From NCBI GenBank assembly GCA_020724415.1, contig DYHB01000004.1:1-63324 (forward strand): DNA of 63,324 nucleotides. Reading direction: 5' to 3'. Below the pieces are notes generated by a model. The model had not been told where the DNA came from and did no database searches. It was given only the letters and a program-made list of their open reading frames with translations. The DNA is from Thiobacillus sp. Its GTDB lineage: Bacteria; Pseudomonadota; Gammaproteobacteria; Burkholderiales; Thiobacillaceae. How positions within the stretch are numbered: position 1 is the first letter of the stretch; every line of letters starts with the position of its first letter. The position numbers were made by a program, and so were the translations under genes. This document shows positions 1 through 63,324 of the stretch, in pieces.

Positions 1-179
1 TTCAGCGTATAGAGGCTGATCAGCAACACAATCAGGGACAGGGCGATATTGAAGGTGAACAGGACGTCCAGCAGAAAGGTGGGCAAAGGCAGGATCATCA
101 TGGCCAGCACCATGATCACCAGCAGCGGGGCTGCCAACCGTTGCCACTGCAATCCCGGGCCCAGGGGTGGCACTGCCAT
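1..179 (-). CDS. flhA: Flagellar biosynthesis protein FlhA, N-terminal fragment (cut by window edge)
   Basis: FlhA is the inner-membrane core of the flagellar type III export gate. Only the first 59 residues lie in the window; the frame runs off at base 1. The visible part starts MAVPPLGPGLQWQRL and then carries two hydrophobic stretches separated by a short loop (LLVIMVLAMMILPLPTF, then LDVLFTFNIALSLIVLL), which is the usual FlhA N-terminus. The ATG overlaps the flhB stop by one base (TGATG), so the two are translationally coupled. Identification comes from this N-terminal pattern plus the flhB neighbour; nothing can be said about the cytoplasmic domain. Confidence 0.88.
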   Translation of the reverse strand, partial: MAVPPLGPGLQWQRLAAPLLVIMVLAMMILPLPTFLLDVLFTFNIALSLIVLLISLYTL

Positions 180-1306
180 CAGACGGCCCTCGCTTCAGGG
201 TCCAGCTTGGCGGGCACTTGCCATTCTTCCGGCGGGACCGGGTTCATCTGGTGATTGAGCTGGTAAACGTAGGCCAGAACCTGGGCCACAGCCGTGAACA
301 GGGCATCGGGAATGGTCTCGCCCACTTCCACATGCCGATGCAGTGCCCGGGCCAGGGGCGGTGCCTCGACGATGGGCACCCGGTGCTCCTGGGCCAGTTC
401 GCGGATGCGCTGGGCCACCAGGGAGGACCCCTTGGCCACCACTTGGGGGGCTGCCATGCGCCCTTCCTCATACTTGAGGGCCACGGCGAAGCGGGTCGGA
501 TTCACCACCACCACATCAGCCTTCGGTACGGCCTGCATCATCCGGCGCCGGGCCATTTCGCGCTGGAGGCTGCGTATCCTGGCCTTGATCTGGGGATCAC
601 CTTCCATCTCCTTGGCTTCCTGGCGCACCTCTTCCTTGCTCATGCGCTGTTTCTTCTGGTACGACCAGAACTGGAAGGGCACATCGATGAGGGCGATCAG
701 GGCAAAGGCCGACACGGCCGCGAGGAACGTGAACAGTATGATGCGGGCAAAATGGGGGATGGCACTTTCCAATGCCTCGGAGGACAGCCCGATGACGGCA
801 TCGTATTGCATCCAGATCATCCAGCCCGAAACGCCGGCGATCAGGACGCCCTTCATGACGGCCTTGAGCAACTCCACCAGGGACTGCGTGGAAAACATGC
901 GCTGGATTCCGTTCAGCGGGTTCAGCTTGCCGAACTTGAACACCAGAGCCTGGGGCGAGAAGAGCCATCCGGACACGGCCACATTGGAGATCACCGCCGC
1001 CACGGTGACCGCTGCTCCTATGGGCAGGAAGACCCAGACGGCATCCATGCCGGCCTCGAACAGATTCAGGCCCATCATGCGGGGCTCGGAGGCATCCACC
1101 CAGTCGAAACGCAAGGTGTCGAACATGACCCGGCGCATGCCGTCATACAAATAGACCCCCAGGAAGGCAAATGTAGCGCCCGTGGCCAGCAGGACCGCCA
1201 GCGTAGACAACTCCCTGGACTGGGGGACATCCCCCTGTTCCCGGGCCTTTTGCAGCTTTCGGCCCGATGCCGGTTCAGTTCGTTCGAGATCGCTGTCTTC
1301 AGCCAT
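179..1306 (-). CDS. flhB: Flagellar biosynthesis protein FlhB (with NPTR instead of NPTH)
   Basis: 375 residues, normal for FlhB, the export-gate protein that switches substrate class from rod/hook to filament. Residues 1-30 form the charged N-terminal tail (MAEDSDLERTEPASGRKLQKAREQGDVP). Four hydrophobic segments lie roughly at 35-55, 85-115, 150-170 and 185-215, followed by the cytoplasmic FlhBC domain. The autocleavage site reads N269-P270-T271-R272, where the family normally has NPTH. The scissile Asn-Pro is kept and the histidine is replaced by arginine, read directly from bases near 490-515. It overlaps flhA by one base and has its own leader between 1307 and the terminator at 1362-1386. 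Confidence 0.95.
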   Translation of the reverse strand: MAEDSDLERTEPASGRKLQKAREQGDVPQSRELSTLAVLLATGATFAFLGVYLYDGMRRVMFDTLRFDWVDASEPRMMGLNLFEAGMDAVWVFLPIGAAVTVAAVISNVAVSGWLFSPQALVFKFGKLNPLNGIQRMFSTQSLVELLKAVMKGVLIAGVSGWMIWMQYDAVIGLSSEALESAIPHFARIILFTFLAAVSAFALIALIDVPFQFWSYQKKQRMSKEEVRQEAKEMEGDPQIKARIRSLQREMARRRMMQAVPKADVVVVNPTRFAVALKYEEGRMAAPQVVAKGSSLVAQRIRELAQEHRVPIVEAPPLARALHRHVEVGETIPDALFTAVAQVLAYVYQLNHQMNPVPPEEWQVPAKLDPEARAV

Positions 1307-1361
1307 TGATGGCGCTATCGACCGTCAGGTAAATAGCCGCGAGTGTAGCATGGGGTACAAC

Positions 1362-1386
1362 GAAAAACGGCCGGTTACCCGGCCGT
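1362..1386 (-). terminator. Rho-independent terminator of the 1408-3267 gene
   Basis: A perfect 8-bp stem (ACGGCCGG at 1367-1374 pairing with CCGGCCGT at 1379-1386) with a 4-base loop. On the minus strand it is followed by a run of Ts (As at 1363-1367 on the plus strand). It sits 22 bp beyond the stop of the helical-repeat gene and separates that gene from flhB. Confidence 0.85.
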
Positions 1387-1407
1387 GATTCAAGCAATGG
1401 CGTTGCT

Positions 1408-3267
1408 TCAGTGGGCCTGCACACCGGGACCGAAAAAGCGGTATCCAGTGCGGATTTGCCGGCTGAGGGCCAGGCGCTTGCTGCCTACGGCATCACTGAA
1501 GGCTCCGGCGATGGAGGCATAAGCCTTGTCGGCCCAGGCATCATCCATCAACAGATCGGACACGCCTTCCACCCAGGTCAGCTTCTCGGCCGACGAGGAG
1601 AGGCGGGCACCACAGATGTCCATGTAGCCGGCGATATCGCCATTGGCCACGCCATTGCCCTTCATGCGGTTGGCCAGTTGCAAGCAGGCTTCCGCGCTGG
1701 CACAGGACTCGGCGGCCTTGGTGTAGACGGCCTTGGCGGTATCGGCATCCCCCAGGTCGGCATACAGCTTGGCGATCTGGGCCAGGGAGAAATGGTCCTT
1801 GGCACGTTTGGCCGCTTCCGCCAGCAGATTGGAGGCCCAGCCATTGTCGCCCAAGGCGGCTTGCACCGTTTCCGCCAGCTTGGTCCAGGCATAAGGGTTG
1901 TCGCCTGACTGGGCCGCACGGGACTCCAGCATGGCCTTGGCCTGGGACTTGCCGTAGTCGGGGTCGGTGAACTCCCGTGCGGCGGTCAGGACGATCTCCC
2001 GGAACCAGACGAAGTCGTCAGCAGAATTCACGCTTTCGTCCAGCAGCTTGCCCAACCATGTCTTGTCGCCCAAGCGATCCACGCCCAGGATCAGGGGCTT
2101 GAAGCGGCTGAAATGGAACCCGTCGGCCCGCATCACATCCTCTGCCGCACCCAGCAGCTTGCCGGCGTAGGCATTGTCCTGGAGCTCTGCCAGGATGCGG
2201 TCGGCCAGGGCGATCATCTGCTTGGCGGTCTTGCACTTGGCCTCTTCGTTCTGGATTTCCACGTACTTGGCCTGGTTGGCTTCGCGCTTGGCCAGCTTTT
2301 CGGCCACCCGGGCCACCCGCTCGGCGTCGCCGGACAGGTGCTTGTTGACGGCGTCCACCACCTTGCGCATTTCGTCCAGGTTGGCCACGCCCTCCTCGGC
2401 CTTGGAGACCATGTCGGCCACGCCGGCAACGTCCCCCAACTCGGCATAGACATCGGCCAGCTGGATCAAGTCGCCACTGGCGCTGGCCACGGCGCCCGCC
2501 TTGGTCAGGACAGCCTTGGTGAACTCGGCATTGCCCTTGGCGGCCGCCAGTACCTGCATCAGGGCGGTGAAGTCCTTGGCCGACTCCAGGGCCTTGTCGT
2601 ACAGGGCGCCGGCGGCCGCGGGATCGATCTCGCCCATGGCACCGGACAACACGATCAGGTCGGCCGGGGCGGTGTACTTGCCGGCCCCTTCATTGATGAT
2701 GGCCACGGCCTGGTCCTTGTCACCCAGGTCGGCAGCCACGGTCTTGGCCAGTCGGGCGAAGTCGGCAGCCCGGCCTGCCTTGCCCTTGATCTTGTCGTAG
2801 ATCTGACCGGCCAGGGCACTGTCCTTGATGTCGCAGGCCACTACCTTGCCCAGACCATAAAGCTCTTCGGTGGTGGAGATTTCCTTGAGCGCGCCCCCCA
2901 GGGTCTTGGCCGCAGCGGCAGCATCGCCGGAGACCAGCATCTGGCCCATGCCCACGGCCACCTTTTCTTCGCCGCTCATGGCGAAGTCGGCCCCCTGGCC
3001 CAGCATGTCCTCGGCTTTGCCCGAATCCCCCAGGGCGACATAACCGAGCGCACAGCAGACAAAATCGCTGGTGAACATGGCGTTGCCAGAGACATCATCC
3101 AGAACACCCTTGGCATCGGCATCCCCGGTGAAGGCGGCACCGGACAGGATTTCCTTGGCGTAGCCGATGTCGGACGGGGCATCAAAGGCTTCTCGGGCCA
3201 GGTTGTATAAGGCTTCGGCACCGGCGGCGCCGGCAACGCGGGGCTCCAGGGTTTCCCGAGTGGCCAT
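1408..3267 (-). CDS. Large TPR/SEL1-like helical-repeat protein of unknown function
   Basis: 619 residues, acidic and rich in Ala, Asp, Gly and Lys, with no signal peptide or membrane segment, so probably cytoplasmic. The sequence is built from imperfect repeats of about 35 residues with a recurring core of the form LAxxYADLGDxxxAxxVxxKA, clear examples being LIQLADVYAELGD and LAQIAKLYADLGD. This indicates a helical solenoid of the TPR/SEL1 class, a typical protein-binding scaffold. The ATG follows a good Shine-Dalgarno (CAGGAGACTAGCC). The gene is monocistronic: a terminator lies at 1362-1386, and the leader holds an AT-rich perfect dyad (TTTATCG-GG-CGATAAA, 3338-3353) about 70 bp upstream of the start. 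I do not recognise a named family. Confidence 0.75.
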   Translation of the reverse strand: MATRETLEPRVAGAAGAEALYNLAREAFDAPSDIGYAKEILSGAAFTGDADAKGVLDDVSGNAMFTSDFVCCALGYVALGDSGKAEDMLGQGADFAMSGEEKVAVGMGQMLVSGDAAAAAKTLGGALKEISTTEELYGLGKVVACDIKDSALAGQIYDKIKGKAGRAADFARLAKTVAADLGDKDQAVAIINEGAGKYTAPADLIVLSGAMGEIDPAAAGALYDKALESAKDFTALMQVLAAAKGNAEFTKAVLTKAGAVASASGDLIQLADVYAELGDVAGVADMVSKAEEGVANLDEMRKVVDAVNKHLSGDAERVARVAEKLAKREANQAKYVEIQNEEAKCKTAKQMIALADRILAELQDNAYAGKLLGAAEDVMRADGFHFSRFKPLILGVDRLGDKTWLGKLLDESVNSADDFVWFREIVLTAAREFTDPDYGKSQAKAMLESRAAQSGDNPYAWTKLAETVQAALGDNGWASNLLAEAAKRAKDHFSLAQIAKLYADLGDADTAKAVYTKAAESCASAEACLQLANRMKGNGVANGDIAGYMDICGARLSSSAEKLTWVEGVSDLLMDDAWADKAYASIAGAFSDAVGSKRLALSRQIRTGYRFFGPGVQAH

Positions 3268-3408
3268 GGCTAGTCTCCTGAGTACAAAAGAAAAAACGAA
3301 GTTTACCGGGGGAAGGCAGCGCCTGCCGACAGGGTTTTTTATCGGGCGATAAATAAACCTGAAATTCCCAGGGCCTGACGCACCCTGAAGAGCCGTGGGC
3401 AGCCAGGA

Positions 3409-4740
3409 TCACAGAACATAACGGGCCAGATCCTCGCTGGCGGCCAGGACCTTCAGCCGCTCGTCCACATAATCGGCATCGATGCGCACCTGGCTGCCGT
3501 CCCGGCGATCGGCATCGAAGGAGAGCTCATCCAGCAGGCGTTCCATGACGGTGTACAGGCGCCGGGCACCTATGTTCTCGGTGCGTTCGTTGACCTGCCA
3601 GGCAATTTCCGCCAGCCGACGAATGGCATCGTCGGTGAACTCGAGGGTCACTCCCTCGGTTTCCATCAGGGCCTGGTATTGCCGTGTCAGGCAGGCATCC
3701 GTCCGGGTCAGGATACGTTCAAAATCCGCTACGCCGAGGCTGGTCAACTCCACCCGGATGGGAAACCGGCCCTGGAGCTCCGGGATCAGGTCCGAGGGTT
3801 TGGAAAGATGAAAGGCGCCACTGGCAATGAACAGGATATGGTCGGTCTTGATCATGCCGTACTTGGTGGACACCGTGGCCCCTTCGACCAGGGGAAGGAG
3901 ATCCCGCTGGACACCCTGGCGCGAGACATCGGCGCCATGGGCCTCGGATCGGCTGGCAATCTTGTCGATCTCGTCCAGGAACACGATGCCGTTCTGCTCC
4001 GCCCCGCGCAAGGCGGCCATTTTGATCTCTTCATCATTGACCAGCTTGAGGGCTTCTTCGTCGACCAACTGCTTCAATGCGTCGGCAATACGGAGCTTGC
4101 GTTTCCGGGTCCGCTTCTGGCCCAGGTTCTGGAACATGCCCTGCAACTGGCTGGTGAGTTCCTCCATGCCCGGAGGCGCGAAGATTTCCATCTGGGCGGC
4201 AGGGACCGCCAGATCCAGTTCCACCTCCTTGTCATCCAGCTGGCCTTCGCGCAGCATTTTACGGAAGCGCTGCCTGGCCGTGCTTTCCTCCCGCGGCGCG
4301 GCATCCTCGCTCCAGTTCTCCCGAGGCGGCGGCAGCAGGAGGTCCAGGATACGTTCCTCGGCCGCATCCTCGGCCCGGGATCGCACCTTGCGGGTGGCCT
4401 CCTCCCGGGCCTGCTTGATGGCAATCTCCACCAGATCGCGGATGATGCTTTCCACATCCTTGCCCACATAACCCACTTCAGTAAATTTGGTCGCCTCCAC
4501 CTTGATGAACGGCGAATTGGCCAGACGGGCCAGGCGCCTGGCGATCTCGGTCTTGCCCACGCCGGTGGGACCGATCATGAGGATATTCTTCGGCGTGATC
4601 TCCTGACGCAGGTCATCCTTGACCTGCATCCGCCGCCAGCGATTTCGCATGGCAATGGCACAGGCCCGCTTGGCAGCATCCTGGCCGACAATGTATTTGT
4701 CCAGTTCGTGGACGATTTCCTGGGGAGTCATGGAAGTCAT
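3409..4740 (-). CDS. hslU: ATP-dependent protease ATPase subunit HslU (ClpY)
   Basis: 443 residues, standard length. HslU is the hexameric AAA+ unfoldase that normally caps the HslV peptidase. The start [20 protein letters not shown] fits the family; an upstream in-frame ATG at 4773 gives an atypical extension. Walker A is GPTGVGKT (about 57-64) and Walker B is IVFLDEID. The charged insertion after about residue 110 is the I-domain, and the C-terminus ends DLARYVL as expected for a tail that docks into HslV. Normally hslV lies directly upstream, but here the upstream space holds only a promoter and then a plus-strand gene, so hslV must be elsewhere or absent. Confidence 0.96.
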
Positions 4741-4785
4741 GGGATTGATCCGGATTGGGTTTGCGCACTGCACGATGAGGATCAG

Positions 4786-4814
4786 TTTATCATCGGCTAT
4801 AAAGAGCTAATCAA
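4786..4814 (-). promoter_or_regulatory. Sigma70-type promoter for hslU
   Basis: On the minus strand TTGATT (4809-4814) and GATAAA (4786-4791) are separated by 17 bp, a good sigma70 match. The expected start of transcription is near 4779, about 40 bp before the HslU ATG. No sigma32-like CTTGAAA/CCCCAT pair was seen. The promoter lying immediately in front of hslU supports transcription without hslV. Confidence 0.5.
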
Positions 4815-4877
4815 CACCCAAAACAGGGGTATTCGGGCAGGCCGTCCCGTGGCCTGACGATCGACGAGGAGATTTCC

Positions 4878-5294
4878 ATGACCAGATTTGCAGGTTTGCT
4901 ATTCGCCTTGCTGGGTATTGTGGCCGTGCCGGCCCAGGGTGCCGAGACAGCCAGTGCAGGGGATGTCGTCGTTCATTTCGATGTCATCGCCAGCACCGAA
5001 CTCACCCCCGAGGCTGCGGCCAAATACAACATCACCCCGGCGCCCAATCGGGCCGTGCTCACCATCGACCCCCTCAAGCACGGCAAGCCGGTGCCCGCTC
5101 AGGTGTATGCAGGCGCCATCAACAGCAAAAACTATCTGATCAACGTGCCCATCCGGGAAAAGCTGGATGCGGATGGACCGCGCTACCTGGGGGAGTTCTA
5201 CATCCTGCCGTCTGACAACTTGACCTTCATCGTCAACGTCAACGTTCTGGGTACGCCGCTCAAGGCCCGTTTCAACCGGAGTTTCAGCCCCTGA
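4878..5294 (+). CDS. Secreted DUF4426 family protein
   Basis: 138 residues with a clear signal peptide (MTRFAGLLFALLGIVAVPAQG, cleavage near AQG-AE). The mature part matches the pattern of DUF4426 periplasmic proteins: an HFDVIASTELTPEAAAKYNI segment, a central beta-rich KPVPAQVYAG stretch, and the closing LTFIVNVNV strand. The start has a strong Shine-Dalgarno (GACGAGGAGATTTCC). No function is established for the family. The 3' end overlaps the convergent TauE/SafE-like gene by 11 bp. Confidence 0.75.
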   Translation: MTRFAGLLFALLGIVAVPAQGAETASAGDVVVHFDVIASTELTPEAAAKYNITPAPNRAVLTIDPLKHGKPVPAQVYAGAINSKNYLINVPIREKLDADGPRYLGEFYILPSDNLTFIVNVNVLGTPLKARFNRSFSP

Positions 5295-5952
5295 CGAGCA
5301 GCAGCAGGCCCACCACCCCGAAGGAAGCCACCATCAAACCAGCCGCCAAGCGCACCAGGCGGTGGCGGAACCAGGCCTTCAGGCGCTCGGCGGCCCAGCC
5401 CATGGCCAGCAGGTTTGGCAACGTACCCAGGCCGAAGGCCAGCATCATCATGGCGCCCTGTCCCGGGCTCCCCGAGGCCAGGGCTGAAACCAGCACGCTG
5501 TAGACCAGGCCGCAGGGCAGCCAGCCCCACAATCCCCCTGCCAACAAGGCCTTTCCCAGGCCATCGATGGGAAACAAACGTCCCAGCGCGGGTTGCAGCC
5601 TTCGCCACAGCCAGCCGCCGGCCCTTTCCAGGACCAGCACATACTGGTTCAGTCCCGCCAGGTACAGCCCCACTAGAATCAGCATCACCTGGGCCAGGAC
5701 ATACAGCCCGCGCTGGACAGGGAACAAGGTATCGGAGAGGAAGGCGGCAGACCCCAGCATGCCGGCCAAGGCACCCGCCATTACGTAGCTGGACAAGCGG
5801 CCCACGTTATAGCCCAAGGCAATGGCCACCGGCTGGCGGCGGCTTCCTTGCAGGCTCATGGCCGCCACGATGCCCCCGCACATGCCCAGGCAGTGCACCC
5901 CACCCATCAGGCCGGCGAGGAAGGCCATCAGATAACTGGCCTCAGGCGCCAT
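5284..5952 (-). CDS. Sulfite exporter TauE/SafE-like (DsbD_2/UreH-type) membrane protein
   Basis: 222 residues from the ATG at 5952; a TTG at 5976 overlapping the previous stop (TTGA) is the alternative start. Six or so hydrophobic segments cover the protein. The hallmark N-terminal motif AGLMGGVHCLGMCGGIV, with its HCxxMCGG signature, is typical of the small TauE/SafE-like proteins found near c-type cytochrome and copper-handling genes. A second conserved segment is GWLPCGLVYSVLVSALASG. It is the last gene of a minus-strand run (BPSS1780 protein, diheme cytochrome, this gene), which suggests a role in metal or redox handling for a c-type cytochrome. That role is inference. Confidence 0.85.
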   Translation of the reverse strand: MAPEASYLMAFLAGLMGGVHCLGMCGGIVAAMSLQGSRRQPVAIALGYNVGRLSSYVMAGALAGMLGSAAFLSDTLFPVQRGLYVLAQVMLILVGLYLAGLNQYVLVLERAGGWLWRRLQPALGRLFPIDGLGKALLAGGLWGWLPCGLVYSVLVSALASGSPGQGAMMMLAFGLGTLPNLLAMGWAAERLKAWFRHRLVRLAAGLMVASFGVVGLLLLVRG

Positions 5953-5972
5953 GATGCGCCCGCCAGCCGGGC

Positions 5973-6482
5973 TCAATCACAAACCATGCCCCCTTCGATC
6001 CAGCGCAGCACATCCCGCTCCCATGCCTCGTAGCCTCCGGGGACCTTCTCCCTGGGGCCCTCCGGAGTCACGCCACTGCGGATGGCCCACAGGACCCGTT
6101 GATCATGGAGCAGATGATGCTTGAGGATGGCGGCCTTGTCCCCGGAACCCGCATTCCGGATCGCCATGGCACAGGTATCCTTGGCAGACATACCGGTGTA
6201 ATCCATCTTTTCCCCGGGCGGCGCCATCCATTCCCCTGGGGACAAGTTGGTGAGCTCGGGCTTGTGGCACTGCTCGCAGAGATAGCGGCTACGGTGAGTA
6301 TGGTAGGCCCGGCCCTGGCTTCTGCGGCTGTTGAACTGATGGCACTCCACGCAACGCGCATGGTGGAACTTGTCGTGCAGGGCCTCGCTGAACTTTACCG
6401 GGGCGGCCCGGGACGGGCTGACCATGAGCAGAATCCCCCAGAATAGCAGCGTCATGCCCAACAGACGCGAGCCGCGGCTCAT
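5973..6482 (-). CDS. Periplasmic diheme c-type cytochrome
   Basis: 169 residues. The start MSRGSRLLGMTLLFWGILLMVSPSRA is a signal peptide, and its ATG overlaps the stop of the upstream membrane protein by 4 bp (ATGA), which fixes the start. Two c-type haem sites are visible, CVECH and CEQCH, with additional His residues (KFHHARC, HHLLHDQ) that could be distal ligands. The C-terminus GYEAWERDVLRWIEGGMVCD contains a free Cys near the end. The partner and electron acceptor are unknown; the operon with a TauE/SafE-like protein suggests co-maturation. Confidence 0.82.
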   Translation of the reverse strand: MSRGSRLLGMTLLFWGILLMVSPSRAAPVKFSEALHDKFHHARCVECHQFNSRRSQGRAYHTHRSRYLCEQCHKPELTNLSPGEWMAPPGEKMDYTGMSAKDTCAMAIRNAGSGDKAAILKHHLLHDQRVLWAIRSGVTPEGPREKVPGGYEAWERDVLRWIEGGMVCD

Positions 6483-7222
6483 GCCTCCGACTCCCGGGCC
6501 ACGAAGAGCTGGCCAAAGGCCGCATAGGTGGAAATCAAGGCCACGGGGAGCATGACCAACAGCCCCAGGCCCATGGGAATGAGGATCGCCAACAGGCCGA
6601 AGGCGCCCATCACCAGGCTGTACACCACCACCGGACGCCAATTGGCGAAACAGGTCCAGAGGCTCCACCACAAGGCATTGCCCGGGCTGAAGCCCCGGAA
6701 CACCACCAGGGCCGGTGCAAACCAGGTCGCCATGAGCAGGGGGGTGCACAAGGCCAGGCCCAGGAACAGGACCGGCAGGCTCTGATTCAACATGGCCCGG
6801 GCCTGCTCCGGCTGGATGCCGGCCGGGTCCTGGGCCATGCGCATCATCTCCTGGAGGCTGGCGCCGCCCATGGCGGTGACAATCTGGCCCACCAGCAGTC
6901 CGGCCAGCAGATAGATGCCCCCCACGACGAGAAGCGCGGGCAGATGCTCCTTGAAACCCTGGCCCAGAAACAGGAAGTTGACCTGCTCACCCCGCTCTGC
7001 GGCCCTGGAAGCCAGCATGTAGCCCGCCACCAGGACGGGCGAGAGCAACTCCACCAGATAGCCGCCCACGAAGGGCAGCAGGGTGACCCCAAGGATGACC
7101 AGAAAGGCCAGGGCCGTCATGCCCATCCAGGCCATGGGCCAGAGCTTGAACAGCCGCCAGCCCTCCCGCATCCATTCCATACCCGCCCTCGCCGGAGGAC
7201 GGGTCACTGTCAATCGTTCCAT
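6479..7222 (-). CDS. BPSS1780 family integral membrane protein
   Basis: 247 residues from the ATG at 7222 (GGGA 5 bp upstream); an ATG at 7228 is also possible. The N-terminus carries a short cytoplasmic segment ending REGWRLFKLWPMAWMG, followed by six hydrophobic stretches. The conserved PVLVAGYMLASRAAERGE and FAPALVVFRGFSPGNALWWSLWTCFANWRPV segments are typical of this betaproteobacterial family. No function is established. It is first in a tightly overlapping run with the diheme cytochrome and TauE/SafE-like genes. Confidence 0.8.
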   Translation of the reverse strand: MERLTVTRPPARAGMEWMREGWRLFKLWPMAWMGMTALAFLVILGVTLLPFVGGYLVELLSPVLVAGYMLASRAAERGEQVNFLFLGQGFKEHLPALLVVGGIYLLAGLLVGQIVTAMGGASLQEMMRMAQDPAGIQPEQARAMLNQSLPVLFLGLALCTPLLMATWFAPALVVFRGFSPGNALWWSLWTCFANWRPVVVYSLVMGAFGLLAILIPMGLGLLVMLPVALISTYAAFGQLFVARESEA

Positions 7223-7244
7223 GGCCATCCCGTTGCCAGTTGAA

Positions 7245-7583
7245 TCAGAATTCCTTGATGACCCACAGGGGCACCTGGAAATTGGGGCTCAGATCGTCGT
7301 AGCGTCGAAAATGACCATCGCCCCCTTGATCCAGGAGGAAATAGGGACGGCCATGGGGCGGAGTCACCTTGATCATGAACAGGCGCCCCTTGACCCGATA
7401 CTCTTCCACTTTGCCTTCAGCCCGGGTCATGATGGTGACCTGGGGTTCCAGATCGGGGTCCACCATGCCGGGCGGCGGCGGAATCTCGGGCAGGGGTTCC
7501 AGCCGAGGAGGGGCCTCTGCCGAGGCAAGCGGAGCGGCCAGGGACAGGACCAAGAGAAGAAGCAAAGGCATTCCGCGCATCAT
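7245..7583 (-). CDS. DUF2782 secreted/periplasmic protein
   Basis: 112 residues with an N-terminal signal peptide (MMRGMPLLLLLVLSLAAPLASA) and a proline-rich linker (LPEIPPPPG). The conserved DUF2782 core is visible: LEPQVTIMTRAEGKVEEYRVKG, then a PYFLLDQGGDGHF stretch and a VPLWVIKEF ending. In betaproteobacteria this small protein is often found beside polA, as it nearly is here. Function unknown. The 5' region carries an inverted repeat (CCTGCT at 7606-7611, AGCAGG at 7620-7625) about 25-40 bp upstream of the start. Confidence 0.8.
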   Translation of the reverse strand: MMRGMPLLLLLVLSLAAPLASAEAPPRLEPLPEIPPPPGMVDPDLEPQVTIMTRAEGKVEEYRVKGRLFMIKVTPPHGRPYFLLDQGGDGHFRRYDDLSPNFQVPLWVIKEF

Positions 7584-7707
7584 CGCCACCTATGAAATAT
7601 CAATACCTGCTTATATTTTAGCAGGGGCATTCCCATCCGTTCCGCGTCACTGCTTTCAATGTTGCCGGGCCACGCCCATTTTTGCAGGGAGCGGGCACGC
7701 GCCCGGT

Positions 7708-8433
7708 TCAGAGATTGAGCAGGATGTCCCGTTCCTGGCTGGAAGGGGTGAAACCGCGGGTCTCGTAATGGGAGAAGATCGCGTCCACGATCTCGTCGGG
7801 CTGGTCGATGACCCGGATCAGGTCCATGTCCTCGGGGTTGATCATGCCTTCCGATACCAGCACCTCCCGCATCCAGGTCACCATGCCCTCCCAGAACCGG
7901 CTTTGCACAAGAATGATGGGTATCCGGCCGATCTTGTCGGTCTGGACCAGGGTGAGCACCTCCAGCAGTTCGTCCAGGGTACCGAAACCGCCGGGCATGA
8001 TGACATAGGCACAGGCGTACTTGACGAACATGACCTTGCGGGCGAAAAAATGCCGGAAGGTATGGCTGATGTCCTGATAGGGGTTGGCGTGCTGCTCGTG
8101 GGGCAGTTGAATGTTCAAGCCAACGGCGGGCGACTTGCCGAAGAAGGCCCCCTTGTTGGCGGCCTCCATGATGCCGGGTCCGCCGCCCGAGATGACGGCA
8201 AAACCGGCATCGGACAACTTGCGGGCAATGGTTTCGGTCTGCATGTAGTGGTCAGAATCGGGCTTGACCCGGGCGCTGCCGAAGATGGTGACGGCCGGAC
8301 GGATGCAGGACAGGCGCTCGGTGGCGCTGACGAATTCCGACATATACTCGAACATGCGCCAGGACTCCCGGGCCGAGCCGTAGGGATCCTCCTGGACCGG
8401 CACCTCCTGGCGGGTGGGTATCTTCTTGTTCAT
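7708..8433 (-). CDS. LOG family protein (TIGR00730, Rossmann-fold nucleosidase type)
   Basis: 241 residues from ATG 8433 (AGAGG Shine-Dalgarno). The family signature PGGFGTLDE is present near the middle (YVIMPGGFGTLDELLEVL), together with the nucleotide-binding SGGGPGIMEAANKGA segment. LOG proteins act as phosphoribohydrolases on nucleoside monophosphates; they were formerly annotated as lysine decarboxylases, a label to avoid. The gene diverges from polA with only 14 bp between start codons, so its promoter must overlap the beginning of polA. Confidence 0.9.
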   Translation of the reverse strand: MNKKIPTRQEVPVQEDPYGSARESWRMFEYMSEFVSATERLSCIRPAVTIFGSARVKPDSDHYMQTETIARKLSDAGFAVISGGGPGIMEAANKGAFFGKSPAVGLNIQLPHEQHANPYQDISHTFRHFFARKVMFVKYACAYVIMPGGFGTLDELLEVLTLVQTDKIGRIPIILVQSRFWEGMVTWMREVLVSEGMINPEDMDLIRVIDQPDEIVDAIFSHYETRGFTPSSQERDILLNL

Positions 8434-8447
8434 GAAAGGGCCTCTTC

Positions 8448-11243
8448 TTGGCTGAGACGTTGTTGCTGGTGGATGGATCATCATACCTGTACCGGGCATT
8501 CCATGCCTTGCCGGACCTGCGCAACCGCGAGGGCTTTCCCACGGGGGCCGTGCATGGCGTCATCGCCATGCTCAAGCGCCTGCGCAAGGACATCCCGACC
8601 CGGTCCGCAGCCTTTGTGATCGACGCCAAGGGCAAAACGTTCCGGGACGACTGGTACCCGGAATACAAAGCCCATCGCCCCCCCATGCCCCCGGATCTCG
8701 CTGTCCAGATCGAGCCCATGCTGGACATCGTCCGTGCCCTGGGCTGGCCGATACTCATGGTGGAAGGCGTGGAGGCCGACGACGTCATCGGCACACTGGT
8801 GCGCCAGGCCGAGGGCGAAGGCATGGACAGCGTGGTATCCACAGGCGACAAGGATCTGGCCCAACTGGTCAGCCGGCACACCCGCTTGATCAATACCATG
8901 ACCAACGAGACCCTGGACACGGATGGTGTGGTGCGAAAATTCGGCGTCCCCCCCGAGCGCATCGTCGACTATCTGACGCTGATCGGTGACAGCGTGGACA
9001 ACGTGCCAGGCGTGGACAAGGTGGGGCCCAAGACGGCGGTGAAATGGCTGCTGGAGTACGGCACCCTGGATGACCTGGTGCTGCAGGCCGGGAACATCAA
9101 GGGCGTGGCGGGCGAGAACTTGCGCCGCGCACAGGACTGGTTGCCCATGGCACGCCGTCTTCTCACGGTCAAGACCGATGTAGCCCTGCCGGTGTCCCTG
9201 GCCGACCTGCACTGGCACGACGAAAACCCGGATAGCCTGCGCGAGCTCTATGGCCGCCTCAACTTCCGGACCTGGCTGAATGAATTGAAGTCAGGCCAGG
9301 GCGACGCGAACAGCCCGCCCGACCATGGTCATCTCCCGGCCCAGGCTGCGCACCGGCCCGTCGAACGCCACTACGAAACCCTGCTGTCAGAGTCCGACCT
9401 GGAACGCTGGCTGGCCCGCCTGGACAAAGCCGAACTGATCTGCCTGGACACCGAAACCACCAGCCTGGACCCCATGCAGGCCCGGCTGGTCGGACTCTCC
9501 TTCTCCGTCCAGCCCCCGACTGCGGTTCAAGACAGCCCCGCCCGGGATCAACTCGAGCTGGGCCTGGAGCCTCACCCGGCCAGCACTCGGGCCGAAGCGG
9601 CCTACCTGCCCTTGGCCCACCACTACCCCGGCGCACCGGGACAATTGTCCCTGGCCCATGTGATCGCCCGCCTCAAACCGCTGCTGGAGGACCCTGCGCG
9701 GCCCAAGGTGGGACAGAACCTGAAGTACGACTGGCATGTCCTGCTGAACCACGGCATCCACCTGGCGGGCGTGGCCCATGACACCCTCCTGCAGAGCTAC
9801 GTGCTGGAAGCCCACGAGCGTCATGACATGGACAGCCTGGCATCACGGCATCTGGGCGAAAGCACCATCAAGTACGAAGAAGTGTGCGGCAAGGGCGCCA
9901 GCCAGATCGGTTTCGACCAGGTGGATATCGAGCGGGCTACCGCCTATGCGGCGGAAGACGCAGACATCACCCTGCGACTGCATCAGTCCCTGCAGCCCCG
10001 GGTAGCCCGGGAGGAAGGCTTGCGGCACATCTACGAAAACATCGAGATGCCCTTGCTGCCCATCCTGGCCCGCATGGAACGGACCGGAGTCAAGTTGGAC
10101 ACGGCCCTGTTGCGCAGTCATTCCGAATACCTGGCCAAGGAAATGCTGCAGCGGGAGGCCAAGGCCCACGAAGCCGCCGGGCAGCCCTTCAATCTGAATT
10201 CCCCCAAGCAACTGGGCGAGATATTCTTCAACCAGCTCCAACTGCCCGTCATCAAGAAGACGCCCAAGGGGGCGCCCTCCACGGACGAGGAAGTTCTGGA
10301 AAAACTGGCCGAGGACTTTCCCCTGCCCAAGATCATCCTGGAGTATCGCGGCCTGGCCAAGCTCAAGTCCACCTACACCGACAAGCTGCCGGACATGGTC
10401 AACCCGGACACCGGCCGGGTACATACCACCTACAGCCAGGCCGTGGCCGTCACGGGACGCCTCTCTTCCAACGACCCCAATCTGCAGAACATCCCGGTGC
10501 GCAGCCCCGAAGGACGCAAGATACGGGAAGCCTTCATTGCCGAGCCCGGTTGCGTCATCGTCTCGGCCGACTACTCCCAGATCGAGCTGCGCATCATGGC
10601 CCACCTGTCCGGCGACGAACGGCTCTTGAAGGCCTTCGCCGAGGACGCCGACATCCACCGCGCCACGGCCGCCGAGGTGCTCGGCCTGGAGCCGGACCAA
10701 GTCCTGGCGGAACAGCGGCGCATGGCCAAGGCGGTCAACTTCGGCCTCATCTATGGCATGTCGGCCTTTGGCCTGGCGGCCCAGTTGGGCATCGACCGCA
10801 GCGCCGCCCAGAACTACATCGATCGCTATTTCGCCCGCTACCCCGGAGTCGCCGAGTACATGGCCCGCACGCGGGAAAAGGCCAAGATGGACGGCTATGT
10901 GGAAACCCTGTTCGGACGGCGCCTGTACCTGCCCGAAATCCGGGCCGGCAACCCGGCCCGCCGCCAGGCGGCCGAGCGCGCTGCCATCAATGCACCCATG
11001 CAAGGTACGGCCGCCGACCTGATCAAGCTGGCCATGATCGCCGTCCAGGGCTGGCTGGACCAGAAGCAACTCACGACCCGCCTGATCATGCAGGTCCATG
11101 ACGAGCTGGTGCTGGAGGTCCCCACGACGGAACTGGATCAGGTACGCACGGCCCTGCCCGAACTCATGTGCGGGGTTGCAGCGCTCAAGGTACCCTTGAA
11201 AGTGGAGGCAGGCATCGGCCCCAATTGGGAGGCCGCCCACTGA
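8448..11243 (+). CDS. polA: DNA polymerase I
   Basis: 931 residues with all three domains. The 5'-3' exonuclease (about 1-290) opens LLLVDGSSYLYRAFHALP. The proofreading 3'-5' exonuclease (about 310-510) is intact: LDTETTSLDP near 333, QNLKYDWHVL, and YAAEDADITLRL. The polymerase domain (about 540-931) has motif A SADYSQIELR (near 705), motif B RRMAKAVNFGLIYGM and motif C MQVHDELVLEV (near 881). Translation starts at a TTG, the only start that keeps the N-terminal motif, preceded by AAAGGG at 7 bp. It diverges from the LOG gene across a 14-bp gap. Confidence 0.97.
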   Translation: MAETLLLVDGSSYLYRAFHALPDLRNREGFPTGAVHGVIAMLKRLRKDIPTRSAAFVIDAKGKTFRDDWYPEYKAHRPPMPPDLAVQIEPMLDIVRALGWPILMVEGVEADDVIGTLVRQAEGEGMDSVVSTGDKDLAQLVSRHTRLINTMTNETLDTDGVVRKFGVPPERIVDYLTLIGDSVDNVPGVDKVGPKTAVKWLLEYGTLDDLVLQAGNIKGVAGENLRRAQDWLPMARRLLTVKTDVALPVSLADLHWHDENPDSLRELYGRLNFRTWLNELKSGQGDANSPPDHGHLPAQAAHRPVERHYETLLSESDLERWLARLDKAELICLDTETTSLDPMQARLVGLSFSVQPPTAVQDSPARDQLELGLEPHPASTRAEAAYLPLAHHYPGAPGQLSLAHVIARLKPLLEDPARPKVGQNLKYDWHVLLNHGIHLAGVAHDTLLQSYVLEAHERHDMDSLASRHLGESTIKYEEVCGKGASQIGFDQVDIERATAYAAEDADITLRLHQSLQPRVAREEGLRHIYENIEMPLLPILARMERTGVKLDTALLRSHSEYLAKEMLQREAKAHEAAGQPFNLNSPKQLGEIFFNQLQLPVIKKTPKGAPSTDEEVLEKLAEDFPLPKIILEYRGLAKLKSTYTDKLPDMVNPDTGRVHTTYSQAVAVTGRLSSNDPNLQNIPVRSPEGRKIREAFIAEPGCVIVSADYSQIELRIMAHLSGDERLLKAFAEDADIHRATAAEVLGLEPDQVLAEQRRMAKAVNFGLIYGMSAFGLAAQLGIDRSAAQNYIDRYFARYPGVAEYMARTREKAKMDGYVETLFGRRLYLPEIRAGNPARRQAAERAAINAPMQGTAADLIKLAMIAVQGWLDQKQLTTRLIMQVHDELVLEVPTTELDQVRTALPELMCGVAALKVPLKVEAGIGPNWEAAH

Positions 11244-11366
11244 ATAGCCTGAGCCGGTAGGGGCTGCTGGCACCAGCACCAAGGGGTCTGGCGCTTTCCT
11301 GGGACCCCGGTGCCCCAGGTGATATTCCTTCGAACGGGTCGACCGGCCTCAATCAGGGCCAGGCCA

Positions 11367-11828
11367 TTAGCGCTTGGGCGGCATCCAGAGCAGCGACCCC
11401 GCCATCCAGCCGACGTTGTCCACGTCATCCTCCACCTTGACCCAACCACCCCGTTCTTCCAGGACCTTGAAGGAATAGTATTTCTCCACGCTGCCCAAGT
11501 CGCTCAGGCTGTAGCGGGTCCCGGGGCCCGTTCGCACGTTGGCCTTGGGCTTTTTCACGACGGCGCAACGCAGGCTCTTGGACACCAGGTTGCCATGAAT
11601 CCAATGCTGGTCGCCGTCCACATCGGCCACCTTGTACCAGTCGCCCTGACGAGACAGTTCCCTGAAGGGCATGTAGGCATAGACCTCCCAGCTCTTTTCA
11701 TACTGGGTGCCTGGCCCCTGACGAAGATTGGCCTCCGAGACTTTCACGCACAGGGCGCTGGCCGGCGCTGAAATCAACATCAACCCTGCCAACAGGCTGG
11801 TGGATAGTAGTGCGGTTTTCATGGTCAT
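11367..11828 (-). CDS. Secreted tandem bacterial SH3 domain protein
   Basis: 153 residues. The ATG at 11828 is chosen because AGGAG lies 7 bp upstream; ATGs at 11834 and 11822 are in frame. A signal peptide (MTMKTALLSTSLLAGLMLISAPASA) precedes two bacterial SH3 repeats: the first with VSEANLRQGPGTQYEKSWEVY, the second with KANVRTGPGTRYSLSDLG. Each carries the NxRxGPGTxY motif. Such proteins usually bind cell-wall peptide or act as periplasmic adaptors. A terminator-like hairpin lies in the leader (11850-11874). Confidence 0.82.
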   Translation of the reverse strand: MTMKTALLSTSLLAGLMLISAPASALCVKVSEANLRQGPGTQYEKSWEVYAYMPFRELSRQGDWYKVADVDGDQHWIHGNLVSKSLRCAVVKKPKANVRTGPGTRYSLSDLGSVEKYYSFKVLEERGGWVKVEDDVDNVGWMAGSLLWMPPKR

Positions 11829-11849
11829 CGACATACTCCTGGAGTGGAT

Positions 11850-11874
11850 AAAAAAACAAACCCCCGTTCCGGGG
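11850..11874 (-). terminator. Hairpin plus U-tract between aldolase gene and SH3 gene (terminator or leader attenuator)
   Basis: On the minus strand a CCCCG/CGGGG stem with a 3-base loop (11862-11874) is followed by GTTTGTTTTTTT (11850-11861). It could end the aldolase transcript from 11986. Its U-tract stops only about 16-22 bp before the SH3 start codon and Shine-Dalgarno, so any SH3 promoter has to lie upstream of it and read through it. Confidence 0.6.
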
Positions 11875-11985
11875 ACGTCGTCCTGGGCAGCCCGCGCTGG
11901 CGTGGCAGCGGCATCACCCCATTAAAGGGAAACGATGCGGTTCCATAAAGTTCCCCCGGGGCAGGACAGGCACGGGCCAACCCCA

Positions 11986-12627
11986 TCATCTGCTGGCGCC
12001 ATAGTCTTTAAAACGTTCCAGGACCTCGTCCATCTCCCCTTCGGACAGCAGGACCGGAGATCCCATCAGACTGGCCCGCCAATATTGCTCGCACAATGTT
12101 TCGACCTCCACGGCCAAGGCAAAAGCCTGGTCCAGATCGACGCCTACAGCCACCTGGCCATGATTGGCCATGAGGCATGCCCTGCGCCCAACCAGGGCCT
12201 CAAGCACCCGGTCCGAAAGAGCCTGGGTGCCGAAGGTGGCATAGCCGGCGCAACGGATGTCCCGACCGCCGGCTACCGCCACCATGTAGTTGAAGGCCGG
12301 CAGACCCAGGCGCAGACAGGCCAGGGAAACGGCAAAGGGCGAGTGGACATGGATGACGGCATTGACCTCCGGCCGGGCAGCATAGATGTCGCGATGGATG
12401 CGCCATTCGGAAGACGGCGGCCTGGGCCCGGGCTGGGCCTGACCCGCCAGGTCCATGGCGACGATCTGATCTGCCGACACCCCGGCACTTGGGACACCGG
12501 ACGGCGTAATCAGGAATCCCTCCGCCGTCCGTGCGCTGACATTGCCCGAGCTGCCGCGATTCAGTCCCTCGGCCACGGTACGGGCCGATATGCGGGCAAT
12601 ATGGTCGTGCAGGGAAGAGGACGGCAT
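11986..12627 (-). CDS. Class II aldolase/adducin family protein (fuculose-phosphate aldolase-like)
   Basis: 213 residues. The fold markers of class II aldolases are present: RGSSGNVSAR near residue 25 (phosphate-binding loop), ITPSG, SSEWRIHRDIYAARP (catalytic Glu), the zinc-ligand pair in VNAVIHVHSPFAVSLA, and a third His in LMANHGQVAVG. The likely reaction is reversible cleavage of a phosphorylated or related hydroxy-aldehyde. The substrate cannot be told from sequence; fuculose-1-phosphate, ribulose-5-phosphate and methylthioribulose-phosphate enzymes share this pattern. It diverges from nadA with about 105 bp between starts. Confidence 0.85.
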   Translation of the reverse strand: MPSSSLHDHIARISARTVAEGLNRGSSGNVSARTAEGFLITPSGVPSAGVSADQIVAMDLAGQAQPGPRPPSSEWRIHRDIYAARPEVNAVIHVHSPFAVSLACLRLGLPAFNYMVAVAGGRDIRCAGYATFGTQALSDRVLEALVGRRACLMANHGQVAVGVDLDQAFALAVEVETLCEQYWRASLMGSPVLLSEGEMDEVLERFKDYGASR

Positions 12628-12673
12628 GGCATCAAAGTATGGGGTGACTTTTTTACACTAAAGGGACTCGGCC

Positions 12674-12702
12674 TTGACATCAAGGTGGCGGGTCCCTAAA
12701 AC
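12674..12702 (+). promoter_or_regulatory. Sigma70-type promoter for nadA
   Basis: A perfect -35 TTGACA (12674-12679) is followed after 17 bp by TAAAAC (12697-12702). Transcription would begin near 12709, about 25 bp before the NadA ATG at 12734. This argues against translating from in-frame codons further upstream. Confidence 0.5.
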
Positions 12703-12733
12703 AGGTCCATTCCGACGACGCCTTCGAATCATC

Positions 12734-13810
12734 ATGCCCCAAGAGTTTGCCCTGAGCGCACCGACCGCACATCCCATCCACCACGTGCCTCCCGTGATCG
12801 AGGAGATACTGTCGACCGCTGAACGCACCGAGCTGAAAACCCGAATAAAGCAGTTGATGAAGGAACAGGATGCCGTGCTGCTGGCCCACTACTACACCTC
12901 CGGAGACCTCCAGGATCTGGCCATGGAAACAGGCGGTTGCGTGTCGGACTCCCTGGAAATGGCCCGCTTCGGCCATGCCTCCGGGGCCAAGACCCTGCTC
13001 GTCGCAGGCGTGCGCTTCATGGGCGAGACGGCCAAGATATTGAACCCGGAAAAACGGGTCCTGATGCCGGACCTGGGCGCGGAATGTTCCCTGGATCTGT
13101 CCTGCCCTGCGGATGATTTCGCCGCCTTCTGCGACCAGCACCCAGACCGAACGGTGGTGGTCTATGCCAACACCTCCGCCGCCGTCAAAGCCAGGGCCGA
13201 CTGGATGGTCACCTCCAGCATCGCCGTGAAGGTGGTGCGTCATCTCCATGACCTGGGCCAGAAAGTCCTCTGGGCGCCGGACCGCTTCCTGGGCGACTAT
13301 GTCCAGCGGGAAACCGGAGCCGACATGCTGATGTGGCAGGGCTCCTGCGTGGTCCATGAGAAATTCAAGGCGGACGGCATCCGGGAGTTGAAGGCGGAAC
13401 ACCCGGAGGCGGCCGTGCTGGTACACCCCGAGTCCCCCCGGGACGTGATCGCACTGGCGGATGTGGTGGGCTCCACCACCCAGCTGATCAAGTCCGTGGC
13501 CGACCTGGCCAACCCGAGCTTCATCGTCGCCACGGACAATGGCATTTTCCACAAGATGCGGGAGGTGGCCCCCGGAAAAACGCTTATCGAGGCGCCCAGT
13601 GGCGGCAGGGGGGCCACCTGCGTGTCCTGCGCCCATTGCCCCTGGATGGCCATGAACGGGCTGCGCAAGTTATTGACGGTGCTGGAAACGGGGACCAACG
13701 AAATCCATGCCCCCCTGGAAACCTGTCTCCAGGCCCGCGTTTGCATCACCCGCATGCTGGACTTTGCGGCCGCCACCCATACCCTGGTGCGAGGCCAGGG
13801 AGCCGACTGA
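12734..13810 (+). CDS. nadA: Quinolinate synthase A
   Basis: 358 residues. NadA condenses iminoaspartate with dihydroxyacetone phosphate to quinolinate in NAD synthesis and carries a [4Fe-4S] cluster. Family landmarks: [15 protein letters not shown] with the Tyr/His-rich substrate loop, [16 protein letters not shown], the cluster region [25 protein letters not shown], and the C-terminal [15 protein letters not shown] near residue 295. The ATG at 12734 lies 32 bp after the predicted promoter -10. nadB and nadC are not nearby. Confidence 0.96.
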
Positions 13811-13936
13811 GCATGGCCATTTGACATGGCCCCCCGGCTCCTTTGAAATCAAGGGTATACTGGCGGCAACAACATCGCCCATGCGGCCATACGCCTGCAA
13901 ATGGCGCTTCACATAACCTCGGGTAGGAGATACATC

Positions 13937-14356
13937 ATGAGCATGATGCAGGAATTCAAAGAGTTTGCCATGCGTGGCAATGTGGTGGATTTGGCCATCG
14001 GCGTGATCATCGGCGGTGCCTTCGGGAAGATCGTCGACTCGCTGGTCAAGGATGTCATCATGCCAGTGGTTGGCAAGGCCCTCGGCGGCGTCGACTTCAA
14101 GCAGCTCTACATCAACCTGGGCGACCAGGTCTTCGAAACCCTGGATGCCGCCGAGAAGGCGGGCGCACCCTTGATCAAATATGGGGCCTTCATCAACACC
14201 ATCGTCGACTTCATCATTGTGGCCTTTGTCATCTTCATGGTCATCAAGGCCATGAACAAGATGAAGCGCCAGCAGGAGGCCGCACCCCCCGCGCCCGCCG
14301 AGCCCTCTGAAGATGTACTGCTCCTGCGCGAAATACGCGACAGCCTGAAGCGATAA
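13937..14356 (+). CDS. mscL: Large-conductance mechanosensitive channel MscL
   Basis: 139 residues, the usual length. MscL is a pentameric inner-membrane safety valve that opens under osmotic downshock. The start [40 protein letters not shown] has the conserved amphipathic N-terminal helix and first transmembrane segment. The periplasmic loop follows, then TM2 ([19 protein letters not shown]) and the C-terminal charged helix ([14 protein letters not shown]). The ATG follows TAGGAGATACATC. A TATACT hexamer at 13856-13861 may be the -10. It is followed after 17 bp by the OmpA-family gene. Confidence 0.97.
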
Positions 14357-14373
14357 TCACAGGGAGGCGAACC

Positions 14374-15705
14374 ATGGCGGGCATCAACACAAAATCCATC
14401 ATCCTCATGGGTCTTGCGGCCATGGGTGCCAGCACCCCGGCCCTGGCTGACCCTGGCGTGTATCTGGCGCCCATGCTGGGCTATCTGAACCCGGACAACA
14501 AACTGAGCAGAACCAATGATGTCTGGGGCGGGCGCCTGGCCCTGGGCAGTGTCCTGTCCGACCGCTGGAACCTGGAAGTGGGCCTGGCCAGCCATGAAGT
14601 GGGACTGCCTGGGGGTGGCCATGTCAACCAGAAGGGCTTCGGCATGGATGGCCTGTACTTTTTCAGCCGCGATCCGGCCTTCGCCCCCTTCGGGCTCCTG
14701 GGGCTCGGCTACATGCGCTCTGATTCGCCCGGTGACCGGGACAACGCCGTGACAGCCAACCTTGGACTCGGCTTTCTCAAGCAGATCAACGACCGCATGG
14801 ATTTTCGAGCCGACCTGCGCTACCGCCTGGTGGATACCGACCTGATCCAGGTAGGCACCCATCGGCTGGATGACTGGCTGATCCATCTTGGCCTCCACGT
14901 CAACCTGGGCAAGCCCGCGGCCCCAGCCATCCTCGCCAGCGGGGCAGCACCAGTGGCCGAGTCCGTACCCACCACCCCAATCCCGCCTGCCCCACCCAGT
15001 GACAGCGACGGGGACGGTGTGATTGACAGCATCGACCAATGTCCGGCCACACCCCCGGGGCGGACCGTGGATGCCCGGGGCTGTGAATTCGACAGCGACC
15101 GGGATGGCATCGTGGATGGGCTGGACCAGTGCCCCGGCACCCCGGCAGACCGCCAGGTGGATGCCAAGGGTTGCGAACCCGACAGCGACGGCGACACCGT
15201 GGTGGATGCCCTGGACCAGTGCCCCAACACCCCGACAGGCCGCCAGGTGGATGCCAAGGGTTGCGAACCCGACAGCGACGGCGACGCCGTGGTGGATGCC
15301 CTGGACCAGTGCCCCGACACGCCCAAGGGCGACACAGTGGACGAGAAGGGCTGCACCATCGCCAGCAGCATCGTGCTGAAGGGCGTGACCTTCGAGAGTG
15401 ACAAGGCCACCCTGCGCCCTGAATCCGCTAGGGTACTCGACGAGGCGGCCGAGGCCATCCAGCGCTATCCCCATCTTTCCGTGGAAGTGGTGGGACATAC
15501 CGACAGCACCGGGGGCGACGCCCATAACCAGGCACTCTCGGAGCAACGTGCCCAGGCCGTGTGCGACTACTTCATACAGAAAGGCATCGAGGCCCAGCGC
15601 CTGAAGGCCACCGGCTACGGCGCCTCCAAACCGGTGGCGGACAACAAGGACCGCCAGGGCCGCGAGGAAAACCGCCGGGTGGAATTACTGCTCAAGCCTC
15701 AATGA
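14374..15705 (+). CDS. OmpA family outer-membrane protein with thrombospondin type 3-like repeats
   Basis: 443 residues. A signal peptide (MAGINTKSIILMGLAAMGASTPALA) is followed by a beta-barrel region (about 25-190) of alternating strands such as WNLEVGLASHEVGL. Residues about 205-330 hold four 30-residue calcium-type repeats of the form DSDGDGVxDxxDQCPxTPxGRxVDxxGC. The C-terminal OmpA/MotB domain (about 335-443) binds peptidoglycan: FESDKATLRPESARVLDEAA, VVGHTDSTG, ATGYGASKPVADN and NRRVELLL. It probably anchors the outer membrane to the wall. A strong terminator lies just downstream at 15728-15753. Confidence 0.92.
   Translation: MAGINTKSIILMGLAAMGASTPALADPGVYLAPMLGYLNPDNKLSRTNDVWGGRLALGSVLSDRWNLEVGLASHEVGLPGGGHVNQKGFGMDGLYFFSRDPAFAPFGLLGLGYMRSDSPGDRDNAVTANLGLGFLKQINDRMDFRADLRYRLVDTDLIQVGTHRLDDWLIHLGLHVNLGKPAAPAILASGAAPVAESVPTTPIPPAPPSDSDGDGVIDSIDQCPATPPGRTVDARGCEFDSDRDGIVDGLDQCPGTPADRQVDAKGCEPDSDGDTVVDALDQCPNTPTGRQVDAKGCEPDSDGDAVVDALDQCPDTPKGDTVDEKGCTIASSIVLKGVTFESDKATLRPESARVLDEAAEAIQRYPHLSVEVVGHTDSTGGDAHNQALSEQRAQAVCDYFIQKGIEAQRLKATGYGASKPVADNKDRQGREENRRVELLLKPQ
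15001..15360 (+). repeat. Four tandem 90-bp in-frame repeats (calcium-type repeats of the OmpA-family gene)
   Basis: Units begin at 15001, 15091, 15181 and 15271, each opening GACAGCGAC. Units 2 to 4 share long identical stretches, for example the 27-bp block starting at 15154 and again at 15244. Each unit encodes 30 residues with an Asp-rich loop and two Cys. Confidence 0.95.
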
Positions 15706-15727
15706 TCCTGCGCCACAGCGCAACTTC

Positions 15728-15753
15728 AGGCCGCCTTGAGGCGGCCTTTTTTT
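15728..15753 (+). terminator. Rho-independent terminator after the OmpA-family gene
   Basis: Perfect 8-bp stem AGGCCGCC (15728-15735) / GGCGGCCT (15740-15747), TTGA loop, then six further Ts. Confidence 0.92.
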
Positions 15754-15777
15754 CAGCTTTGTAAGCATTGCAAGGCC

Positions 15778-17136
15778 ATGCCTCCAGCCACCATTGCCGC
15801 CAGCCGAATGCCCCTGGGCCACGCCCTGCTGTTGCTCGCATTGACCACCCTGGCCTACCGGAACGTCGGCCAGGCCGGCTTCCAGTTCGACGACTTCAAT
15901 GTCATCGTCCTCAACCCGGCGGTGCACAGCCTGCACGCCTGGTGGGACTCCATGCCCGGCATCCGTCCGCTGCTCAAGTTGGGCTACAGCCTGAATTGGA
16001 TCGGGTCGGAACAGGCGTCGGGCTTTCACTGGACCAATCTGGCCATCCACCTGGGCAACAGCCTGCTGGCCTATCTACTCATGTTTCACTGGGCCCGGCT
16101 CACCCTGCCCGACGCTCGGCGGACGGGCCGAATTGCCCTGCTGGGCAGCTTGCTGTTTGCCTTGCACCCTGCCAATACCGAAGTGGTCACCTATGTCTCC
16201 GGGCGCTCGGTAGGCCAGATGAGTCTGTTTTATCTGGCCGGCCTGGTGGGTTTTCTGTCCTGGCGCGACGGATATGGTCGCGGCCGGTTGTGGTTTTTCA
16301 CCCTGAGCGCATTTCTCCTGGCCCTGGCCAGCAAGGAGATCGCCTGGACGTTTCCCCTGGCCCTGGCCCTGATGATGTGGCTGGCCCGGGAGCCCGCGCT
16401 GAAGGCCACATGGCCGGCCTGGCTGGCCGGCCTGGCCGGACTGGCGGTCATTTTCTCTTTGGATCGCTACCGCAGCCTGGTGCAGACCAGCCTGGAAACC
16501 CGCAGCATCCTGGAAAACCTGTGGACTCAGGTGGAAGGCATCCATTACCTGATCACACGTCCCCTGCTGGGGTTGCACAACAACATCGACCCGGACCTGC
16601 CGGTGCGGCTGGCCTATGCGCCCGACCTAGCCTGGAAGCTGGCTCTTCCGGCAGTCCTGCTCCTGGTGGCCCTGAGCCAGATCCGGCGCCGGCCCTGGCT
16701 GTCCCTGGGGATTGCCTGGTTCTTCCTGCACCTGCTGCCCACCAATTCCCTGCTGGCCCGGCTGGACGTGGCCAACGACCGGCAACTGTACCTGGCCCTG
16801 CTGGGTCCGGCGTTCATCCTTGCGGTGCTGCTACAGCGGTTATGGGGCGTGGCCCGGGTGCCCGCGATCCTGGCGCTTGTACTGATCCTGGCCGCCCACA
16901 CCCATGCCCGGAACGACGACTACCGGGATGAAATCAGTCTCTGGCAGGCCACCACCCGGGACTCCCCGGACAAGGCACGGGCCTGGAACAACCTGGGCTA
17001 TGCCCATCAGGAAGCCGGTCAGTGGGACGCGGCGGAGACCGCCTACCTCCGGGCCCTGGACCTGGACCCGGGCTACGAGCGGGCCCAGGCCAACCTGGAC
17101 GAGGTGCGCCGCCGCAGGGCCCAGGCGCCCCTCTGA
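15778..17136 (+). CDS. GT-C type membrane glycosyltransferase-like protein with C-terminal TPR
   Basis: 452 residues from ATG 15778, the first start after the preceding terminator; an ATG at 15808 is also plausible. About ten hydrophobic segments span residues 20-390. An early luminal/periplasmic loop has FQFDDFNVIV, the acidic DD pair typical of GT-C enzymes that use lipid-linked sugars. A second conserved loop reads LFALHPANTEVVTYVSGRS. The C-terminal 60 residues form one TPR (ARAWNNLGYAHQEAGQWDAAETAYLRALDLDP). The order resembles TMTC/O-mannosyltransferase-like proteins. Substrate unknown. Confidence 0.78.
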   Translation: MPPATIAASRMPLGHALLLLALTTLAYRNVGQAGFQFDDFNVIVLNPAVHSLHAWWDSMPGIRPLLKLGYSLNWIGSEQASGFHWTNLAIHLGNSLLAYLLMFHWARLTLPDARRTGRIALLGSLLFALHPANTEVVTYVSGRSVGQMSLFYLAGLVGFLSWRDGYGRGRLWFFTLSAFLLALASKEIAWTFPLALALMMWLAREPALKATWPAWLAGLAGLAVIFSLDRYRSLVQTSLETRSILENLWTQVEGIHYLITRPLLGLHNNIDPDLPVRLAYAPDLAWKLALPAVLLLVALSQIRRRPWLSLGIAWFFLHLLPTNSLLARLDVANDRQLYLALLGPAFILAVLLQRLWGVARVPAILALVLILAAHTHARNDDYRDEISLWQATTRDSPDKARAWNNLGYAHQEAGQWDAAETAYLRALDLDPGYERAQANLDEVRRRRAQAPL

Positions 17137-17175
17137 GCATGCCCTCGGAGGCATCCGGGCATCCGGATGAAGGGG

Positions 17176-18549
17176 TCAGGCCGGGTCGGCCACCTTGGGC
17201 AGGCGTTCCAGGGCCGCCTGGATCTCGTGCTCGGGATAGTCGAAGTCGGTCAACTCGCCGGCGAAGTACTTGTCGTAACTCGCCATGTCGAAATGGCCGT
17301 GGCCGGACAGGTTGATCAAGAGGGTCTTCGGTTCACCACTCTGCTTGCAGCGCAGGGCCTCGTCGATGGCCGCACGGATGGCGTGGCAGGACTCGGGCGC
17401 GGGGATGATGCCTTCGGCCCGGGCGAACTGCACCCCGGCCTCGAAGGTGGCCACCTGGGGCACGGCCACGGCCTCGATCAGCTTTTCGTGGTAGAGCTGG
17501 GAGATCAGGGGCGAATCGCCGTGGTAGCGCAGGCCGCCGGCGTGGATGCCCGGCGGCATGAAATCGTGGCCCAGGGTGTACATCTTCATGAGCGGGGTAT
17601 AGCCGGACGAATCGCCGAAGTCATAGGCATAGACCCCCTTGGTCAGGGTGGGGCAGGAGGTGGGTTCCACGGCGACGAAGCGCAGGTTCTGGGCCCGCTT
17701 GTCCCCAGCGGCCTTGTCGGCGAAGAAGGGGAAGCTGACCCCGGCGAAATTGCAGCCGCCGCCACAGGGGGCAAAGATCATGTCCGGGTAATCCCCCGCT
17801 TTCTCGAACTGCTTCTTGGCCTCCTGGCCGATGATGGTCTGGTGCAGCAGAACGTGGTTTAGCACCGAACCCAGGGCATAGTTGGTATCGGCCCGGGAGG
17901 CGGCCTCTTCCACCGCTTCCGAGATGGCGATGCCCAGACTGCCCTGGTTGTCCGGATCGATAGCCAGGATGCCGCGCCCGGCCTCGGTCATGTTGGTGGG
18001 GCTGGCGAACACCTCGGCGCCCCAGGTCTGCATCATGGAGCGACGGAAGGGCTTCTGCTGGTAGCTCACCTTGACCATGTAGACCCGGATTTCCATGCCG
18101 AACATCTGGCCGGCCAGGGACAGGCTGCAGCCCCACTGGCCGGCACCGGTCTCGGTGGTCAGGCGGTTGATGCCGGCCACCTTGTTGAAATAGGCCTGGG
18201 GAATGGCGGAATTGGGCTTGTGGGAACCGGCCGGGGAGACCCCTTCGTACTTGTAGTAAATCTTGGCCGGAGTACCCAGGATCTGCTCCAGGCGGTGGGC
18301 CCGGAACAAGGGGGACGGGCGCCACAAGCGGTAGATTTCCCGCACCGGCTCGGGGATGGCGATCCAGCGTTCGGCCGACATTTCCTGTTCCAGGATGTTC
18401 ATGGGGAAGATGGCGGCCATCTTGTCCGGCCCGATGGGATTGCCGTCCGGCCCCAGGGGCGGCAGGGGCTTGTTGGGCATGTCGGCCACCACGTTGTACC
18501 AATGGGTGGGGATCTCGTTCTCGTCGAGCAGGAATTTGGTTTGGGGCAT
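17176..18549 (-). CDS. TrpB2-type tryptophan synthase beta-like PLP enzyme, stand-alone
   Basis: 457 residues, longer than TrpB1 and typical of the TrpB2 class (TIGR01415). The PLP lysine lies in [11 protein letters not shown], the phosphate loop is CGGGCNFAG, and [12 protein letters not shown] contains the catalytic Glu region. TrpB2 joins indole (or a related nucleophile) with serine and normally does not pair with TrpA. No trpA, trpB1 or trpF lies nearby. It diverges from the NUDIX gene over about 155 bp. The call as TrpB2 is firm; whether it makes tryptophan here is not known. Confidence 0.93.
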
Positions 18550-18705
18550 GACAGTCTCCGGTATCTAGAATTGTGAAGCTACAGCACACAGGCGGGCCGC
18601 CTCCCCCGAGCCCGGCACCGCCAGGAAGCCAATGCTAAACCCATATCAGGGCAAGTGTCAGGTGGATTCCCTGGCTATACTTCAATTTTGCTTCCGGCCC
18701 GAACC

Positions 18706-19254
18706 GTGTCCCAAGACGACCTGACCGAACATACCCTGTCCTCCGAAACCGTATACCGGGGCCGCCTGCTCCACGCCAAGCTGGACCGGGTGCGCCTGCC
18801 CAATGGCGGGGAGTCCACCCGTGAATACCTGATCCATCCCGGGGCCACGGTGATCCTGCCCCTGTTCGAAAACGGCGACATCCTTCTGGAGCGTCAGCAC
18901 CGCTACCCCCTGCGCCGGGATTTCATCGAACTGCCGGCGGGCAAGATCGACCCGGATGAGGACGATCTGGTCTGTGCCCAACGGGAACTCCTGGAGGAAA
19001 CCGGCCACGTGGCCGAGCAATGGACCTACCTGATGACCCAGTACCCCTGCATCGGCTACTCGGACGAGCGGCTGGTGTATTTCCTGGCCCAGGGCCTCAC
19101 CCATGTGGGCGACGCCCCGGACCACGACGAATTCCTGGAGGTCCTCAGGGTCCCCATGACCGAGGCCCTGGCCATGATCCGCGATGGACGCATCTGCGAG
19201 GCCAAGACTGTCATGGGCTTGCTCTGGCTGGATCGATACCGGACTCAACCTTGA
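18706..19254 (+). CDS. NUDIX hydrolase (ADP-ribose pyrophosphatase type)
   Basis: 182 residues from GTG 18706 (MSQDDLTEHTLSSETVY). An upstream in-frame GTG at 18655 is less likely because a TATACT -10-like hexamer (18676-18681) lies between the two. The complete NUDIX box G-x5-E-x7-REUxEExGU is present as GKIDPDE followed by DDLVCAQRELLEETGH. The preceding beta-strands ILLERQHRYPLRRDFIELPAG are typical of ADP-ribose/nucleoside-diphosphate-sugar hydrolases. It opens a same-strand series with ppdK, pap and a V-ATPase subunit; only 13 bp separate it from ppdK. Confidence 0.88.
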   Translation: MSQDDLTEHTLSSETVYRGRLLHAKLDRVRLPNGGESTREYLIHPGATVILPLFENGDILLERQHRYPLRRDFIELPAGKIDPDEDDLVCAQRELLEETGHVAEQWTYLMTQYPCIGYSDERLVYFLAQGLTHVGDAPDHDEFLEVLRVPMTEALAMIRDGRICEAKTVMGLLWLDRYRTQP

Positions 19255-19267
19255 AGTGGAGAATGAC

Positions 19268-22063
19268 ATGAGCGACATGCGCGTGAAATACGTGTACGCC
19301 TTTCACGAAGGCGACGGCAAGAACAAGAAGCTGCTGGGCGGCAAGGGCGCCAACCTGTGCGAAATGACCCAGATCGGCCTGCGCGTACCGCCCGGCTTCG
19401 TGATCACCACGGAAGCCTGCCTGGCCTATCTGGAGCACCCTGACCGACGCCTTCCCGAGGGCGTCATGGAACAGGCCCGGGCCCACATGGCCGACGTGGA
19501 ACGCACCTCGGGCAAGGTCTTCGGCGGCCGGGACAACCCCTTGCTGGTCTCGGTGCGCTCCGGCTCGGCCCTGTCCATGCCGGGCATGATGGACACCATC
19601 CTCAACCTGGGTCTCAACGCCGAGACCCTGCACGGCCTGATCGCCCTCACCGGCAACGAGCGCTTTGGCTATGACGCCTACCGGCGCTTCATCCAGCTGT
19701 TCGGCAAGGTGGCCCTGGGCGTGCCCGAGGAGGACTTCGACCGTGAATTCAACGCGGTCAAGTCCGAGGCCGGGGTGAAGCATGACGTGGGCCTGTCTGC
19801 AGCCCACCTGGCCGACATCGCGGAACGATTCCTCGGCGTCATCGAGCGGGTCACCGGCCAGCCCTTCCCCACCGATCCCTATGAGCAACTGGAAATCGCT
19901 ATCAAGGCGGTATTCAACTCCTGGTCCGGCAAGCGTGCCGTGGACTACCGGCGGGAGTTCAAGATCACCCCTGACATGGCCAACGGCACGGCGGTCAATG
20001 TCGTCGCCATGGTGTTCGGTAACATGGGCGATGAAGGCGAGGACTACTGCGCCACGGGTGTAGGTTTCACCCGGGACCCGGGCACCGGCGAAAACGTGAT
20101 GTTCGGGGAGTTCCTGACCAACGCCCAAGGCGAGGACGTGGTGGCCGGCATCCGCACCCCCAAGCCGGTGGCGGAACTGGCCAAGGAGCGGCCCGATCTG
20201 TATCGGCAACTGGTGGAACTGCGCGACCGCCTGGAAGGCCATTACAAGGAGGTTCAGGACTACGAGTACACCATCGAGAAGGGCACCCTGTACTGCCTGC
20301 AAACCCGCAACGGCAAGATGAATGCCGCCGCCTTGGTCCGCACCTCCGTGGAGATGGTGCAGGAAGGCTTGATCGACAAAAGCCAGGCGCTGCTGCGCAT
20401 CCAGCCCGAAATGCTGGAACAGCTCTTGTTCCCGCGCCTGGACCCCAAGGCCCAGGCGCGACCCGTGGCCCGGGGCTTGCCCGCCTCGCCCGGGGCAGCC
20501 TCGGGCATCGCGGTGTTCGATGCCGACCGGGCCGAACAACTGGGTCGGGCGGGTGAAAAGGTCATCCTGGTGCGGGAAGAGACCAAACCGGAAGACATCC
20601 ACGGTTTCTTTGCCTCCCAGGGCATTCTCACCAGTCGGGGCGGCAAGACCAGCCACGCGGCGGTAGTGGCCCGGGGCATGGGCAAGCCCTGCGTGGCCGG
20701 GGCCGAGGGCATCCACGTGGATGTGCGCCTGCGCCAGGCCATCGTGGGCGACCAGACCTTCGGCGAGGGCTCGGTCATCACCATCGACGGCACCACCGGA
20801 AACGTATACGTGGGCGAGGTGGCCATGATCGAGGCCGAGTTCTCCCAGGAACTGGCCACCCTGCTGGGCTGGGCCGACGAGGCCGCCCGGCTCAAGGTCA
20901 TGGCCAATGCCGACACGCCCCAGGATGCCGACCGGGCACTGAAATTCGGCGCCATGGGCATCGGCCTGTGCCGCACCGAGCGCATGTTCAACGCCGTGGA
21001 ACGCCTGCCCATCGTGGTGGAAATGATCGTCGCGGAGACCCCGACCGACCGCCAGGCCGCCCTGAACAAGCTGCTGCCCATCCAGCGCGACGATTTCGCC
21101 GGCATCTTCAAGGTGATGGCGCCGCGCCCGGTCACCATCCGTCTGCTCGATCCCCCCATCCATGAATTCCTGCCCACCGCCGACCAATTGGTGGAGGAAC
21201 TTGACCAGTTGCGCCACCTGCGCGACACCCTGCGCGGCATGCAGGTCCTGTCCGATGCCGTGGATTTCATGTATCGCACCCGGGACACCCATCCCCAGGT
21301 GCAGCGTCCCGCCGACCCGGCCCTGGTGGAAGAAGCGATACAGAAGAAGGAGGCCATGCTCAAGAAGGTGCGCGCCCTGTTCGAGGTCAACCCCATGCTG
21401 GGTCACCGGGGCGTCCGACTGGGTCTGACCCATCCGGAGATCTACACCATGCAGATCCGGGCCATCCTGGAGGCCGCCGCCCAGTGCCAGAAGGCCGGCA
21501 TCGAGGTGCACCCCGAGATCATGGTGCCCCAAGTCTGCACCGCGGAAGAACTCAAAATGGTGAAATCCTGGGTGGACGAGATCCGGGCCGACGTGGAAGC
21601 CAGCCATGGGGTCTCGCTGGACTTCAAGTTCGGCTCCATGCTGGAGGTGGTACGGGCCTGCATGCGGGCCGAGCACTTGGCAGAACAGGCCGAATTCTTC
21701 TCCTTCGGCACCAATGACCTGACCCAGGCCACCTTTTCCTTCTCCCGGGAGGATGCCGAGAACAAGTTCCTGCCGATGTACAACCAGAGCCGCATCCTCC
21801 AGGACAACCCCTTCGAGGTGCTCGACCAGAAGGGCGTGGGCAAGCTCATGCAGCTGGCCATCGCCTGGGGCCGCACCACCCGCCCGGACATGAAGGTGGG
21901 CATCTGCGGCGAACACGGCGGCCACCCGGCCTCCATCGCCTTCTGCCATGGCATCGGCCTCACCTACGTCTCCTGTTCGGGCCCGCGCGTGCCCATCGCC
22001 CGCCTGGCAGCCGCCCATGCGGCCTTGCAGGACACCGGCCTGGCCGGCACCCAATCCCTCTGA
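19268..22063 (+). CDS. ppdK: Pyruvate, phosphate dikinase
   Basis: 931 residues. PPDK interconverts pyruvate, ATP and phosphate with phosphoenolpyruvate, AMP and PPi. The N-terminal ATP-grasp domain starts VYAFHEGDGKNKKLLGGKGANLCEM and includes SVRSGSALSMPGMMDTILNLG. The swivelling phosphohistidine domain has LTSRGGKTSHAAVVARGMGK with catalytic His463. The C-terminal PEP-binding TIM barrel includes GIGLCRTERMF, the FGTNDLTQATF loop and GICGEHGGHPASI with the catalytic Cys. The ATG at 19268 has GGAG upstream. Its position between a NUDIX hydrolase and a polyphosphate kinase places it in a PPi/AMP-linked energy cluster. Confidence 0.97.
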   Translation: MSDMRVKYVYAFHEGDGKNKKLLGGKGANLCEMTQIGLRVPPGFVITTEACLAYLEHPDRRLPEGVMEQARAHMADVERTSGKVFGGRDNPLLVSVRSGSALSMPGMMDTILNLGLNAETLHGLIALTGNERFGYDAYRRFIQLFGKVALGVPEEDFDREFNAVKSEAGVKHDVGLSAAHLADIAERFLGVIERVTGQPFPTDPYEQLEIAIKAVFNSWSGKRAVDYRREFKITPDMANGTAVNVVAMVFGNMGDEGEDYCATGVGFTRDPGTGENVMFGEFLTNAQGEDVVAGIRTPKPVAELAKERPDLYRQLVELRDRLEGHYKEVQDYEYTIEKGTLYCLQTRNGKMNAAALVRTSVEMVQEGLIDKSQALLRIQPEMLEQLLFPRLDPKAQARPVARGLPASPGAASGIAVFDADRAEQLGRAGEKVILVREETKPEDIHGFFASQGILTSRGGKTSHAAVVARGMGKPCVAGAEGIHVDVRLRQAIVGDQTFGEGSVITIDGTTGNVYVGEVAMIEAEFSQELATLLGWADEAARLKVMANADTPQDADRALKFGAMGIGLCRTERMFNAVERLPIVVEMIVAETPTDRQAALNKLLPIQRDDFAGIFKVMAPRPVTIRLLDPPIHEFLPTADQLVEELDQLRHLRDTLRGMQVLSDAVDFMYRTRDTHPQVQRPADPALVEEAIQKKEAMLKKVRALFEVNPMLGHRGVRLGLTHPEIYTMQIRAILEAAAQCQKAGIEVHPEIMVPQVCTAEELKMVKSWVDEIRADVEASHGVSLDFKFGSMLEVVRACMRAEHLAEQAEFFSFGTNDLTQATFSFSREDAENKFLPMYNQSRILQDNPFEVLDQKGVGKLMQLAIAWGRTTRPDMKVGICGEHGGHPASIAFCHGIGLTYVSCSGPRVPIARLAAAHAALQDTGLAGTQSL

Positions 22064-22078
22064 TACAGGAGCCCCCGC

Positions 22079-23614
22079 ATGTTTGAATCTGCCGAACTGG
22101 GCCACAAGCTGGACAAGTCCACCTACGATGAAGAGCTCCCCCGCCTGCGGGAACAATTGCTGCAAGCCCAGTACGAGCTGGTCAGCCAGAAAGGCTTCCA
22201 AGTCATCCTGATCGTGAGTGGCGTGGATGGCGGGGGGCGGCGGGAATCGGTTCGGTCCCTGAATGAATGGCTGGACCCGCGCCACGTGGAGACCCATGGC
22301 ATGGGCGAACCTTCCGACGAGGAGCGGGATCGCCCCGACATGTGGCGGTTCTGGCGCGCCCTGCCGCCCAAGGGCAAGATCGGTGTCTTCCAGGGCTCCT
22401 GGTACAGCATGCCTATCCTGGAGCGCGTCTATGGCAAGACCAAGCTGGCCGACCTGGATGATGCCCTGGACCGGAATGTCCACTTTGAAAAAATGCTGGC
22501 CGACGAAGGGGCGCTGATCCTGAAGTTCTGGTTCCATCTCTCCAAGAAGAACCAGGAAGACCGGCTCAAGTCCCTGCAGAAAGACCCCCTGACCCGCTGG
22601 CGGGTGACGGAACGTGACTGGCACCATTTCCAGCTCTACGACAAGTTCAAGAAAACCACGGCCCATGCCCTGCGTCTCACCAGCACGGCCCAGGCCCCCT
22701 GGTACATCATCGAGGGTACCGACGAACGCTACCGCAACGTGATGCTGGGCAAACTGCTCCTGGAGTCCATCCGCAAGCGCCTGGATGCCGGCCACGCACC
22801 GCCCCATTCCATCGGCAACCTGCCCAGCCTGCCCCGGGTGGACGAGCACCACCTGTTGCGCAGCCTGGACATGACCCAAATGGTTGCCAAGAAGGAATAC
22901 GAGACCCGGCTTGAATCCCTGCAGGGACGCCTGGCCCTGCTGACCCGGGACCCGGCCTTCCAGAAGATCTCGGTGGTGGCGGTGTTCGAAGGCAACGATG
23001 CCGCCGGCAAGGGAGGCGCCATTCGCCGGGTCACCGGAGCCCTGGATGCCCGCATGTTCCAGGTCATCCCCATTGCAGCCCCCACCGAGGAGGAGCGAGC
23101 CCAGCCCTACTTGTGGCGGTTCTGGCGTCACTTGCCCAGACGCGGACGCCTGGCCATTTTCGACCGCTCCTGGTACGGCCGGGTCCTGGTGGAACGGGTG
23201 GAGGGCTATTGCTCTGAATATGACTGGGCCCGGGCCTACAACGAAATCAATGAATTCGAGGCCCAGCTGGTGGACCATGAGGTGGTGGTGGTGAAATTCT
23301 GGCTATCCATCACCAATGAAGAGCAGTTGGCCCGGTTCAAGGCCCGGGAAATCACCCCCTTCAAACAGTTCAAGATCACGGAGGAGGATTGGCGCAACCG
23401 GGAAAAATGGGAAGCCTACGAGCAAGCGGTCGTCGACATGGTGGACCGCACCAGCACCGAGATCGCGCCCTGGACTCTGGTGGAAGCCAATGACAAGCGC
23501 TTCGCCCGCATCAAGGTGCTCCAGGTATTGTGCGACAGCCTGGACAAGGCCCTGAAGCGGCATCGGGACAAGTCATCGAAAAAATCCAGACAGGGCATTC
23601 CCCGCAACGGTTGA
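22079..23614 (+). CDS. pap: Polyphosphate:AMP phosphotransferase (two-domain PPK2)
   Basis: 511 residues made of two tandem PPK2 domains (about 1-240 and 260-500), the architecture of class II PPK2/Pap enzymes that phosphorylate AMP to ADP with polyphosphate. The C-terminal domain is catalytic, with Walker A EGNDAAGKGG (about 303-312), the FDRSWYGRVLVERVEG lid and the PFKQFKITEEDW segment. In the N-terminal copy the corresponding loop is SGVDGGGRRES, lacking the GK, so it is probably structural. It follows ppdK by 15 bp. PPDK makes AMP when forming PEP, so recycling AMP here is logical. A small CCGGC/GCCGG hairpin with TTT follows the stop (23616-23632). Confidence 0.94.
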   Translation: MFESAELGHKLDKSTYDEELPRLREQLLQAQYELVSQKGFQVILIVSGVDGGGRRESVRSLNEWLDPRHVETHGMGEPSDEERDRPDMWRFWRALPPKGKIGVFQGSWYSMPILERVYGKTKLADLDDALDRNVHFEKMLADEGALILKFWFHLSKKNQEDRLKSLQKDPLTRWRVTERDWHHFQLYDKFKKTTAHALRLTSTAQAPWYIIEGTDERYRNVMLGKLLLESIRKRLDAGHAPPHSIGNLPSLPRVDEHHLLRSLDMTQMVAKKEYETRLESLQGRLALLTRDPAFQKISVVAVFEGNDAAGKGGAIRRVTGALDARMFQVIPIAAPTEEERAQPYLWRFWRHLPRRGRLAIFDRSWYGRVLVERVEGYCSEYDWARAYNEINEFEAQLVDHEVVVVKFWLSITNEEQLARFKAREITPFKQFKITEEDWRNREKWEAYEQAVVDMVDRTSTEIAPWTLVEANDKRFARIKVLQVLCDSLDKALKRHRDKSSKKSRQGIPRNG

Positions 23615-23677
23615 GCCGGCAGGTGCCGGTTTCCCTGCATAGAATGAAACCAGGCAGCGGGGAACAAGGGATTTTTC

Positions 23678-25489
23678 ATGCACATCCGGCCCACAGAGGC
23701 GCGTTGGTTCGAAGCATTTACCCCCCGGGACGACACGGTCCGGGCGATTGAGCTGCTGGCCCGGACCGGCGGGGTTCAGCTGGAGGTGGACCCGCGCTTC
23801 GTGGAAAGTGCCGACACCGAAAAACTACGGCATTTTGTCCAGCGCTTCCAAACCTTGGCCGCCCCCTACGCCAGCAGGCTGCCTGGAACCGGGCAACGAG
23901 CGGGCACCTTGGTGGGGGACCCGGTCCATCTGGCCAATCTGGCCGTGCACCGACTGCGGGTCTGGCAAGCCCGGCACGATTACCTGAGCGAGCGGCTGGA
24001 GCAGGTCCGGGCCGAACTGGATGAACTGGACCTGCTGGCCGAATGCGTCGCGGGCATGGCGGTGGCGGGCCTGGACTTCGAGGGCATCTTCCGACGGACC
24101 CCCTTGCTCTGCAAATGCCTGTTCGCATGCCCCCGGGACAGTCTTCCCGAGGGAGGATTCCCAGGGGCGGTGGAGACCTTGGTCCAGGGCGCCAGGCACC
24201 GGTTCCTGTATGTGGCCGCCACGCCAGACCAGAAAGAGATCATCCAGGCCATGGTCGTTGGGCATGGCTGTCTTCCGTTTGGCCTGCCCCAGTGGTTGAG
24301 CTCCGACCAAGGGTTACAGCAATCCCGCATCCGGGAGCGCCGGCAACAGGCCCGCGCCGACGCTGCGTCACTCGAAACCCAGCTGCACCAGTTGGAAAGT
24401 GATGTCGAGATGGGTCAGGCCCACGCCAACATCCAGACCCTGGCCTGGTTCCTGGAACACGCTCCCGGGCTCCTGGCGGGGCATGCCCTATGCCACATCA
24501 CCGGCTGGTGTACCGGCCCGGACCCGGCCCAATTGGAACAACGACTGTCCGACGCAGGCATCCGGGCCACCGTCCGCTTCCCGTTGCCACCTGTGGAGGC
24601 ACGCCCGCCGGTGGACCTGTTGAGCCGCTGGTGGACCCTTCCCTTTCGCCCGTTCCTTCAGCTCTGGGGCGTCCCCGGGCGGGCCGAGGTTGATCCCAGC
24701 GGCCTGCTTCCCCTGCTGATTCCACTGTTGTTTGGCTATATGTTCCCCGATGTAGGACATGGCCTGGTGATCGCCCTGATCGGTCTTGCGCTGCACAAGC
24801 GGGCGCCTCAACTGAGATTCCTGCTCCCATGCGGCGTGTCCGCCATGGCCTTTGGCCTGGTTTTCGGCGAGGTGTTCGGATTCAGCCATCTGGTAGCGCC
24901 CCTCTGGCTGCACCCATTGCAGCACCCTCTGCCGGTCATCCTGGTCCCCATGGCCCTGGGGGTGCTGCTCATTCTCCTGGGCATGCTGTTTGCCGGCATC
25001 GAAGCCCATTGGCGCGGCGAGTTGAAGACCTGGTTGCAGGTGGATGCTGCCGTACTCCTGCTCTATCTTTCCCTGTTGGGCGCATGGTTCTCACCCCTGG
25101 CCCTGGTATTGAGCGGCCTGGCCCTGATCCACTACTTTGCGGGCAATCTGGTCCAGTCGAGGCCCATGGCGGAAGCGAGCGGGCAATTGCTGCTCAGCGT
25201 GTTCGAACTGGCCATGAACACCCTGTCCTTTGTCCGGGTTGGCGCTTTCGCCCTGGCCCACGCTGCCCTCTCCCAAGCCATCATGACCCTGGCAGAGGGT
25301 GCCCCATGGGTCTGGCTGTGGGTATTGGTGATCGTGCTGGGTAGCCTCTTCAGCATCGTGCTGGAAGGGTTGCTGGTCTATGTGCAAACCACCCGGCTGG
25401 TCTTGTTCGAGTTTTTCACCCGTTTCCTCCATGCGGAAGGACGTTTGTTCAACTCCACACGACCACCTTCGGGGCCAAACCAGGCCTGA
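23678..25489 (+). CDS. V-type ATPase subunit I (a-subunit homolog), without other V-ATPase genes
   Basis: 603 residues. The N-terminal half (about 1-330) is soluble with coiled-coil segments (residues 105-125 and 215-245). The C-terminal half has seven to eight membrane segments. Family marks are FGYMFPDVGHGLVIALIG, the IHYFAGNLV region and the essential-Arg helix LSFVRVGAFALAHAALS (Arg near 519), the residue that drives proton translocation against the c-ring. The gene is the last of the NUDIX-ppdK-pap series and is closed by a convergent gene 3 bp downstream, so no K, E, C, F, A, B or D subunit is adjacent. Confidence 0.9.
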   Translation: MHIRPTEARWFEAFTPRDDTVRAIELLARTGGVQLEVDPRFVESADTEKLRHFVQRFQTLAAPYASRLPGTGQRAGTLVGDPVHLANLAVHRLRVWQARHDYLSERLEQVRAELDELDLLAECVAGMAVAGLDFEGIFRRTPLLCKCLFACPRDSLPEGGFPGAVETLVQGARHRFLYVAATPDQKEIIQAMVVGHGCLPFGLPQWLSSDQGLQQSRIRERRQQARADAASLETQLHQLESDVEMGQAHANIQTLAWFLEHAPGLLAGHALCHITGWCTGPDPAQLEQRLSDAGIRATVRFPLPPVEARPPVDLLSRWWTLPFRPFLQLWGVPGRAEVDPSGLLPLLIPLLFGYMFPDVGHGLVIALIGLALHKRAPQLRFLLPCGVSAMAFGLVFGEVFGFSHLVAPLWLHPLQHPLPVILVPMALGVLLILLGMLFAGIEAHWRGELKTWLQVDAAVLLLYLSLLGAWFSPLALVLSGLALIHYFAGNLVQSRPMAEASGQLLLSVFELAMNTLSFVRVGAFALAHAALSQAIMTLAEGAPWVWLWVLVIVLGSLFSIVLEGLLVYVQTTRLVLFEFFTRFLHAEGRLFNSTRPPSGPNQA

Positions 25490-25492
25490 TCC

Positions 25493-26119
25493 TCACCAAT
25501 AGGCATGGAGCATGCCGTCTTCCACCTTGGTATCGAAGCCCTTGAGGGGATGCTTGCCTTTCTCGATGCATTGACCGGTCGTGATGTCGAATTTCCAGAA
25601 ATGCTTGGGACAGGTCAGGGTCTTGCCTTCCAGGGCCAGGTGGGGGATGTTGGTCACTTGGTGGGGGCAATGGGAATCATAGACCTTGCAGCCTTCGCCC
25701 TCCCGATAGACGAATACGGTACGGGTTGAGGTATCCACCCGGCGGACCTCGCCGTCCGCGATATCCCCCAGAGCGATCACCTCACGCCATTGGGGCTGGG
25801 CATTGATCAACTCCGGCGAAAATTCCGGGATGCCCATGTCCAGGATAATCTCGGTGGCCCAGACGATCTTGGCCAAGCCCAGGGCGGGAAAGGCCATGAC
25901 CAGGGCATCGATCACTTCCATGGCCGTGCATCCCTCGCGCAAGGCCCGCATGAGGTATTGCCTGAGGCCGGCCTCGGTCTGGGAATGGACCTTGGTGATG
26001 ACTGAAATCAGGTTCCGGGTCTTGGGGTCCAGATGCTTGCCACTGTCCTTCAGGAACTTGAAATAGTGGCCCAGGGCATCACCCCGAACTTGTACAAGGT
26101 AATTCAGCGCATCACTCAT
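25493..26119 (-). CDS. Fusion of carboxymuconolactone decarboxylase-like and Rieske [2Fe-2S] domains
   Basis: 208 residues from ATG 26119, set by GGAGG 5 bp upstream. Residues about 15-100 have the helical CMD/AhpD-like fold (LDPKTRNLISVITKVHSQTE, then ALREGCTAMEVIDALVMAF); the CxxC pair of true AhpD is absent. Residues about 110-208 form a Rieske ferredoxin domain with both ligand pairs, CPH at 151-153 and CPKH at 170-173, spaced 16 residues. It therefore probably binds a [2Fe-2S] cluster. No oxygenase catalytic domain is attached. The redox partner and substrate are unknown. Confidence 0.88.
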   Translation of the reverse strand: MSDALNYLVQVRGDALGHYFKFLKDSGKHLDPKTRNLISVITKVHSQTEAGLRQYLMRALREGCTAMEVIDALVMAFPALGLAKIVWATEIILDMGIPEFSPELINAQPQWREVIALGDIADGEVRRVDTSTRTVFVYREGEGCKVYDSHCPHQVTNIPHLALEGKTLTCPKHFWKFDITTGQCIEKGKHPLKGFDTKVEDGMLHAYW

Positions 26120-26214
26120 GGCAGCCTCCAATGGATATGGAGGTCCGATTTTAGCAGCATGAAACCCGGGCCGTGGGCGCGTCGATACTGGCCTGGTGAG
26201 AGAGAATGCCGGCG

Positions 26215-26469
26215 TCAGTCCAGCCAGCGCACGAGATAGTACAGCCGGAAACCTTCCGATGAGCGGGAAGGGCCGGAAGCTACCGCCGCATGATGTCCCG
26301 TCTCCGGGCTCGCGGCGCTGCGAGCGGCCTCTTCGTCATCATGGACGCTGACACAGTTTTCAGGGAAACGTTTCCTGTTCCGCCCGGACGGGCTGTAGAT
26401 CACCACGTACTTGGGCCTGACCAGCTGGGTTTCGGTATCGCTGATCAGGCTGGAGATAGCTTCGGCCAT
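26215..26469 (-). CDS. Small conserved-looking hypothetical protein (84 aa)
   Basis: 84 residues starting MAEAISSLISDTETQLVRPKYV. The ATG overlaps the stop of the upstream small gene by one base (TGATG), so the pair is coupled. The sequence is basic in the middle (SPSGRNRKRF) and ends with a hydrophobic-aromatic stretch RLYYLVRWLD. No signal peptide or membrane helix; no family recognised. Together with its partner it diverges from the CheY-TPR regulator, so it may belong to the same system, but that is only positional. Confidence 0.6.
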   Translation of the reverse strand: MAEAISSLISDTETQLVRPKYVVIYSPSGRNRKRFPENCVSVHDDEEAARSAASPETGHHAAVASGPSRSSEGFRLYYLVRWLD

Positions 26470-26750
26470 CAATGATCCTTGCGGGTGCCGGGCATGAACT
26501 GGAGCACTTCGGCAGATTTCGGCTCGTCGGCAAAGACCGGACGTTGGCTCTGGGACAGGCCCAGGGCCTCGGCCAATTCGCTTTCCCGGGCCGCGATCAG
26601 GCCCAGGCACATGCGAATGTTTTCCACCGTACCTTCACTCAGGGGGCTGGGCTGATCGGCCCGGGGCGCACAGTCCCGAACGACGGAGGTCAGAGTCTTG
26701 CGCATGGCGCGCATGATTTGTTGTTCCTTGCTCAGATCCGGATTATCCAT
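26469..26750 (-). CDS. Small hypothetical protein (93 aa), coupled to the gene downstream
   Basis: 93 residues, MDNPDLSKEQQIMRAMRKTLTS at the start, predicted all-helical and soluble. A longer open frame continues upstream to 27386, but it overlaps the divergent regulator gene in antisense, and the ATG at 26750 begins the part with normal protein composition. The central helix-rich stretch LSEGTVENIRMCLGLIAARE and the tail EVLQFMPGTRKDH are distinctive, yet I do not recognise the family. The stop overlaps the ATG of the next gene. Confidence 0.6.
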   Translation of the reverse strand: MDNPDLSKEQQIMRAMRKTLTSVVRDCAPRADQPSPLSEGTVENIRMCLGLIAARESELAEALGLSQSQRPVFADEPKSAEVLQFMPGTRKDH

Positions 26751-26939
26751 TTTGAAGCCTCTTGATATCACAAGGGCCATTGTCATGGCCGCCCGGGACA
26801 TGGTCAACCATATTGATGGGAAGGTATCTTGCCTGTTGCCCTGTCCCCCATGCCCGGGGCGGGGCGATAGAGCCCGGGCCCCAGGCTGGCTCAGCCGATC
26901 CAGGTCCGGTACCATCTGTCTTCCTAGAGCGTGTATGCC

Positions 26940-28580
26940 ATGACCACTGCACCTGCCGTCAACTTCAGCAATCTCGCCGTACTTGTCATTGATGATCACC
27001 CGGGCATGCGCACCTCCTTGCGCATCACCCTGAGCAATTTCGGCGTCACCAAGACGGACATGAGCCAGGGGGCCTTTGATGCAGTGCACCGCATCAAGCA
27101 GCGCGCCTATGACGTGATCATCTGCGACTACAACCTCGGTGAGGGGCGTGACGGCCAGCAACTGCTGGAAGAACTGCGCCATGGCAAGCTGATCAGCATG
27201 TCCACGGTGTTCCTGATGGTCACGGCCGAACGGGGCTACGAGCGGGTCATGTCGGCTGCGGAACTTGCCCCTGACGATTATCTGATCAAGCCCTTCACGG
27301 CAGAATCCCTGCAGCAAAGGCTGACCCAGATACTCCGCAAGAAGGCGGCCTTTGCCCAAGTACATCTCTGGCTGGACCAGGGCCAATTACCCGAAGCCGT
27401 GCTGGGATGTGACCGTATTTGCGCACTCCCCCCCGCCTATACCATCGATGCCTGGCGCCTGAAGGCGGAGCTTCTGATCGCACTCGGGCGTCTGGACGAG
27501 GCCAAGGAAATCTATGACCAGGTCCTGGCCATGCGAGTCGTCCCCTGGGCACGCATGGGCCTGGCCAGAACCCTCTTCTTGCAAGAACGGCACGATGAGG
27601 CTGAAGGGCTGTTGCTGGATCTGGTGGATGACGCCCCGGACTTCATGGCTGCCCAGGACTTCCTGGCCCAGGTGCAGGAAGCCCAGGACAAGGCAGAGGC
27701 AGCCCTGGAAACCCTGGCCAAGGCCGCAGCCCGATCCCCCAACATCCTGAACCGGCAAAGGGCATTGGGCGAAGTCGCCCTGAGCCAGGGAGACCTGGAC
27801 ACGGCCGAGCGTGCCTTCAGTACCGTGGTGGAGCGCAATGTCCACTCCATCCTGCGCAGTGGGGATGACCACGCACGATTGGCCAGGGTCCAGGTGGAAC
27901 AGGGCAAGCTCCAAGAAGCCGGCGCAACCCTGAGGGAACTGCGCAGCCACTTTCCCAACGACCCCAAGGCAGCCATCGCCGCGGACATCGTGGAAAGCCT
28001 GAAGGAAACCAGGGCGGGCAACGCCGAGAACGCACGCACGGTGCTGGAGCGCGCCTTGAGCCTGGCCGCATCCCATGAGGCGCCACTCACGGAGCAGATT
28101 AGCCTGGACCTGGCCAAGGCTTGCCTGTCTTCGGGCCTGGAAGCGGAAGGCCAGCGACTGGTACAGACGCTGGTCAACAACAACCACGAGGACAACCGGC
28201 TCTTGCGGAGTTCGAGACGCATGTTCCAGGACTTGGGACGGGCCGATGAGGGAGAGCGACTTATCCAGGAAAGCGTGAAGGTTGCCGTCTCGCTGAACAA
28301 CGAGGCCGTCATGCGGGCGCGGCAAGGCAAGCTGGAGGAAGCGGCCGACATGCTGACCCAGGCGGCGACCAATCTGCCCAACAATGTCCAGATCCAACTC
28401 AATGCCGCCCAGTCCCTGTTGAGCCTCATGGCCAGGGATGGCTGGAGTCCCGAGCACGCCCAGAAGGTACGTGACTACATCCGGTTGGCCCGGGAACGTC
28501 GCCCGGACCACCCCAAGCTGGGCAAGGTCGTTGCCCTGCAGCAACAATTGGCCAAGAAATTTGGAGTGCGTGACCCATGA
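26940..28580 (+). CDS. Response regulator: CheY receiver fused to TPR repeats
   Basis: 546 residues from ATG 26940; a GTG at 26931 is in frame. The receiver domain (about 10-128) has the acidic pair in VLVIDDH (18-19), phospho-acceptor Asp63 in IICDYNLGEG, Thr96 and Lys117 in YLIKPF, so all catalytic positions are present. From about 140 to 540 the protein is a chain of TPR-like helical pairs, for example IALGRLDEAKEIYDQVLAMR and LSQGDLDTAERAFSTVV. There is no DNA-binding or enzymatic output, so it should act through protein contacts. The next gene is a histidine kinase overlapping by 4 bp. Confidence 0.92.
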   Translation: MTTAPAVNFSNLAVLVIDDHPGMRTSLRITLSNFGVTKTDMSQGAFDAVHRIKQRAYDVIICDYNLGEGRDGQQLLEELRHGKLISMSTVFLMVTAERGYERVMSAAELAPDDYLIKPFTAESLQQRLTQILRKKAAFAQVHLWLDQGQLPEAVLGCDRICALPPAYTIDAWRLKAELLIALGRLDEAKEIYDQVLAMRVVPWARMGLARTLFLQERHDEAEGLLLDLVDDAPDFMAAQDFLAQVQEAQDKAEAALETLAKAAARSPNILNRQRALGEVALSQGDLDTAERAFSTVVERNVHSILRSGDDHARLARVQVEQGKLQEAGATLRELRSHFPNDPKAAIAADIVESLKETRAGNAENARTVLERALSLAASHEAPLTEQISLDLAKACLSSGLEAEGQRLVQTLVNNNHEDNRLLRSSRRMFQDLGRADEGERLIQESVKVAVSLNNEAVMRARQGKLEEAADMLTQAATNLPNNVQIQLNAAQSLLSLMARDGWSPEHAQKVRDYIRLARERRPDHPKLGKVVALQQQLAKKFGVRDP

Positions 28581-29245
28581 CAAAGCAGCCCCCCCCGCCC
28601 GGTGTGGATCTTGGCAGCCTGATGGCCTCGGAGTTCCACGAGCTGAAGAACCAGCTGGGCTACCTCACCCTGGCTCTGGGAGAGGTGGTCAGCCGTCACC
28701 CCGATGCAGCCCCCTGGCTGCTGGAGCCTCGGCGCATCTGCCAGAACATTTCTGACCGCCTCGTCCAGGCCCTGACCTTGTACAAGAACGATCAGGGCCG
28801 GCTCGAACTGAATGTGGATGCCCAGTCACCGGCCGCCTTCCTGGAAGACATATGTGCCCAGAGCAAGGCTTTGGCCGGGCAAAAAATCCGGGTCGAGTGT
28901 CATTCCGAAGGCTGCCCGCCCTTTTGGTTTTTCGATCGCTACTTGATGGAAATGGCGCTGCTCAACGCCATTCACAATGCCTTGCAATTTGCCCGGGAGC
29001 ACATCCGGATCGGGGTACACCTGGCAGACGGGGGACTCTGCTTCGAGGTCCGGGACGATAGTGCCGGGTACCCTGCCCACATCCTGGCCAATCAGGGCCA
29101 TGATCCTGGGCGCACGGCCACCGGAACGGGGCTTGGCTTGTTTTTCTCGCACACGATAGCCAGGGCCCATGAAAGCAAGGGTCAGCATGGCCATCTGACA
29201 CTGAGCAATGATGGCGGTGCACTGTATCGTCTCTGGATTCCCTGA
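28577..29245 (+). CDS. Minimal soluble histidine kinase
   Basis: 222 residues with no membrane segment or sensor domain. An NtrB-like H-box FHELKNQLGYL places the phospho-acceptor at His21. The ATPase domain has the N-box ALLNAIHNALQFA (Asn130/Asn134), G1 DDSAG (160-164) and G2 GTGLGLFFS (183-191). The ATG overlaps the regulator's stop (ATGA), so kinase and CheY-TPR protein are made together and are very likely cognate. The input signal is presumably sensed by a partner protein, because nothing in the kinase itself looks like a sensor. Confidence 0.88.
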   Translation: MTKQPPPPGVDLGSLMASEFHELKNQLGYLTLALGEVVSRHPDAAPWLLEPRRICQNISDRLVQALTLYKNDQGRLELNVDAQSPAAFLEDICAQSKALAGQKIRVECHSEGCPPFWFFDRYLMEMALLNAIHNALQFAREHIRIGVHLADGGLCFEVRDDSAGYPAHILANQGHDPGRTATGTGLGLFFSHTIARAHESKGQHGHLTLSNDGGALYRLWIP

Positions 29246-29349
29246 CCAATAGCCACGGGAATCCAGGACTTCTGCCTAGCGGGATGCATGGCCGGACGGA
29301 TGCCGGCTTCACGGGGGTCCAACGACTTGGACGCTGCCCCCCCTGTCCG

Positions 29350-30618
29350 TCAACCCAGAGCGTCGGCCCACATGTTTTCATGCCAGGCCAGGCCATAGGC
29401 AAAATCCAGCTCGCTGTGGAGAGGATTCGCCCCGCCCTGGGGCTGGCGCACGTAGACCTTGTTGACCGGATCGTAGCGCATGACCACGGCAATGGCACCC
29501 GAGGTCTTGTCCGAGGTCACCGAATAGCTGGTGCTGCCGATCACCGGGACCGGATTGGGCTGCCGGCCATGGAACAACTCGATGATGGCCGCCGCACAAA
29601 TCTTGGCCTGATTGTTGGAGACATGGGCCGACTTGGGCATGTTGGACATGATGGGGTCGCCGATGACATGCACCTTGGGCACCGAAGTGGATTCGTAAGT
29701 GACAAAATCCACCCTGCACCAGCGGTCCAGGGCATCGTTGCGCAAGCCGGCGTCCTTGCAGATCTGGGGTGCCCGTTGCAACGGAATGATGTTGACCACG
29801 TCGCCCTGAACATCCTCGAATTCCGTGCTGACCGTCATGGTCCGATGATCAAACCCCACCGCCAGGTTGTTGGGCCGATGCTCGATCATGCCGGGATACA
29901 GTTCTTTCCAGGCTGCCTTGAACATGGGCCCCTTGGACACCACGCCAATATGCCCGTCCAGCATGATGATCTTGGATTTGGGCTTGTGCTGCTTGAAGTA
30001 GTGGGCCGCGACGCAGGCCCTCTCATAGGGCCCGGACACACAGCGTCCGGGCGGCGGCGGCGAGGCGATGACGAATACACCGCCGTCCGGCATGGCTTCC
30101 AGCTGCTTGCGCAGTAGCAGGGTTTCCGGCCCGGCCCGGAAGGCATGCATGACCTTTTGCGCCTGGGCACCCTCGGCATAGCCTTCGACACGCTCGGTCA
30201 TGAATTCCATGCCCGGCGCCATCACCAGGCGGTCATAATGAATCTTGTGGCCGCCCCGGGTATGTACCAACTGCTTCTCGCCATCCACCCCTGTCACCCA
30301 ATCCCGCACCATCTTGATGCCATGCTTGGGTAGATGGTCATAACTCTTGATCAGGTAGTTGTAGTCCTGAAAACCGCCCACCACCCAGTTGGACATGGGG
30401 CAAGAGGTGAAATGGGCATTCGGCTCGATCAGGGTCACCCGGATACCCGGGTCCCACAGGCGCAGGTACTTGGCACAGGTGGCTCCGCCCCATCCGGCGC
30501 CCACCACGACGACGTGGGGCGAGGCCTTGCCAGGGCTGGCCAGGACGGGTCGGGACATCGCCAATGAGGCCAGGGTGGCGGCTGATGCTTGCAGGAATGA
30601 TCTACGGGTGTTGTTCAT
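29350..30618 (-). CDS. fccB: Flavocytochrome c sulfide dehydrogenase flavoprotein-like (FccB), lacking one redox Cys
   Basis: 422 residues. The N-terminus MNNTRRSFLQASAATLASLAMS is a Tat-type signal, so it is exported folded. The FAD-binding fold opens VVVVGAGWGGATCAKYLR. Cys73 in TSCPMSN corresponds to the covalent-FAD cysteine of FccB (C42 in Allochromatium). Of the redox-active disulfide pair, the first Cys is kept (Cys193 in GRCVSGPYER) but the second is replaced: STSYS at 362-366, where the family and the paralog at 62135 have NTCYS. It follows the cytochrome gene by 27 bp, forming an fccAB-like pair. Sulfide is the family substrate; the missing Cys leaves activity uncertain. Confidence 0.87.
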   Translation of the reverse strand: MNNTRRSFLQASAATLASLAMSRPVLASPGKASPHVVVVGAGWGGATCAKYLRLWDPGIRVTLIEPNAHFTSCPMSNWVVGGFQDYNYLIKSYDHLPKHGIKMVRDWVTGVDGEKQLVHTRGGHKIHYDRLVMAPGMEFMTERVEGYAEGAQAQKVMHAFRAGPETLLLRKQLEAMPDGGVFVIASPPPPGRCVSGPYERACVAAHYFKQHKPKSKIIMLDGHIGVVSKGPMFKAAWKELYPGMIEHRPNNLAVGFDHRTMTVSTEFEDVQGDVVNIIPLQRAPQICKDAGLRNDALDRWCRVDFVTYESTSVPKVHVIGDPIMSNMPKSAHVSNNQAKICAAAIIELFHGRQPNPVPVIGSTSYSVTSDKTSGAIAVVMRYDPVNKVYVRQPQGGANPLHSELDFAYGLAWHENMWADALG

Positions 30619-30645
30619 GACTGGCTCCTCACAGTTGTTTTCGAT

Positions 30646-30948
30646 TTACTTCAGCTTGGAGAAGTACTCGGCCAACTGGGCGATCTCCTCATCCTTGTAG
30701 CCGTTCATGTACTTGCGCATGACCGTGGTCTCCCGGGCGCCCGATTTCTGCTCCAGCATGGCCGTGCGGAGGTGCTCCCGGTCCTGACCGGCCAGGCTCG
30801 GCACGGCGCCGAGGCTGTGCCCTCCGGGACCATGGCAGTTCAGACAGGTGGATGCGATGATCTTGATGTGGAGGTCCGAAGCCTGGACCGCCATGGCCCA
30901 GGGCAATGCGACCAGGGTAGCCAGTGCGAGGCATGGCATTTTTTGCAT
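30646..30948 (-). CDS. fccA: Monoheme cytochrome c, FccA-like partner of the adjacent flavoprotein
   Basis: 100 residues from ATG 30948 (GGAGACGTC upstream). A signal peptide (MQKMPCLALATLVALPWAMAVQA) precedes a class I cytochrome c domain with one haem site, CLNCHGPGG. The likely axial Met lies in the C-terminal half (TTVMRKYMNGYKDEEIAQLAEYFSKLK), a typical class I ending. It is the only cytochrome beside fccB here and probably takes electrons from it. The classical Allochromatium FccA is diheme, so this is the short, single-haem form. Confidence 0.85.
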   Translation of the reverse strand: MQKMPCLALATLVALPWAMAVQASDLHIKIIASTCLNCHGPGGHSLGAVPSLAGQDREHLRTAMLEQKSGARETTVMRKYMNGYKDEEIAQLAEYFSKLK

Positions 30949-31207
30949 GACGTCTCCTTCCAAAGGTTGCTTATATCCGGCGCGAGCGCCGGCCAGCGCA
31001 TGCAGGTCCAACATGCATGCGTACACCCACGCAGTTCCCAGGGAACCTTGTGGAAAACCTTTACCGCACGGGTATAGAGAGCCTCAGGCCGTAGGCCAGG
31101 GAACCCGAAAGAATGGGAGTTTTGGAGTGGGATGCATACAGAGCGCCGGCCAAGCATGCGCCTTGGCGCCGACCGGCCCGGTCATGGCAGGGCCATCAGC
31201 TGCAGCC

Positions 31208-31227
31208 ATCAAGTCCGGCCATTTGAT
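31208..31227. promoter_or_regulatory. Imperfect 20-bp dyad upstream of fccAB, possible operator
   Basis: ATCAAGT at the left and ATTTGAT at the right are inverted repeats (6 of 7 match) around a GC-rich centre. It lies about 260 bp upstream of the fccA ATG. It is not a canonical FNR box, because the half-sites face the opposite way and are too far apart. Regulator unknown. Confidence 0.3.
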
Positions 31228-31522
31228 GACACACACGTATATCTCCATCCACCTAGTTGTTATACGTCCGAAGTGTAGCGACTTATTATCGATATTCGCA
31301 TCTTGAATTGTTTTATTTCAGACACTCTGAAGCTTCTGTCTCGCCTGTTTACAACAGATTCATGGCCTTTCGCAAGGCCTTTGGATAGCCAAGGCGCCGC
31401 TGCATTTTGGAAACAGTTGGAATCTGCGCCTCCTCTTCGCGGGTCACGGAGCGGCCGATGATCCAGCCACCGCATCCTGCCGGTCTTTCCCAGGGACACA
31501 GGAACAGGGGTCCGGGTGCGTC

Positions 31523-31551
31523 GCGAGCCTGGGGGTTCAGCCCAGGCTCGC
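31523..31551. repeat. 11-bp perfect inverted repeat downstream of acs
   Basis: GCGAGCCTGGG (31523-31533) pairs with CCCAGGCTCGC (31541-31551) around a 7-base loop. It lies 67 bp beyond the acs stop codon and could stabilise or end the acs transcript, though no U-tract follows on either strand. Confidence 0.55.
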
Positions 31552-31617
31552 CTGCCAAACGCGGGACTTACCGCGCTTGATTCCGGCGACGGTTCCTTCT
31601 CTGGGTACGTCGGGGGA

Positions 31618-33603
31618 TTACTTCACCACTTCCTTGAGCTGGTCAAGGATGGCCGGGTTCTCCAGGGTGGACACGTCGGACGTGATTTCCTCCCCTTTGG
31701 CCAGGGTGCGCAACAGGCGACGCATGATCTTGCCGGAGCGGGTCTTGGGCAGGTTGTCGCCAAAGCGGATCTCGTCCGGTTTGGCGATGGGACCAATCTC
31801 GTGGCCGACATGGTTGCGCAGGTCGTTGACGATCTGCTTGGCCTCGTCGCCCGTCGGTCGGGCGCGCTTGAGCACCACGTAGGCAACGATGGCCTCGCCC
31901 TTGACGTCGTGGGGCTTGCCCACCACGGCCGCCTCGGCCACCAGAGGATGGCTGACCAAGGCAGATTCGATCTCCATGGTACCCATGCGATGGCCGGACA
32001 CGTTCAGCACGTCATCGATGCGGCCCATGATGGTGAAGTAGCCGGTCTTGGCATCCCGCACGGCGCCATCACCGGCCAGATACAGCTTGCCACCCAGGTC
32101 CTCCGGGAAGTAGCTCTTCTTGAAACGGTCCGGGTCGTTCCAGATGGTGCGGATCATGGAGGGCCAGGGGCGCTTGATCACCAGGAAGCCGCCGGTACCC
32201 CATTCCACGTCATGTCCCGCTTCATCGACCACGCTGACCATGATGCCGGGGAAAGGCAGGGTGCAGGAGCCGGGAACCAGGGGGGTGACGCCGGGCAAGG
32301 GGGTGATGACGTGACCACCGGTCTCGGTCTGCCAGAAGGTGTCCATGATCGGGCAGCGGCCACCCCCGATATTGTCGTGGTACCACATCCAGGCTTCGGG
32401 ATTGATGGGCTCGCCCACGGAACCCAGCACACGCAGGCTGGTGAGGTCGAAATTCCTCGGGTGCACGGCGGGGTTGGTGTCTGCGGCCTTGATCAGGGAG
32501 CGGATGGCAGTGGGTGCGGTGTAGAAAATGCTGACCTTGTGTTCCTGGATCATCTTCCAGAAGCGGCCGGCGTCCGGATAGGTGGGCACGCCCTCGAACA
32601 CGATCTCGGTGCCGCCGCAGGCCAGGGGTCCATAGGTGATGTAGGTGTGGCCGGTGACCCAGCCGATGTCGGCGGTACACCAGAAAACGTCATTGGCCTT
32701 GAGATCGAAGGTCCACTTGGTGGTCAGGATGGCATGCAGCAGGTAGCCGCCCGTGGAATGCTGTACGCCCTTGGGCTTGCCGGTGGAACCGGAGGTGTAG
32801 AGCAGGAACAAGGGATGCTCGGCCTCCACCCACTCGGGCTCGCAGGTATCCGACTGGCCGGCCACCAGGTCATGCCACCAAAGGTCGCGCCCTTCGACCC
32901 AGGCGGTATTGCCACCGGTGCGACGGTAGACGACGACGTTCTTGATGCTGTCGCAGCCGCCCAGGGTCAGGGCCTCGTCCACGGCTGGCTTCAAGGGAAT
33001 GTTCTTGCCACCACGGCATTGCTCGTCGGCCGTGATCACCAGGACGGCGCCGGCATCCTCGATGCGATCACGCAGGGACTGGGCGGAGAAGCCGCCGAAC
33101 ACGACCGAATGTGTGGCTCCGATCCGGGCGCAAGCCTGCATGGCCACCACGCCTTCGATGGACATGGGCAGGTAGATGACCACCCGATCACCTTTTTTGA
33201 CGCCCAGGCCCTTCAAGGCATTGGCGAATTTGGCCACCCGGGACAGCAACTCGCTGTAGGTCACCTTGGTGACCTCGCCCTTGTCTGCCTCGAAGATCAA
33301 GGCCACCTTGTCGCCAAGACCCGCCTGCACGTTCTTGTCCAGGCAGTTGTAGGAAACGTTCAGCTTGCCATCGGGGAACCACTTGTAGAACGGTGCTTGA
33401 CTCTCATCCAGAACCTTGGAGAACGGGGTCTGCCAGACGAGGTGCTCCTTGGCGAGCTTCCCCCAATAACCTTCGTAGTCGGCCTCGGCCTCGGCGCAAA
33501 GGGCCTTGTAAGCTTCCATGCCGGAAATCGTTGCTTGAGCCTGGAATTCTTGGGAAGGCTCGAAAACACGATTTTCGTGCAGGACGGATTCGATACTGGA
33601 CAT
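31618..33603 (-). CDS. acs: Acetyl-coenzyme A synthetase
   Basis: 661 residues, full length. AMP-forming acetate activation to acetyl-CoA. Motifs: P-loop [47 protein letters not shown], the [16 protein letters not shown] hinge region, and the C-terminal acetylation-site motif [13 protein letters not shown] with the catalytic Lys. The N-terminus carries the usual [20 protein letters not shown] segment. It diverges from glnE (about 107 bp between starts). The 3' end is followed by an inverted repeat at 31523-31551. Confidence 0.97.
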
Positions 33604-33710
33604 GATGCAGCTTCTCCTGGACTGGTGGTCAATAACCTAAATTGGCTTCCTCCCCCAAGGAAGAGGCAAAATTAGGCCAATTCAGACTTTTCCGCATTTT
33701 GCGGTGCACA

Positions 33711-36410
33711 ATGAACCCACCATTTTCCTTGCCCCACGATCAGGCCATGGCCTTTAGCCGCTGGGCCACCGGTCGTCTTTCCGCCCGACCCGAGCTGGGC
33801 CTCTGGCTGGACGAAACCCGCGCTCACGCCTGGGATCGCAGCGAAATGCTGGCCTTTCTGGCTCGGGAAGCGCCGCTCACAGAAGACGCCTTGAAACACC
33901 AGCTGCGCGATCTGCGCCAGCGGGTGATGTTGCGCACCTTCTACCGGGACCTGGCCGGTCTGGCCGACCTGGCCGAGGTGACCCGGGTGTGCAGCGAGCT
34001 GGCGGAAGTGGCGGTCACAGCAGCAAGGGATTTCCTCCATGCCGATCTGGCCTCCATCCACGGCGAGCCCCTGGACAGCCAGGGACACGGCCAGAGGATG
34101 ATCATCGTGGGCATGGGCAAGCTGGGTGGACTGGAGTTGAACGTCTCCTCGGACATCGACCTGATCTTCGTATACCCCGAGGATGGCGAAACCGCCGGTC
34201 CACGCCGGCTCACCAACCATGAGTTCTTCACCCGCCTGGGCAAGCGCCTGAACAATGTCATCGGCGAGGCTACCATGGACGGCTTCGTGTTCCGGGTGGA
34301 CATGCGGCTGCGCCCCTACGGTGACGGTGGCCCCCTGGCCTCAAGCTTTGCCATGCTGGAAGAGTATTTCTACACCCAGGCTCGGGAATGGGAACGCTAC
34401 GCCTGGATCAAGGGGCGCGCCCTGTGCGGCGACCGGATCGACGAGCTGGAAACCCTGCGCAAGCCTTTCGTGTTTCGCAAGTACCTGGATTTCGGGGCCT
34501 TTTCGGCCATGCGGGAGCTTCACGCCCAGATTCGCCGCGAGGTGGCGCGCAAGGACATGAACGACAACATCAAGCTGGGCCCCGGCGGCATCCGTGAAAT
34601 CGAGTTCATCGCCCAGGTTTTCCAGCTCATCCGGGGAGGCAGCACGCCGGCCCTCCAAGTCAGGCCCACCCGGGTCATCCTGCATCAGTTGGATGCCATG
34701 GGACTCATGCCGGAGCAGGCCGTCAACGAGCTGGACCAGGCCTACGTTTTTCTTCGCAATCTGGAGCATCGCCTGCAATACCTGGATGACGCCCAAACCC
34801 AGAATCTGCCCAAAAACGAGGATGACCGCCGCAAGGTGGCCTTCGCCATGGGCTTCACCGACTGGGCTGCTTTCATGGCCCGCCTGAACGGACTGCGCAA
34901 GAAGGTGTCCGGGCATTTCGAGCAGGTCTTCGGTGCCCCCCAGGAGGATCAATCAGGGCATCCCCTCACCGGCCTGTGCGCCCTGCCGGACGATGTTGCC
35001 GAGGACAAGCTGGAGAATCTGGGCTATGGCAATCCCCAGGAGGCGCTTCATCGCCTGCGCGGGCTGCTCGGCAGCAGCCGGTATGCGGCCCTGCCCAGCA
35101 GCAACAAGTCTGCGCTGGACAGTCTACTGCCGCCCCTGATCGAAGTGGCCGCCCGACAGCCCAATCCCGAGCAGACCCTGTCCCGCATACTGGATCTGTT
35201 GGAAAGCGTCAGCCGGCGCGCCCCCTATTTGCGCCTCCTGCGGGAATATCCCCAGACCCTGGCACAACTGGCCAAATTGGCCAGCGCCAGCCCCTGGGCG
35301 GCTCAATACCTGACCCGTCAGCCCCTGCTGCTGGATGAGTTGCTGGATGTGCGCACCCTGATGTCCGCACCAGACTGGACACTGAAGGGCGACGAGCTAC
35401 GCCAGCATCTGGCCGGCTTCGAGGGCGACGTGGAACGCCAGATGGACGAGTTGCGCCATTTCAAGCAGAGCGAAACCTTTCGCCTCCTGGCCCAGGATCT
35501 GGCCGGTCTGTGGACGGTGGAGCGGCTATCCGACCAGCTTTCCCACCTGGCAGACCTGCTGTTGGCCCAGACCCTGAACCTGGTCTGGCAACACCTGCCC
35601 AAACGGCACCGGGAAAACCCGGCATTCGCAGTCATTGCCTACGGCAAGCTGGGCGGCAAGGAATTGGGGTATGCCTCGGACCTGGACATCGTGTTTCTCT
35701 ATGACGACGCCCACCCAGATGCCCAGGACCTCTATTCGCGCCTGGCCAAACGCATGAATACCTGGATGAGCACCCTCACGCCAGCCGGCCTGCTTTACGA
35801 GACCGACTTGCGACTGAGGCCGGACGGCGCCTCCGGACTGCTGGTGAGCTCCGTGGAAGCCTTTGAAGACTACCAGTTCCATCAGGCGTGGACCTGGGAA
35901 CATCAGGCCCTGACCCGGGCCCGCTTCAGCTGCGGCAGCAGAGACGTGGGCGATCAATTCGAGATTGTCCGCCGGAAGGTGCTGTGCAAACCCAGGGATC
36001 CTGACTCCTTGCGCGCTGATGTACTGGAGATGCGACAGAAGATGCGGGATGGCCATCCCAACCCCTCCGGCCTGTTCGATCTCAAGCACGACCCCGGCGG
36101 CTTGGTGGACGTGGAATTCGCCGTCCAGTACCTGGTGCTGGCCCATGCTCATGCCCACACCGGCCTGGCCGCCAACATTGGCAACATTGCCTTGCTCGGG
36201 GAATGCGCCAGGCTTGGCCTGCTCCCTGCAGAAGTGGCGGATGCGGCCGCCCTGGCCTATCGGGAACTGCGCCGGGAGCAGCACCGGGTGAAACTCCAGG
36301 GCAATGAATTTGCCCGGGTCCCGGCTGACCTGGTGGCACCCCACGATCAAGCCGTGCAACGCCTGTGGCAGACGGTATTCGACACACCCCCTGGCACGGG
36401 CACCCCCTGA
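33711..36410 (+). CDS. glnE: Bifunctional glutamine synthetase adenylyltransferase/deadenylase
   Basis: 899 residues from ATG 33711. GlnE attaches and removes AMP on glutamine synthetase in response to PII. Two nucleotidyltransferase domains are visible: the deadenylase copy GMGKLGGLELNVSSDIDLIF (about 140-160) and the adenylylase copy AYGKLGGKELGYASDLDIVF (about 642-662), each with the GxDxD-type metal site. Each is followed by an R-rich RLRPYGDGG or RLRPDGASG loop. It is followed after 49 bp by ilvE. The 5' end diverges from acs. Confidence 0.95.
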   Translation: MNPPFSLPHDQAMAFSRWATGRLSARPELGLWLDETRAHAWDRSEMLAFLAREAPLTEDALKHQLRDLRQRVMLRTFYRDLAGLADLAEVTRVCSELAEVAVTAARDFLHADLASIHGEPLDSQGHGQRMIIVGMGKLGGLELNVSSDIDLIFVYPEDGETAGPRRLTNHEFFTRLGKRLNNVIGEATMDGFVFRVDMRLRPYGDGGPLASSFAMLEEYFYTQAREWERYAWIKGRALCGDRIDELETLRKPFVFRKYLDFGAFSAMRELHAQIRREVARKDMNDNIKLGPGGIREIEFIAQVFQLIRGGSTPALQVRPTRVILHQLDAMGLMPEQAVNELDQAYVFLRNLEHRLQYLDDAQTQNLPKNEDDRRKVAFAMGFTDWAAFMARLNGLRKKVSGHFEQVFGAPQEDQSGHPLTGLCALPDDVAEDKLENLGYGNPQEALHRLRGLLGSSRYAALPSSNKSALDSLLPPLIEVAARQPNPEQTLSRILDLLESVSRRAPYLRLLREYPQTLAQLAKLASASPWAAQYLTRQPLLLDELLDVRTLMSAPDWTLKGDELRQHLAGFEGDVERQMDELRHFKQSETFRLLAQDLAGLWTVERLSDQLSHLADLLLAQTLNLVWQHLPKRHRENPAFAVIAYGKLGGKELGYASDLDIVFLYDDAHPDAQDLYSRLAKRMNTWMSTLTPAGLLYETDLRLRPDGASGLLVSSVEAFEDYQFHQAWTWEHQALTRARFSCGSRDVGDQFEIVRRKVLCKPRDPDSLRADVLEMRQKMRDGHPNPSGLFDLKHDPGGLVDVEFAVQYLVLAHAHAHTGLAANIGNIALLGECARLGLLPAEVADAAALAYRELRREQHRVKLQGNEFARVPADLVAPHDQAVQRLWQTVFDTPPGTGTP

Positions 36411-36459
36411 ATGGGTTACTATTTCATCCTTTGAATGCGTTTTTCGGGAGTTTGGCATC

Positions 36460-37380
36460 ATGTCCATGGCCGATAGAGACGGTCTGATCTGGTACGACGG
36501 CAATATGGTGAACTGGCGTGATGCCACCACCCATGTCCTGACCCACACCCTGCACTATGGCATGGGCGTGTTCGAAGGCGTACGCGCCTATCAAACCCCC
36601 AAAGGGACTGCCATATTTCGTCTCAACGAACACACCGACAGGTTGTTCCGCTCGGCCCACATCCTTGGCATGAAGATGCCCTTCGACAAGGAAACCATTG
36701 CCCAGGCCCAACTGGCGGCCGTGCGCGAAAACGGGCTCGAGTCCGCCTACCTGAGGCCCATGGCCTTCTACGGCGCGGAAGCCATGGGCATCTCTGCCAA
36801 GACCCTGTCCACCCACGTCATCGTGGCCGCCTGGCGCTGGGGCGCCTACCTGGGCCAGGAGGCCCTGGAACACGGCATCCGGGTGAAAACCTCATCCTTC
36901 ACCCGGCACCACGTGAACATCACCATGTGCAAGGCCAAGGCCAACGGCAACTACATGAACTCCATCCTGGCCCACCGGGAAGCCGAACACGATGGCTACC
37001 AAGAGGCCTTGTTGCTGGATGTGGACGGCTTCGTGGCTGAAGGCTCGGGTGAAAACATATTCATCATCCGCAACGGCAAGCTGTACACCCCGGACCTGAC
37101 CTCCGCCCTGGAGGGCATCACCCGGGACACCATCATCCAGCTGGCCGCCGAGGAGGGCTTGCAGGTCATCGAAAAGCGCATCACCCGGGACGAGGTCTAC
37201 TCTGCCGACGAGGCCTTCTTCACCGGTACCGCCGCCGAAGTGACCCCTATCCGCGAGTTGGACAACCGGGCCATCGGCAATGGCGACCGGGGCCCGGTCA
37301 CGGCCCGACTGCAGGCCCGTTATTTCGATTGTGTGCAAGGCCGGGACCTCCGCCACGAAGACTGGCTTACCTATATCTGA
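36460..37380 (+). CDS. ilvE: Branched-chain amino acid aminotransferase
   Basis: 306 residues from ATG 36460 (GGGAG 9 bp upstream). Fold type IV PLP enzyme that transaminates valine, leucine and isoleucine. Landmarks: THTLHYGMGVFEGVRAYQT, the PLP-lysine region CKAKANGNYMNSILA, HGYQEALLLDVDGFVAEGSGENIF read as DGYQEALLLDVDGF and AEGSGENIF, and the closing FFTGTAAEVTPI phosphate-binding loop. It is 5 bp from the small zinc-finger gene and probably in the glnE transcript. Confidence 0.96.
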   Translation: MSMADRDGLIWYDGNMVNWRDATTHVLTHTLHYGMGVFEGVRAYQTPKGTAIFRLNEHTDRLFRSAHILGMKMPFDKETIAQAQLAAVRENGLESAYLRPMAFYGAEAMGISAKTLSTHVIVAAWRWGAYLGQEALEHGIRVKTSSFTRHHVNITMCKAKANGNYMNSILAHREAEHDGYQEALLLDVDGFVAEGSGENIFIIRNGKLYTPDLTSALEGITRDTIIQLAAEEGLQVIEKRITRDEVYSADEAFFTGTAAEVTPIRELDNRAIGNGDRGPVTARLQARYFDCVQGRDLRHEDWLTYI

Positions 37381-37385
37381 GCCCC

Positions 37386-37586
37386 ATGGACATGACCCAG
37401 GACACCAAGATCATCGAAATCAGCACGGCAGATCTGCCCCTGCATTGCCCCATGCCCGGACAGGCCATTTGGAATTCCCATCCCCGTGTCTATCTGCCCA
37501 TTGAATCCAAGGGCGAAATCCGTTGCCCCTACTGCGGCACACTTTACCGGTTGCCGGCAGGTGCCAAGACCGGAACCCACCACTAG
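37386..37586 (+). CDS. Zinc-finger (CHCC type) small protein
   Basis: 66 residues. The zf-CHCC pattern is complete: Cys in LHCPMP, His in SHPRVYLP, and the pair CPYCGTLYRL. Homologs include the mitochondrial complex I subunit NDUFS6; bacterial versions are small zinc proteins of unclear role that often travel beside ilvE in betaproteobacteria. ATG at 37386 or 37392. It lies between ilvE and the DUF302 gene with gaps of 5 and 8 bp. Confidence 0.88.
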   Translation: MDMTQDTKIIEISTADLPLHCPMPGQAIWNSHPRVYLPIESKGEIRCPYCGTLYRLPAGAKTGTHH

Positions 37587-37594
37587 GAGGTCCA

Positions 37595-38113
37595 ATGAAT
37601 ACATGGATTTTACCGACTCTTGCAGGATTGTTACTGGCTGGCAGCGTCCACGCCCAAATGCCGGCTGCCCAGCCCACCCCGGAGCAAATGCAGGCCGCCA
37701 TGGCACGTCAGATGCAGATGATGGCGATCATGTTCGACTATCGCAAATCCAGGCTCGGCTTCGAGGAAACGGTCTCCGCCTTGACCGCCGCCGCCGGACG
37801 AGAGGGCTGGAACCTGGGCCAGATCTATGACATGCAGTCTGCCATGAAGCAGGCCGGCAACCCCGGGGCCCAGCGCATGAAGGTCATCAACACCTGCCCC
37901 AAGAACGCCAATGAACGTCTGGCCAAGGCCAGCCAGGGCCGCCTGCCTCCCCTGCCGTGCCGCCTCACGGTCTTCGAAGGCAAGGACAGCAAGGCTTATG
38001 TGGTGCGCATGAATACGGCCATGCTGGCCCGGGGACTGAAGGGCGAGCCCGCGACCATCATGGCGGAAGTAGCCAAGCAGGAAGACGCCGTACTGAAGGG
38101 CATAGTGGAATAA
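37595..38113 (+). CDS. Secreted DUF302 domain protein
   Basis: 172 residues with a perfect Shine-Dalgarno (AGGAGGTCCA) and a signal peptide (MNTWILPTLAGLLLAGSVHA). The mature part fits DUF302: SRLGFEETVSALTAAAGREG, then MKVINTCPKNANERLAKASQ and LPPLPCRLTVFEGKD. DUF302 proteins are small alpha/beta folds frequently associated with sulfur-oxidising bacteria; function unknown. The start of the mature protein is Met/Gln rich (MQAAMARQMQMMAIMF). A strong terminator follows at 38141-38166. Confidence 0.82.
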   Translation: MNTWILPTLAGLLLAGSVHAQMPAAQPTPEQMQAAMARQMQMMAIMFDYRKSRLGFEETVSALTAAAGREGWNLGQIYDMQSAMKQAGNPGAQRMKVINTCPKNANERLAKASQGRLPPLPCRLTVFEGKDSKAYVVRMNTAMLARGLKGEPATIMAEVAKQEDAVLKGIVE

Positions 38114-38140
38114 ACCCCGGCGGTGCCCATGGCGGACAAC

Positions 38141-38166
38141 AAAGGCGCCTTGGGCGCCTTTGCTTT
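38141..38166 (+). terminator. Rho-independent terminator of the glnE-ilvE-DUF302 run
   Basis: Perfect 9-bp stem AAAGGCGCC (38141-38149) / GGCGCCTTT (38153-38161), 3-base loop, then GCTTTTT. Confidence 0.9.
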
Positions 38167-38167
38167 T

Positions 38168-39541
38168 TCAGGCCGTTCTGGAGTATCGGGGCTGGCCGGC
38201 CTGTGCCGGCTGTTTCAGGTAGTGATCGAAGCACATGGCAATATTGCGCAGGAAGAGACGCCCCAGGTCGGTCACCTGGATGCGATCGCCTGCCAGCTGG
38301 ACAAGGCCGTCGGCCGCCAGCGGCGCCAGGTCGGTGATGGCATCAGCAAAATACTGCTGAAAATCGATATCCCATTCTGTACCAAAAACTGCCATGCCCA
38401 ATTCCAGGTCACACATGACCTTGGTGATGGCATCGCGCCTGATCTGGTCATCCCTGGTCAGGCGCAGCCCACGCTCCACGGGCAGATGACCTGAAGCCAC
38501 CAACTCCTGGTAGCGCTTCACGTTTTTCTCGTTCTGCATGTAGCAATCCAGCGTCTGGCTGATGCTGGAGGCGCCAAAGGCGTAGATGTCGCAATCCTTG
38601 TGGGTGGTGTAGCCCTGGAAGTTGCGCCACAGGGTCTTGCTGCACTGAGCCTTGACCATTTCATCATCCGGCTTGGCAAAGTGGTCCAGTCCAATATTCA
38701 CGTAACCCGCCTCACCCATCCGGTCATGGATCAGCTGCTGCAAATCCAGCCGGGCCTGGAAGTCCGGGAGATCCTTTTCCAGGATCAGTTTCTGATGCTT
38801 CTTCATCCAGGGCACATGGGCGTAGGCAAACACCGCAAACCGGTCCGGGGCCCAGGCCAACGTCCTGGTCAGGGTCTCGGAAAAGCTGCTGACCGATTGA
38901 TGGGGCAAACCGACGATCAGATCCATGTTGATGCTCTGGAAGCCCAGCTCGCGGGCCCAGTCATAGACTTGGCGAATCATGGCCTCGGGCTGGACCCGGT
39001 TGACGGCCTTCTGAACCCGGTCATCCAGATCCTGGACACCGATGGACAATCGATTGAATCCCGACTCCCTCAGCGCCTGTAGATGTTCCCGGGTCAATTC
39101 CCTGGGATCCGCCTCACACCCCATTTCAGCGTCATCGGCCAGATCGAAACGCGCCCGGATCATCTCCATGAGACGGCGAATATCCTGGGGTTTCAGATAC
39201 GTGGGGGTACCGCCGCCGAAATGGAGCTGCCTGACCCGGCGTCCGGGCGCCACATGCCCCTGCACCAAGGCCATTTCCCGATCCAGATACTCCAGGTAGT
39301 GTGTGGCCTTGCTGTAATCTCCGGTCGCCACCATGTTGCAACCACAGTAATAACAAAGGGTGTCACAGAACGGAATATGAAAGTACAGTGACAAATCCCT
39401 GGCCAGGGACTGTGAACCTTGCAGCTCTTCCAGCCAGTGGCTTTCGTTGAAGCCGGCATGGAAATAGGGCGCCGTCGGGTAAGACGTGTAGCGCGGGCCG
39501 GGTTTGCTGTACTTTTCAAGCAGTGAGGTCAGGGCAGTCAT
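38168..39541 (-). CDS. hemN: Oxygen-independent coproporphyrinogen III oxidase
   Basis: 457 residues from ATG 39541. Radical SAM enzyme that decarboxylates coproporphyrinogen III in haem synthesis without oxygen. The radical SAM cluster motif is HIPFCDTLCYYCGCN (CxxxCxxC plus the extra Cys). Also visible are FGGGTPTYL, the RLSIGVQDLDDRVQ segment, the typical LDHFAKPDDEM region, GYTTHKDCD and GASSISQ. This is true HemN rather than the HemW-like paralog, as shown by PRYTSYPTAPYF at the N-terminus. It supports growth under low oxygen and supplies haem for the many c-type cytochromes here. Confidence 0.95.
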   Translation of the reverse strand: MTALTSLLEKYSKPGPRYTSYPTAPYFHAGFNESHWLEELQGSQSLARDLSLYFHIPFCDTLCYYCGCNMVATGDYSKATHYLEYLDREMALVQGHVAPGRRVRQLHFGGGTPTYLKPQDIRRLMEMIRARFDLADDAEMGCEADPRELTREHLQALRESGFNRLSIGVQDLDDRVQKAVNRVQPEAMIRQVYDWARELGFQSINMDLIVGLPHQSVSSFSETLTRTLAWAPDRFAVFAYAHVPWMKKHQKLILEKDLPDFQARLDLQQLIHDRMGEAGYVNIGLDHFAKPDDEMVKAQCSKTLWRNFQGYTTHKDCDIYAFGASSISQTLDCYMQNEKNVKRYQELVASGHLPVERGLRLTRDDQIRRDAITKVMCDLELGMAVFGTEWDIDFQQYFADAITDLAPLAADGLVQLAGDRIQVTDLGRLFLRNIAMCFDHYLKQPAQAGQPRYSRTA

Positions 39542-39626
39542 CGGGTTCCCAGGGGGTTGGCCAGGAGGACATGGGACAGGGGAGCCATTGTAACAGTGGC
39601 GGTCCAAGGAGCAAGGCAAGCGCCCT

Positions 39627-39640
39627 TGGAGGTACCTCCA
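39627..39640. promoter_or_regulatory. 14-bp perfect palindrome in the hemN 5' region
   Basis: TGGAGGTACCTCCA is a perfect palindrome centred about 90 bp upstream of the hemN ATG. It could be an operator. It does not match the FNR consensus TTGAT-N4-ATCAA. Only the symmetry is seen; regulator unknown. Confidence 0.3.
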
Positions 39641-39696
39641 CAGACCTGGGCAACAGTATTCTTATACTAAAGTTATATATCTTCAGTCTTTTGCTA

Positions 39697-39724
39697 TAGA
39701 CAAACGAAAAAAAACAGGCATAAT
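39697..39724 (+). promoter_or_regulatory. Sigma70-type promoter of the small-RNA candidate
   Basis: TAGACA (39697-39702) and CATAAT (39719-39724) are separated by 16 bp that include an A8 tract. Both hexamers match consensus at five of six positions. The predicted transcription start is about 39731. Confidence 0.65.
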
Positions 39725-39740
39725 GAAATCTACCTCCCTG

Positions 39741-39762
39741 ACCGCCGCAACGGCGGTTTTTT
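39741..39762 (+). terminator. First of two tandem terminators (inside the sRNA candidate)
   Basis: ACCGCCG/CGGCGGT stem with CAA loop, then TTTTTT (39757-39762). Confidence 0.85.
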
Positions 39763-39763
39763 C

Positions 39764-39795
39764 AGCGGCACCATTTCATGGTGCCGCTTTTTTTT
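39764..39795 (+). terminator. Second of two tandem terminators
   Basis: An 11-bp perfect stem with a TTC loop, then an uninterrupted run of eight Ts (39788-39795). Only two bases separate it from the U-tract of the first hairpin. Confidence 0.92.
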
Positions 39796-39890
39796 GCCCG
39801 TTTTGTCGGCCAGCCTGACCCGGCAGGGCCGGCAAGGCATGGGCACACCGTGGTGGATCAAGGATAATGGGGCTTGTCTTGGGAGCCCAC

Positions 39891-41267
39891 ATGTCCAAAG
39901 TACCGTCTTCCATATTCAAGGCCTATGATATCCGAGGCATCGTCGGCCAGACCCTCACCCCGACCGTGGTCGAGTTGATCGGACGCGCCCTGGGCAGCGA
40001 AGTGGCCAGGCTCGGCCAGCGCGGTGTGGTCATCGGACGCGACGGCCGCCTGTCCGGGCCGATGCTGGCCGAGGCCCTGGCGCAGGGTCTGCAGAGTACC
40101 GGCATGGATGTGATCGACCTGGGCATGGTCACGACGCCCATGACCTATTTCGGGGCCCATTGGCTGGGCACTCATTGCGCTGTCATGGTGACCGGCTCCC
40201 ACAACCCGCCCGAGTATAACGGCCTGAAGATGGTACTGGCTGGGGAAACCCTGGCCGGAGACGCCATCCAGTCCCTCCGGGCCCGCATCGAGGCCGACGA
40301 CTTCACGGCTGGCAAGGGCCATTATCGCCAGCATGATCTTGCCCAGGACTATATTCAGCGCATTGCCGGCGACATCCAGCTGGCCCGCCCCATGCACATC
40401 GCCCTGGATGCCGGCAATGGCGTGGCCGGGGCCTATGCCCCGGCTTTGTTCGAGGCACTGGGGTGCCAGGTGGATCGGCTCTATTGCGACGTGGACGGCC
40501 ATTTTCCCAATCACCATCCCGATCCCTCCATTCCCTCGAATCTGGCCGACCTGATCCAACACCTCAAGGCCAGCGACGCCGAAATCGGCCTCGCCTTCGA
40601 TGGTGATGGCGACCGGCTGGGCGTGGTGGCCAAGGATGGCCGCATCATCTATCCGGACCGGCAACTGATGCTGTTTGCGGCCGACGTTTTGGCCCGCAAC
40701 CCCGGGGCCCAGATCATCTTTGACGTGAAATCCACCCGCAACCTATTCGACTGGATTCGTCGCCATGGCGGAGAACCATTGCTATGGAAAACGGGCCACT
40801 CCCTGGTCAAGGCCAAGATGCGGGAGACGGGCGCCCTGCTGGCCGGCGAAATGAGCGGCCATGTCTTCTTCAAGGAACGCTGGTATGGCTTCGATGATGG
40901 CTTGTACGCCGGCGCACGACTGCTGGAATGCCTGTCCCGGCTGGGCGATATCAGTACCGCCATCCACAGCCTGCCGGACACGGTCAACACACCCGAACTG
41001 CACATCCCCATGCAGGAGGGGGAGCCTCAGCAACTGATTGACGGGATACGGGAAACGGCGCGGTTCGAGGGTGCCAGCCGGGTCATCACCCTGGATGGCC
41101 TGCGGGTTGAATACCCCGACGGCTTCGGCCTGATGCGCGCCTCCAACACCACGCCCGTGATCGTTCTGCGCTTCGAGGCCGATGATCTTCCCAGCCTGAC
41201 CCGCATCCAGGAGGCCTTCCGGAAGACCTTGCTGGCCGCCGACCCACAACTTTCCCTCCCATTCTGA
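39891..41267 (+). CDS. Phosphomannomutase/phosphoglucomutase (AlgC type)
   Basis: 458 residues from ATG 39891 (GGGAG upstream). Alpha-D-phosphohexomutase that isomerises hexose 1- and 6-phosphates for exopolysaccharide or LPS precursors and glycogen. Domain 1 has the phosphoserine loop VTGSHNPPEYNGLK. Domain 2 has the Mg site AFDGDGDRLGVV. Domain 3 has the sugar-binding GEMSGHVFFKERW loop (GEMSGH), and domain 4 the phosphate-binding RASNTTPVIVLRFE. The N-terminus SSIFKAYDIRGI is typical. CorA follows 5 bp later. Confidence 0.94.
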   Translation: MSKVPSSIFKAYDIRGIVGQTLTPTVVELIGRALGSEVARLGQRGVVIGRDGRLSGPMLAEALAQGLQSTGMDVIDLGMVTTPMTYFGAHWLGTHCAVMVTGSHNPPEYNGLKMVLAGETLAGDAIQSLRARIEADDFTAGKGHYRQHDLAQDYIQRIAGDIQLARPMHIALDAGNGVAGAYAPALFEALGCQVDRLYCDVDGHFPNHHPDPSIPSNLADLIQHLKASDAEIGLAFDGDGDRLGVVAKDGRIIYPDRQLMLFAADVLARNPGAQIIFDVKSTRNLFDWIRRHGGEPLLWKTGHSLVKAKMRETGALLAGEMSGHVFFKERWYGFDDGLYAGARLLECLSRLGDISTAIHSLPDTVNTPELHIPMQEGEPQQLIDGIRETARFEGASRVITLDGLRVEYPDGFGLMRASNTTPVIVLRFEADDLPSLTRIQEAFRKTLLAADPQLSLPF

Positions 41268-41272
41268 CACCC

Positions 41273-42235
41273 ATGACCGAGCCTGCCCTGTGCGTGGCCT
41301 TCCATCCGGGTGGACATGCCTCCTTGGACCTGGCCGAGATCAGCGAAGCCCTGGCCAGGCCAGACACCTTCGTCTGGTTGGACCTGGCCCATCCCGAGCG
41401 CCATCTCCTGGACCAACTGGCCCGGGAACTGGCCCTGCACGAGCTGGTGGTGGAGGACATCCATGCCGCCCACCAGCGGCCCAAGCTGGAGGCCTATCCC
41501 GATTCACTGTTCCTGACCCTGCACGCGGCCCAGTGGCGGGAAGGGCGGATAGAACTGGGGGAAATCCATGTATTCTGCGGCCCGAATTATCTGGCCACGA
41601 TTCGCCATTCCGGTCATTTCTCATGCGCCAGGGCGCTGGACAAACTTTGCCTGCACGGCCTCGTACCCGAGCCGGGCCGGGCACTCCACGCCCTGATCGA
41701 TCACATCGTGGACGAATACAAGCCCGTGCTGGAAGCCTTGGAGGCCGCCCATGCCACGCTCGAGGAAGAAATGCTGGCGGACGGTTTCCGCGCCAATCGA
41801 CTCAATCGACTGTATGCCTTGCGCAGGGAACTGTTGGTGCTGCACTCGGCCGTGGACCCTTTGGACGAAATCTGCCGCACCCTGATTCGTGAACATCCGG
41901 ATGTGGTGGTCAAGCATCTCAAGGCCTATTACCGTGACATCCACGACCATGTCATGCGACTTGGGCGCGGGCTGGATCGACTGCGCCAAATGCTGGACGA
42001 TGCCATGCGGCTGACGACGGCCGCCATCACCCTGCAACAAAACGCTTCGGTCCAGAAACTCGCTGGATGGGGGGCCATCCTTGCCATACCGACTCTGGTG
42101 TTCAGCCTGTACGGCATGAATTTTCGCCTCATGCCCGAGCTGGGCTGGCGCTGGGGCTACCCCCTTACGCTGCTGGGCACTGCCGCAGCCTGTATCCTGC
42201 TCTACCGGAGACTCAGGCAACGGGGCTGGATTTGA
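41273..42235 (+). CDS. corA: CorA family magnesium/divalent cation transporter
   Basis: 320 residues. A long cytoplasmic funnel domain (about 1-250) with an extended helix (ALEAAHATLEEEMLADGF onward) is followed by two C-terminal membrane segments. The signature GMN motif lies at the end of TM1 (VFSLYGMNFRLMPELGW). Start ATG 41273 comes directly after the phosphohexomutase stop, without a clear Shine-Dalgarno, which suggests coupled translation. Cation preference (Mg, Co, Ni, Zn) cannot be read from sequence. Confidence 0.92.
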   Translation: MTEPALCVAFHPGGHASLDLAEISEALARPDTFVWLDLAHPERHLLDQLARELALHELVVEDIHAAHQRPKLEAYPDSLFLTLHAAQWREGRIELGEIHVFCGPNYLATIRHSGHFSCARALDKLCLHGLVPEPGRALHALIDHIVDEYKPVLEALEAAHATLEEEMLADGFRANRLNRLYALRRELLVLHSAVDPLDEICRTLIREHPDVVVKHLKAYYRDIHDHVMRLGRGLDRLRQMLDDAMRLTTAAITLQQNASVQKLAGWGAILAIPTLVFSLYGMNFRLMPELGWRWGYPLTLLGTAAACILLYRRLRQRGWI

Positions 42236-42261
42236 GGCGCCCGATCACCTACCGCTATCAT
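42232..42261 (+). promoter_or_regulatory. Possible sigma70 promoter for purEK
   Basis: TTGAGG (42232-42237) and TATCAT (42256-42261) are spaced 18 bp, ending 28 bp before the PurE ATG. The -35 overlaps the corA stop region. Confidence 0.4.
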
Positions 42262-42289
42262 TACCCTTTTATTGAGTGGCGTAATCAAC

Positions 42290-42790
42290 ATGGATACACC
42301 CTTGGTCGGAATCATCATGGGCAGCGTCAGCGACTGGGATACCATGCGCCACGCCGCCGAAATGCTGGACACGCTGGGCATTGCCTACGAGAAGCGCGTG
42401 GTTTCGGCCCACCGCACCCCTGATCTGCTGTTTCAATACGCCGAGACGGCGGCCCAGCGCGGCCTGAAATGCATTATTGCTGGGGCCGGTGGCGCAGCCC
42501 ATCTGCCTGGCATGACAGCGGCCAAGACCCATCTCCCTGTACTGGGCGTGCCAGTGATGTCCCGTACCCTGAAAGGCATCGATTCCCTGCTCTCCATCGT
42601 TCAGATGCCCAAGGGAATACCCGTTGCCACGTTCGCCATCGGCGAAGCCGGCGCCGCCAATGCCGCCTTGTTCGCCGCAGCCTTGCTGGCAAACGAATCC
42701 GATGCCGTCCGACAACGCCTGCAAGCCTTCCGGCAACGGCAGACCGACACCGTGCTCGCCATGGGGTTGCCAGAGGATACCCCGGCATGA
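42290..42790 (+). CDS. purE: 5-(carboxyamino)imidazole ribonucleotide mutase
   Basis: 166 residues from ATG 42290; an in-frame TTG at 42272 would add six residues. PurE moves the carboxylate of N5-CAIR to give CAIR in purine synthesis. Motifs: [12 protein letters not shown] substrate loop, [11 protein letters not shown] with the catalytic His, and [16 protein letters not shown], the GGAAHLPG loop typical of class I PurE. Its stop overlaps the PurK start by 4 bp. Confidence 0.97.
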
Positions 42791-43944
42791 CATCGCCCGC
42801 CGTCATACTGCCGGGGGCCACGCTCGGTGTGCTGGGCGGGGGCCAGTTGGGGCGCATGTTCACGGTCGCCGCCCAAACCATGGGCTATCGGGTGGTGGTC
42901 ATGGACCCGGACCCCGGCAGTCCGGCAGGCGCCTTGGCCGACATCCACATCAAGGCCGACTACCGCGACGCCGCCAGCCTGCTCTATATGGGTGGCCTGT
43001 GCGATGCGGTGACCACGGAATTTGAAAACGTGCCCGCCACATCCCTTGAAATGCTGGCCGGACATTGCTTCGTGGCCCCCTCCCCCCGGGCCGTCGCCAC
43101 CGCCCAGGACCGGTTGCTGGAAAAGACCAGGGCACGGGAGGCCGGCTGCATCACGGCGCCCTTTGCCAATATCGAGGACGAAGGTTTCCTGGTCCATGCC
43201 TGGTCCACCCTGGAAGGCCCCGCACTGCTCAAGACCCGCAGGCTGGGCTACGATGGCAAAGGACAAGCCAGGGTGAACACCCTGGACGAACTCGTGGAAG
43301 CCTATGAACGCATGGGCCGGGTGCCCTGTCTTCTGGAAGGACTGCTCGCGCTGGACAAGGAAGTCTCAGTGGTCCTGGCCCGCAACGGCCAGGGGCAGAT
43401 TGCCTTTTACCCGGTGGCGGAAAACCAGCACCGGGGTGGCATCCTGGACATCACCATCGCCCCGGCCCGGATCACGGAGGCCGTGGCGGAGCAGGCGCGA
43501 TCCATGGCGGCTCACATCGTCGATGAACTGGATTATGTGGGCGTCATGGCAGTAGAGTTCTTCCTGTTGCAGGACGGCAGCCTCGTCTTCAACGAGATGG
43601 CGCCACGCCCCCACAACAGCGGCCACTACACACTGGACGCCTGCCTTTCTGATCAATTCCAGCAACAAGTCCGGGCGCTGTGCGGCCTGCCCCTGGCCGA
43701 CACGCGACAACTCTCCCCTGCCGTGATGGTGAACATCCTGGGCAACATCTGGCAACCTGTACCGGCCTGGGACCGACTCTTGGCGCACCCGGGCGTACAG
43801 TTGCACCTCTATGGCAAGCACGAGGCCAGACCAGGCCGCAAGATGGGCCACTACACCTGTCTCTCCCCCAACCTGGATGACGCTTTAGCCCTGGCCATGA
43901 CCACCCGATGCGAACTGGGCATCGGCTGTGAAACAGGCCATTGA
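42787..43944 (+). CDS. purK: N5-carboxyaminoimidazole ribonucleotide synthase
   Basis: 385 residues; ATG 42787 overlaps the purE stop (ATGA). ATP-grasp enzyme that carboxylates AIR with bicarbonate and supplies PurE. N-terminal [17 protein letters not shown] Rossmann-like loop, TTEFENVP substrate motif, [15 protein letters not shown]-grasp lid, and [15 protein letters not shown] with metal-binding residues. A possible promoter for the following small genes begins 29 bp past the stop. Confidence 0.96.
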
Positions 43945-43972
43945 CTTTTCGCGCCATCCTTCGCGTCCCCTC

Positions 43973-44002
43973 TTGCTTCGCGGCCACCATGGCCTATATA
44001 TT
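43973..44002 (+). promoter_or_regulatory. Possible sigma70 promoter before the two small flagellin-like accessory genes
   Basis: TTGCTT (43973-43978) and TATATT (43997-44002) spaced 18 bp; the first small gene starts 66 bp further on. No sigma28 consensus was seen. Confidence 0.4.
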
Positions 44003-44067
44003 AGAAGTGTAATAGTGGGTTCATGGGCGTTCAGTTTCAGCCGCCCCATTGCCGGAAAGGAATCGAC

Positions 44068-44406
44068 ATGGAAGTTAGCGCATCATCCAGCCAATCTGCC
44101 GCCCTGGCCAACTACATCACGGTGCAGAACCAGCGGGAACGCGAGCAAGTGGCCAGCCGGCCGGAAACCGGGCAGGAGGCCCAGCGCACCCAGCAGAGCC
44201 GGGATCAGGTCAACCTGAGCCCGGAAGCCCAGCGCTTGGCACGTCAGCCCGCTCCCGAATCGGCCCAGCCTCCTGAGCAGACCACTCAGCGCGAGGCAGT
44301 TCAAGCCACCCGGGAAACCCCCAATCCCCAGGAAAACCGGGCGGCCACAGCGAGGTCCGTGAACCAGGCCATCAACGCCTACTTGGAGGCCTCGGTCATC
44401 TCGTGA
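44068..44406 (+). CDS. Small hydrophilic hypothetical protein (112 aa)
   Basis: 112 residues from ATG 44068 (GGAAAGGAATCGAC upstream). Very rich in Gln, Glu, Arg, Ala and Ser, with no signal peptide or hydrophobic segment and probably largely disordered in the middle. The phrase RDQVNLSPEAQRLAR resembles the V-x-LS-x-EAQ motif seen in many small flagellum-linked proteins. The C-terminus SVNQAINAYLEASV may be an amphipathic helix. Located 11 bp before a FlaG-like gene, which hints at a shared motility role. No firm family. Confidence 0.65.
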   Translation: MEVSASSSQSAALANYITVQNQREREQVASRPETGQEAQRTQQSRDQVNLSPEAQRLARQPAPESAQPPEQTTQREAVQATRETPNPQENRAATARSVNQAINAYLEASVIS

Positions 44407-44417
44407 CCTGAAGGGCC

Positions 44418-44792
44418 ATGACCATGGACATCAGTCCCGTTGCTTCCACCCAACTCTTCTCCCCCCCCAGGGAGTCGGTTCAGGGGCGTGCCAACGGCAA
44501 TTTCAGCGAAACGGCCCGTTTGGCACGTGAAAATGCCGATGCGGCCACCCGGGACAGTCCGACGGACCCCCGGCGCATCGAGCGTGAGCGGGCCGAATCT
44601 GCGCGCCGCCAGGAGGCGCCGGAACAGGTCCGAGGTGCCGGCATACGGTTCGAATACGAGAACAGCCAGCAAGTCATGAAGGTCAACAATTCCAAGGGCG
44701 TGTTGATCTATCAGGTCCCGTCCAAGGGACAACTGGCCTTGATCGAATCCAACGACACAGAGCGCGACGCTCTGGTTCGTGCCTTTGCCTGA
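44418..44792 (+). CDS. FlaG-like small protein
   Basis: 124 residues, MTMDISPVASTQLFSPPRE start; an ATG at 44424 is equally possible. The N-terminal 70 residues are charged and low in complexity. The C-terminal part GIRFEYENSQQVMKVNNSKG then LIYQVPSKGQLALIE matches the FlaG fold pattern (strand, strand, QxPs, helix). FlaG proteins usually lie beside flagellin and influence filament length, but no flagellin is adjacent here. The assignment rests on the C-terminal pattern only. Confidence 0.6.
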   Translation: MTMDISPVASTQLFSPPRESVQGRANGNFSETARLARENADAATRDSPTDPRRIERERAESARRQEAPEQVRGAGIRFEYENSQQVMKVNNSKGVLIYQVPSKGQLALIESNDTERDALVRAFA

Positions 44793-44816
44793 GGCTGTCC
44801 GGGCACGGCCTGCCCA

Positions 44817-45929
44817 TCACATTTCGACGGATTCCGCCTTCAGTACGATCTGGGTTCCCTTGGTGGCATCCTGAGTCCGGATTTGCACCGGAAGTCCGTA
44901 GCCGCCTCGTTCAAGCCAGACCCACAGCAATCCACCATCGGCCTGACGTCCTTCCAGCCGGAGGGTTTCCACCTGTCCATAGCCCAAAGCCAGGCGTTCC
45001 ACCCCCTTCAAGTCGAAGCGATAGTTCTGATACTTGCGCCCATCGCTGATGCCCAGATCGAAGGGCGCCTCCCCTTCTCTCGCCGTCATGGCCAAATGGA
45101 AGGCGAAGCTCAGCAGGTCTTGGGCCTGGGCATGGCCCCCCAGTGATATGGGGTCACTCCTGCGACTCAGGATGATTCGATCCTGCTCCCATTCAAACCG
45201 GGCCACGTCCTGGCGTTTGTCGCCCTGGCGGACAGCATAGCGCAGAGGCTGCAGGCCGGCGGGTCCTACCCGACCTTCGCTGTTCTGGACGATGCGGCCA
45301 CTGACGAAGAGGCTGATCAAACCAGTAGTCTCGGCGGATGCAGCCAAGGTGTAGCTGCCCCCCCCCTGGTACCACTGGTAATGGGCCTCGCCAGCCTTGA
45401 ATTGATCCTGGCCATAATGCACCCCATAGCGAATGACGACCCGTTCCGGCAGGGTGCGATGTGCCGGCCGGCCCGGCACGCTGGGGCTTGGCTCGGGCTC
45501 GGGAGCAACCTCGGGACCTGGTACCGGCGGCCCATCGCCAGCGCCTGCAGGGGCGTCGGGCGGCAAGGCGGTCTTGGATTCCCGAGGCTCAGGGTCGGCC
45601 ACCGGAGGCTCCTGGCCGGCCATCACGGCAGTTGATTCAACGGCTTCGGACGATTCAAGCACGGGCGTTACGGACTCGGGACTGGGCGCGGACTTGGCCT
45701 TGGGCACGCTTCTGGCCCTGGCGTGACCGGACGGTGGCAACGCAGCCTCCTGGGCAGCCGGCTTGGTCTGGGCAGTGTCCAAAGCCACCAGGCGTGCCTG
45801 AATGGGCACGTCAGATGGGGGTGTGGCGGCCATATCCAGATCTCCGCCGTAGCCCAACAAGACCATATGCAGCGCCAGGGATATCAGCAGCGCTGACATA
45901 AGTGGACGCCACCTGGCCAAGGCGGCCAT
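44817..45929 (-). CDS. DUF3108 protein with TonB-like N-terminal anchor
   Basis: 370 residues from ATG 45929, four bases after the purN stop. Residues 1-35 hold one membrane helix (MSALLISLALHMVLLGY) resembling the anchor of TonB-like proteins. Residues about 40-160 are Pro/Ala/Glu-rich and probably span the periplasm. Residues about 165-370 form a DUF3108 beta-rich domain: VVIRYGVHYGQDQFKAGEAHYQW, FAFHLAMTAREGEAPFD and LGYGQVETLRLEGRQ. Function unknown; in betaproteobacteria the family is commonly found behind purMN as here. Confidence 0.8.
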   Translation of the reverse strand: MAALARWRPLMSALLISLALHMVLLGYGGDLDMAATPPSDVPIQARLVALDTAQTKPAAQEAALPPSGHARARSVPKAKSAPSPESVTPVLESSEAVESTAVMAGQEPPVADPEPRESKTALPPDAPAGAGDGPPVPGPEVAPEPEPSPSVPGRPAHRTLPERVVIRYGVHYGQDQFKAGEAHYQWYQGGGSYTLAASAETTGLISLFVSGRIVQNSEGRVGPAGLQPLRYAVRQGDKRQDVARFEWEQDRIILSRRSDPISLGGHAQAQDLLSFAFHLAMTAREGEAPFDLGISDGRKYQNYRFDLKGVERLALGYGQVETLRLEGRQADGGLLWVWLERGGYGLPVQIRTQDATKGTQIVLKAESVEM

Positions 45930-45933
45930 GGTG

Positions 45934-46575
45934 TCAGGCGGAGTCCAGCGCAGGCACCACCAGGGGACCCATGGCTTCCCTGGGCGCACGCAAGTCAACC
46001 CGCCCCGCCTCGCCCATGCTCAGGCGACCCTCCGCCAGCCAGCGCACGGCCTGGGGATAGATACGATGTTCCTGAGCCAGTACCCGGCCGGCCAGACCAG
46101 CCTCATCGTCGTCCGGCAACACCGGTACGGCGGCCTGGATGATGATCGGCCCCACGTCCACTTCCGGCGTCACATAATGGACGGTGCATCCGTGCACCTT
46201 CACTCCCGCCTCCAAGGCACGCCGATGGGTGTGCAGACCTGGAAATGACGGCAGCAAGGCGGGGTGAATATTGATCATGCGCCCGAGATAACGACGCACG
46301 AAGCCCTCGGTGAGCACCCGCATGAACCCGGCCAGGATGACCAGATCCGGCTCATGCCGGTCGATTTCCGCCGCCAGGGCAGCATCGAAACTCGCCCGGT
46401 CGACGTGCCCACGGTGATCCACCACGGCGGTGGCAACGCCGAATCCCTGTGCCACTGCCAACCCTTCCGCCTCGGGGCGATTGCTGATGACGGCGGCAAA
46501 TTCCACGGGCAATCCGGCACGCAACAAGGCCTCCATGTTGCTGCCACGGCCCGAGATCAGAATGACGGCGCGCAT
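45934..46575 (-). CDS. purN: Phosphoribosylglycinamide formyltransferase
   Basis: 213 residues from ATG 46575, which shares one base with the purM stop; a GTG one codon upstream is in frame. Uses 10-formyl-THF to formylate GAR. Motifs: ILISGRGSNMEALL, INIHPALLPSFPGLHTH with the catalytic Asn/His, HGCTVHYVTPEVDVGPIIIQ with the catalytic Asp, and the LAGRVLAQEHRIYP ending. Confidence 0.97.
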   Translation of the reverse strand: MRAVILISGRGSNMEALLRAGLPVEFAAVISNRPEAEGLAVAQGFGVATAVVDHRGHVDRASFDAALAAEIDRHEPDLVILAGFMRVLTEGFVRRYLGRMINIHPALLPSFPGLHTHRRALEAGVKVHGCTVHYVTPEVDVGPIIIQAAVPVLPDDDEAGLAGRVLAQEHRIYPQAVRWLAEGRLSMGEAGRVDLRAPREAMGPLVVPALDSA

Positions 46576-47612
46576 CACACCACGACGGTCTGGGGCTGAT
46601 CCTCGCCCCGGGTGACGATGGCCCCCAGGTGGTAGACCGTTTCACCCTGATCGGCCAGGAACTTGGCCGCCCGCTCCACGTCGGCATTGTCCACCACCAC
46701 GACCATGCCGATACCGCAGTTGAAGGTGCGATACATCTCGCGGGTATCCACGTTGCCCTGTTCCTGCAACCATTTGAAGACCGGCGGCATCTCCCAGGCG
46801 GCCTTGTTGAGCACCGCGCACAAGTCCTCGTGCAGAATGCGCGGCACGTTCTCCAGCAAGCCGCCACCCGTGATGTGGGCCACGCCCTTGACCTGGAGTT
46901 CCTTCATCAGCGCCAGCATGGATTTGACGTAGATGCGGGTCGGCTCAAGCAACACTTCGCCCAGTGGCCGGCCATGGAAATCGCCCCGCAGATCGGCGCC
47001 GGAGACTTCCACGATCTTGCGGATCAGGGAATAGCCGTTGGAATGGGGGCCGCTGGACGCCAGGCCCAGCACCGCGTCACCGGGCTTGATGTCCTGGCCG
47101 CCGATCAGCCTGGATTTCTCGGCCACCCCCACGGCAAAGCCTGCCAGGTCATATTCGCCGATGGGGTACATGCCGGGCATTTCGGCCGTTTCGCCACCGA
47201 TCAGGGCGCAACCGGCCAACTCGCAACCCCGGGCGATGCCGGATACCACCTGTTCCCCCACATCCACGTCCAGCTTGCCGCAGGCGAAATAATCCAGGAA
47301 AAACAAGGGCTCGGCCCCCTGGACCAGGATATCGTTGACGCTCATGGCCACCAGATCCTGGCCGATGGTGTCGTGCTTGTTCAAGTGGAAGGCCAGTTTG
47401 AGCTTGGTGCCCACGCCATCGGTACCCGACACCAGGACAGGCTCCTTGTAGTGCTTGGGCAGTTCCATCAAGGCGCCGAACCCCCCGATGCCGCCCAGGA
47501 CTTCGGGGCGCATCGTCCGGCGGGCCAGAGGCTTGATGCGGTCGACCAAATCATCGCCGGCATCGATGTCCACGCCAGCATCACGGTAGGAGAGGGAGTT
47601 GGGAGCGCTCAC
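46575..47612 (-). CDS. purM: Phosphoribosylformylglycinamidine cyclo-ligase
   Basis: 345 residues with a GTG start at 47612 ([19 protein letters not shown]). Converts FGAM to AIR with ATP. Motifs: [14 protein letters not shown], the [20 protein letters not shown] segment, [11 protein letters not shown] and [13 protein letters not shown]. It is first in the purM-purN-DUF3108 run and diverges from the AI-2E family permease with 42 bp between starts. Confidence 0.97.
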
Positions 47613-47654
47613 GGGGTATCGCCATGCAGGAAAAAAGAAACTATTCTAACCCAC

Positions 47655-48734
47655 ATGGACTGGAACCCGGCCTCGAACCGCCCCTTGTTCGGCCTGCTGC
47701 TGGCGGCGGTGGCCGGCTACCTGATCTATGCCCTGTCCCCCATACTGACCCCCTTCCTCATCGCGGCCATCCTGGCCTACATGTGCGACCCTCTGGTGGA
47801 TCGTTTCGAAGCCCGGGGCCACTCCCGAACCACGGGCACGGTCCTGGTCATGCTGGGACTGCTGCTGCTCTTCCTGTTGCTGGTGGCCATCCTGATCCCC
47901 CTGGTGCAGGCCCAGGTCCGTCATTTGATGCAGCAATTCCCCCTTCTGCTAGACTGGAGCCGCACGACGCTCTTGCCCTGGCTGAACGCCACGTTCGGGA
48001 TCGACATCGCCCAGGACCAGGCCCAACTGCTGGAATGGTTGCGCGGCCACATGGCCGAGTTGTCCCAATTGACGGCCTATCTTCCCAATTTGACCGATGG
48101 CGGCCTGATTCTGCTCGGATTCGTCACCAATGCCTTGCTGATCCCCTTGGTGGCGTTCTACCTGCTGCGGGACTGGGAGAAGACCATGGCCAACATCGCC
48201 GAATGGCTACCCCCATCCCTTCGCCCGACCATCGAAGGGCTGGCCTTGGAAATCGATGCCGTGCTGTCGGAGTTCATCCGCGGCCAGTTGTCGGTCATCG
48301 CCATCATGATCCTGTTCTACAGCCTGGGGCTTTGGCTGGCCGGATTGCAATATGCCCTGGCCGTGGGTCTGATCGCCGGGGTACTGGTCTTCGTACCCTA
48401 CCTGGGCGTTGTGGTGGGCGTATTCCTCGGCACCCTGGCGGCCCTCACCCAGGGGGCAAGCCTGGTCGACCTGTTGTTCATATGGGGCGTCTTTGCCGCC
48501 GGGCAACTTCTGGAGGGCATGGTCATCACCCCCTGGCTGGTGGGTGACCGGGTGGGCCTGCACCCCGTGGCCGTGATCTTTGCCCTCATGGCATTCGGGC
48601 AGCTATTCGGTTTTTTCGGACTGCTGCTGGCCATACCGGCCTCGGCCGCCCTGCTGGTGGCCCTGCGCCACTTGAAGCCCGCTGCACCGGAAGGACCGCC
48701 CCCTAGTCCACCCGACGATAATCCCCCTCAATGA
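47655..48734 (+). CDS. AI-2E family transporter (PerM/YdiK-like permease)
   Basis: 359 residues, with two N-terminal membrane segments, a hydrophilic loop (about 90-150) and five to six C-terminal segments. Typical family marks are PFLIAAILAYMCDPLVDRFE near the N-terminus and the region LEGMVITPWLVGDRVGLHPV. Some members export signalling molecules or ions; substrate unknown here. Its neighbourhood beside purM is common in this group. The 3' end overlaps the convergent fxsA by 32 bp. Confidence 0.9.
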   Translation: MDWNPASNRPLFGLLLAAVAGYLIYALSPILTPFLIAAILAYMCDPLVDRFEARGHSRTTGTVLVMLGLLLLFLLLVAILIPLVQAQVRHLMQQFPLLLDWSRTTLLPWLNATFGIDIAQDQAQLLEWLRGHMAELSQLTAYLPNLTDGGLILLGFVTNALLIPLVAFYLLRDWEKTMANIAEWLPPSLRPTIEGLALEIDAVLSEFIRGQLSVIAIMILFYSLGLWLAGLQYALAVGLIAGVLVFVPYLGVVVGVFLGTLAALTQGASLVDLLFIWGVFAAGQLLEGMVITPWLVGDRVGLHPVAVIFALMAFGQLFGFFGLLLAIPASAALLVALRHLKPAAPEGPPPSPPDDNPPQ

Positions 48735-49113
48735 CATCATCATTGGCGGCAGCGCGGTGTCCCTTGGCGACAGGGGCACCTGCGACGAAGAGGCTGATCA
48801 CCAACAATACCAGGGCCATTCCATCCGTAACCGGCCCCGGGAAGATCAACAGGCCACCGGCCAAGAAGCGCAAGCCACTTTCCGTCAGGACCGAGAATGG
48901 TGTCTCCCCATTCATCATGGACAGCGCCATGCGGGGCAAAAAGGCGACCCGCTCCAGCATCAGCAAACCCATGCCCGCCAGGACAGCGAGGCCCAGGTAG
49001 GCCAGCGTCCACCAGCCCAGCCACTGCCAGACCTGGTAAATCCCCACCAGTTCCAGCAAAGGAATGGCCAAAGCTATAATGGGCAGCAACGCTGCAAACA
49101 ACCTCAAACCCAT
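48703..49113 (-). CDS. fxsA: FxsA family membrane protein
   Basis: 136 residues. ATG 49113 is supported by a strong Shine-Dalgarno (GAAGGAGTCGAC). Two or three hydrophobic segments (FAALLPIIALAIPLLELVGIY, then WWTLAYLGLAVLAGMGLLML, then GLRFLAGGLLIFPGPVTDGMALVL) give the FxsA pattern, including the FPGPVTD motif. E. coli FxsA influences exclusion of phage T7; the general role is unknown. Its start codon overlaps that of cutA on the other strand. Confidence 0.9.
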   Translation of the reverse strand: MGLRLFAALLPIIALAIPLLELVGIYQVWQWLGWWTLAYLGLAVLAGMGLLMLERVAFLPRMALSMMNGETPFSVLTESGLRFLAGGLLIFPGPVTDGMALVLLVISLFVAGAPVAKGHRAAANDDVIEGDYRRVD

Positions 49114-49438
49114 GTCGACTCCTTCGGTGATGCTTGTATTCACCACCTTACCCGATCAGGAAAGCGCCCGCCAATTGGCGCGCATGCTGGTAGACAACCA
49201 TTTGGCAGCCTGCGTGAATGTGCTGTCCCCCTGCCGCTCGATCTATTTCTGGCAGGGCGCCACGGAAGAAGATGAGGAATTCCCCCTGATTATCAAGACC
49301 CATGCAGAGCATTACGCTGCATTGGAGAACTTCATCCGCACGCACCATCCCTATGAACTCCCGGAAATCCTGGCCGTCGAAACTGCTCAGGGACTGCCCG
49401 AATATATCCATTGGGTCCATCAAACGACCCACCTGTAG
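49112..49438 (+). CDS. cutA: Divalent cation tolerance protein CutA
   Basis: 108 residues. The trimeric CutA1 fold is recognisable from VMLVFTTLPDQESARQLARML, ACVNVLSPCRSIYFWQGATEEDEE, IIKTHAEHYAALENFIRTHHPYELPEI and GLPEYIHWV. An ATG at 49130 is the alternative start; neither has a clear Shine-Dalgarno. CutA often precedes dsbD, as here (13 bp gap), and both were first found in copper tolerance. The ATG shares the CATG palindrome with the fxsA start. Confidence 0.94.
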   Translation: MSTPSVMLVFTTLPDQESARQLARMLVDNHLAACVNVLSPCRSIYFWQGATEEDEEFPLIIKTHAEHYAALENFIRTHHPYELPEILAVETAQGLPEYIHWVHQTTHL

Positions 49439-49451
49439 GAGCCTCAAAATA

Positions 49452-51809
49452 ATGTCACGCATCCTCGTCTTGGCCCTCCTTCTGCTGGTTTCCCCATGGT
49501 CCGGGGCGGAGGAAAGCGAGCTCCTGGAGCCGGAAAAGGCCTTCCAATTCAGCGCCAGAATGACCGACGCAAAAACCATCGAGGCGGTCTTGCAGGCAGC
49601 CGATGGTTACTACCTGTACAAAGACAAGATCCGCTTCAGTTCGGAGGGTGCCAGGATTGGCAAGCCCGCCCTGCCCGCCGGCAAGGTCAAGCAGGATGAG
49701 TACTTCGGCAAGGTGGAGGTCTACTACGGCAGTACCAAGGTACGCATCCCCGTCACCAATCCGGGCAAACCCTTCACCCTGAAAGCAGAATTCCAGGGGT
49801 GTGCGGACCTTGGCGTGTGTTACCCACCCCAGGACGCAACGGTGCGCGTCCAGCCCTATGCCGAGCCTGCAAAGCCTGCGGACACGGCCAGCACGGCTTC
49901 ATCCGGCACGGGCTTGACCCAGAGTCCGGACCTGATTGCGCGTCTTAAGCAGCTCTCGGGCACCTTTTCCGCCAGCAATGGCGAACCTGAATTCATGCCT
50001 CCAGAGGAAGCCTTCAAGCTCGCCCTGGAAACCGGTCCGGAGGGCGTCACGGCACGGTTTACCGTAGCGCCAGGCCACTACCTGTACCGAGACAAGACCG
50101 AACTCCGTGTCCAATCGCCGGCCGGCGTGAAACTGGGTCCACTGAATCTGCCCAAGGGCAAGGAAAAGAATGACCCCTATTTTGGGAAAACCTATATCTA
50201 CGACCGTTCATTCGTGGCCAAGGCGCCCTTCGTCACCATTCCGCCCGGAGTCACCCAGGCCACCCTGGAAGCCACGTTCCAGGGCTGCAGTGATCAAGGC
50301 ATCTGTTTCCCCCCCATGGACCAGATCATCAAGGTCAGCCTGCCGGGCCCCTTGTCCGCCCCTTCCACAGAGCCATCGGCCGATGGACTCGCCGGCGGCG
50401 TGAACCTGGACAGCGAGACTGCGGCTGCGGATTCCATCATCCCCGAGCCCCCTGGCCAGGCCGCCGCGGTTCCGGCCCCGGCTTCGCCCGCATCTGCCGA
50501 TGCCGAATCGGAAAGCAGCAAGGTGGCCGCCCTCCTGCAAGGAGGCAACTATTGGCTGATCATCGTCAGTTTCTTCGGCTTCGGGCTATTGCTCTCCCTG
50601 ACCCCCTGTGTCTTTCCCATGATCCCCATCCTGTCCGGGATCATCGTCGGGCAAGGCAAGCAGGTCACCAAGACCCGGGGGTTCATGCTGTCCTTGGCCT
50701 ATGTCCTGGGCATGGCCGTCACCTATGCCTTGGCCGGGGTAGCCGCCGGAATGTCCGGCACCCTGATTTCCAACGCCCTCCAGAATCCCTGGGCCTTGGG
50801 CTTTGGCGCCTTGATCTTCGTGGCCCTGGCCTTCTCCATGTTCGGCTTTTACGAATTGCAGATGCCCAGCTTCCTGCAAAGCCGGTTCAGTGAAGCCAGC
50901 AACCGGGTCAAGGGTGGAAAGCTGACGGGGGTGTTCGCCATGGGTGCCCTCTCTGCCCTGATCGTGGGCCCCTGCGTGGCCGCGCCTCTGGCAGGCGCCT
51001 TGCTTTACATCGGCCAGACCGGGGATCTGGTCCTGGGTGGGGTCAGCCTCTTCTCCCTGGCCCTCGGCATGGGCGTGCCGCTTCTGCTGGTAGGCATTGC
51101 CGGTGGCGCCCTGCTGCCCCGGGCTGGCGCCTGGATGGAAGCCGTCAAGAAGTTCTTCGGCGTCATGATGATTGCCATCGCCATATGGCTCATCTCCCCC
51201 ATGCTGCCCGAGTTCCTGGTCATGATCCTCTGGGCCGCCCTGCTGGTGATCTCCGGCATCTACATGAAGGCGATCGAACCGTTGGCGGTCAATGCCAGCG
51301 GCTGGCAGCGTTTCTGGAAGGGCAGCGGCATCCTGCTGCTGGTGGCGGGCATCGCCATCCTTCTGGGTGCCCTGGGCGGCAGCCGGGACATGCTCCAGCC
51401 CCTGTCCGTGTTCAAAGGGGGCAGTGCCGGTGCAGCGGCGACCCAAACCAAGCTGCCCTTCGTGCGAGTCGCCAATGTGGCCGAACTGGATCAGGCCATC
51501 CAGGCGGCCCAGGGCAAGTACGTCATGCTGGATTTTTATGCCGACTGGTGTGTGTCCTGCAAGGAAATGGAACGCTTCACCTTCAGCGACCCCGCCGTAC
51601 ATGCCCGCCTGGCGGACGTGGTCTTGCTCAAGGCGGATGTCACTGCCAACAGTCCGGAGGACAAGGCCCTGCTCAAGCGCTTCAGCCTGTTCGGCCCCCC
51701 CGGCATCATTTTCTTCGACCGGTCCGGCCAGGAGCTCGGTTTCAGGGTCATCGGCTATGAGCCCAAGGACAAATTCCTGGACAGCCTGAACAAGGTCCTG
51801 ATCAATTGA
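49452..51809 (+). CDS. dsbD: Thiol:disulfide interchange protein DsbD with duplicated N-terminal domain
   Basis: 785 residues, against about 565 for E. coli DsbD. Signal peptide MSRILVLALLLLVSPWSGA. Two copies of the periplasmic alpha domain follow: copy 1 with Cys117/Cys123 (CADLGVC) and copy 2 with Cys279/Cys285 (CSDQGIC). A Pro/Ala linker leads to the eight-helix membrane domain with its redox pair in LTPCVFP and VGPCVAAP. The C-terminal thioredoxin domain has CVSC in DWCVSCKEME. The protein carries electrons from cytosolic thioredoxin to the periplasm, probably for CcmG and related thioredoxins. It overlaps the next gene (TTGA). Confidence 0.95.
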   Translation: MSRILVLALLLLVSPWSGAEESELLEPEKAFQFSARMTDAKTIEAVLQAADGYYLYKDKIRFSSEGARIGKPALPAGKVKQDEYFGKVEVYYGSTKVRIPVTNPGKPFTLKAEFQGCADLGVCYPPQDATVRVQPYAEPAKPADTASTASSGTGLTQSPDLIARLKQLSGTFSASNGEPEFMPPEEAFKLALETGPEGVTARFTVAPGHYLYRDKTELRVQSPAGVKLGPLNLPKGKEKNDPYFGKTYIYDRSFVAKAPFVTIPPGVTQATLEATFQGCSDQGICFPPMDQIIKVSLPGPLSAPSTEPSADGLAGGVNLDSETAAADSIIPEPPGQAAAVPAPASPASADAESESSKVAALLQGGNYWLIIVSFFGFGLLLSLTPCVFPMIPILSGIIVGQGKQVTKTRGFMLSLAYVLGMAVTYALAGVAAGMSGTLISNALQNPWALGFGALIFVALAFSMFGFYELQMPSFLQSRFSEASNRVKGGKLTGVFAMGALSALIVGPCVAAPLAGALLYIGQTGDLVLGGVSLFSLALGMGVPLLLVGIAGGALLPRAGAWMEAVKKFFGVMMIAIAIWLISPMLPEFLVMILWAALLVISGIYMKAIEPLAVNASGWQRFWKGSGILLLVAGIAILLGALGGSRDMLQPLSVFKGGSAGAAATQTKLPFVRVANVAELDQAIQAAQGKYVMLDFYADWCVSCKEMERFTFSDPAVHARLADVVLLKADVTANSPEDKALLKRFSLFGPPGIIFFDRSGQELGFRVIGYEPKDKFLDSLNKVLIN

Positions 51810-52339
51810 ACCACCCCGTATTGGTGGGCTTGGGCACTGGGATAGCCGTGGCCCTGGCCGCCCTGGCGGTCGGTCAGCATGTATTCCGCACTCCGGCCCG
51901 GCCCAGCATGGAAACGGTACGCATTGACCAGGTGTGGGCCGCCAGCCTGTACGACCTGTCTGGACGGGCGCAGCCACTGAAACAGTGGCAGGGGCAAATC
52001 CTGGTAGTCAATTTCTGGGCCCCCTGGTGCCCCCAGTGCCGGGCCGAGATTCCCGGCTTCCAGCGCCTGCAGGCCCGCTACGGAGACCAGGGATTGCAAT
52101 TCGTGGGCATTGCCCTGGATGAGGCTGACACCGTAGGTCCATATGTTCGCGAGGCCCGCATGACCTATCCCATTCTGCTGGCCGGGCCCGATGGGACCAC
52201 CCTGGTCAGGGCGGCCGGCAATCAATACGGCGGCATGCCCTACACCCTGATCCTGGATCGTCAAGGCTATCCGGTAGCCACCCTGACAGGCGTTGTAAGT
52301 GAAGAACGCCTGGAAGACCTGTTCAAGACCTTGCTATGA
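51806..52339 (+). CDS. TlpA/ResA-like membrane-anchored thioredoxin
   Basis: 177 residues from a TTG that overlaps the DsbD stop, suggesting coupled translation. One N-terminal helix (VGLGTGIAVALAALAVGQHVF) anchors a periplasmic thioredoxin domain with active site WCPQC (NFWAPWCPQCRAEIPGF) and the cis-Pro region GMPYTLILD. Members of this family reduce apocytochrome cysteines or copper-site proteins. Direct coupling to dsbD suggests DsbD keeps it reduced. Confidence 0.88.
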   Translation: MNHPVLVGLGTGIAVALAALAVGQHVFRTPARPSMETVRIDQVWAASLYDLSGRAQPLKQWQGQILVVNFWAPWCPQCRAEIPGFQRLQARYGDQGLQFVGIALDEADTVGPYVREARMTYPILLAGPDGTTLVRAAGNQYGGMPYTLILDRQGYPVATLTGVVSEERLEDLFKTLL

Positions 52340-53121
52340 GTGACCGACCGGAGCCCACCAAACCACCTCGCAGCCTGATGTCCCTGACGGGCCGGGCGAT
52401 CGGGGATTTCAGCATGCTGCAGGACGGCGACCGTGTCCTGCTGGGACTGTCCGGGGGCAAGGACAGTCTGTCCCTGCTCCACATCCTGCTCAATCTGCAG
52501 CGCCGGGCCCCGGTCAAGTTCCAGCTAGCCGCCTGTACCGTGGACCCCCAGTCCCCGGAATTCGATCCAAGACCGTTGATCCCCTACATGGAAAGCCTGG
52601 GCGTACCCTATTTCTATGAAAGCCAGCCCATCGTGGAACAGGCCCAGACCCATATGGAGGGAGATTCCTTTTGCGCGTACTGCTCACGCATGCGGCGCGG
52701 CATCCTGTACCGGGTTGCCCGGGAACAGGGCTGCAACGTCCTGGCCTTGGCCCAGCATCTGGACGACTTTGCCGAGACCTTCATGATGTCGGTATTTTTT
52801 GGTGGCAAGTTGCGCACCATGCAAGCCCACTACATGAATGACGATGGTGATCTGCGGGTCATCCGGCCCCTGGTCTACGCCCGGGAAAGGCAGACCCGGG
52901 ACTTCGCCCATAACGCCCGCCTGCCGGTCATCCATGAGAACTGCCCGGCCTGCTTTTCCATGCCCATGCAGCGATACCAGATCAAGCAGTTGCTGGCGGA
53001 GCAGGAAAAATCCAATCCCAGGCTATTTGCCAGTTTGTTGACGGCAATGAAGCCCATCATGGCGGGGCTGAACAAACTGGACCGGCTGCCTCTAGCCGGG
53101 AAGCCTCAGGCTTCCGAATAA
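52336..53121 (+). CDS. ttcA: TtcA family tRNA 2-thiocytidine synthetase
   Basis: 261 residues; ATG overlaps the previous stop by 4 bp. PP-loop SGGKDSLSLLHILL near residue 40, and the Fe-S cysteine pair in FCAYCSRMRRGILY. A further Cys pair in ENCPACFSMP replaces the PCNLCGSQ region of E. coli TtcA, so it is a slightly divergent family member. The likely role is sulfur insertion at cytidine 32 of tRNAs. Confidence 0.86.
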   Translation: MSDRPEPTKPPRSLMSLTGRAIGDFSMLQDGDRVLLGLSGGKDSLSLLHILLNLQRRAPVKFQLAACTVDPQSPEFDPRPLIPYMESLGVPYFYESQPIVEQAQTHMEGDSFCAYCSRMRRGILYRVAREQGCNVLALAQHLDDFAETFMMSVFFGGKLRTMQAHYMNDDGDLRVIRPLVYARERQTRDFAHNARLPVIHENCPACFSMPMQRYQIKQLLAEQEKSNPRLFASLLTAMKPIMAGLNKLDRLPLAGKPQASE

Positions 53122-53168
53122 GGCACCAGACACAAGCCCCAGCAGCCTGGATTCTCGATCCATCCTGT

Positions 53169-54440
53169 TCAGGGCCGGATAGTCTCGATCGTCACTACGA
53201 CGTCCTGTGCGCCGACCGGTACGGCCTTGAGTTGCCCTTCCAAATCACCCGTGGCTCCCATGGGTTCGCCCGATTTTGATATCCGGGCCACCAGATTCAC
53301 TTCCTTGAACTTGGAGAGTCGATTTTCCGGGTTCATGGCCATGGAGTCATCCAACACGAAATCAATCGGAAAAGCGGCTGCCGTGGCCCGGATAGCGGCT
53401 ACCGGAGGACCGCCAGCGCCTGTCCTGGCGAACAGGAAGACGGTGTCATTGGGACTGACCTTGGCCTTGAGGGCAGGCGCCAAGTGCACTTTGCCCGTGA
53501 TCTTGGCGCCGGTGGAAGCCGGTTTGTCGGTGGACTGATCGGACAGATTGTCCATGCCGGTCAGGGCGGCATTGACCATGCGCTCAGCCTCCTTCTGGGC
53601 ATTGAGCACATCCTGGGCGTAGGGCGACTCCGGCGGCAACAACTTGTGCAGGCGCTTGAAGTAGAGGGCCGCCTTGGCATAGCCCTTGTCCTGGAAGGCA
53701 GCGATGGCGGCCAATTCCAGTCCTTTCAGGTCATCCGGGTCCTTTTCCAGGGCCTGGGTCACCAGTTCAAGCGGGCGGCCGGCCATGACCCGATTGTTGG
53801 TGATAGCCAAAGCCTCGGCGTAGCCCGACATGACCGCGGGCACGTCCGGGCGAAGTGCCATGGCCTTTTCATAGGCTTGCAGGGCTTCCGGCCAATGGCC
53901 GACCACGGCGTAGGTCTTGGCCAGGATGGTCCAGGCCTCGCCGTCCTGGGGGTTCTGGCGGGTTTTCTCTTCCACCTGCTGGATCAAGGCCATGATGTCA
54001 TGCCCGCCCTGCTCGGCGGCACCTGCCTGGGCACCGGATTGTGCATCGGCGATGGCCATCAGGGAGGTGGGGTTACCCAACAGGAAATAAAGACCAAAGG
54101 CGGCCGCGGGCAAGACGGCCCCCAGGGTATAGCCCAGCTTCCGGCTGCTGACAGGGGCGGTTTCGGGAGTACTCTCCTGGGCCAGGGCGTCCTCAGCCAG
54201 GCGGGCTTCCAACTCGGCCTTGGCGGTTTCGAACTGGGCCGCAGAGAGGAGACCGCTATCCCGGTCCGATTCCATCTCCTTCAACTGGTCACGATAGACG
54301 GCTATGTTGATGTCCCTGCGAGCCGCTCGGGTTTCGCCGCTGCGTTGGCGCAGCAAGGCGGGCAGGACAAATGCCAGGGCAATCAAAATGCACACAACAG
54401 TAGCAACCCAGAACAGGGTGACGGTCCAGAAGGGGTTCAT
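53169..54440 (-). CDS. ccmI: Cytochrome c biogenesis protein CcmI (TPR)
   Basis: 423 residues. Two N-terminal membrane helices (TLFWVATVVCILIALAFVLP and LGYTLGAVLPAAAFGLYFLL) flank a cytoplasmic loop with the YRDQLKEMESDRDSGLLS heptad region. TPRs follow (about 150-280, including DGEAWTILAKTYAVVGHWPEALQAYEKAM). A C-terminal beta domain (about 310-423) is typical of long CcmI. It chaperones apocytochrome c to the CcmF/CcmH ligation complex. Last gene of the ccm operon; its ATG overlaps the ccmH stop. Confidence 0.95.
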   Translation of the reverse strand: MNPFWTVTLFWVATVVCILIALAFVLPALLRQRSGETRAARRDINIAVYRDQLKEMESDRDSGLLSAAQFETAKAELEARLAEDALAQESTPETAPVSSRKLGYTLGAVLPAAAFGLYFLLGNPTSLMAIADAQSGAQAGAAEQGGHDIMALIQQVEEKTRQNPQDGEAWTILAKTYAVVGHWPEALQAYEKAMALRPDVPAVMSGYAEALAITNNRVMAGRPLELVTQALEKDPDDLKGLELAAIAAFQDKGYAKAALYFKRLHKLLPPESPYAQDVLNAQKEAERMVNAALTGMDNLSDQSTDKPASTGAKITGKVHLAPALKAKVSPNDTVFLFARTGAGGPPVAAIRATAAAFPIDFVLDDSMAMNPENRLSKFKEVNLVARISKSGEPMGATGDLEGQLKAVPVGAQDVVVTIETIRP

Positions 54441-54916
54441 TTGGTTTGACTTTCATCGAGTAGCGCCGCAGCAGCAGCCAGTTTGGCGGGATCGGCGGGC
54501 GCTTCCTGTAGGGTCTTGCGACGACGCAGAATCACATACCAGGTGGCCGCCCCGATGGCCAGGAAGAGCAGGGGGCCGAACCAGAGCAGATAGGTCACTG
54601 GCTTCAGGGGGGGCCGGTAGAGGACAAAATCGCCATAGCGGTCGGTGAGGTATTGAATGACCTGGGCGTCGTCCAGGCCGGCCTTCATCTGGGTGCGGAT
54701 CTCCCGCCGCAGATCCTCGGCCAGTTCGGCATGGGAGGCCGCCAGGGACTCGTTCTGACAGACCAGGCAGCGCAGCTCATCGGCTATGCCCCGCAGGCGC
54801 TGCTCGATGACCGGATCTTCGGCATGGACCGGGGCCTCCCGGGTTCCGGCTTGGGTTTCAGCCAGGGCAAAGCCAGGGGCCAAAGCCAACACCACCACCA
54901 ACATGAATGCCCTCAT
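54437..54916 (-). CDS. ccmH: Cytochrome c maturation thiol oxidoreductase CcmH
   Basis: 159 residues with signal peptide (MRAFMLVVVLALAPGFALA). The active-site motif LRCLVCQNESLAAS contains the LRCxxCQ signature. A C-terminal membrane helix (LLWFGPLLFLAIGAATWYVIL) follows the conserved YGDFVLYRPPLKP segment. It reduces and positions apocytochrome CxxCH thiols. It overlaps ccmG and ccmI by 4 bp each. Confidence 0.97.
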   Translation of the reverse strand: MRAFMLVVVLALAPGFALAETQAGTREAPVHAEDPVIEQRLRGIADELRCLVCQNESLAASHAELAEDLRREIRTQMKAGLDDAQVIQYLTDRYGDFVLYRPPLKPVTYLLWFGPLLFLAIGAATWYVILRRRKTLQEAPADPAKLAAAAALLDESQTK

Positions 54917-55434
54917 ACCCCCAGCTCCTTCAGCTTCGGCTCGAATTTTTTCTGCCAGACATCCATGTCGATGGGGCCGACGTGTTTCATGGCCACGCGC
55001 CCCTCGCCATCGATCACATAGGTTTCCGGGGTACCGGTCACGCCATAATCGATCCCCACCCGGCCATCCAGATCGTCGGGGACGAAGGCATAGGGATTGC
55101 CCGTGGCCGCCAGCAGGGCCGCCGCCTCACGGTCCTTGTCCTTCCAGTTCAGGCCCACGATGGGAATGCGGCCGGCCTGGGTCAGGGACATCAGCACCCC
55201 ATGCTCATGTCGGCAGGAGACACACCACGGGGCCCACACATTGAGCAGCCACACCTGCCCCTGCATCTGGGCCGGACTGAAACTGGCCTCGGCATTGCCC
55301 ACCAGGGGCAGGCTGAAGGCCGGAGCCGGCTTGCCGATGAAGGGCGACGGCACTTCCCGGGGGTTGAGGAACAGGCCCTTGGCAAAAAACCCCACCAGGA
55401 CCAGGAACAGTATGAGCGGGAGCCAGCGTTTCAT
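54913..55434 (-). CDS. ccmG: Thiol:disulfide interchange protein CcmG (DsbE)
   Basis: 173 residues from ATG 55434. Single N-terminal anchor (MKRWLPLILFLVLVGFFAKGLF) and periplasmic thioredoxin domain with WCVSC in NVWAPWCVSCRHEH, the acidic GLNWKDKD loop, and GTPETYVID with cis-Pro. It keeps apocytochrome thiols reduced using electrons from DsbD, whose gene lies 3 kb away. Two bases separate it from the ccmF stop. Confidence 0.97.
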   Translation of the reverse strand: MKRWLPLILFLVLVGFFAKGLFLNPREVPSPFIGKPAPAFSLPLVGNAEASFSPAQMQGQVWLLNVWAPWCVSCRHEHGVLMSLTQAGRIPIVGLNWKDKDREAAALLAATGNPYAFVPDDLDGRVGIDYGVTGTPETYVIDGEGRVAMKHVGPIDMDVWQKKFEPKLKELGV

Positions 55435-55436
55435 GC

Positions 55437-57422
55437 TCAAGCTCCCTGGGCCGCGACGCCCGCCTTGGCATCCGCCCGGGACTTGACGGCGATGCGGTAA
55501 CGACGGTCTGCCGCGGCCAGGAAGCCGCCGATGACCATGAGGGTGGCGCCCAGCCACATCCAGTTGATGAAGGGCTTGTAGAACACGCTCACGGCCCAGG
55601 CACCGGTGGTCTCATCCAGGGGCTCGCCCAGGGATACGTACAAATCGCGCCATATGCTGGGATGCAGCGCGGCTTCGGTCATGGGCATGCCCGATGCGTT
55701 ATAGATACGCTTTTCCGGATGGAGGGTATACAGCGTGCGGCCATCCTTGCTCACCTCCACCACGCCCCTGGCCGCCCGGTAGTTGGGGCCGTCATGTTCG
55801 GTATGGCCACGGAAAGTGAAGGTGTATCCCGCCATCTCGGTAAAGCTGCCCACTTCCATGCGCACGGTCTTCTCGCTTTCGTAGTTGGCCACCACCGTAA
55901 TGCCGGCGATACCGATGGCCATGCCGAAATGGGCCATTTGCATGCCCCAGAAGCCCAGGGGCAGGGCTGCGAGACGGCTGAACCGGTTGGCCCCCTGGCT
56001 GAACTTCAGGCGCTCACGGAAGCTGACCAACACGGACAGCGCGATCCAGATGGCCAGGAAAAAGCCCAACGTGGCCCAGGGGTTGAAACCGTCCAGGGTA
56101 AAGGGCAGCAGGAAGCCGGTGGCCACTGCGACGGCCAGAGCCCATTTCAGACGGCTGGCCACGTCCGGCAGGCTGTCGCCGCGCCAGCGGACCAGGGGCC
56201 CGATGCCCATGAGGAACAGCACCGGGGCCATAAGGGGCACGAAGACGGCATTGAAATAGGGTGGGCCGACGGAAATCTTGCCCATGCCCATGGCATCGAT
56301 GAACAAGGGATAAAGGGTCCCCAGCAGCACGGAACCCAGGGCCGCCAGCAACACCACATTGTTGCCTAGGAGCAGGGCCTCCCGGGAGAACCAGGTGAAC
56401 TGCCCACCTGTGATCATCTTGGGGGCACGCCAGGCATACAGCACCAGGGAACCGCCGATGACCACCACCAGGAAACCGAGGATGAACGCGCCCCGGGCCG
56501 GATCGGTGGCAAAGGCGTGGACCGAGGACAAGACACCCGAGCGGACCAGGAAGGTGCCCAGGAGGGAGAGGGAGAAGGCGGTCAATGCCAGCAGTACGGT
56601 CCAGGCCTTGAATGCACCGCGTTTCTCGGTCACCGCCAGGGAATGGATCAAGGCCGTACCGGCAATCCAGGGCATGAAGGAGGCATTCTCCGTGGGGTCC
56701 CAGAACCACCAGCCGCCCCAGCCCAGCTCCCGGTAGGCCCACCAGCTGCCCAGCACGATGCCCAGGGTCAGGAAGGCCCAGGCCACCGTGGTCCAGGGCC
56801 GGGACCAGCGGGCCCAGGCGGCATCCAGCTTGCCCGAGATCAGGGCCGCAATGGCAAAGGCAAAGGCCACGGCAAAGCCCACATAGCCCATGTACAGCAT
56901 GGGGGGATGGATGATCATGCCCCAATCCTGGAGCAGGGGGTTCATGTCGTTGCCGTCCATGGGTATGGGGAATTCGCGCAGGAACGGATTCGACGTGGTG
57001 AGCAGGAAGGCCAGGAAACCGATGGAGATCATACCCATGACCCCCAGCACCCGGGCCACCATGTCCTCGGGCAGACGCCGGGAAAACAGGGCCACGGCCA
57101 GGGTCCACAGGGCCAGGATCAGCACCCAGAAGAGCAGCGAGCCCTCGTGGGAACCCCAGGAAGCCGTGATCCGGTAGACCACCGGCAACTGGGAGAAAGA
57201 ATTGCGCGCCACATTGGTCACCGAGAAGTCGTTGACCACAAAGGAATAAAGCAGGCAAAGGTAGGCCAGGAACACGAAGAAGAACTGGCCGTGGGCAGCA
57301 GGGCGCGCCAGCCGCATGAGGGTGACGCGGCCGGTCTGGGCACCGTAGATGGGAAACACCGCCTGGGTGATGGCGAGCAGCAGGGCGATGATCAAGGCAA
57401 AATTACCGAGTTCTGGAATCAC
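55437..57422 (-). CDS. ccmF: Haem lyase CcmF
   Basis: 661 residues with a GTG start at 57422, fixed by GGAGGAG 6-7 bp upstream. About fifteen membrane segments. The haem-handling tryptophan-rich loop is GGWWFWDPTENASFMPW. Conserved periplasmic His positions occur in ASWGSHEGSLLFW, IIHPPMLYMGYV and ALIHSLAVTEKR. CcmF joins haem to apocytochrome CxxCH sites. It is the only CcmF/NrfE-type protein in the window. Confidence 0.97.
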   Translation of the reverse strand: MIPELGNFALIIALLLAITQAVFPIYGAQTGRVTLMRLARPAAHGQFFFVFLAYLCLLYSFVVNDFSVTNVARNSFSQLPVVYRITASWGSHEGSLLFWVLILALWTLAVALFSRRLPEDMVARVLGVMGMISIGFLAFLLTTSNPFLREFPIPMDGNDMNPLLQDWGMIIHPPMLYMGYVGFAVAFAFAIAALISGKLDAAWARWSRPWTTVAWAFLTLGIVLGSWWAYRELGWGGWWFWDPTENASFMPWIAGTALIHSLAVTEKRGAFKAWTVLLALTAFSLSLLGTFLVRSGVLSSVHAFATDPARGAFILGFLVVVIGGSLVLYAWRAPKMITGGQFTWFSREALLLGNNVVLLAALGSVLLGTLYPLFIDAMGMGKISVGPPYFNAVFVPLMAPVLFLMGIGPLVRWRGDSLPDVASRLKWALAVAVATGFLLPFTLDGFNPWATLGFFLAIWIALSVLVSFRERLKFSQGANRFSRLAALPLGFWGMQMAHFGMAIGIAGITVVANYESEKTVRMEVGSFTEMAGYTFTFRGHTEHDGPNYRAARGVVEVSKDGRTLYTLHPEKRIYNASGMPMTEAALHPSIWRDLYVSLGEPLDETTGAWAVSVFYKPFINWMWLGATLMVIGGFLAAADRRYRIAVKSRADAKAGVAAQGA

Positions 57423-57485
57423 GTTTTCTCCTCCGTCCACGCGCAAGGCGGGCACTTCAATGCATTCGGGTCACAGCAGGCCGAG

Positions 57486-57501
57486 CGCCGCCAAGGCGGC
57501 G
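57486..57501. repeat. Intercistronic hairpin between ccmE and ccmF
   Basis: CGCCGCC (57486-57492) and GGCGGCG (57495-57501) form a perfect inverted repeat in the only sizeable gap (84 bp) of the ccm operon. No U-tract follows, so it is more likely an mRNA-stability or processing element than a terminator. Confidence 0.5.
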
Positions 57502-57506
57502 GCCCT

Positions 57507-57956
57507 CTACTGGGTCACTACGGTTTTCTGGGCCTTTGCAGCCTGCTCCAACGCGTGGGCCGCTTCCGGGGGCATGTAGTTTTCATCATGCTTGGCCAGG
57601 ACCTGGCTCGCCACGAAGACACCCCCATCGCCCAAGGCACCCTCGGCCACGACGCCTTTGCCCTCCTTGAACAAATCTGGCAGGCTGCCCTTGTAAACCA
57701 CGGGTATGGTCTGGGCCGTGTCGGTCACCACAAAGCGGACCGTCAGGCCATCCGTCTGGCGCTCGATGCTGCCTTCTTCCACCATGCCACCCACTCGGAA
57801 GGCACGTCCCTGGGGCGCCTCACCCGCCACCACCTGGCTGGGGGAATAGAAAAACACCAGATTATCCTTGAACGCATTCAAGACCAGGGCGACGATCACC
57901 CCGAGTCCGGCCAGCCCCAGACCGATGGCCATGAATTTCTTGTGCCGTGACTTCAT
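57507..57956 (-). CDS. ccmE: Haem chaperone CcmE
   Basis: 149 residues from ATG 57956, which overlaps the ccmD stop. N-terminal anchor ([21 protein letters not shown]), OB-fold domain with [12 protein letters not shown], and the haem-binding motif [12 protein letters not shown] containing the covalently haem-linked His and following Tyr. It ferries haem from CcmABCD to CcmF. Confidence 0.97.
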
Positions 57957-58126
57957 TGGCTCTCCCAACTCTGCAACCGCCTCAGCCGCCTGACAGTATC
58001 TGACTGTCCGCGCTTCAGCAGAATGACCTCAATCAATATTCCCACCACGACAGCAGCGTAGGAGCCCCATACGTAAAGCCCATAGCCGCCCATGGACCAG
58101 AATTCATTCCAACTTGCCCATTCCAT
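57953..58126 (-). CDS. ccmD: Haem exporter accessory protein CcmD
   Basis: 57 residues, read directly from the minus strand. It starts [20 protein letters not shown] and has a single membrane helix ([17 protein letters not shown]) followed by a basic tail ([12 protein letters not shown]). The start immediately follows the ccmC stop (TGAATG), and the stop overlaps the ccmE start by 4 bp. Size, topology and position match CcmD, which helps release holo-CcmE. Confidence 0.93.
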
Positions 58127-58861
58127 TCAGCGCTCCAGAATTTCCTTGACCCACTCGGTCTGGCGCTCCCGCTCCAGGATGATGCTGCGCACCCTGACCA
58201 AGGCCACGGCGATGGTGTAGAACCAGGCCGCGAAGGCCATGACCAACATGCCCACCAACATGACCGTGGCCATGGTGGGCGCCTTGGTCAGACTGATAGA
58301 CGCGCCTTGATGCAAAGTGTTCCACCATTTCACCGAAAAATAGATGATGGGAATATTGATGGCCCCCACCAGGGTGAGCAGGGCACCGGCCTTGTCGCCC
58401 CGACGCCGATCATCGATGGCGGCCCAAAGGGCCATGATCCCCACATACAGGAAGAACAGGATGAGGGCCGACGTGAGGCGCGCATCCCATACCCACCAGG
58501 CCCCCCACATGGGCTTGCCCCAGAACGCCCCCGTCCAGAGGGACAGAAAGGCGAACAATGCGCCCGTGGGCGCCAGGGCCCGGGCCATCATGAAGGACAG
58601 GCGCGTGTTCCAGGCCAGGCCGATGGCGGACCAGAAGGCCATGACCAGGTAGATGAACATGGACATCCAGGCGGCAGGCACATGGATGAAGATGACCCGG
58701 TAGGCTTCCCCCTGTTGAAAATCCGTAGGGGCGACGAAAAAGCCGATATACAGGCCGATCACCGTCAGCAGGGCGGCGCCCCATGCGAACCAGGGCGCGA
58801 GGCGGCCGGCCAGGTGGTAAAAGGTCACGGGTGCAGCGTATTTGTACCAGGCGATGGACAT
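58127..58861 (-). CDS. ccmC: Haem exporter protein CcmC
   Basis: 244 residues, six membrane segments, and the tryptophan-rich haem loop WGAWWVWDARLTS. The first periplasmic His lies in VIFIHVPAAWMS. CcmC presents haem to CcmE. One base separates it from the ccmB stop and none from ccmD. Confidence 0.97.
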   Translation of the reverse strand: MSIAWYKYAAPVTFYHLAGRLAPWFAWGAALLTVIGLYIGFFVAPTDFQQGEAYRVIFIHVPAAWMSMFIYLVMAFWSAIGLAWNTRLSFMMARALAPTGALFAFLSLWTGAFWGKPMWGAWWVWDARLTSALILFFLYVGIMALWAAIDDRRRGDKAGALLTLVGAINIPIIYFSVKWWNTLHQGASISLTKAPTMATVMLVGMLVMAFAAWFYTIAVALVRVRSIILERERQTEWVKEILER

Positions 58862-58862
58862 G

Positions 58863-59531
58863 CTATTCGATGGATACTCTCAAGGCAGAGGCAGCCACCC
58901 AGGGGGCCACCATCAGCGTCAGGACTAGAAACGCGCCGAGCAGGGACAGGTGGGCTTCATAACCCACGCCGGACAAGGCGCCATCCACTGCGCCGGCACC
59001 AAAGATCAAGGCAGGAACATACAGGGGCAGTATGAGCAACGTCAACAACACCCCGCCCCCCCGAAGCCCCAGGGTGAGTGCTGCCCCCACGCTACCCAGC
59101 AGGGAAAGCACGGGAGTCCCGATCATCAGGGAGAGCACCAGCACCCAAATGGCCTCTGCGGACAGGGCAAACTGAATGCCCAGCAGGGGCGTGATCAGCA
59201 ACAGGGGAATGCCGTAGATGCACCAGTGGGCCAGGGCCTTGCCCAAAGTCACCAAGACCGTGGGCTCGGGGGACAGGAGCATCTGTTCCAGACTGCCATC
59301 CCTGTAATCCTCGGCGAACAGGCGCGGCAGGGACAGCAGCGAGGCAAGCAGGGCCGCGACCCATACCACTCCCGGCCCCACCATGCGCAGGACTTCTGGC
59401 TCCGGGCCGATGCCCAGGGGAAACATGCTCACCACCATGACAAAGAAAAACTGGGACGTGAGCCAGTCGCCCCGGCGCCGGGCAGCCAGCAGCATGTCGC
59501 GCCGGATGATGATGAACAGGAATCTGAGCAT
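58863..59531 (-). CDS. ccmB: Haem exporter membrane permease CcmB
   Basis: 222 residues with six hydrophobic segments. Conserved LFAEDYRDGSLEQMLLSP loop (coupling to the ABC ATPase) and FFFVMVVSMFPLGIGPEP near the N-terminus identify CcmB. Forms the CcmA2B transporter that, with CcmC and CcmD, drives release of haem-loaded CcmE. Confidence 0.96.
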   Translation of the reverse strand: MLRFLFIIIRRDMLLAARRRGDWLTSQFFFVMVVSMFPLGIGPEPEVLRMVGPGVVWVAALLASLLSLPRLFAEDYRDGSLEQMLLSPEPTVLVTLGKALAHWCIYGIPLLLITPLLGIQFALSAEAIWVLVLSLMIGTPVLSLLGSVGAALTLGLRGGGVLLTLLILPLYVPALIFGAGAVDGALSGVGYEAHLSLLGAFLVLTLMVAPWVAASALRVSIE

Positions 59532-59536
59532 GGCAG

Positions 59537-60190
59537 TCAGTGACTTTCCTGGTGGGTCATGGGCTCCCCCACCTGCAGTGGGACGATATCCACCCCATCC
59601 AGCGCCAGGGCTTGATGGGTCGTCATGACCACCATGCCGCCGCCAGACACGTGATGTTGGAGAAGTTCCTCCACCAGAGCCACGCCATGCACATCCAGGC
59701 CGGTCAAGGGTTCATCAAGAATCCAGAGCAGGGAACCGGCCACGATCAAACCCGACAGGGCCACACGGCGACGCTGGCCGAAAGACAACACCCGGGCAGG
59801 CAAATCCAGGCAGCGTCCAAGACCCAGCCGTTTCAGGGTGTCCAGGGCCCCCTCCTCATCCAGATGACGCCCGGCCACTTCTGATGACAGGCGAAGGTTT
59901 TCCAAGGGCGTCAGGTCATCCTTGACGCCATTCACATGCCCCACATAGGACATCGCACGATGGTATTCCTCGCGCACTGTGCTGATGGGTTGGCCCTGCC
60001 AGCAGACGCGCCCCTCCAAGGGTTGGGCCAGTCCGCACAGCAATCGGAGCAGGCTGGTTTTGCCACGACCATTCCCGCCGCGCACCAGCAGCAGTTGACC
60101 TTGGCCCAGTTGAAAGTTCATGCCTTCAAACAGCGTACGCTCGCCCCGGGCACACGCCAGATCATGCACAGAAAGAGAATGGTTGGTCAT
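59537..60190 (-). CDS. ccmA: Haem exporter ATP-binding protein CcmA
   Basis: 217 residues from ATG 60190, preferred over 60196 because GGGA lies at proper spacing. ABC ATPase with Walker A GGNGRGKTSLLRLL, the signature LSFGQRRRVAL, Walker B LLWILDEPLTGLD and the switch His in MVVMTTHQ. First gene of the ccm operon; the promoter should lie between 60191 and the terminator at 60261. Confidence 0.96.
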   Translation of the reverse strand: MTNHSLSVHDLACARGERTLFEGMNFQLGQGQLLLVRGGNGRGKTSLLRLLCGLAQPLEGRVCWQGQPISTVREEYHRAMSYVGHVNGVKDDLTPLENLRLSSEVAGRHLDEEGALDTLKRLGLGRCLDLPARVLSFGQRRRVALSGLIVAGSLLWILDEPLTGLDVHGVALVEELLQHHVSGGGMVVMTTHQALALDGVDIVPLQVGEPMTHQESH

Positions 60191-60260
60191 GGTCATATCC
60201 CGATTATTCCACAGGGCGCCCCCTGCCATGTCATGGGGCGCACAAAATCAGGGCCCTCAT

Positions 60261-60288
60261 AAAAAAGAGCCGGCTTTTGACCGGCTCT
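60261..60288 (-). terminator. Rho-independent terminator of the octaheme nitrite reductase gene
   Basis: Stem AGAGCCGG (60266-60273) / CCGGCTCT (60281-60288), 7-base loop, then TTTTTT on the minus strand (60261-60266). It separates the reductase gene from the ccm operon, so the two are transcribed separately. Confidence 0.92.
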
Positions 60289-60313
60289 GGATTGAAACGA
60301 TACCAGGGGGAGT

Positions 60314-62017
60314 TTACTTCTTCATCTTGGCCAGTTCGGCTTTGATCAGCTTGATGCCTGCCTGGGAAGCGTCGATGGAGCGGGTCAGGGACTCGCGGGC
60401 ATCGTCCGGATTGTGGAAGCCGTCCGAATTCTCGGCGGTCCACCACTCCCAATACAGGTTGGCGTCGTACTGGAGATCATACAGGGTGTCCATGACATCG
60501 GCACCCACGCCGGCATCCTTGGCCTTCATGATCCAGTCGATGTACTCGGCCAACCAGAACTCGGCCTTGGCCATCTTGCCCCGGGTGTAATTCTGGATGG
60601 CCTCCATGTGGTACTTGGCATCCTTTTCATCCCAGTCCTTGTGGCAGGTCAGGCACGCCGCCTTCAGGTTGTAGCGGGGCGACATCTGCTGGTGATTTGT
60701 GGTCACCTTGCCATTGGCGTGCTTGATCTTCGTCATATGGCAGTCCTTGCACTCCACGCCGGCTTTCTCGTGCTTGGAACCCCAGTAGGTTTCCATCTCG
60801 GGATGCTGGATCTTGGGCAACAAGGCCCCCGTGGAGGCATGCTTGAAGTCCTTGAACTTGTACTGCCCCACCATCTTGTCCTTGTAGCCGAACACATTCA
60901 CCCAGGTGAACAGGTTGGTACGAGGATCGGACATCTTCACGTAATACTCCTTGCCCTTCTCGGCACAATCGAAGCCGGGGCCGCAGTTGTATTCCACGTG
61001 ACATTGGGCGCACATGAGGTTGGAATCGGCCTTGCTCAACAGACCGATGGCACGGAAGTCCTTGCCACCGCGCTGGAACACCACCTTTTCCATCTTGGAT
61101 TTCTCGGATTTGGCCGCATCCATCGGGTAGGTACCCTCCTTGCGGTCCACCACGGCCTCGATCAAGGCATCACGCACGACGCGCGGGCCTGCGGAGTGGG
61201 GGTCATGACACATGTAGCAGTTGAGCGGGTGATTCATGGCCCGGGCAAACTCCACCGGCTTCGAGGTACGGTCCCACTTGGCAGCAGGATGCTTGTCGCC
61301 CTTGTAGGCCCAGTCCAGGATGTGATCCTGGGTCTTGCAGTTCATACAAACCGGGTTGACGGCCGTGGCGGTCTGGCGCATGAAGGACTTCTGGTCCGAA
61401 GTGCTCGGCTCCTTGTCGACCATGACGTTCCAGGCACTGTTGGCAGCCAGCTCGGCCTTGTTGATATAAGTCCAGTCCTTGAACTTCATCCGGCCACCGA
61501 AGGCCCGGTCCACGGCCCACTGGTCCACCAGCATGAAGGCGTGGGAGCGGGGTTCCGCATGCTCCTTGGTAAAGCCGTAGCCTTCCATCAGCTTGTCGAA
61601 CAGGGGCGAACGGCTCTTGTAGCTGGCCTTTTCCACCCGGGCATGGGAATCCATGTTGGTCTGCACGAAGGTGTTGTATTGCTCCACGTGACAGGTGGCA
61701 CAGGCCCGATGGTCCTTGATGGTGTTGGGCCGGGTACCCATGCTGGTTTCCTTGGCCGTCTTCAGGTGCTCCTGGGCATCGTCATGGCAATGAGCGCAAT
61801 TCACGGTGGCGTGGCGCCCCTGGGTGTGAAAGTCCTCGATGTTGTCATGGCAGGAATAGCACTTCTGTTCATTCAGCGGCTTGATGGGGGCCGACTTGGC
61901 GGCAGGCGATGGTGGCATCTGGGGCCGTGGGATATCGACGGCAGCCTGGGCGCCATAGCCAAACAGTGCGAACACTGTGGCCAGGGCGAGGCGGCCCAAG
62001 GGATTCTTGGCATTCAT
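60314..62017 (-). CDS. Octaheme cytochrome c nitrite reductase (ONR, TvNiR type)
   Basis: 567 residues with a signal peptide ([25 protein letters not shown]). Eight haem sites: CYSCH (53-57), CAHCH (74-78), CATCH (106-110), CMNCK (224-228), CYMCH (267-271), CAQCH (336-340), CKDCH (423-427) and CLTCH (455-459). The fourth has Lys, the mark of the catalytic haem in six-electron nitrite reductases, and its place as haem 4 of 8 matches Thioalkalivibrio ONR. Tyr343-x-Cys345 (VEYNCG) matches the Tyr-Cys cross-link pair of TvNiR, and His405 in [10 protein letters not shown] fits the catalytic His. Expected reaction: periplasmic nitrite to ammonia, with possible hydroxylamine and sulfite side activity. 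GGAGG precedes the ATG. Confidence 0.92.
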
Positions 62018-62134
62018 TACACATCCTCCATTTCAATGCAGTTCATGGCTCGAAGGTCGAGCCGCGCGGGTCACAGCCTTGTTCTTCATTTGGTTCATCG
62101 AGCCCCCTTTCTCCAATAACTGCCTGGTTGCAAC

Positions 62135-63324
62135 TCAAACAAACGCATCGGCCATGACATTCCGGAGCCAGCCATCGGCGTATTCGGCCTCCAGCTTGCG
62201 GTAGATGTCAGGCACGGGTGACTTGTCGGGCATGGTGACGGGCGAGATGCCGCTGCCCTCCGGGACATATTTGAAGGTGCCGTTCTGGACCCGATACAGG
62301 TGGGCCACCGAGAAACCGTAACCGTGATCCACCACGCTGTAGCAGGTATTGGCATAGTAGGGCTGGGGCAGCGGCTGGCCATTCGCCTTGGCCACGATGG
62401 CGGCCGCAGCCACCTTGGCCTGGGTCATGGCGATGTGAGCCGACTTGGGCATGTCGAAGTTGGCATTGGGGTTGCCGTACAGGGCCATCTCGCCGGCCAC
62501 GCAACTATCCCCGATGGTGTACACGTTGGGGTCCAGCGCCGAAGCCATGGTCATGGGGTCCACCTTGCACCACCCCTTCTCGAAGCCGTTGCCGGAAGTG
62601 CCCACCAGACCCGCCTCGAAGGCAATCCGACCGGCCTTGTGGGGCGGGATGATGTTCAGTACGTCGGCCTTCACGTCCACGAAATCGGACGACACGGTCT
62701 TGGTCCTGGCATCCAGCTTGTTGACGGCGCCCCCCTCGGCCCCCTTGACCCATTCGATCATGCCATTGGTGCCCAGGCCTTCCTTCTCCCAGCCGTACAG
62801 TTTGGCCCAGGCCTGGTTGAACAGCCCCTTCTTGGAGTGGGAGTCGTTGGCATCCAGGATGATCACCTTGGATTTCTTCTTGCCGTGGTGCTTCAGGTAG
62901 CTGGCCACCTGGGAGGCACGCTCGTAGGGCCCGGGCGGGCAGCGGAACGGCCCCTTGGGCACCACGATGACGAACTTGCCGCCGTCGGGCATGGCCTCCA
63001 GTTGCCGCTTCAGGATGAGGTTCTGTTCCCCGGCTTTCCAGGCATGGGGAATCTCGTTGATCAGGGCCGCCGAGTAGCCTTCGATGGTGTCGTAGTGGAA
63101 ATCGACACCAGGGGCCATCACCAGGGCGTCGTAGTCCAGGCTGCGGCCACCCTGGGTGGTGACGCTACGCTTGTCCCGGTCCACCCGGGTCACCAGATCC
63201 TGCAGCACGTTCACGCCCCGGGCGCGCAGGCCATCATAGCCGGTCTGCAAGGTGGACAATTCCCGGTAGCCCACGATCACTTCATTGGACAGGGGGCAGG
63301 AGGTGTAGATGGCGTTGGGCTCGA
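62135..63324 (-). CDS. fccB: Flavocytochrome c sulfide dehydrogenase flavoprotein (FccB), 5' end beyond window
   Basis: 396 codons visible; the frame continues past base 63324, so the N-terminus and signal are missing. The covalent-FAD cysteine lies in YTSCPLSNEVI. Both cysteines of the redox-active disulfide are kept, in FRCPPGPYERA and ANTCYSVV, in contrast to the paralog at 29350-30618. Other FCSD marks: LVMAPGVDFHYDTIEGYS, DVLNIIPPHKAGRIA, TIGDSCVAGEM and DMPKSAHIAMTQAKVAA. It lies 117 bp upstream of the octaheme nitrite reductase in the same direction. Its cytochrome partner, if any, is outside the window. Confidence 0.9.
   Translation of the reverse strand, partial: EPNAIYTSCPLSNEVIVGYRELSTLQTGYDGLRARGVNVLQDLVTRVDRDKRSVTTQGGRSLDYDALVMAPGVDFHYDTIEGYSAALINEIPHAWKAGEQNLILKRQLEAMPDGGKFVIVVPKGPFRCPPGPYERASQVASYLKHHGKKKSKVIILDANDSHSKKGLFNQAWAKLYGWEKEGLGTNGMIEWVKGAEGGAVNKLDARTKTVSSDFVDVKADVLNIIPPHKAGRIAFEAGLVGTSGNGFEKGWCKVDPMTMASALDPNVYTIGDSCVAGEMALYGNPNANFDMPKSAHIAMTQAKVAAAAIVAKANGQPLPQPYYANTCYSVVDHGYGFSVAHLYRVQNGTFKYVPEGSGISPVTMPDKSPVPDIYRKLEAEYADGWLRNVMADAFV

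Follow-up and report, generated by a model that had tools for sequence, protein, structure and literature searches.

A probable anti-Shine-Dalgarno small RNA conserved between hemN and pmm in Thiobacillaceae and their relatives

Introduction

The closest described systems to the locus reported here are the double-hairpin small RNAs (sRNAs) around Rfam family RF02278, the Betaproteobacteria toxic sRNA: the Burkholderia RNAs ncS03/05/27/62 and bdhR1, plus S17 of Bordetella pertussis (PMC5688073, PMC11722255). RF02278 owes the name 'toxic' to the growth inhibition that it can cause in E. coli (PMC5688073). A target repressed by S17 is a sigma-54 activator, and this sRNA acts on it via single-stranded sites of the anti-Shine-Dalgarno (anti-SD) type (PMC11722255). 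Several features link RF02278 and S17 to the sRNA described below: a core of 60-70 nt, a 5' single-stranded anti-SD tract, two hairpins of which the second is a terminator with a U-tail, genome-scattered copies and occurrence in betaproteobacteria. The sequences, however, are different and give no covariance match; the loop of hairpin 1 in RF02278 shows a second anti-SD, UCCUCCUCC, which is absent from the present sRNA, every copy of which has GCAA(Y) as this loop. Further, S17S arises by processing of a longer RNA, whereas in the lineage of our sequence the predicted promoter would make the anti-SD the 5' end of the primary transcript.

Two further groups offer parallels. The Qrr sRNAs of Vibrio are regulated by quorum sensing and are unrelated to the present sRNA in sequence and structure. 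They are a precedent for multi-copy sRNAs with sigma-54 promoters, as seen in part of the family reported here (PMC10162802). The alpha-r14/NfeR1, CcsR and cuckoo RNAs share with it an ultraconserved unpaired anti-SD motif beside stems that are free to drift, but these are alphaproteobacterial RNAs in which CCUCCUCCC is repeated in several hairpins (PMC10746234).

A predicted sRNA gene between hemN and pmm

The window, by which we mean the whole 63,324-nt stretch of Thiobacillus sp. DNA that was analysed, comes from a draft genome of 259 contigs that is 94% complete. Its plus strand contains, at 39732-39795, ACCTCCCTG, two perfect hairpins and U-tracts, with a sigma-70-type promoter upstream. 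The features of the locus are:

38168..39541 (-): hemN-type radical SAM gene, the divergent syntenic left neighbour
39697..39724 (+): predicted sigma-70-type promoter TAGACA-16-CATAAT, 10/12 matches in a consensus scan
~39730-39732 (+): start site expected from the promoter position; the RNA would then begin (U)ACCUCCC
39732..39795 (+): whole predicted sRNA, ~64-66 nt; covariance model match of 87.4 bits
39732..39740 (+): anti-SD segment ACCUCCCUG, unpaired except for its last G and essentially invariant in all copies
39740..39758 (+): hairpin 1, an 8-pair stem with a CAA loop
39757..39762 (+): first U-tract (U6), after hairpin 1; at least U4 in most orthologs
39764..39788 (+): hairpin 2, the intrinsic terminator stem, 11 pairs
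39788..39795 (+): terminal U8 tract, predicted terminator and likely Hfq tail
39863..39868 (+): predicted -10 (GATAAT) of the downstream pmm, past the sRNA terminator, from comparison of 36 orthologs; pmm transcription would start at ~39875
39891..41267 (+): pmm, phosphoglucomutase/phosphomannomutase (phosphohexomutase) gene, the syntenic right neighbour

The sequence-only reading that drew attention to this locus had described a near-consensus promoter, two perfect hairpins each followed by a U-tract, and a position between hemN and a phosphohexomutase gene with no plus-strand gene ending there. All of this is borne out: the promoter matches at 10 of 12 positions, the stems of 8 and 11 pairs are followed by U6 and U8 respectively, hemN on the left lies on the minus strand and is divergent, and pmm starts at 39891. 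The same reading took the 5' TACCTCCCT to be unpaired; the segment is indeed present at the predicted 5' end, but its last bases (..UGA) lie at the base of hairpin 1, which leaves UACCUCCCU(G) as the truly free segment. The promoter element GGCATAAT and the downstream AATC-TACC are retained in 8/8 aligned orthologs of the window type. By inspection, a 31-codon frame from the ATG at 39723 was rejected as a small protein: it overlaps the -10 element and is thus untranslatable from the sRNA promoter.

An invariant single strand beside covarying stems

The 66-nt strand 39731-39796 is predicted to fold into the two hairpins with UACCUCCCU free, at -32.5 kcal/mol; its dinucleotide shuffles average -14.4 kcal/mol (z -6.9), and 0/200 of them fold as low. 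The segment ACCUCCCUG is identical in 30/30 orthologs; 46 distinct copies, paralogs among them, show almost no change in it, and predicted folds of the copies leave CCUCCC unpaired in nearly all of them.

The stems behave differently. While the loop of hairpin 1 is constant as GCAA(C/U/A) across copies, changes in its stem are compensated, giving the variants ACCGCCG/CGGCGGU, ACCGUCG/CGACGGU, ACCAUCG/UGAUGGU, UCCCGC/GCGGGA, ACCUUCC/GGAAGGU, ACCGGGC/GCCCGGU and GGCCGCC/GGCGGCC. Both helices covary: among 38 sequences 98.3% of the pair cells are standard, and double changes occur at 10 pairs in 51 cells, a level matched by 0/500 shuffles, with all slid controls far lower. A fixed single strand next to drifting stems is the trace that would be expected of a strand that pairs with targets.

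Distribution across the family

A DNA search of 100 relatives recovered the sRNA in at least 35 genomes of the window's family, mostly at 80-88% identity. A pattern scan of GTDB r220, with one genome per species (84,980 species), returned 47 stretches; those with informative depositor labels belong mostly to Thiobacillaceae, Hydrogenophilaceae/Hydrogenophilales or Parasulfuritortus, with a few from Gallionellaceae or Tepidiphilus. Most of the sRNA-bearing genomes were assembled from metagenomes, and the labels of some are uncertain; one cultured host is at hand, Parasulfuritortus cantonensis LSR1, in which the sRNA (L077/L014) has a promoter of the window type. With a covariance model built from 30 orthologs, strong matches among 399 genomes of the order are confined to the window's family (Thiobacillaceae/Hydrogenophilaceae-like); of the order-wide matches outside it, at 25-37 bits, those inspected are terminators, RF02278-like or other anti-SD double hairpins.

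Tens of genomes have the element in this same position, which goes far beyond what chance would give. The seed and hairpins, whose conservation in relatives had been named as a check on the sequence-only reading, are kept there with covariation. Within the family the sRNA is not required throughout, and several genera are without it: the search of relatives gave no clear match in the genera g5, g6 and g12, and in the genomes of these that were inspected pmm stands in a different context or the segment is missing. Elsewhere paralogs lie at unrelated loci, and a genome can have as many as five copies (G003).

Relationship to described RNA families

No Rfam family reaches its gathering threshold in the window or in the 20 orthologs searched. 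A permissive scan of the window gives sub-threshold matches to ncS54, anti-hemB and mmgR only, the best being two Burkholderia sRNAs: ncS54 (RF02871) at 35.1 bits against a cut-off of 43, and anti-hemB/ncS04 (RF02837) at 32.9 bits against 49.5. The ncS54 match, seen also at 29.6-32 bits in 7/20 orthologs, rests on the two hairpins with U-tracts, and the ncS54 consensus lacks CCUCCCUG. The anti-hemB consensus, like the sRNA, includes CUCCUCCCUG, but in the loop of an extra 5' hairpin, both arms of which are missing here. The CcsR1 model gives the sRNA 11.2 bits.

RF02278 itself (cut-off 50 bits) shows no match to the sRNA up to E 5, and the same genome has its own copy of that family on another contig (G000:C31), at 69.9 bits; together with the absent UCCUCCUCC loop, this rules out membership in RF02278. 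That the locus is instead a divergent member of one of the described families (RF02278 with bdhR1/S17, ncS54 or anti-hemB) would agree with the common double-hairpin plan and the sub-threshold ncS54 and anti-hemB scores. Against the missing gathering scores, the separate RF02278 gene and the differences in CCUCCCUG and the hairpin 1 loop, we hold this to be very unlikely. On present evidence the sRNA appears to constitute its own family, similar in mode to the double-hairpin and alpha-r14/NfeR1 RNAs. The earlier description of it as new is apt for the family, since no Rfam model reaches threshold and a literature search found no study of it; it does not extend to the architecture, which was already known.

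The sRNA thus adds an Rfam-absent family to chemolithotrophic sulfur bacteria, for which our literature search found no sRNA study, and it places a second, unrelated double-hairpin anti-SD RNA alongside RF02278 within one genome. The RF02278 genes of the same family of bacteria (L037-L056) have features of their own: a ATATTAGANAATNCTAATAACAC-like element, an imperfect palindrome, lies in their promoters, and their RNAs have a longer 5' hairpin, the loop of which in L038, L041 and L056 again shows CCUCCCU.

Predicted mode of action

We consider it probable that the locus is a gene for an independent trans-acting anti-SD sRNA of ~65 nt, with Hfq-aided pairing to SD sequences as its presumed activity. 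The conserved seed and hairpins, the covariation and the predicted independent transcription unit all speak for the sRNA reading. RNA polymerase would start from the -35/-10 elements at 39697-39724 and stop at hairpin 2, yielding a transcript with ACCUCCCU at or beside its 5' end, kept open by hairpin 1. Hfq would then bind the U-tails, and ACCUCCCU would pair with the GGGAGG(U)-type SDs of several mRNAs, blocking the binding of the 30S subunit. In the lineages with sigma-54 promoters (see below) the same core RNA would carry an additional 5' hairpin, and the input signal appears to depend on the lineage.

Repression of mRNAs by covering GGGAGG-type ribosome-binding sites, probably with Hfq, is the most likely mechanism, and is the best supported because the unpaired anti-SD is invariant while the stems drift, because this genome has two hfq genes to go with the predicted U-tails, and because S17 and bdhR1 set a precedent. 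The seed-based target prediction proposed earlier yielded no conserved target in a genome-wide pattern scan, in-window duplex energies and the OmpA homologs. The genome holds 29 CAGGGAGG-N4-9-ATG sites, few of them ahead of credible gene starts. The best in-window candidate, an OmpA-family gene at 14374 (14360-15702), has 8 complementary bases; its SD, CACAGGGAGG, is complementary to CCUCCCUG throughout, and the extended 8-nt match is not kept in its homologs. Separately, the minus-strand leader predicted for hemN contains a GGAGGTACCTCC palindrome (39629-39640) whose GGAGGUA is complementary to the sRNA seed.

A real RNA could also act mainly as a sponge or decoy that titrates another sRNA, an RNA-binding protein or SDs at large, with no defined target set. 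The segment repeats the anti-SD core of 16S rRNA, which is ACCUCC. In Burkholderia, over-expression of the double-hairpin RNA ncS27 slowed growth (PMC5688073). Nothing in the analysis, however, indicates a partner for such titration. A conserved free seed with a U-tail on a short RNA is, moreover, the usual plan of an mRNA-repressing sRNA, and we see little prospect for the decoy role as the main one.

Independence from pmm

Most of the 43 distinct loci have the element ahead of pmm, both read in the same direction, and a divergent hemN to its left. This arrangement raises a further alternative, namely that it is a cis-acting leader: the hairpins would form an attenuator in the pmm 5' UTR, and ACCUCCCUG would control read-through or translation of pmm. 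In 33/36 orthologs, however, a -10 hexamer (GATAAT, TACAAT or TATAAT) follows the terminator at a near-constant distance from pmm, against 1.6 expected; because pmm thus has its own predicted -10 after the terminator, the sRNA is read as independent and not as a pmm attenuator. The gap between the terminator and pmm itself varies widely among loci. Three loci (L018, L021 and L065) keep the RNA next to a right neighbour other than pmm, paralogs occur elsewhere, and pmm is retained in genomes without the sRNA. On the strength of the separate -10, the loci lacking an adjoining pmm and the genomes that have pmm but no sRNA, an attenuator was rejected for most loci. The single locus where a leader role may apply is L095, in which pmm begins only ~25 nt past the U-tract with no visible promoter between; for the element in general this role is very unlikely indeed. 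With its own predicted promoter, an intrinsic terminator and a separate pmm promoter downstream, the sRNA gene presents itself as an independent transcription unit.

That the element is a dispersed tandem terminator or repeat lacking an RNA function, conserved merely as an insulator between hemN and pmm, is scarcely credible: two terminators do stand in series and some genomes have extra copies elsewhere, but in most loci no plus-strand gene ends ahead of the element, and terminators need neither an invariant unpaired ACCUCCCUG nor a dedicated promoter at a fixed distance.

Two promoter classes

The copies of the sRNA differ in the promoter class assigned to them, sigma factors being designated throughout by consensus. 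In 19/53 copies a near-perfect sigma-54 element (TGGCAC-N5-TTGC type) lies 32-69 nt upstream, scoring 10-12/12 consensus positions (shuffle p <=0.01), a label that reflects consensus only. The remaining copies, the window included, have no sigma-54 site above 8/12, making the distribution bimodal. In the window and its nearest relatives there is instead a sigma-70-like promoter, with GGCATAAT placed for a predicted start at ~(U)ACCUCCC. Most of the transcripts predicted from the sigma-54 promoters, which would be ~85-120 nt long, have an extra 5' hairpin. On a hemN tree the promoter class requires 7 changes by parsimony, and at least 4 across well-supported branches. Absence of RpoN was rejected as the cause of the sigma-70 promoters, as rpoN is present in almost every genome of either class.

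We lean, with some reserve, towards an exchange of promoters at a fixed locus: the syntenic sRNA, its seed and structure unchanged, would have swapped between sigma-70 and sigma-54 promoter classes several times within the family, the 5' hairpin being gained or lost alongside, so one and the same anti-SD effector would answer to different signals across lineages. If this exchange is true, the family offers a natural series for studying how the target logic of an sRNA is preserved when another input signal takes over.

Some further elements were seen around the promoters. The motif CTATATCGAAAGTATA / TATATCTTTCGTTATAG occurs upstream of the sRNA with both promoter classes and in several lineages; 11/53 copies have it with <=1 mismatch in 11 bases, against 0.26 expected. 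It is present in L008, L009, L010, L059, L068, L069, L076, L086, L092 and others, in degenerate form in the window at 39663-39677, and may be where a shared regulator binds. In L065, L071 and L084 the sigma-54 core promoter lies within an imperfect inverted repeat, GATCAGGCACAG...CTGTTACTGATC; L084, which has lost the GG and GC, has this repeat in nearly perfect form. Finally, in two genomes, sRNA paralogs (L096, L101 = L140, L131) stand between a pair of genes that by inspection are KfrA-like and XerC-like, a setting that suggests transport on a mobile or integrated element.
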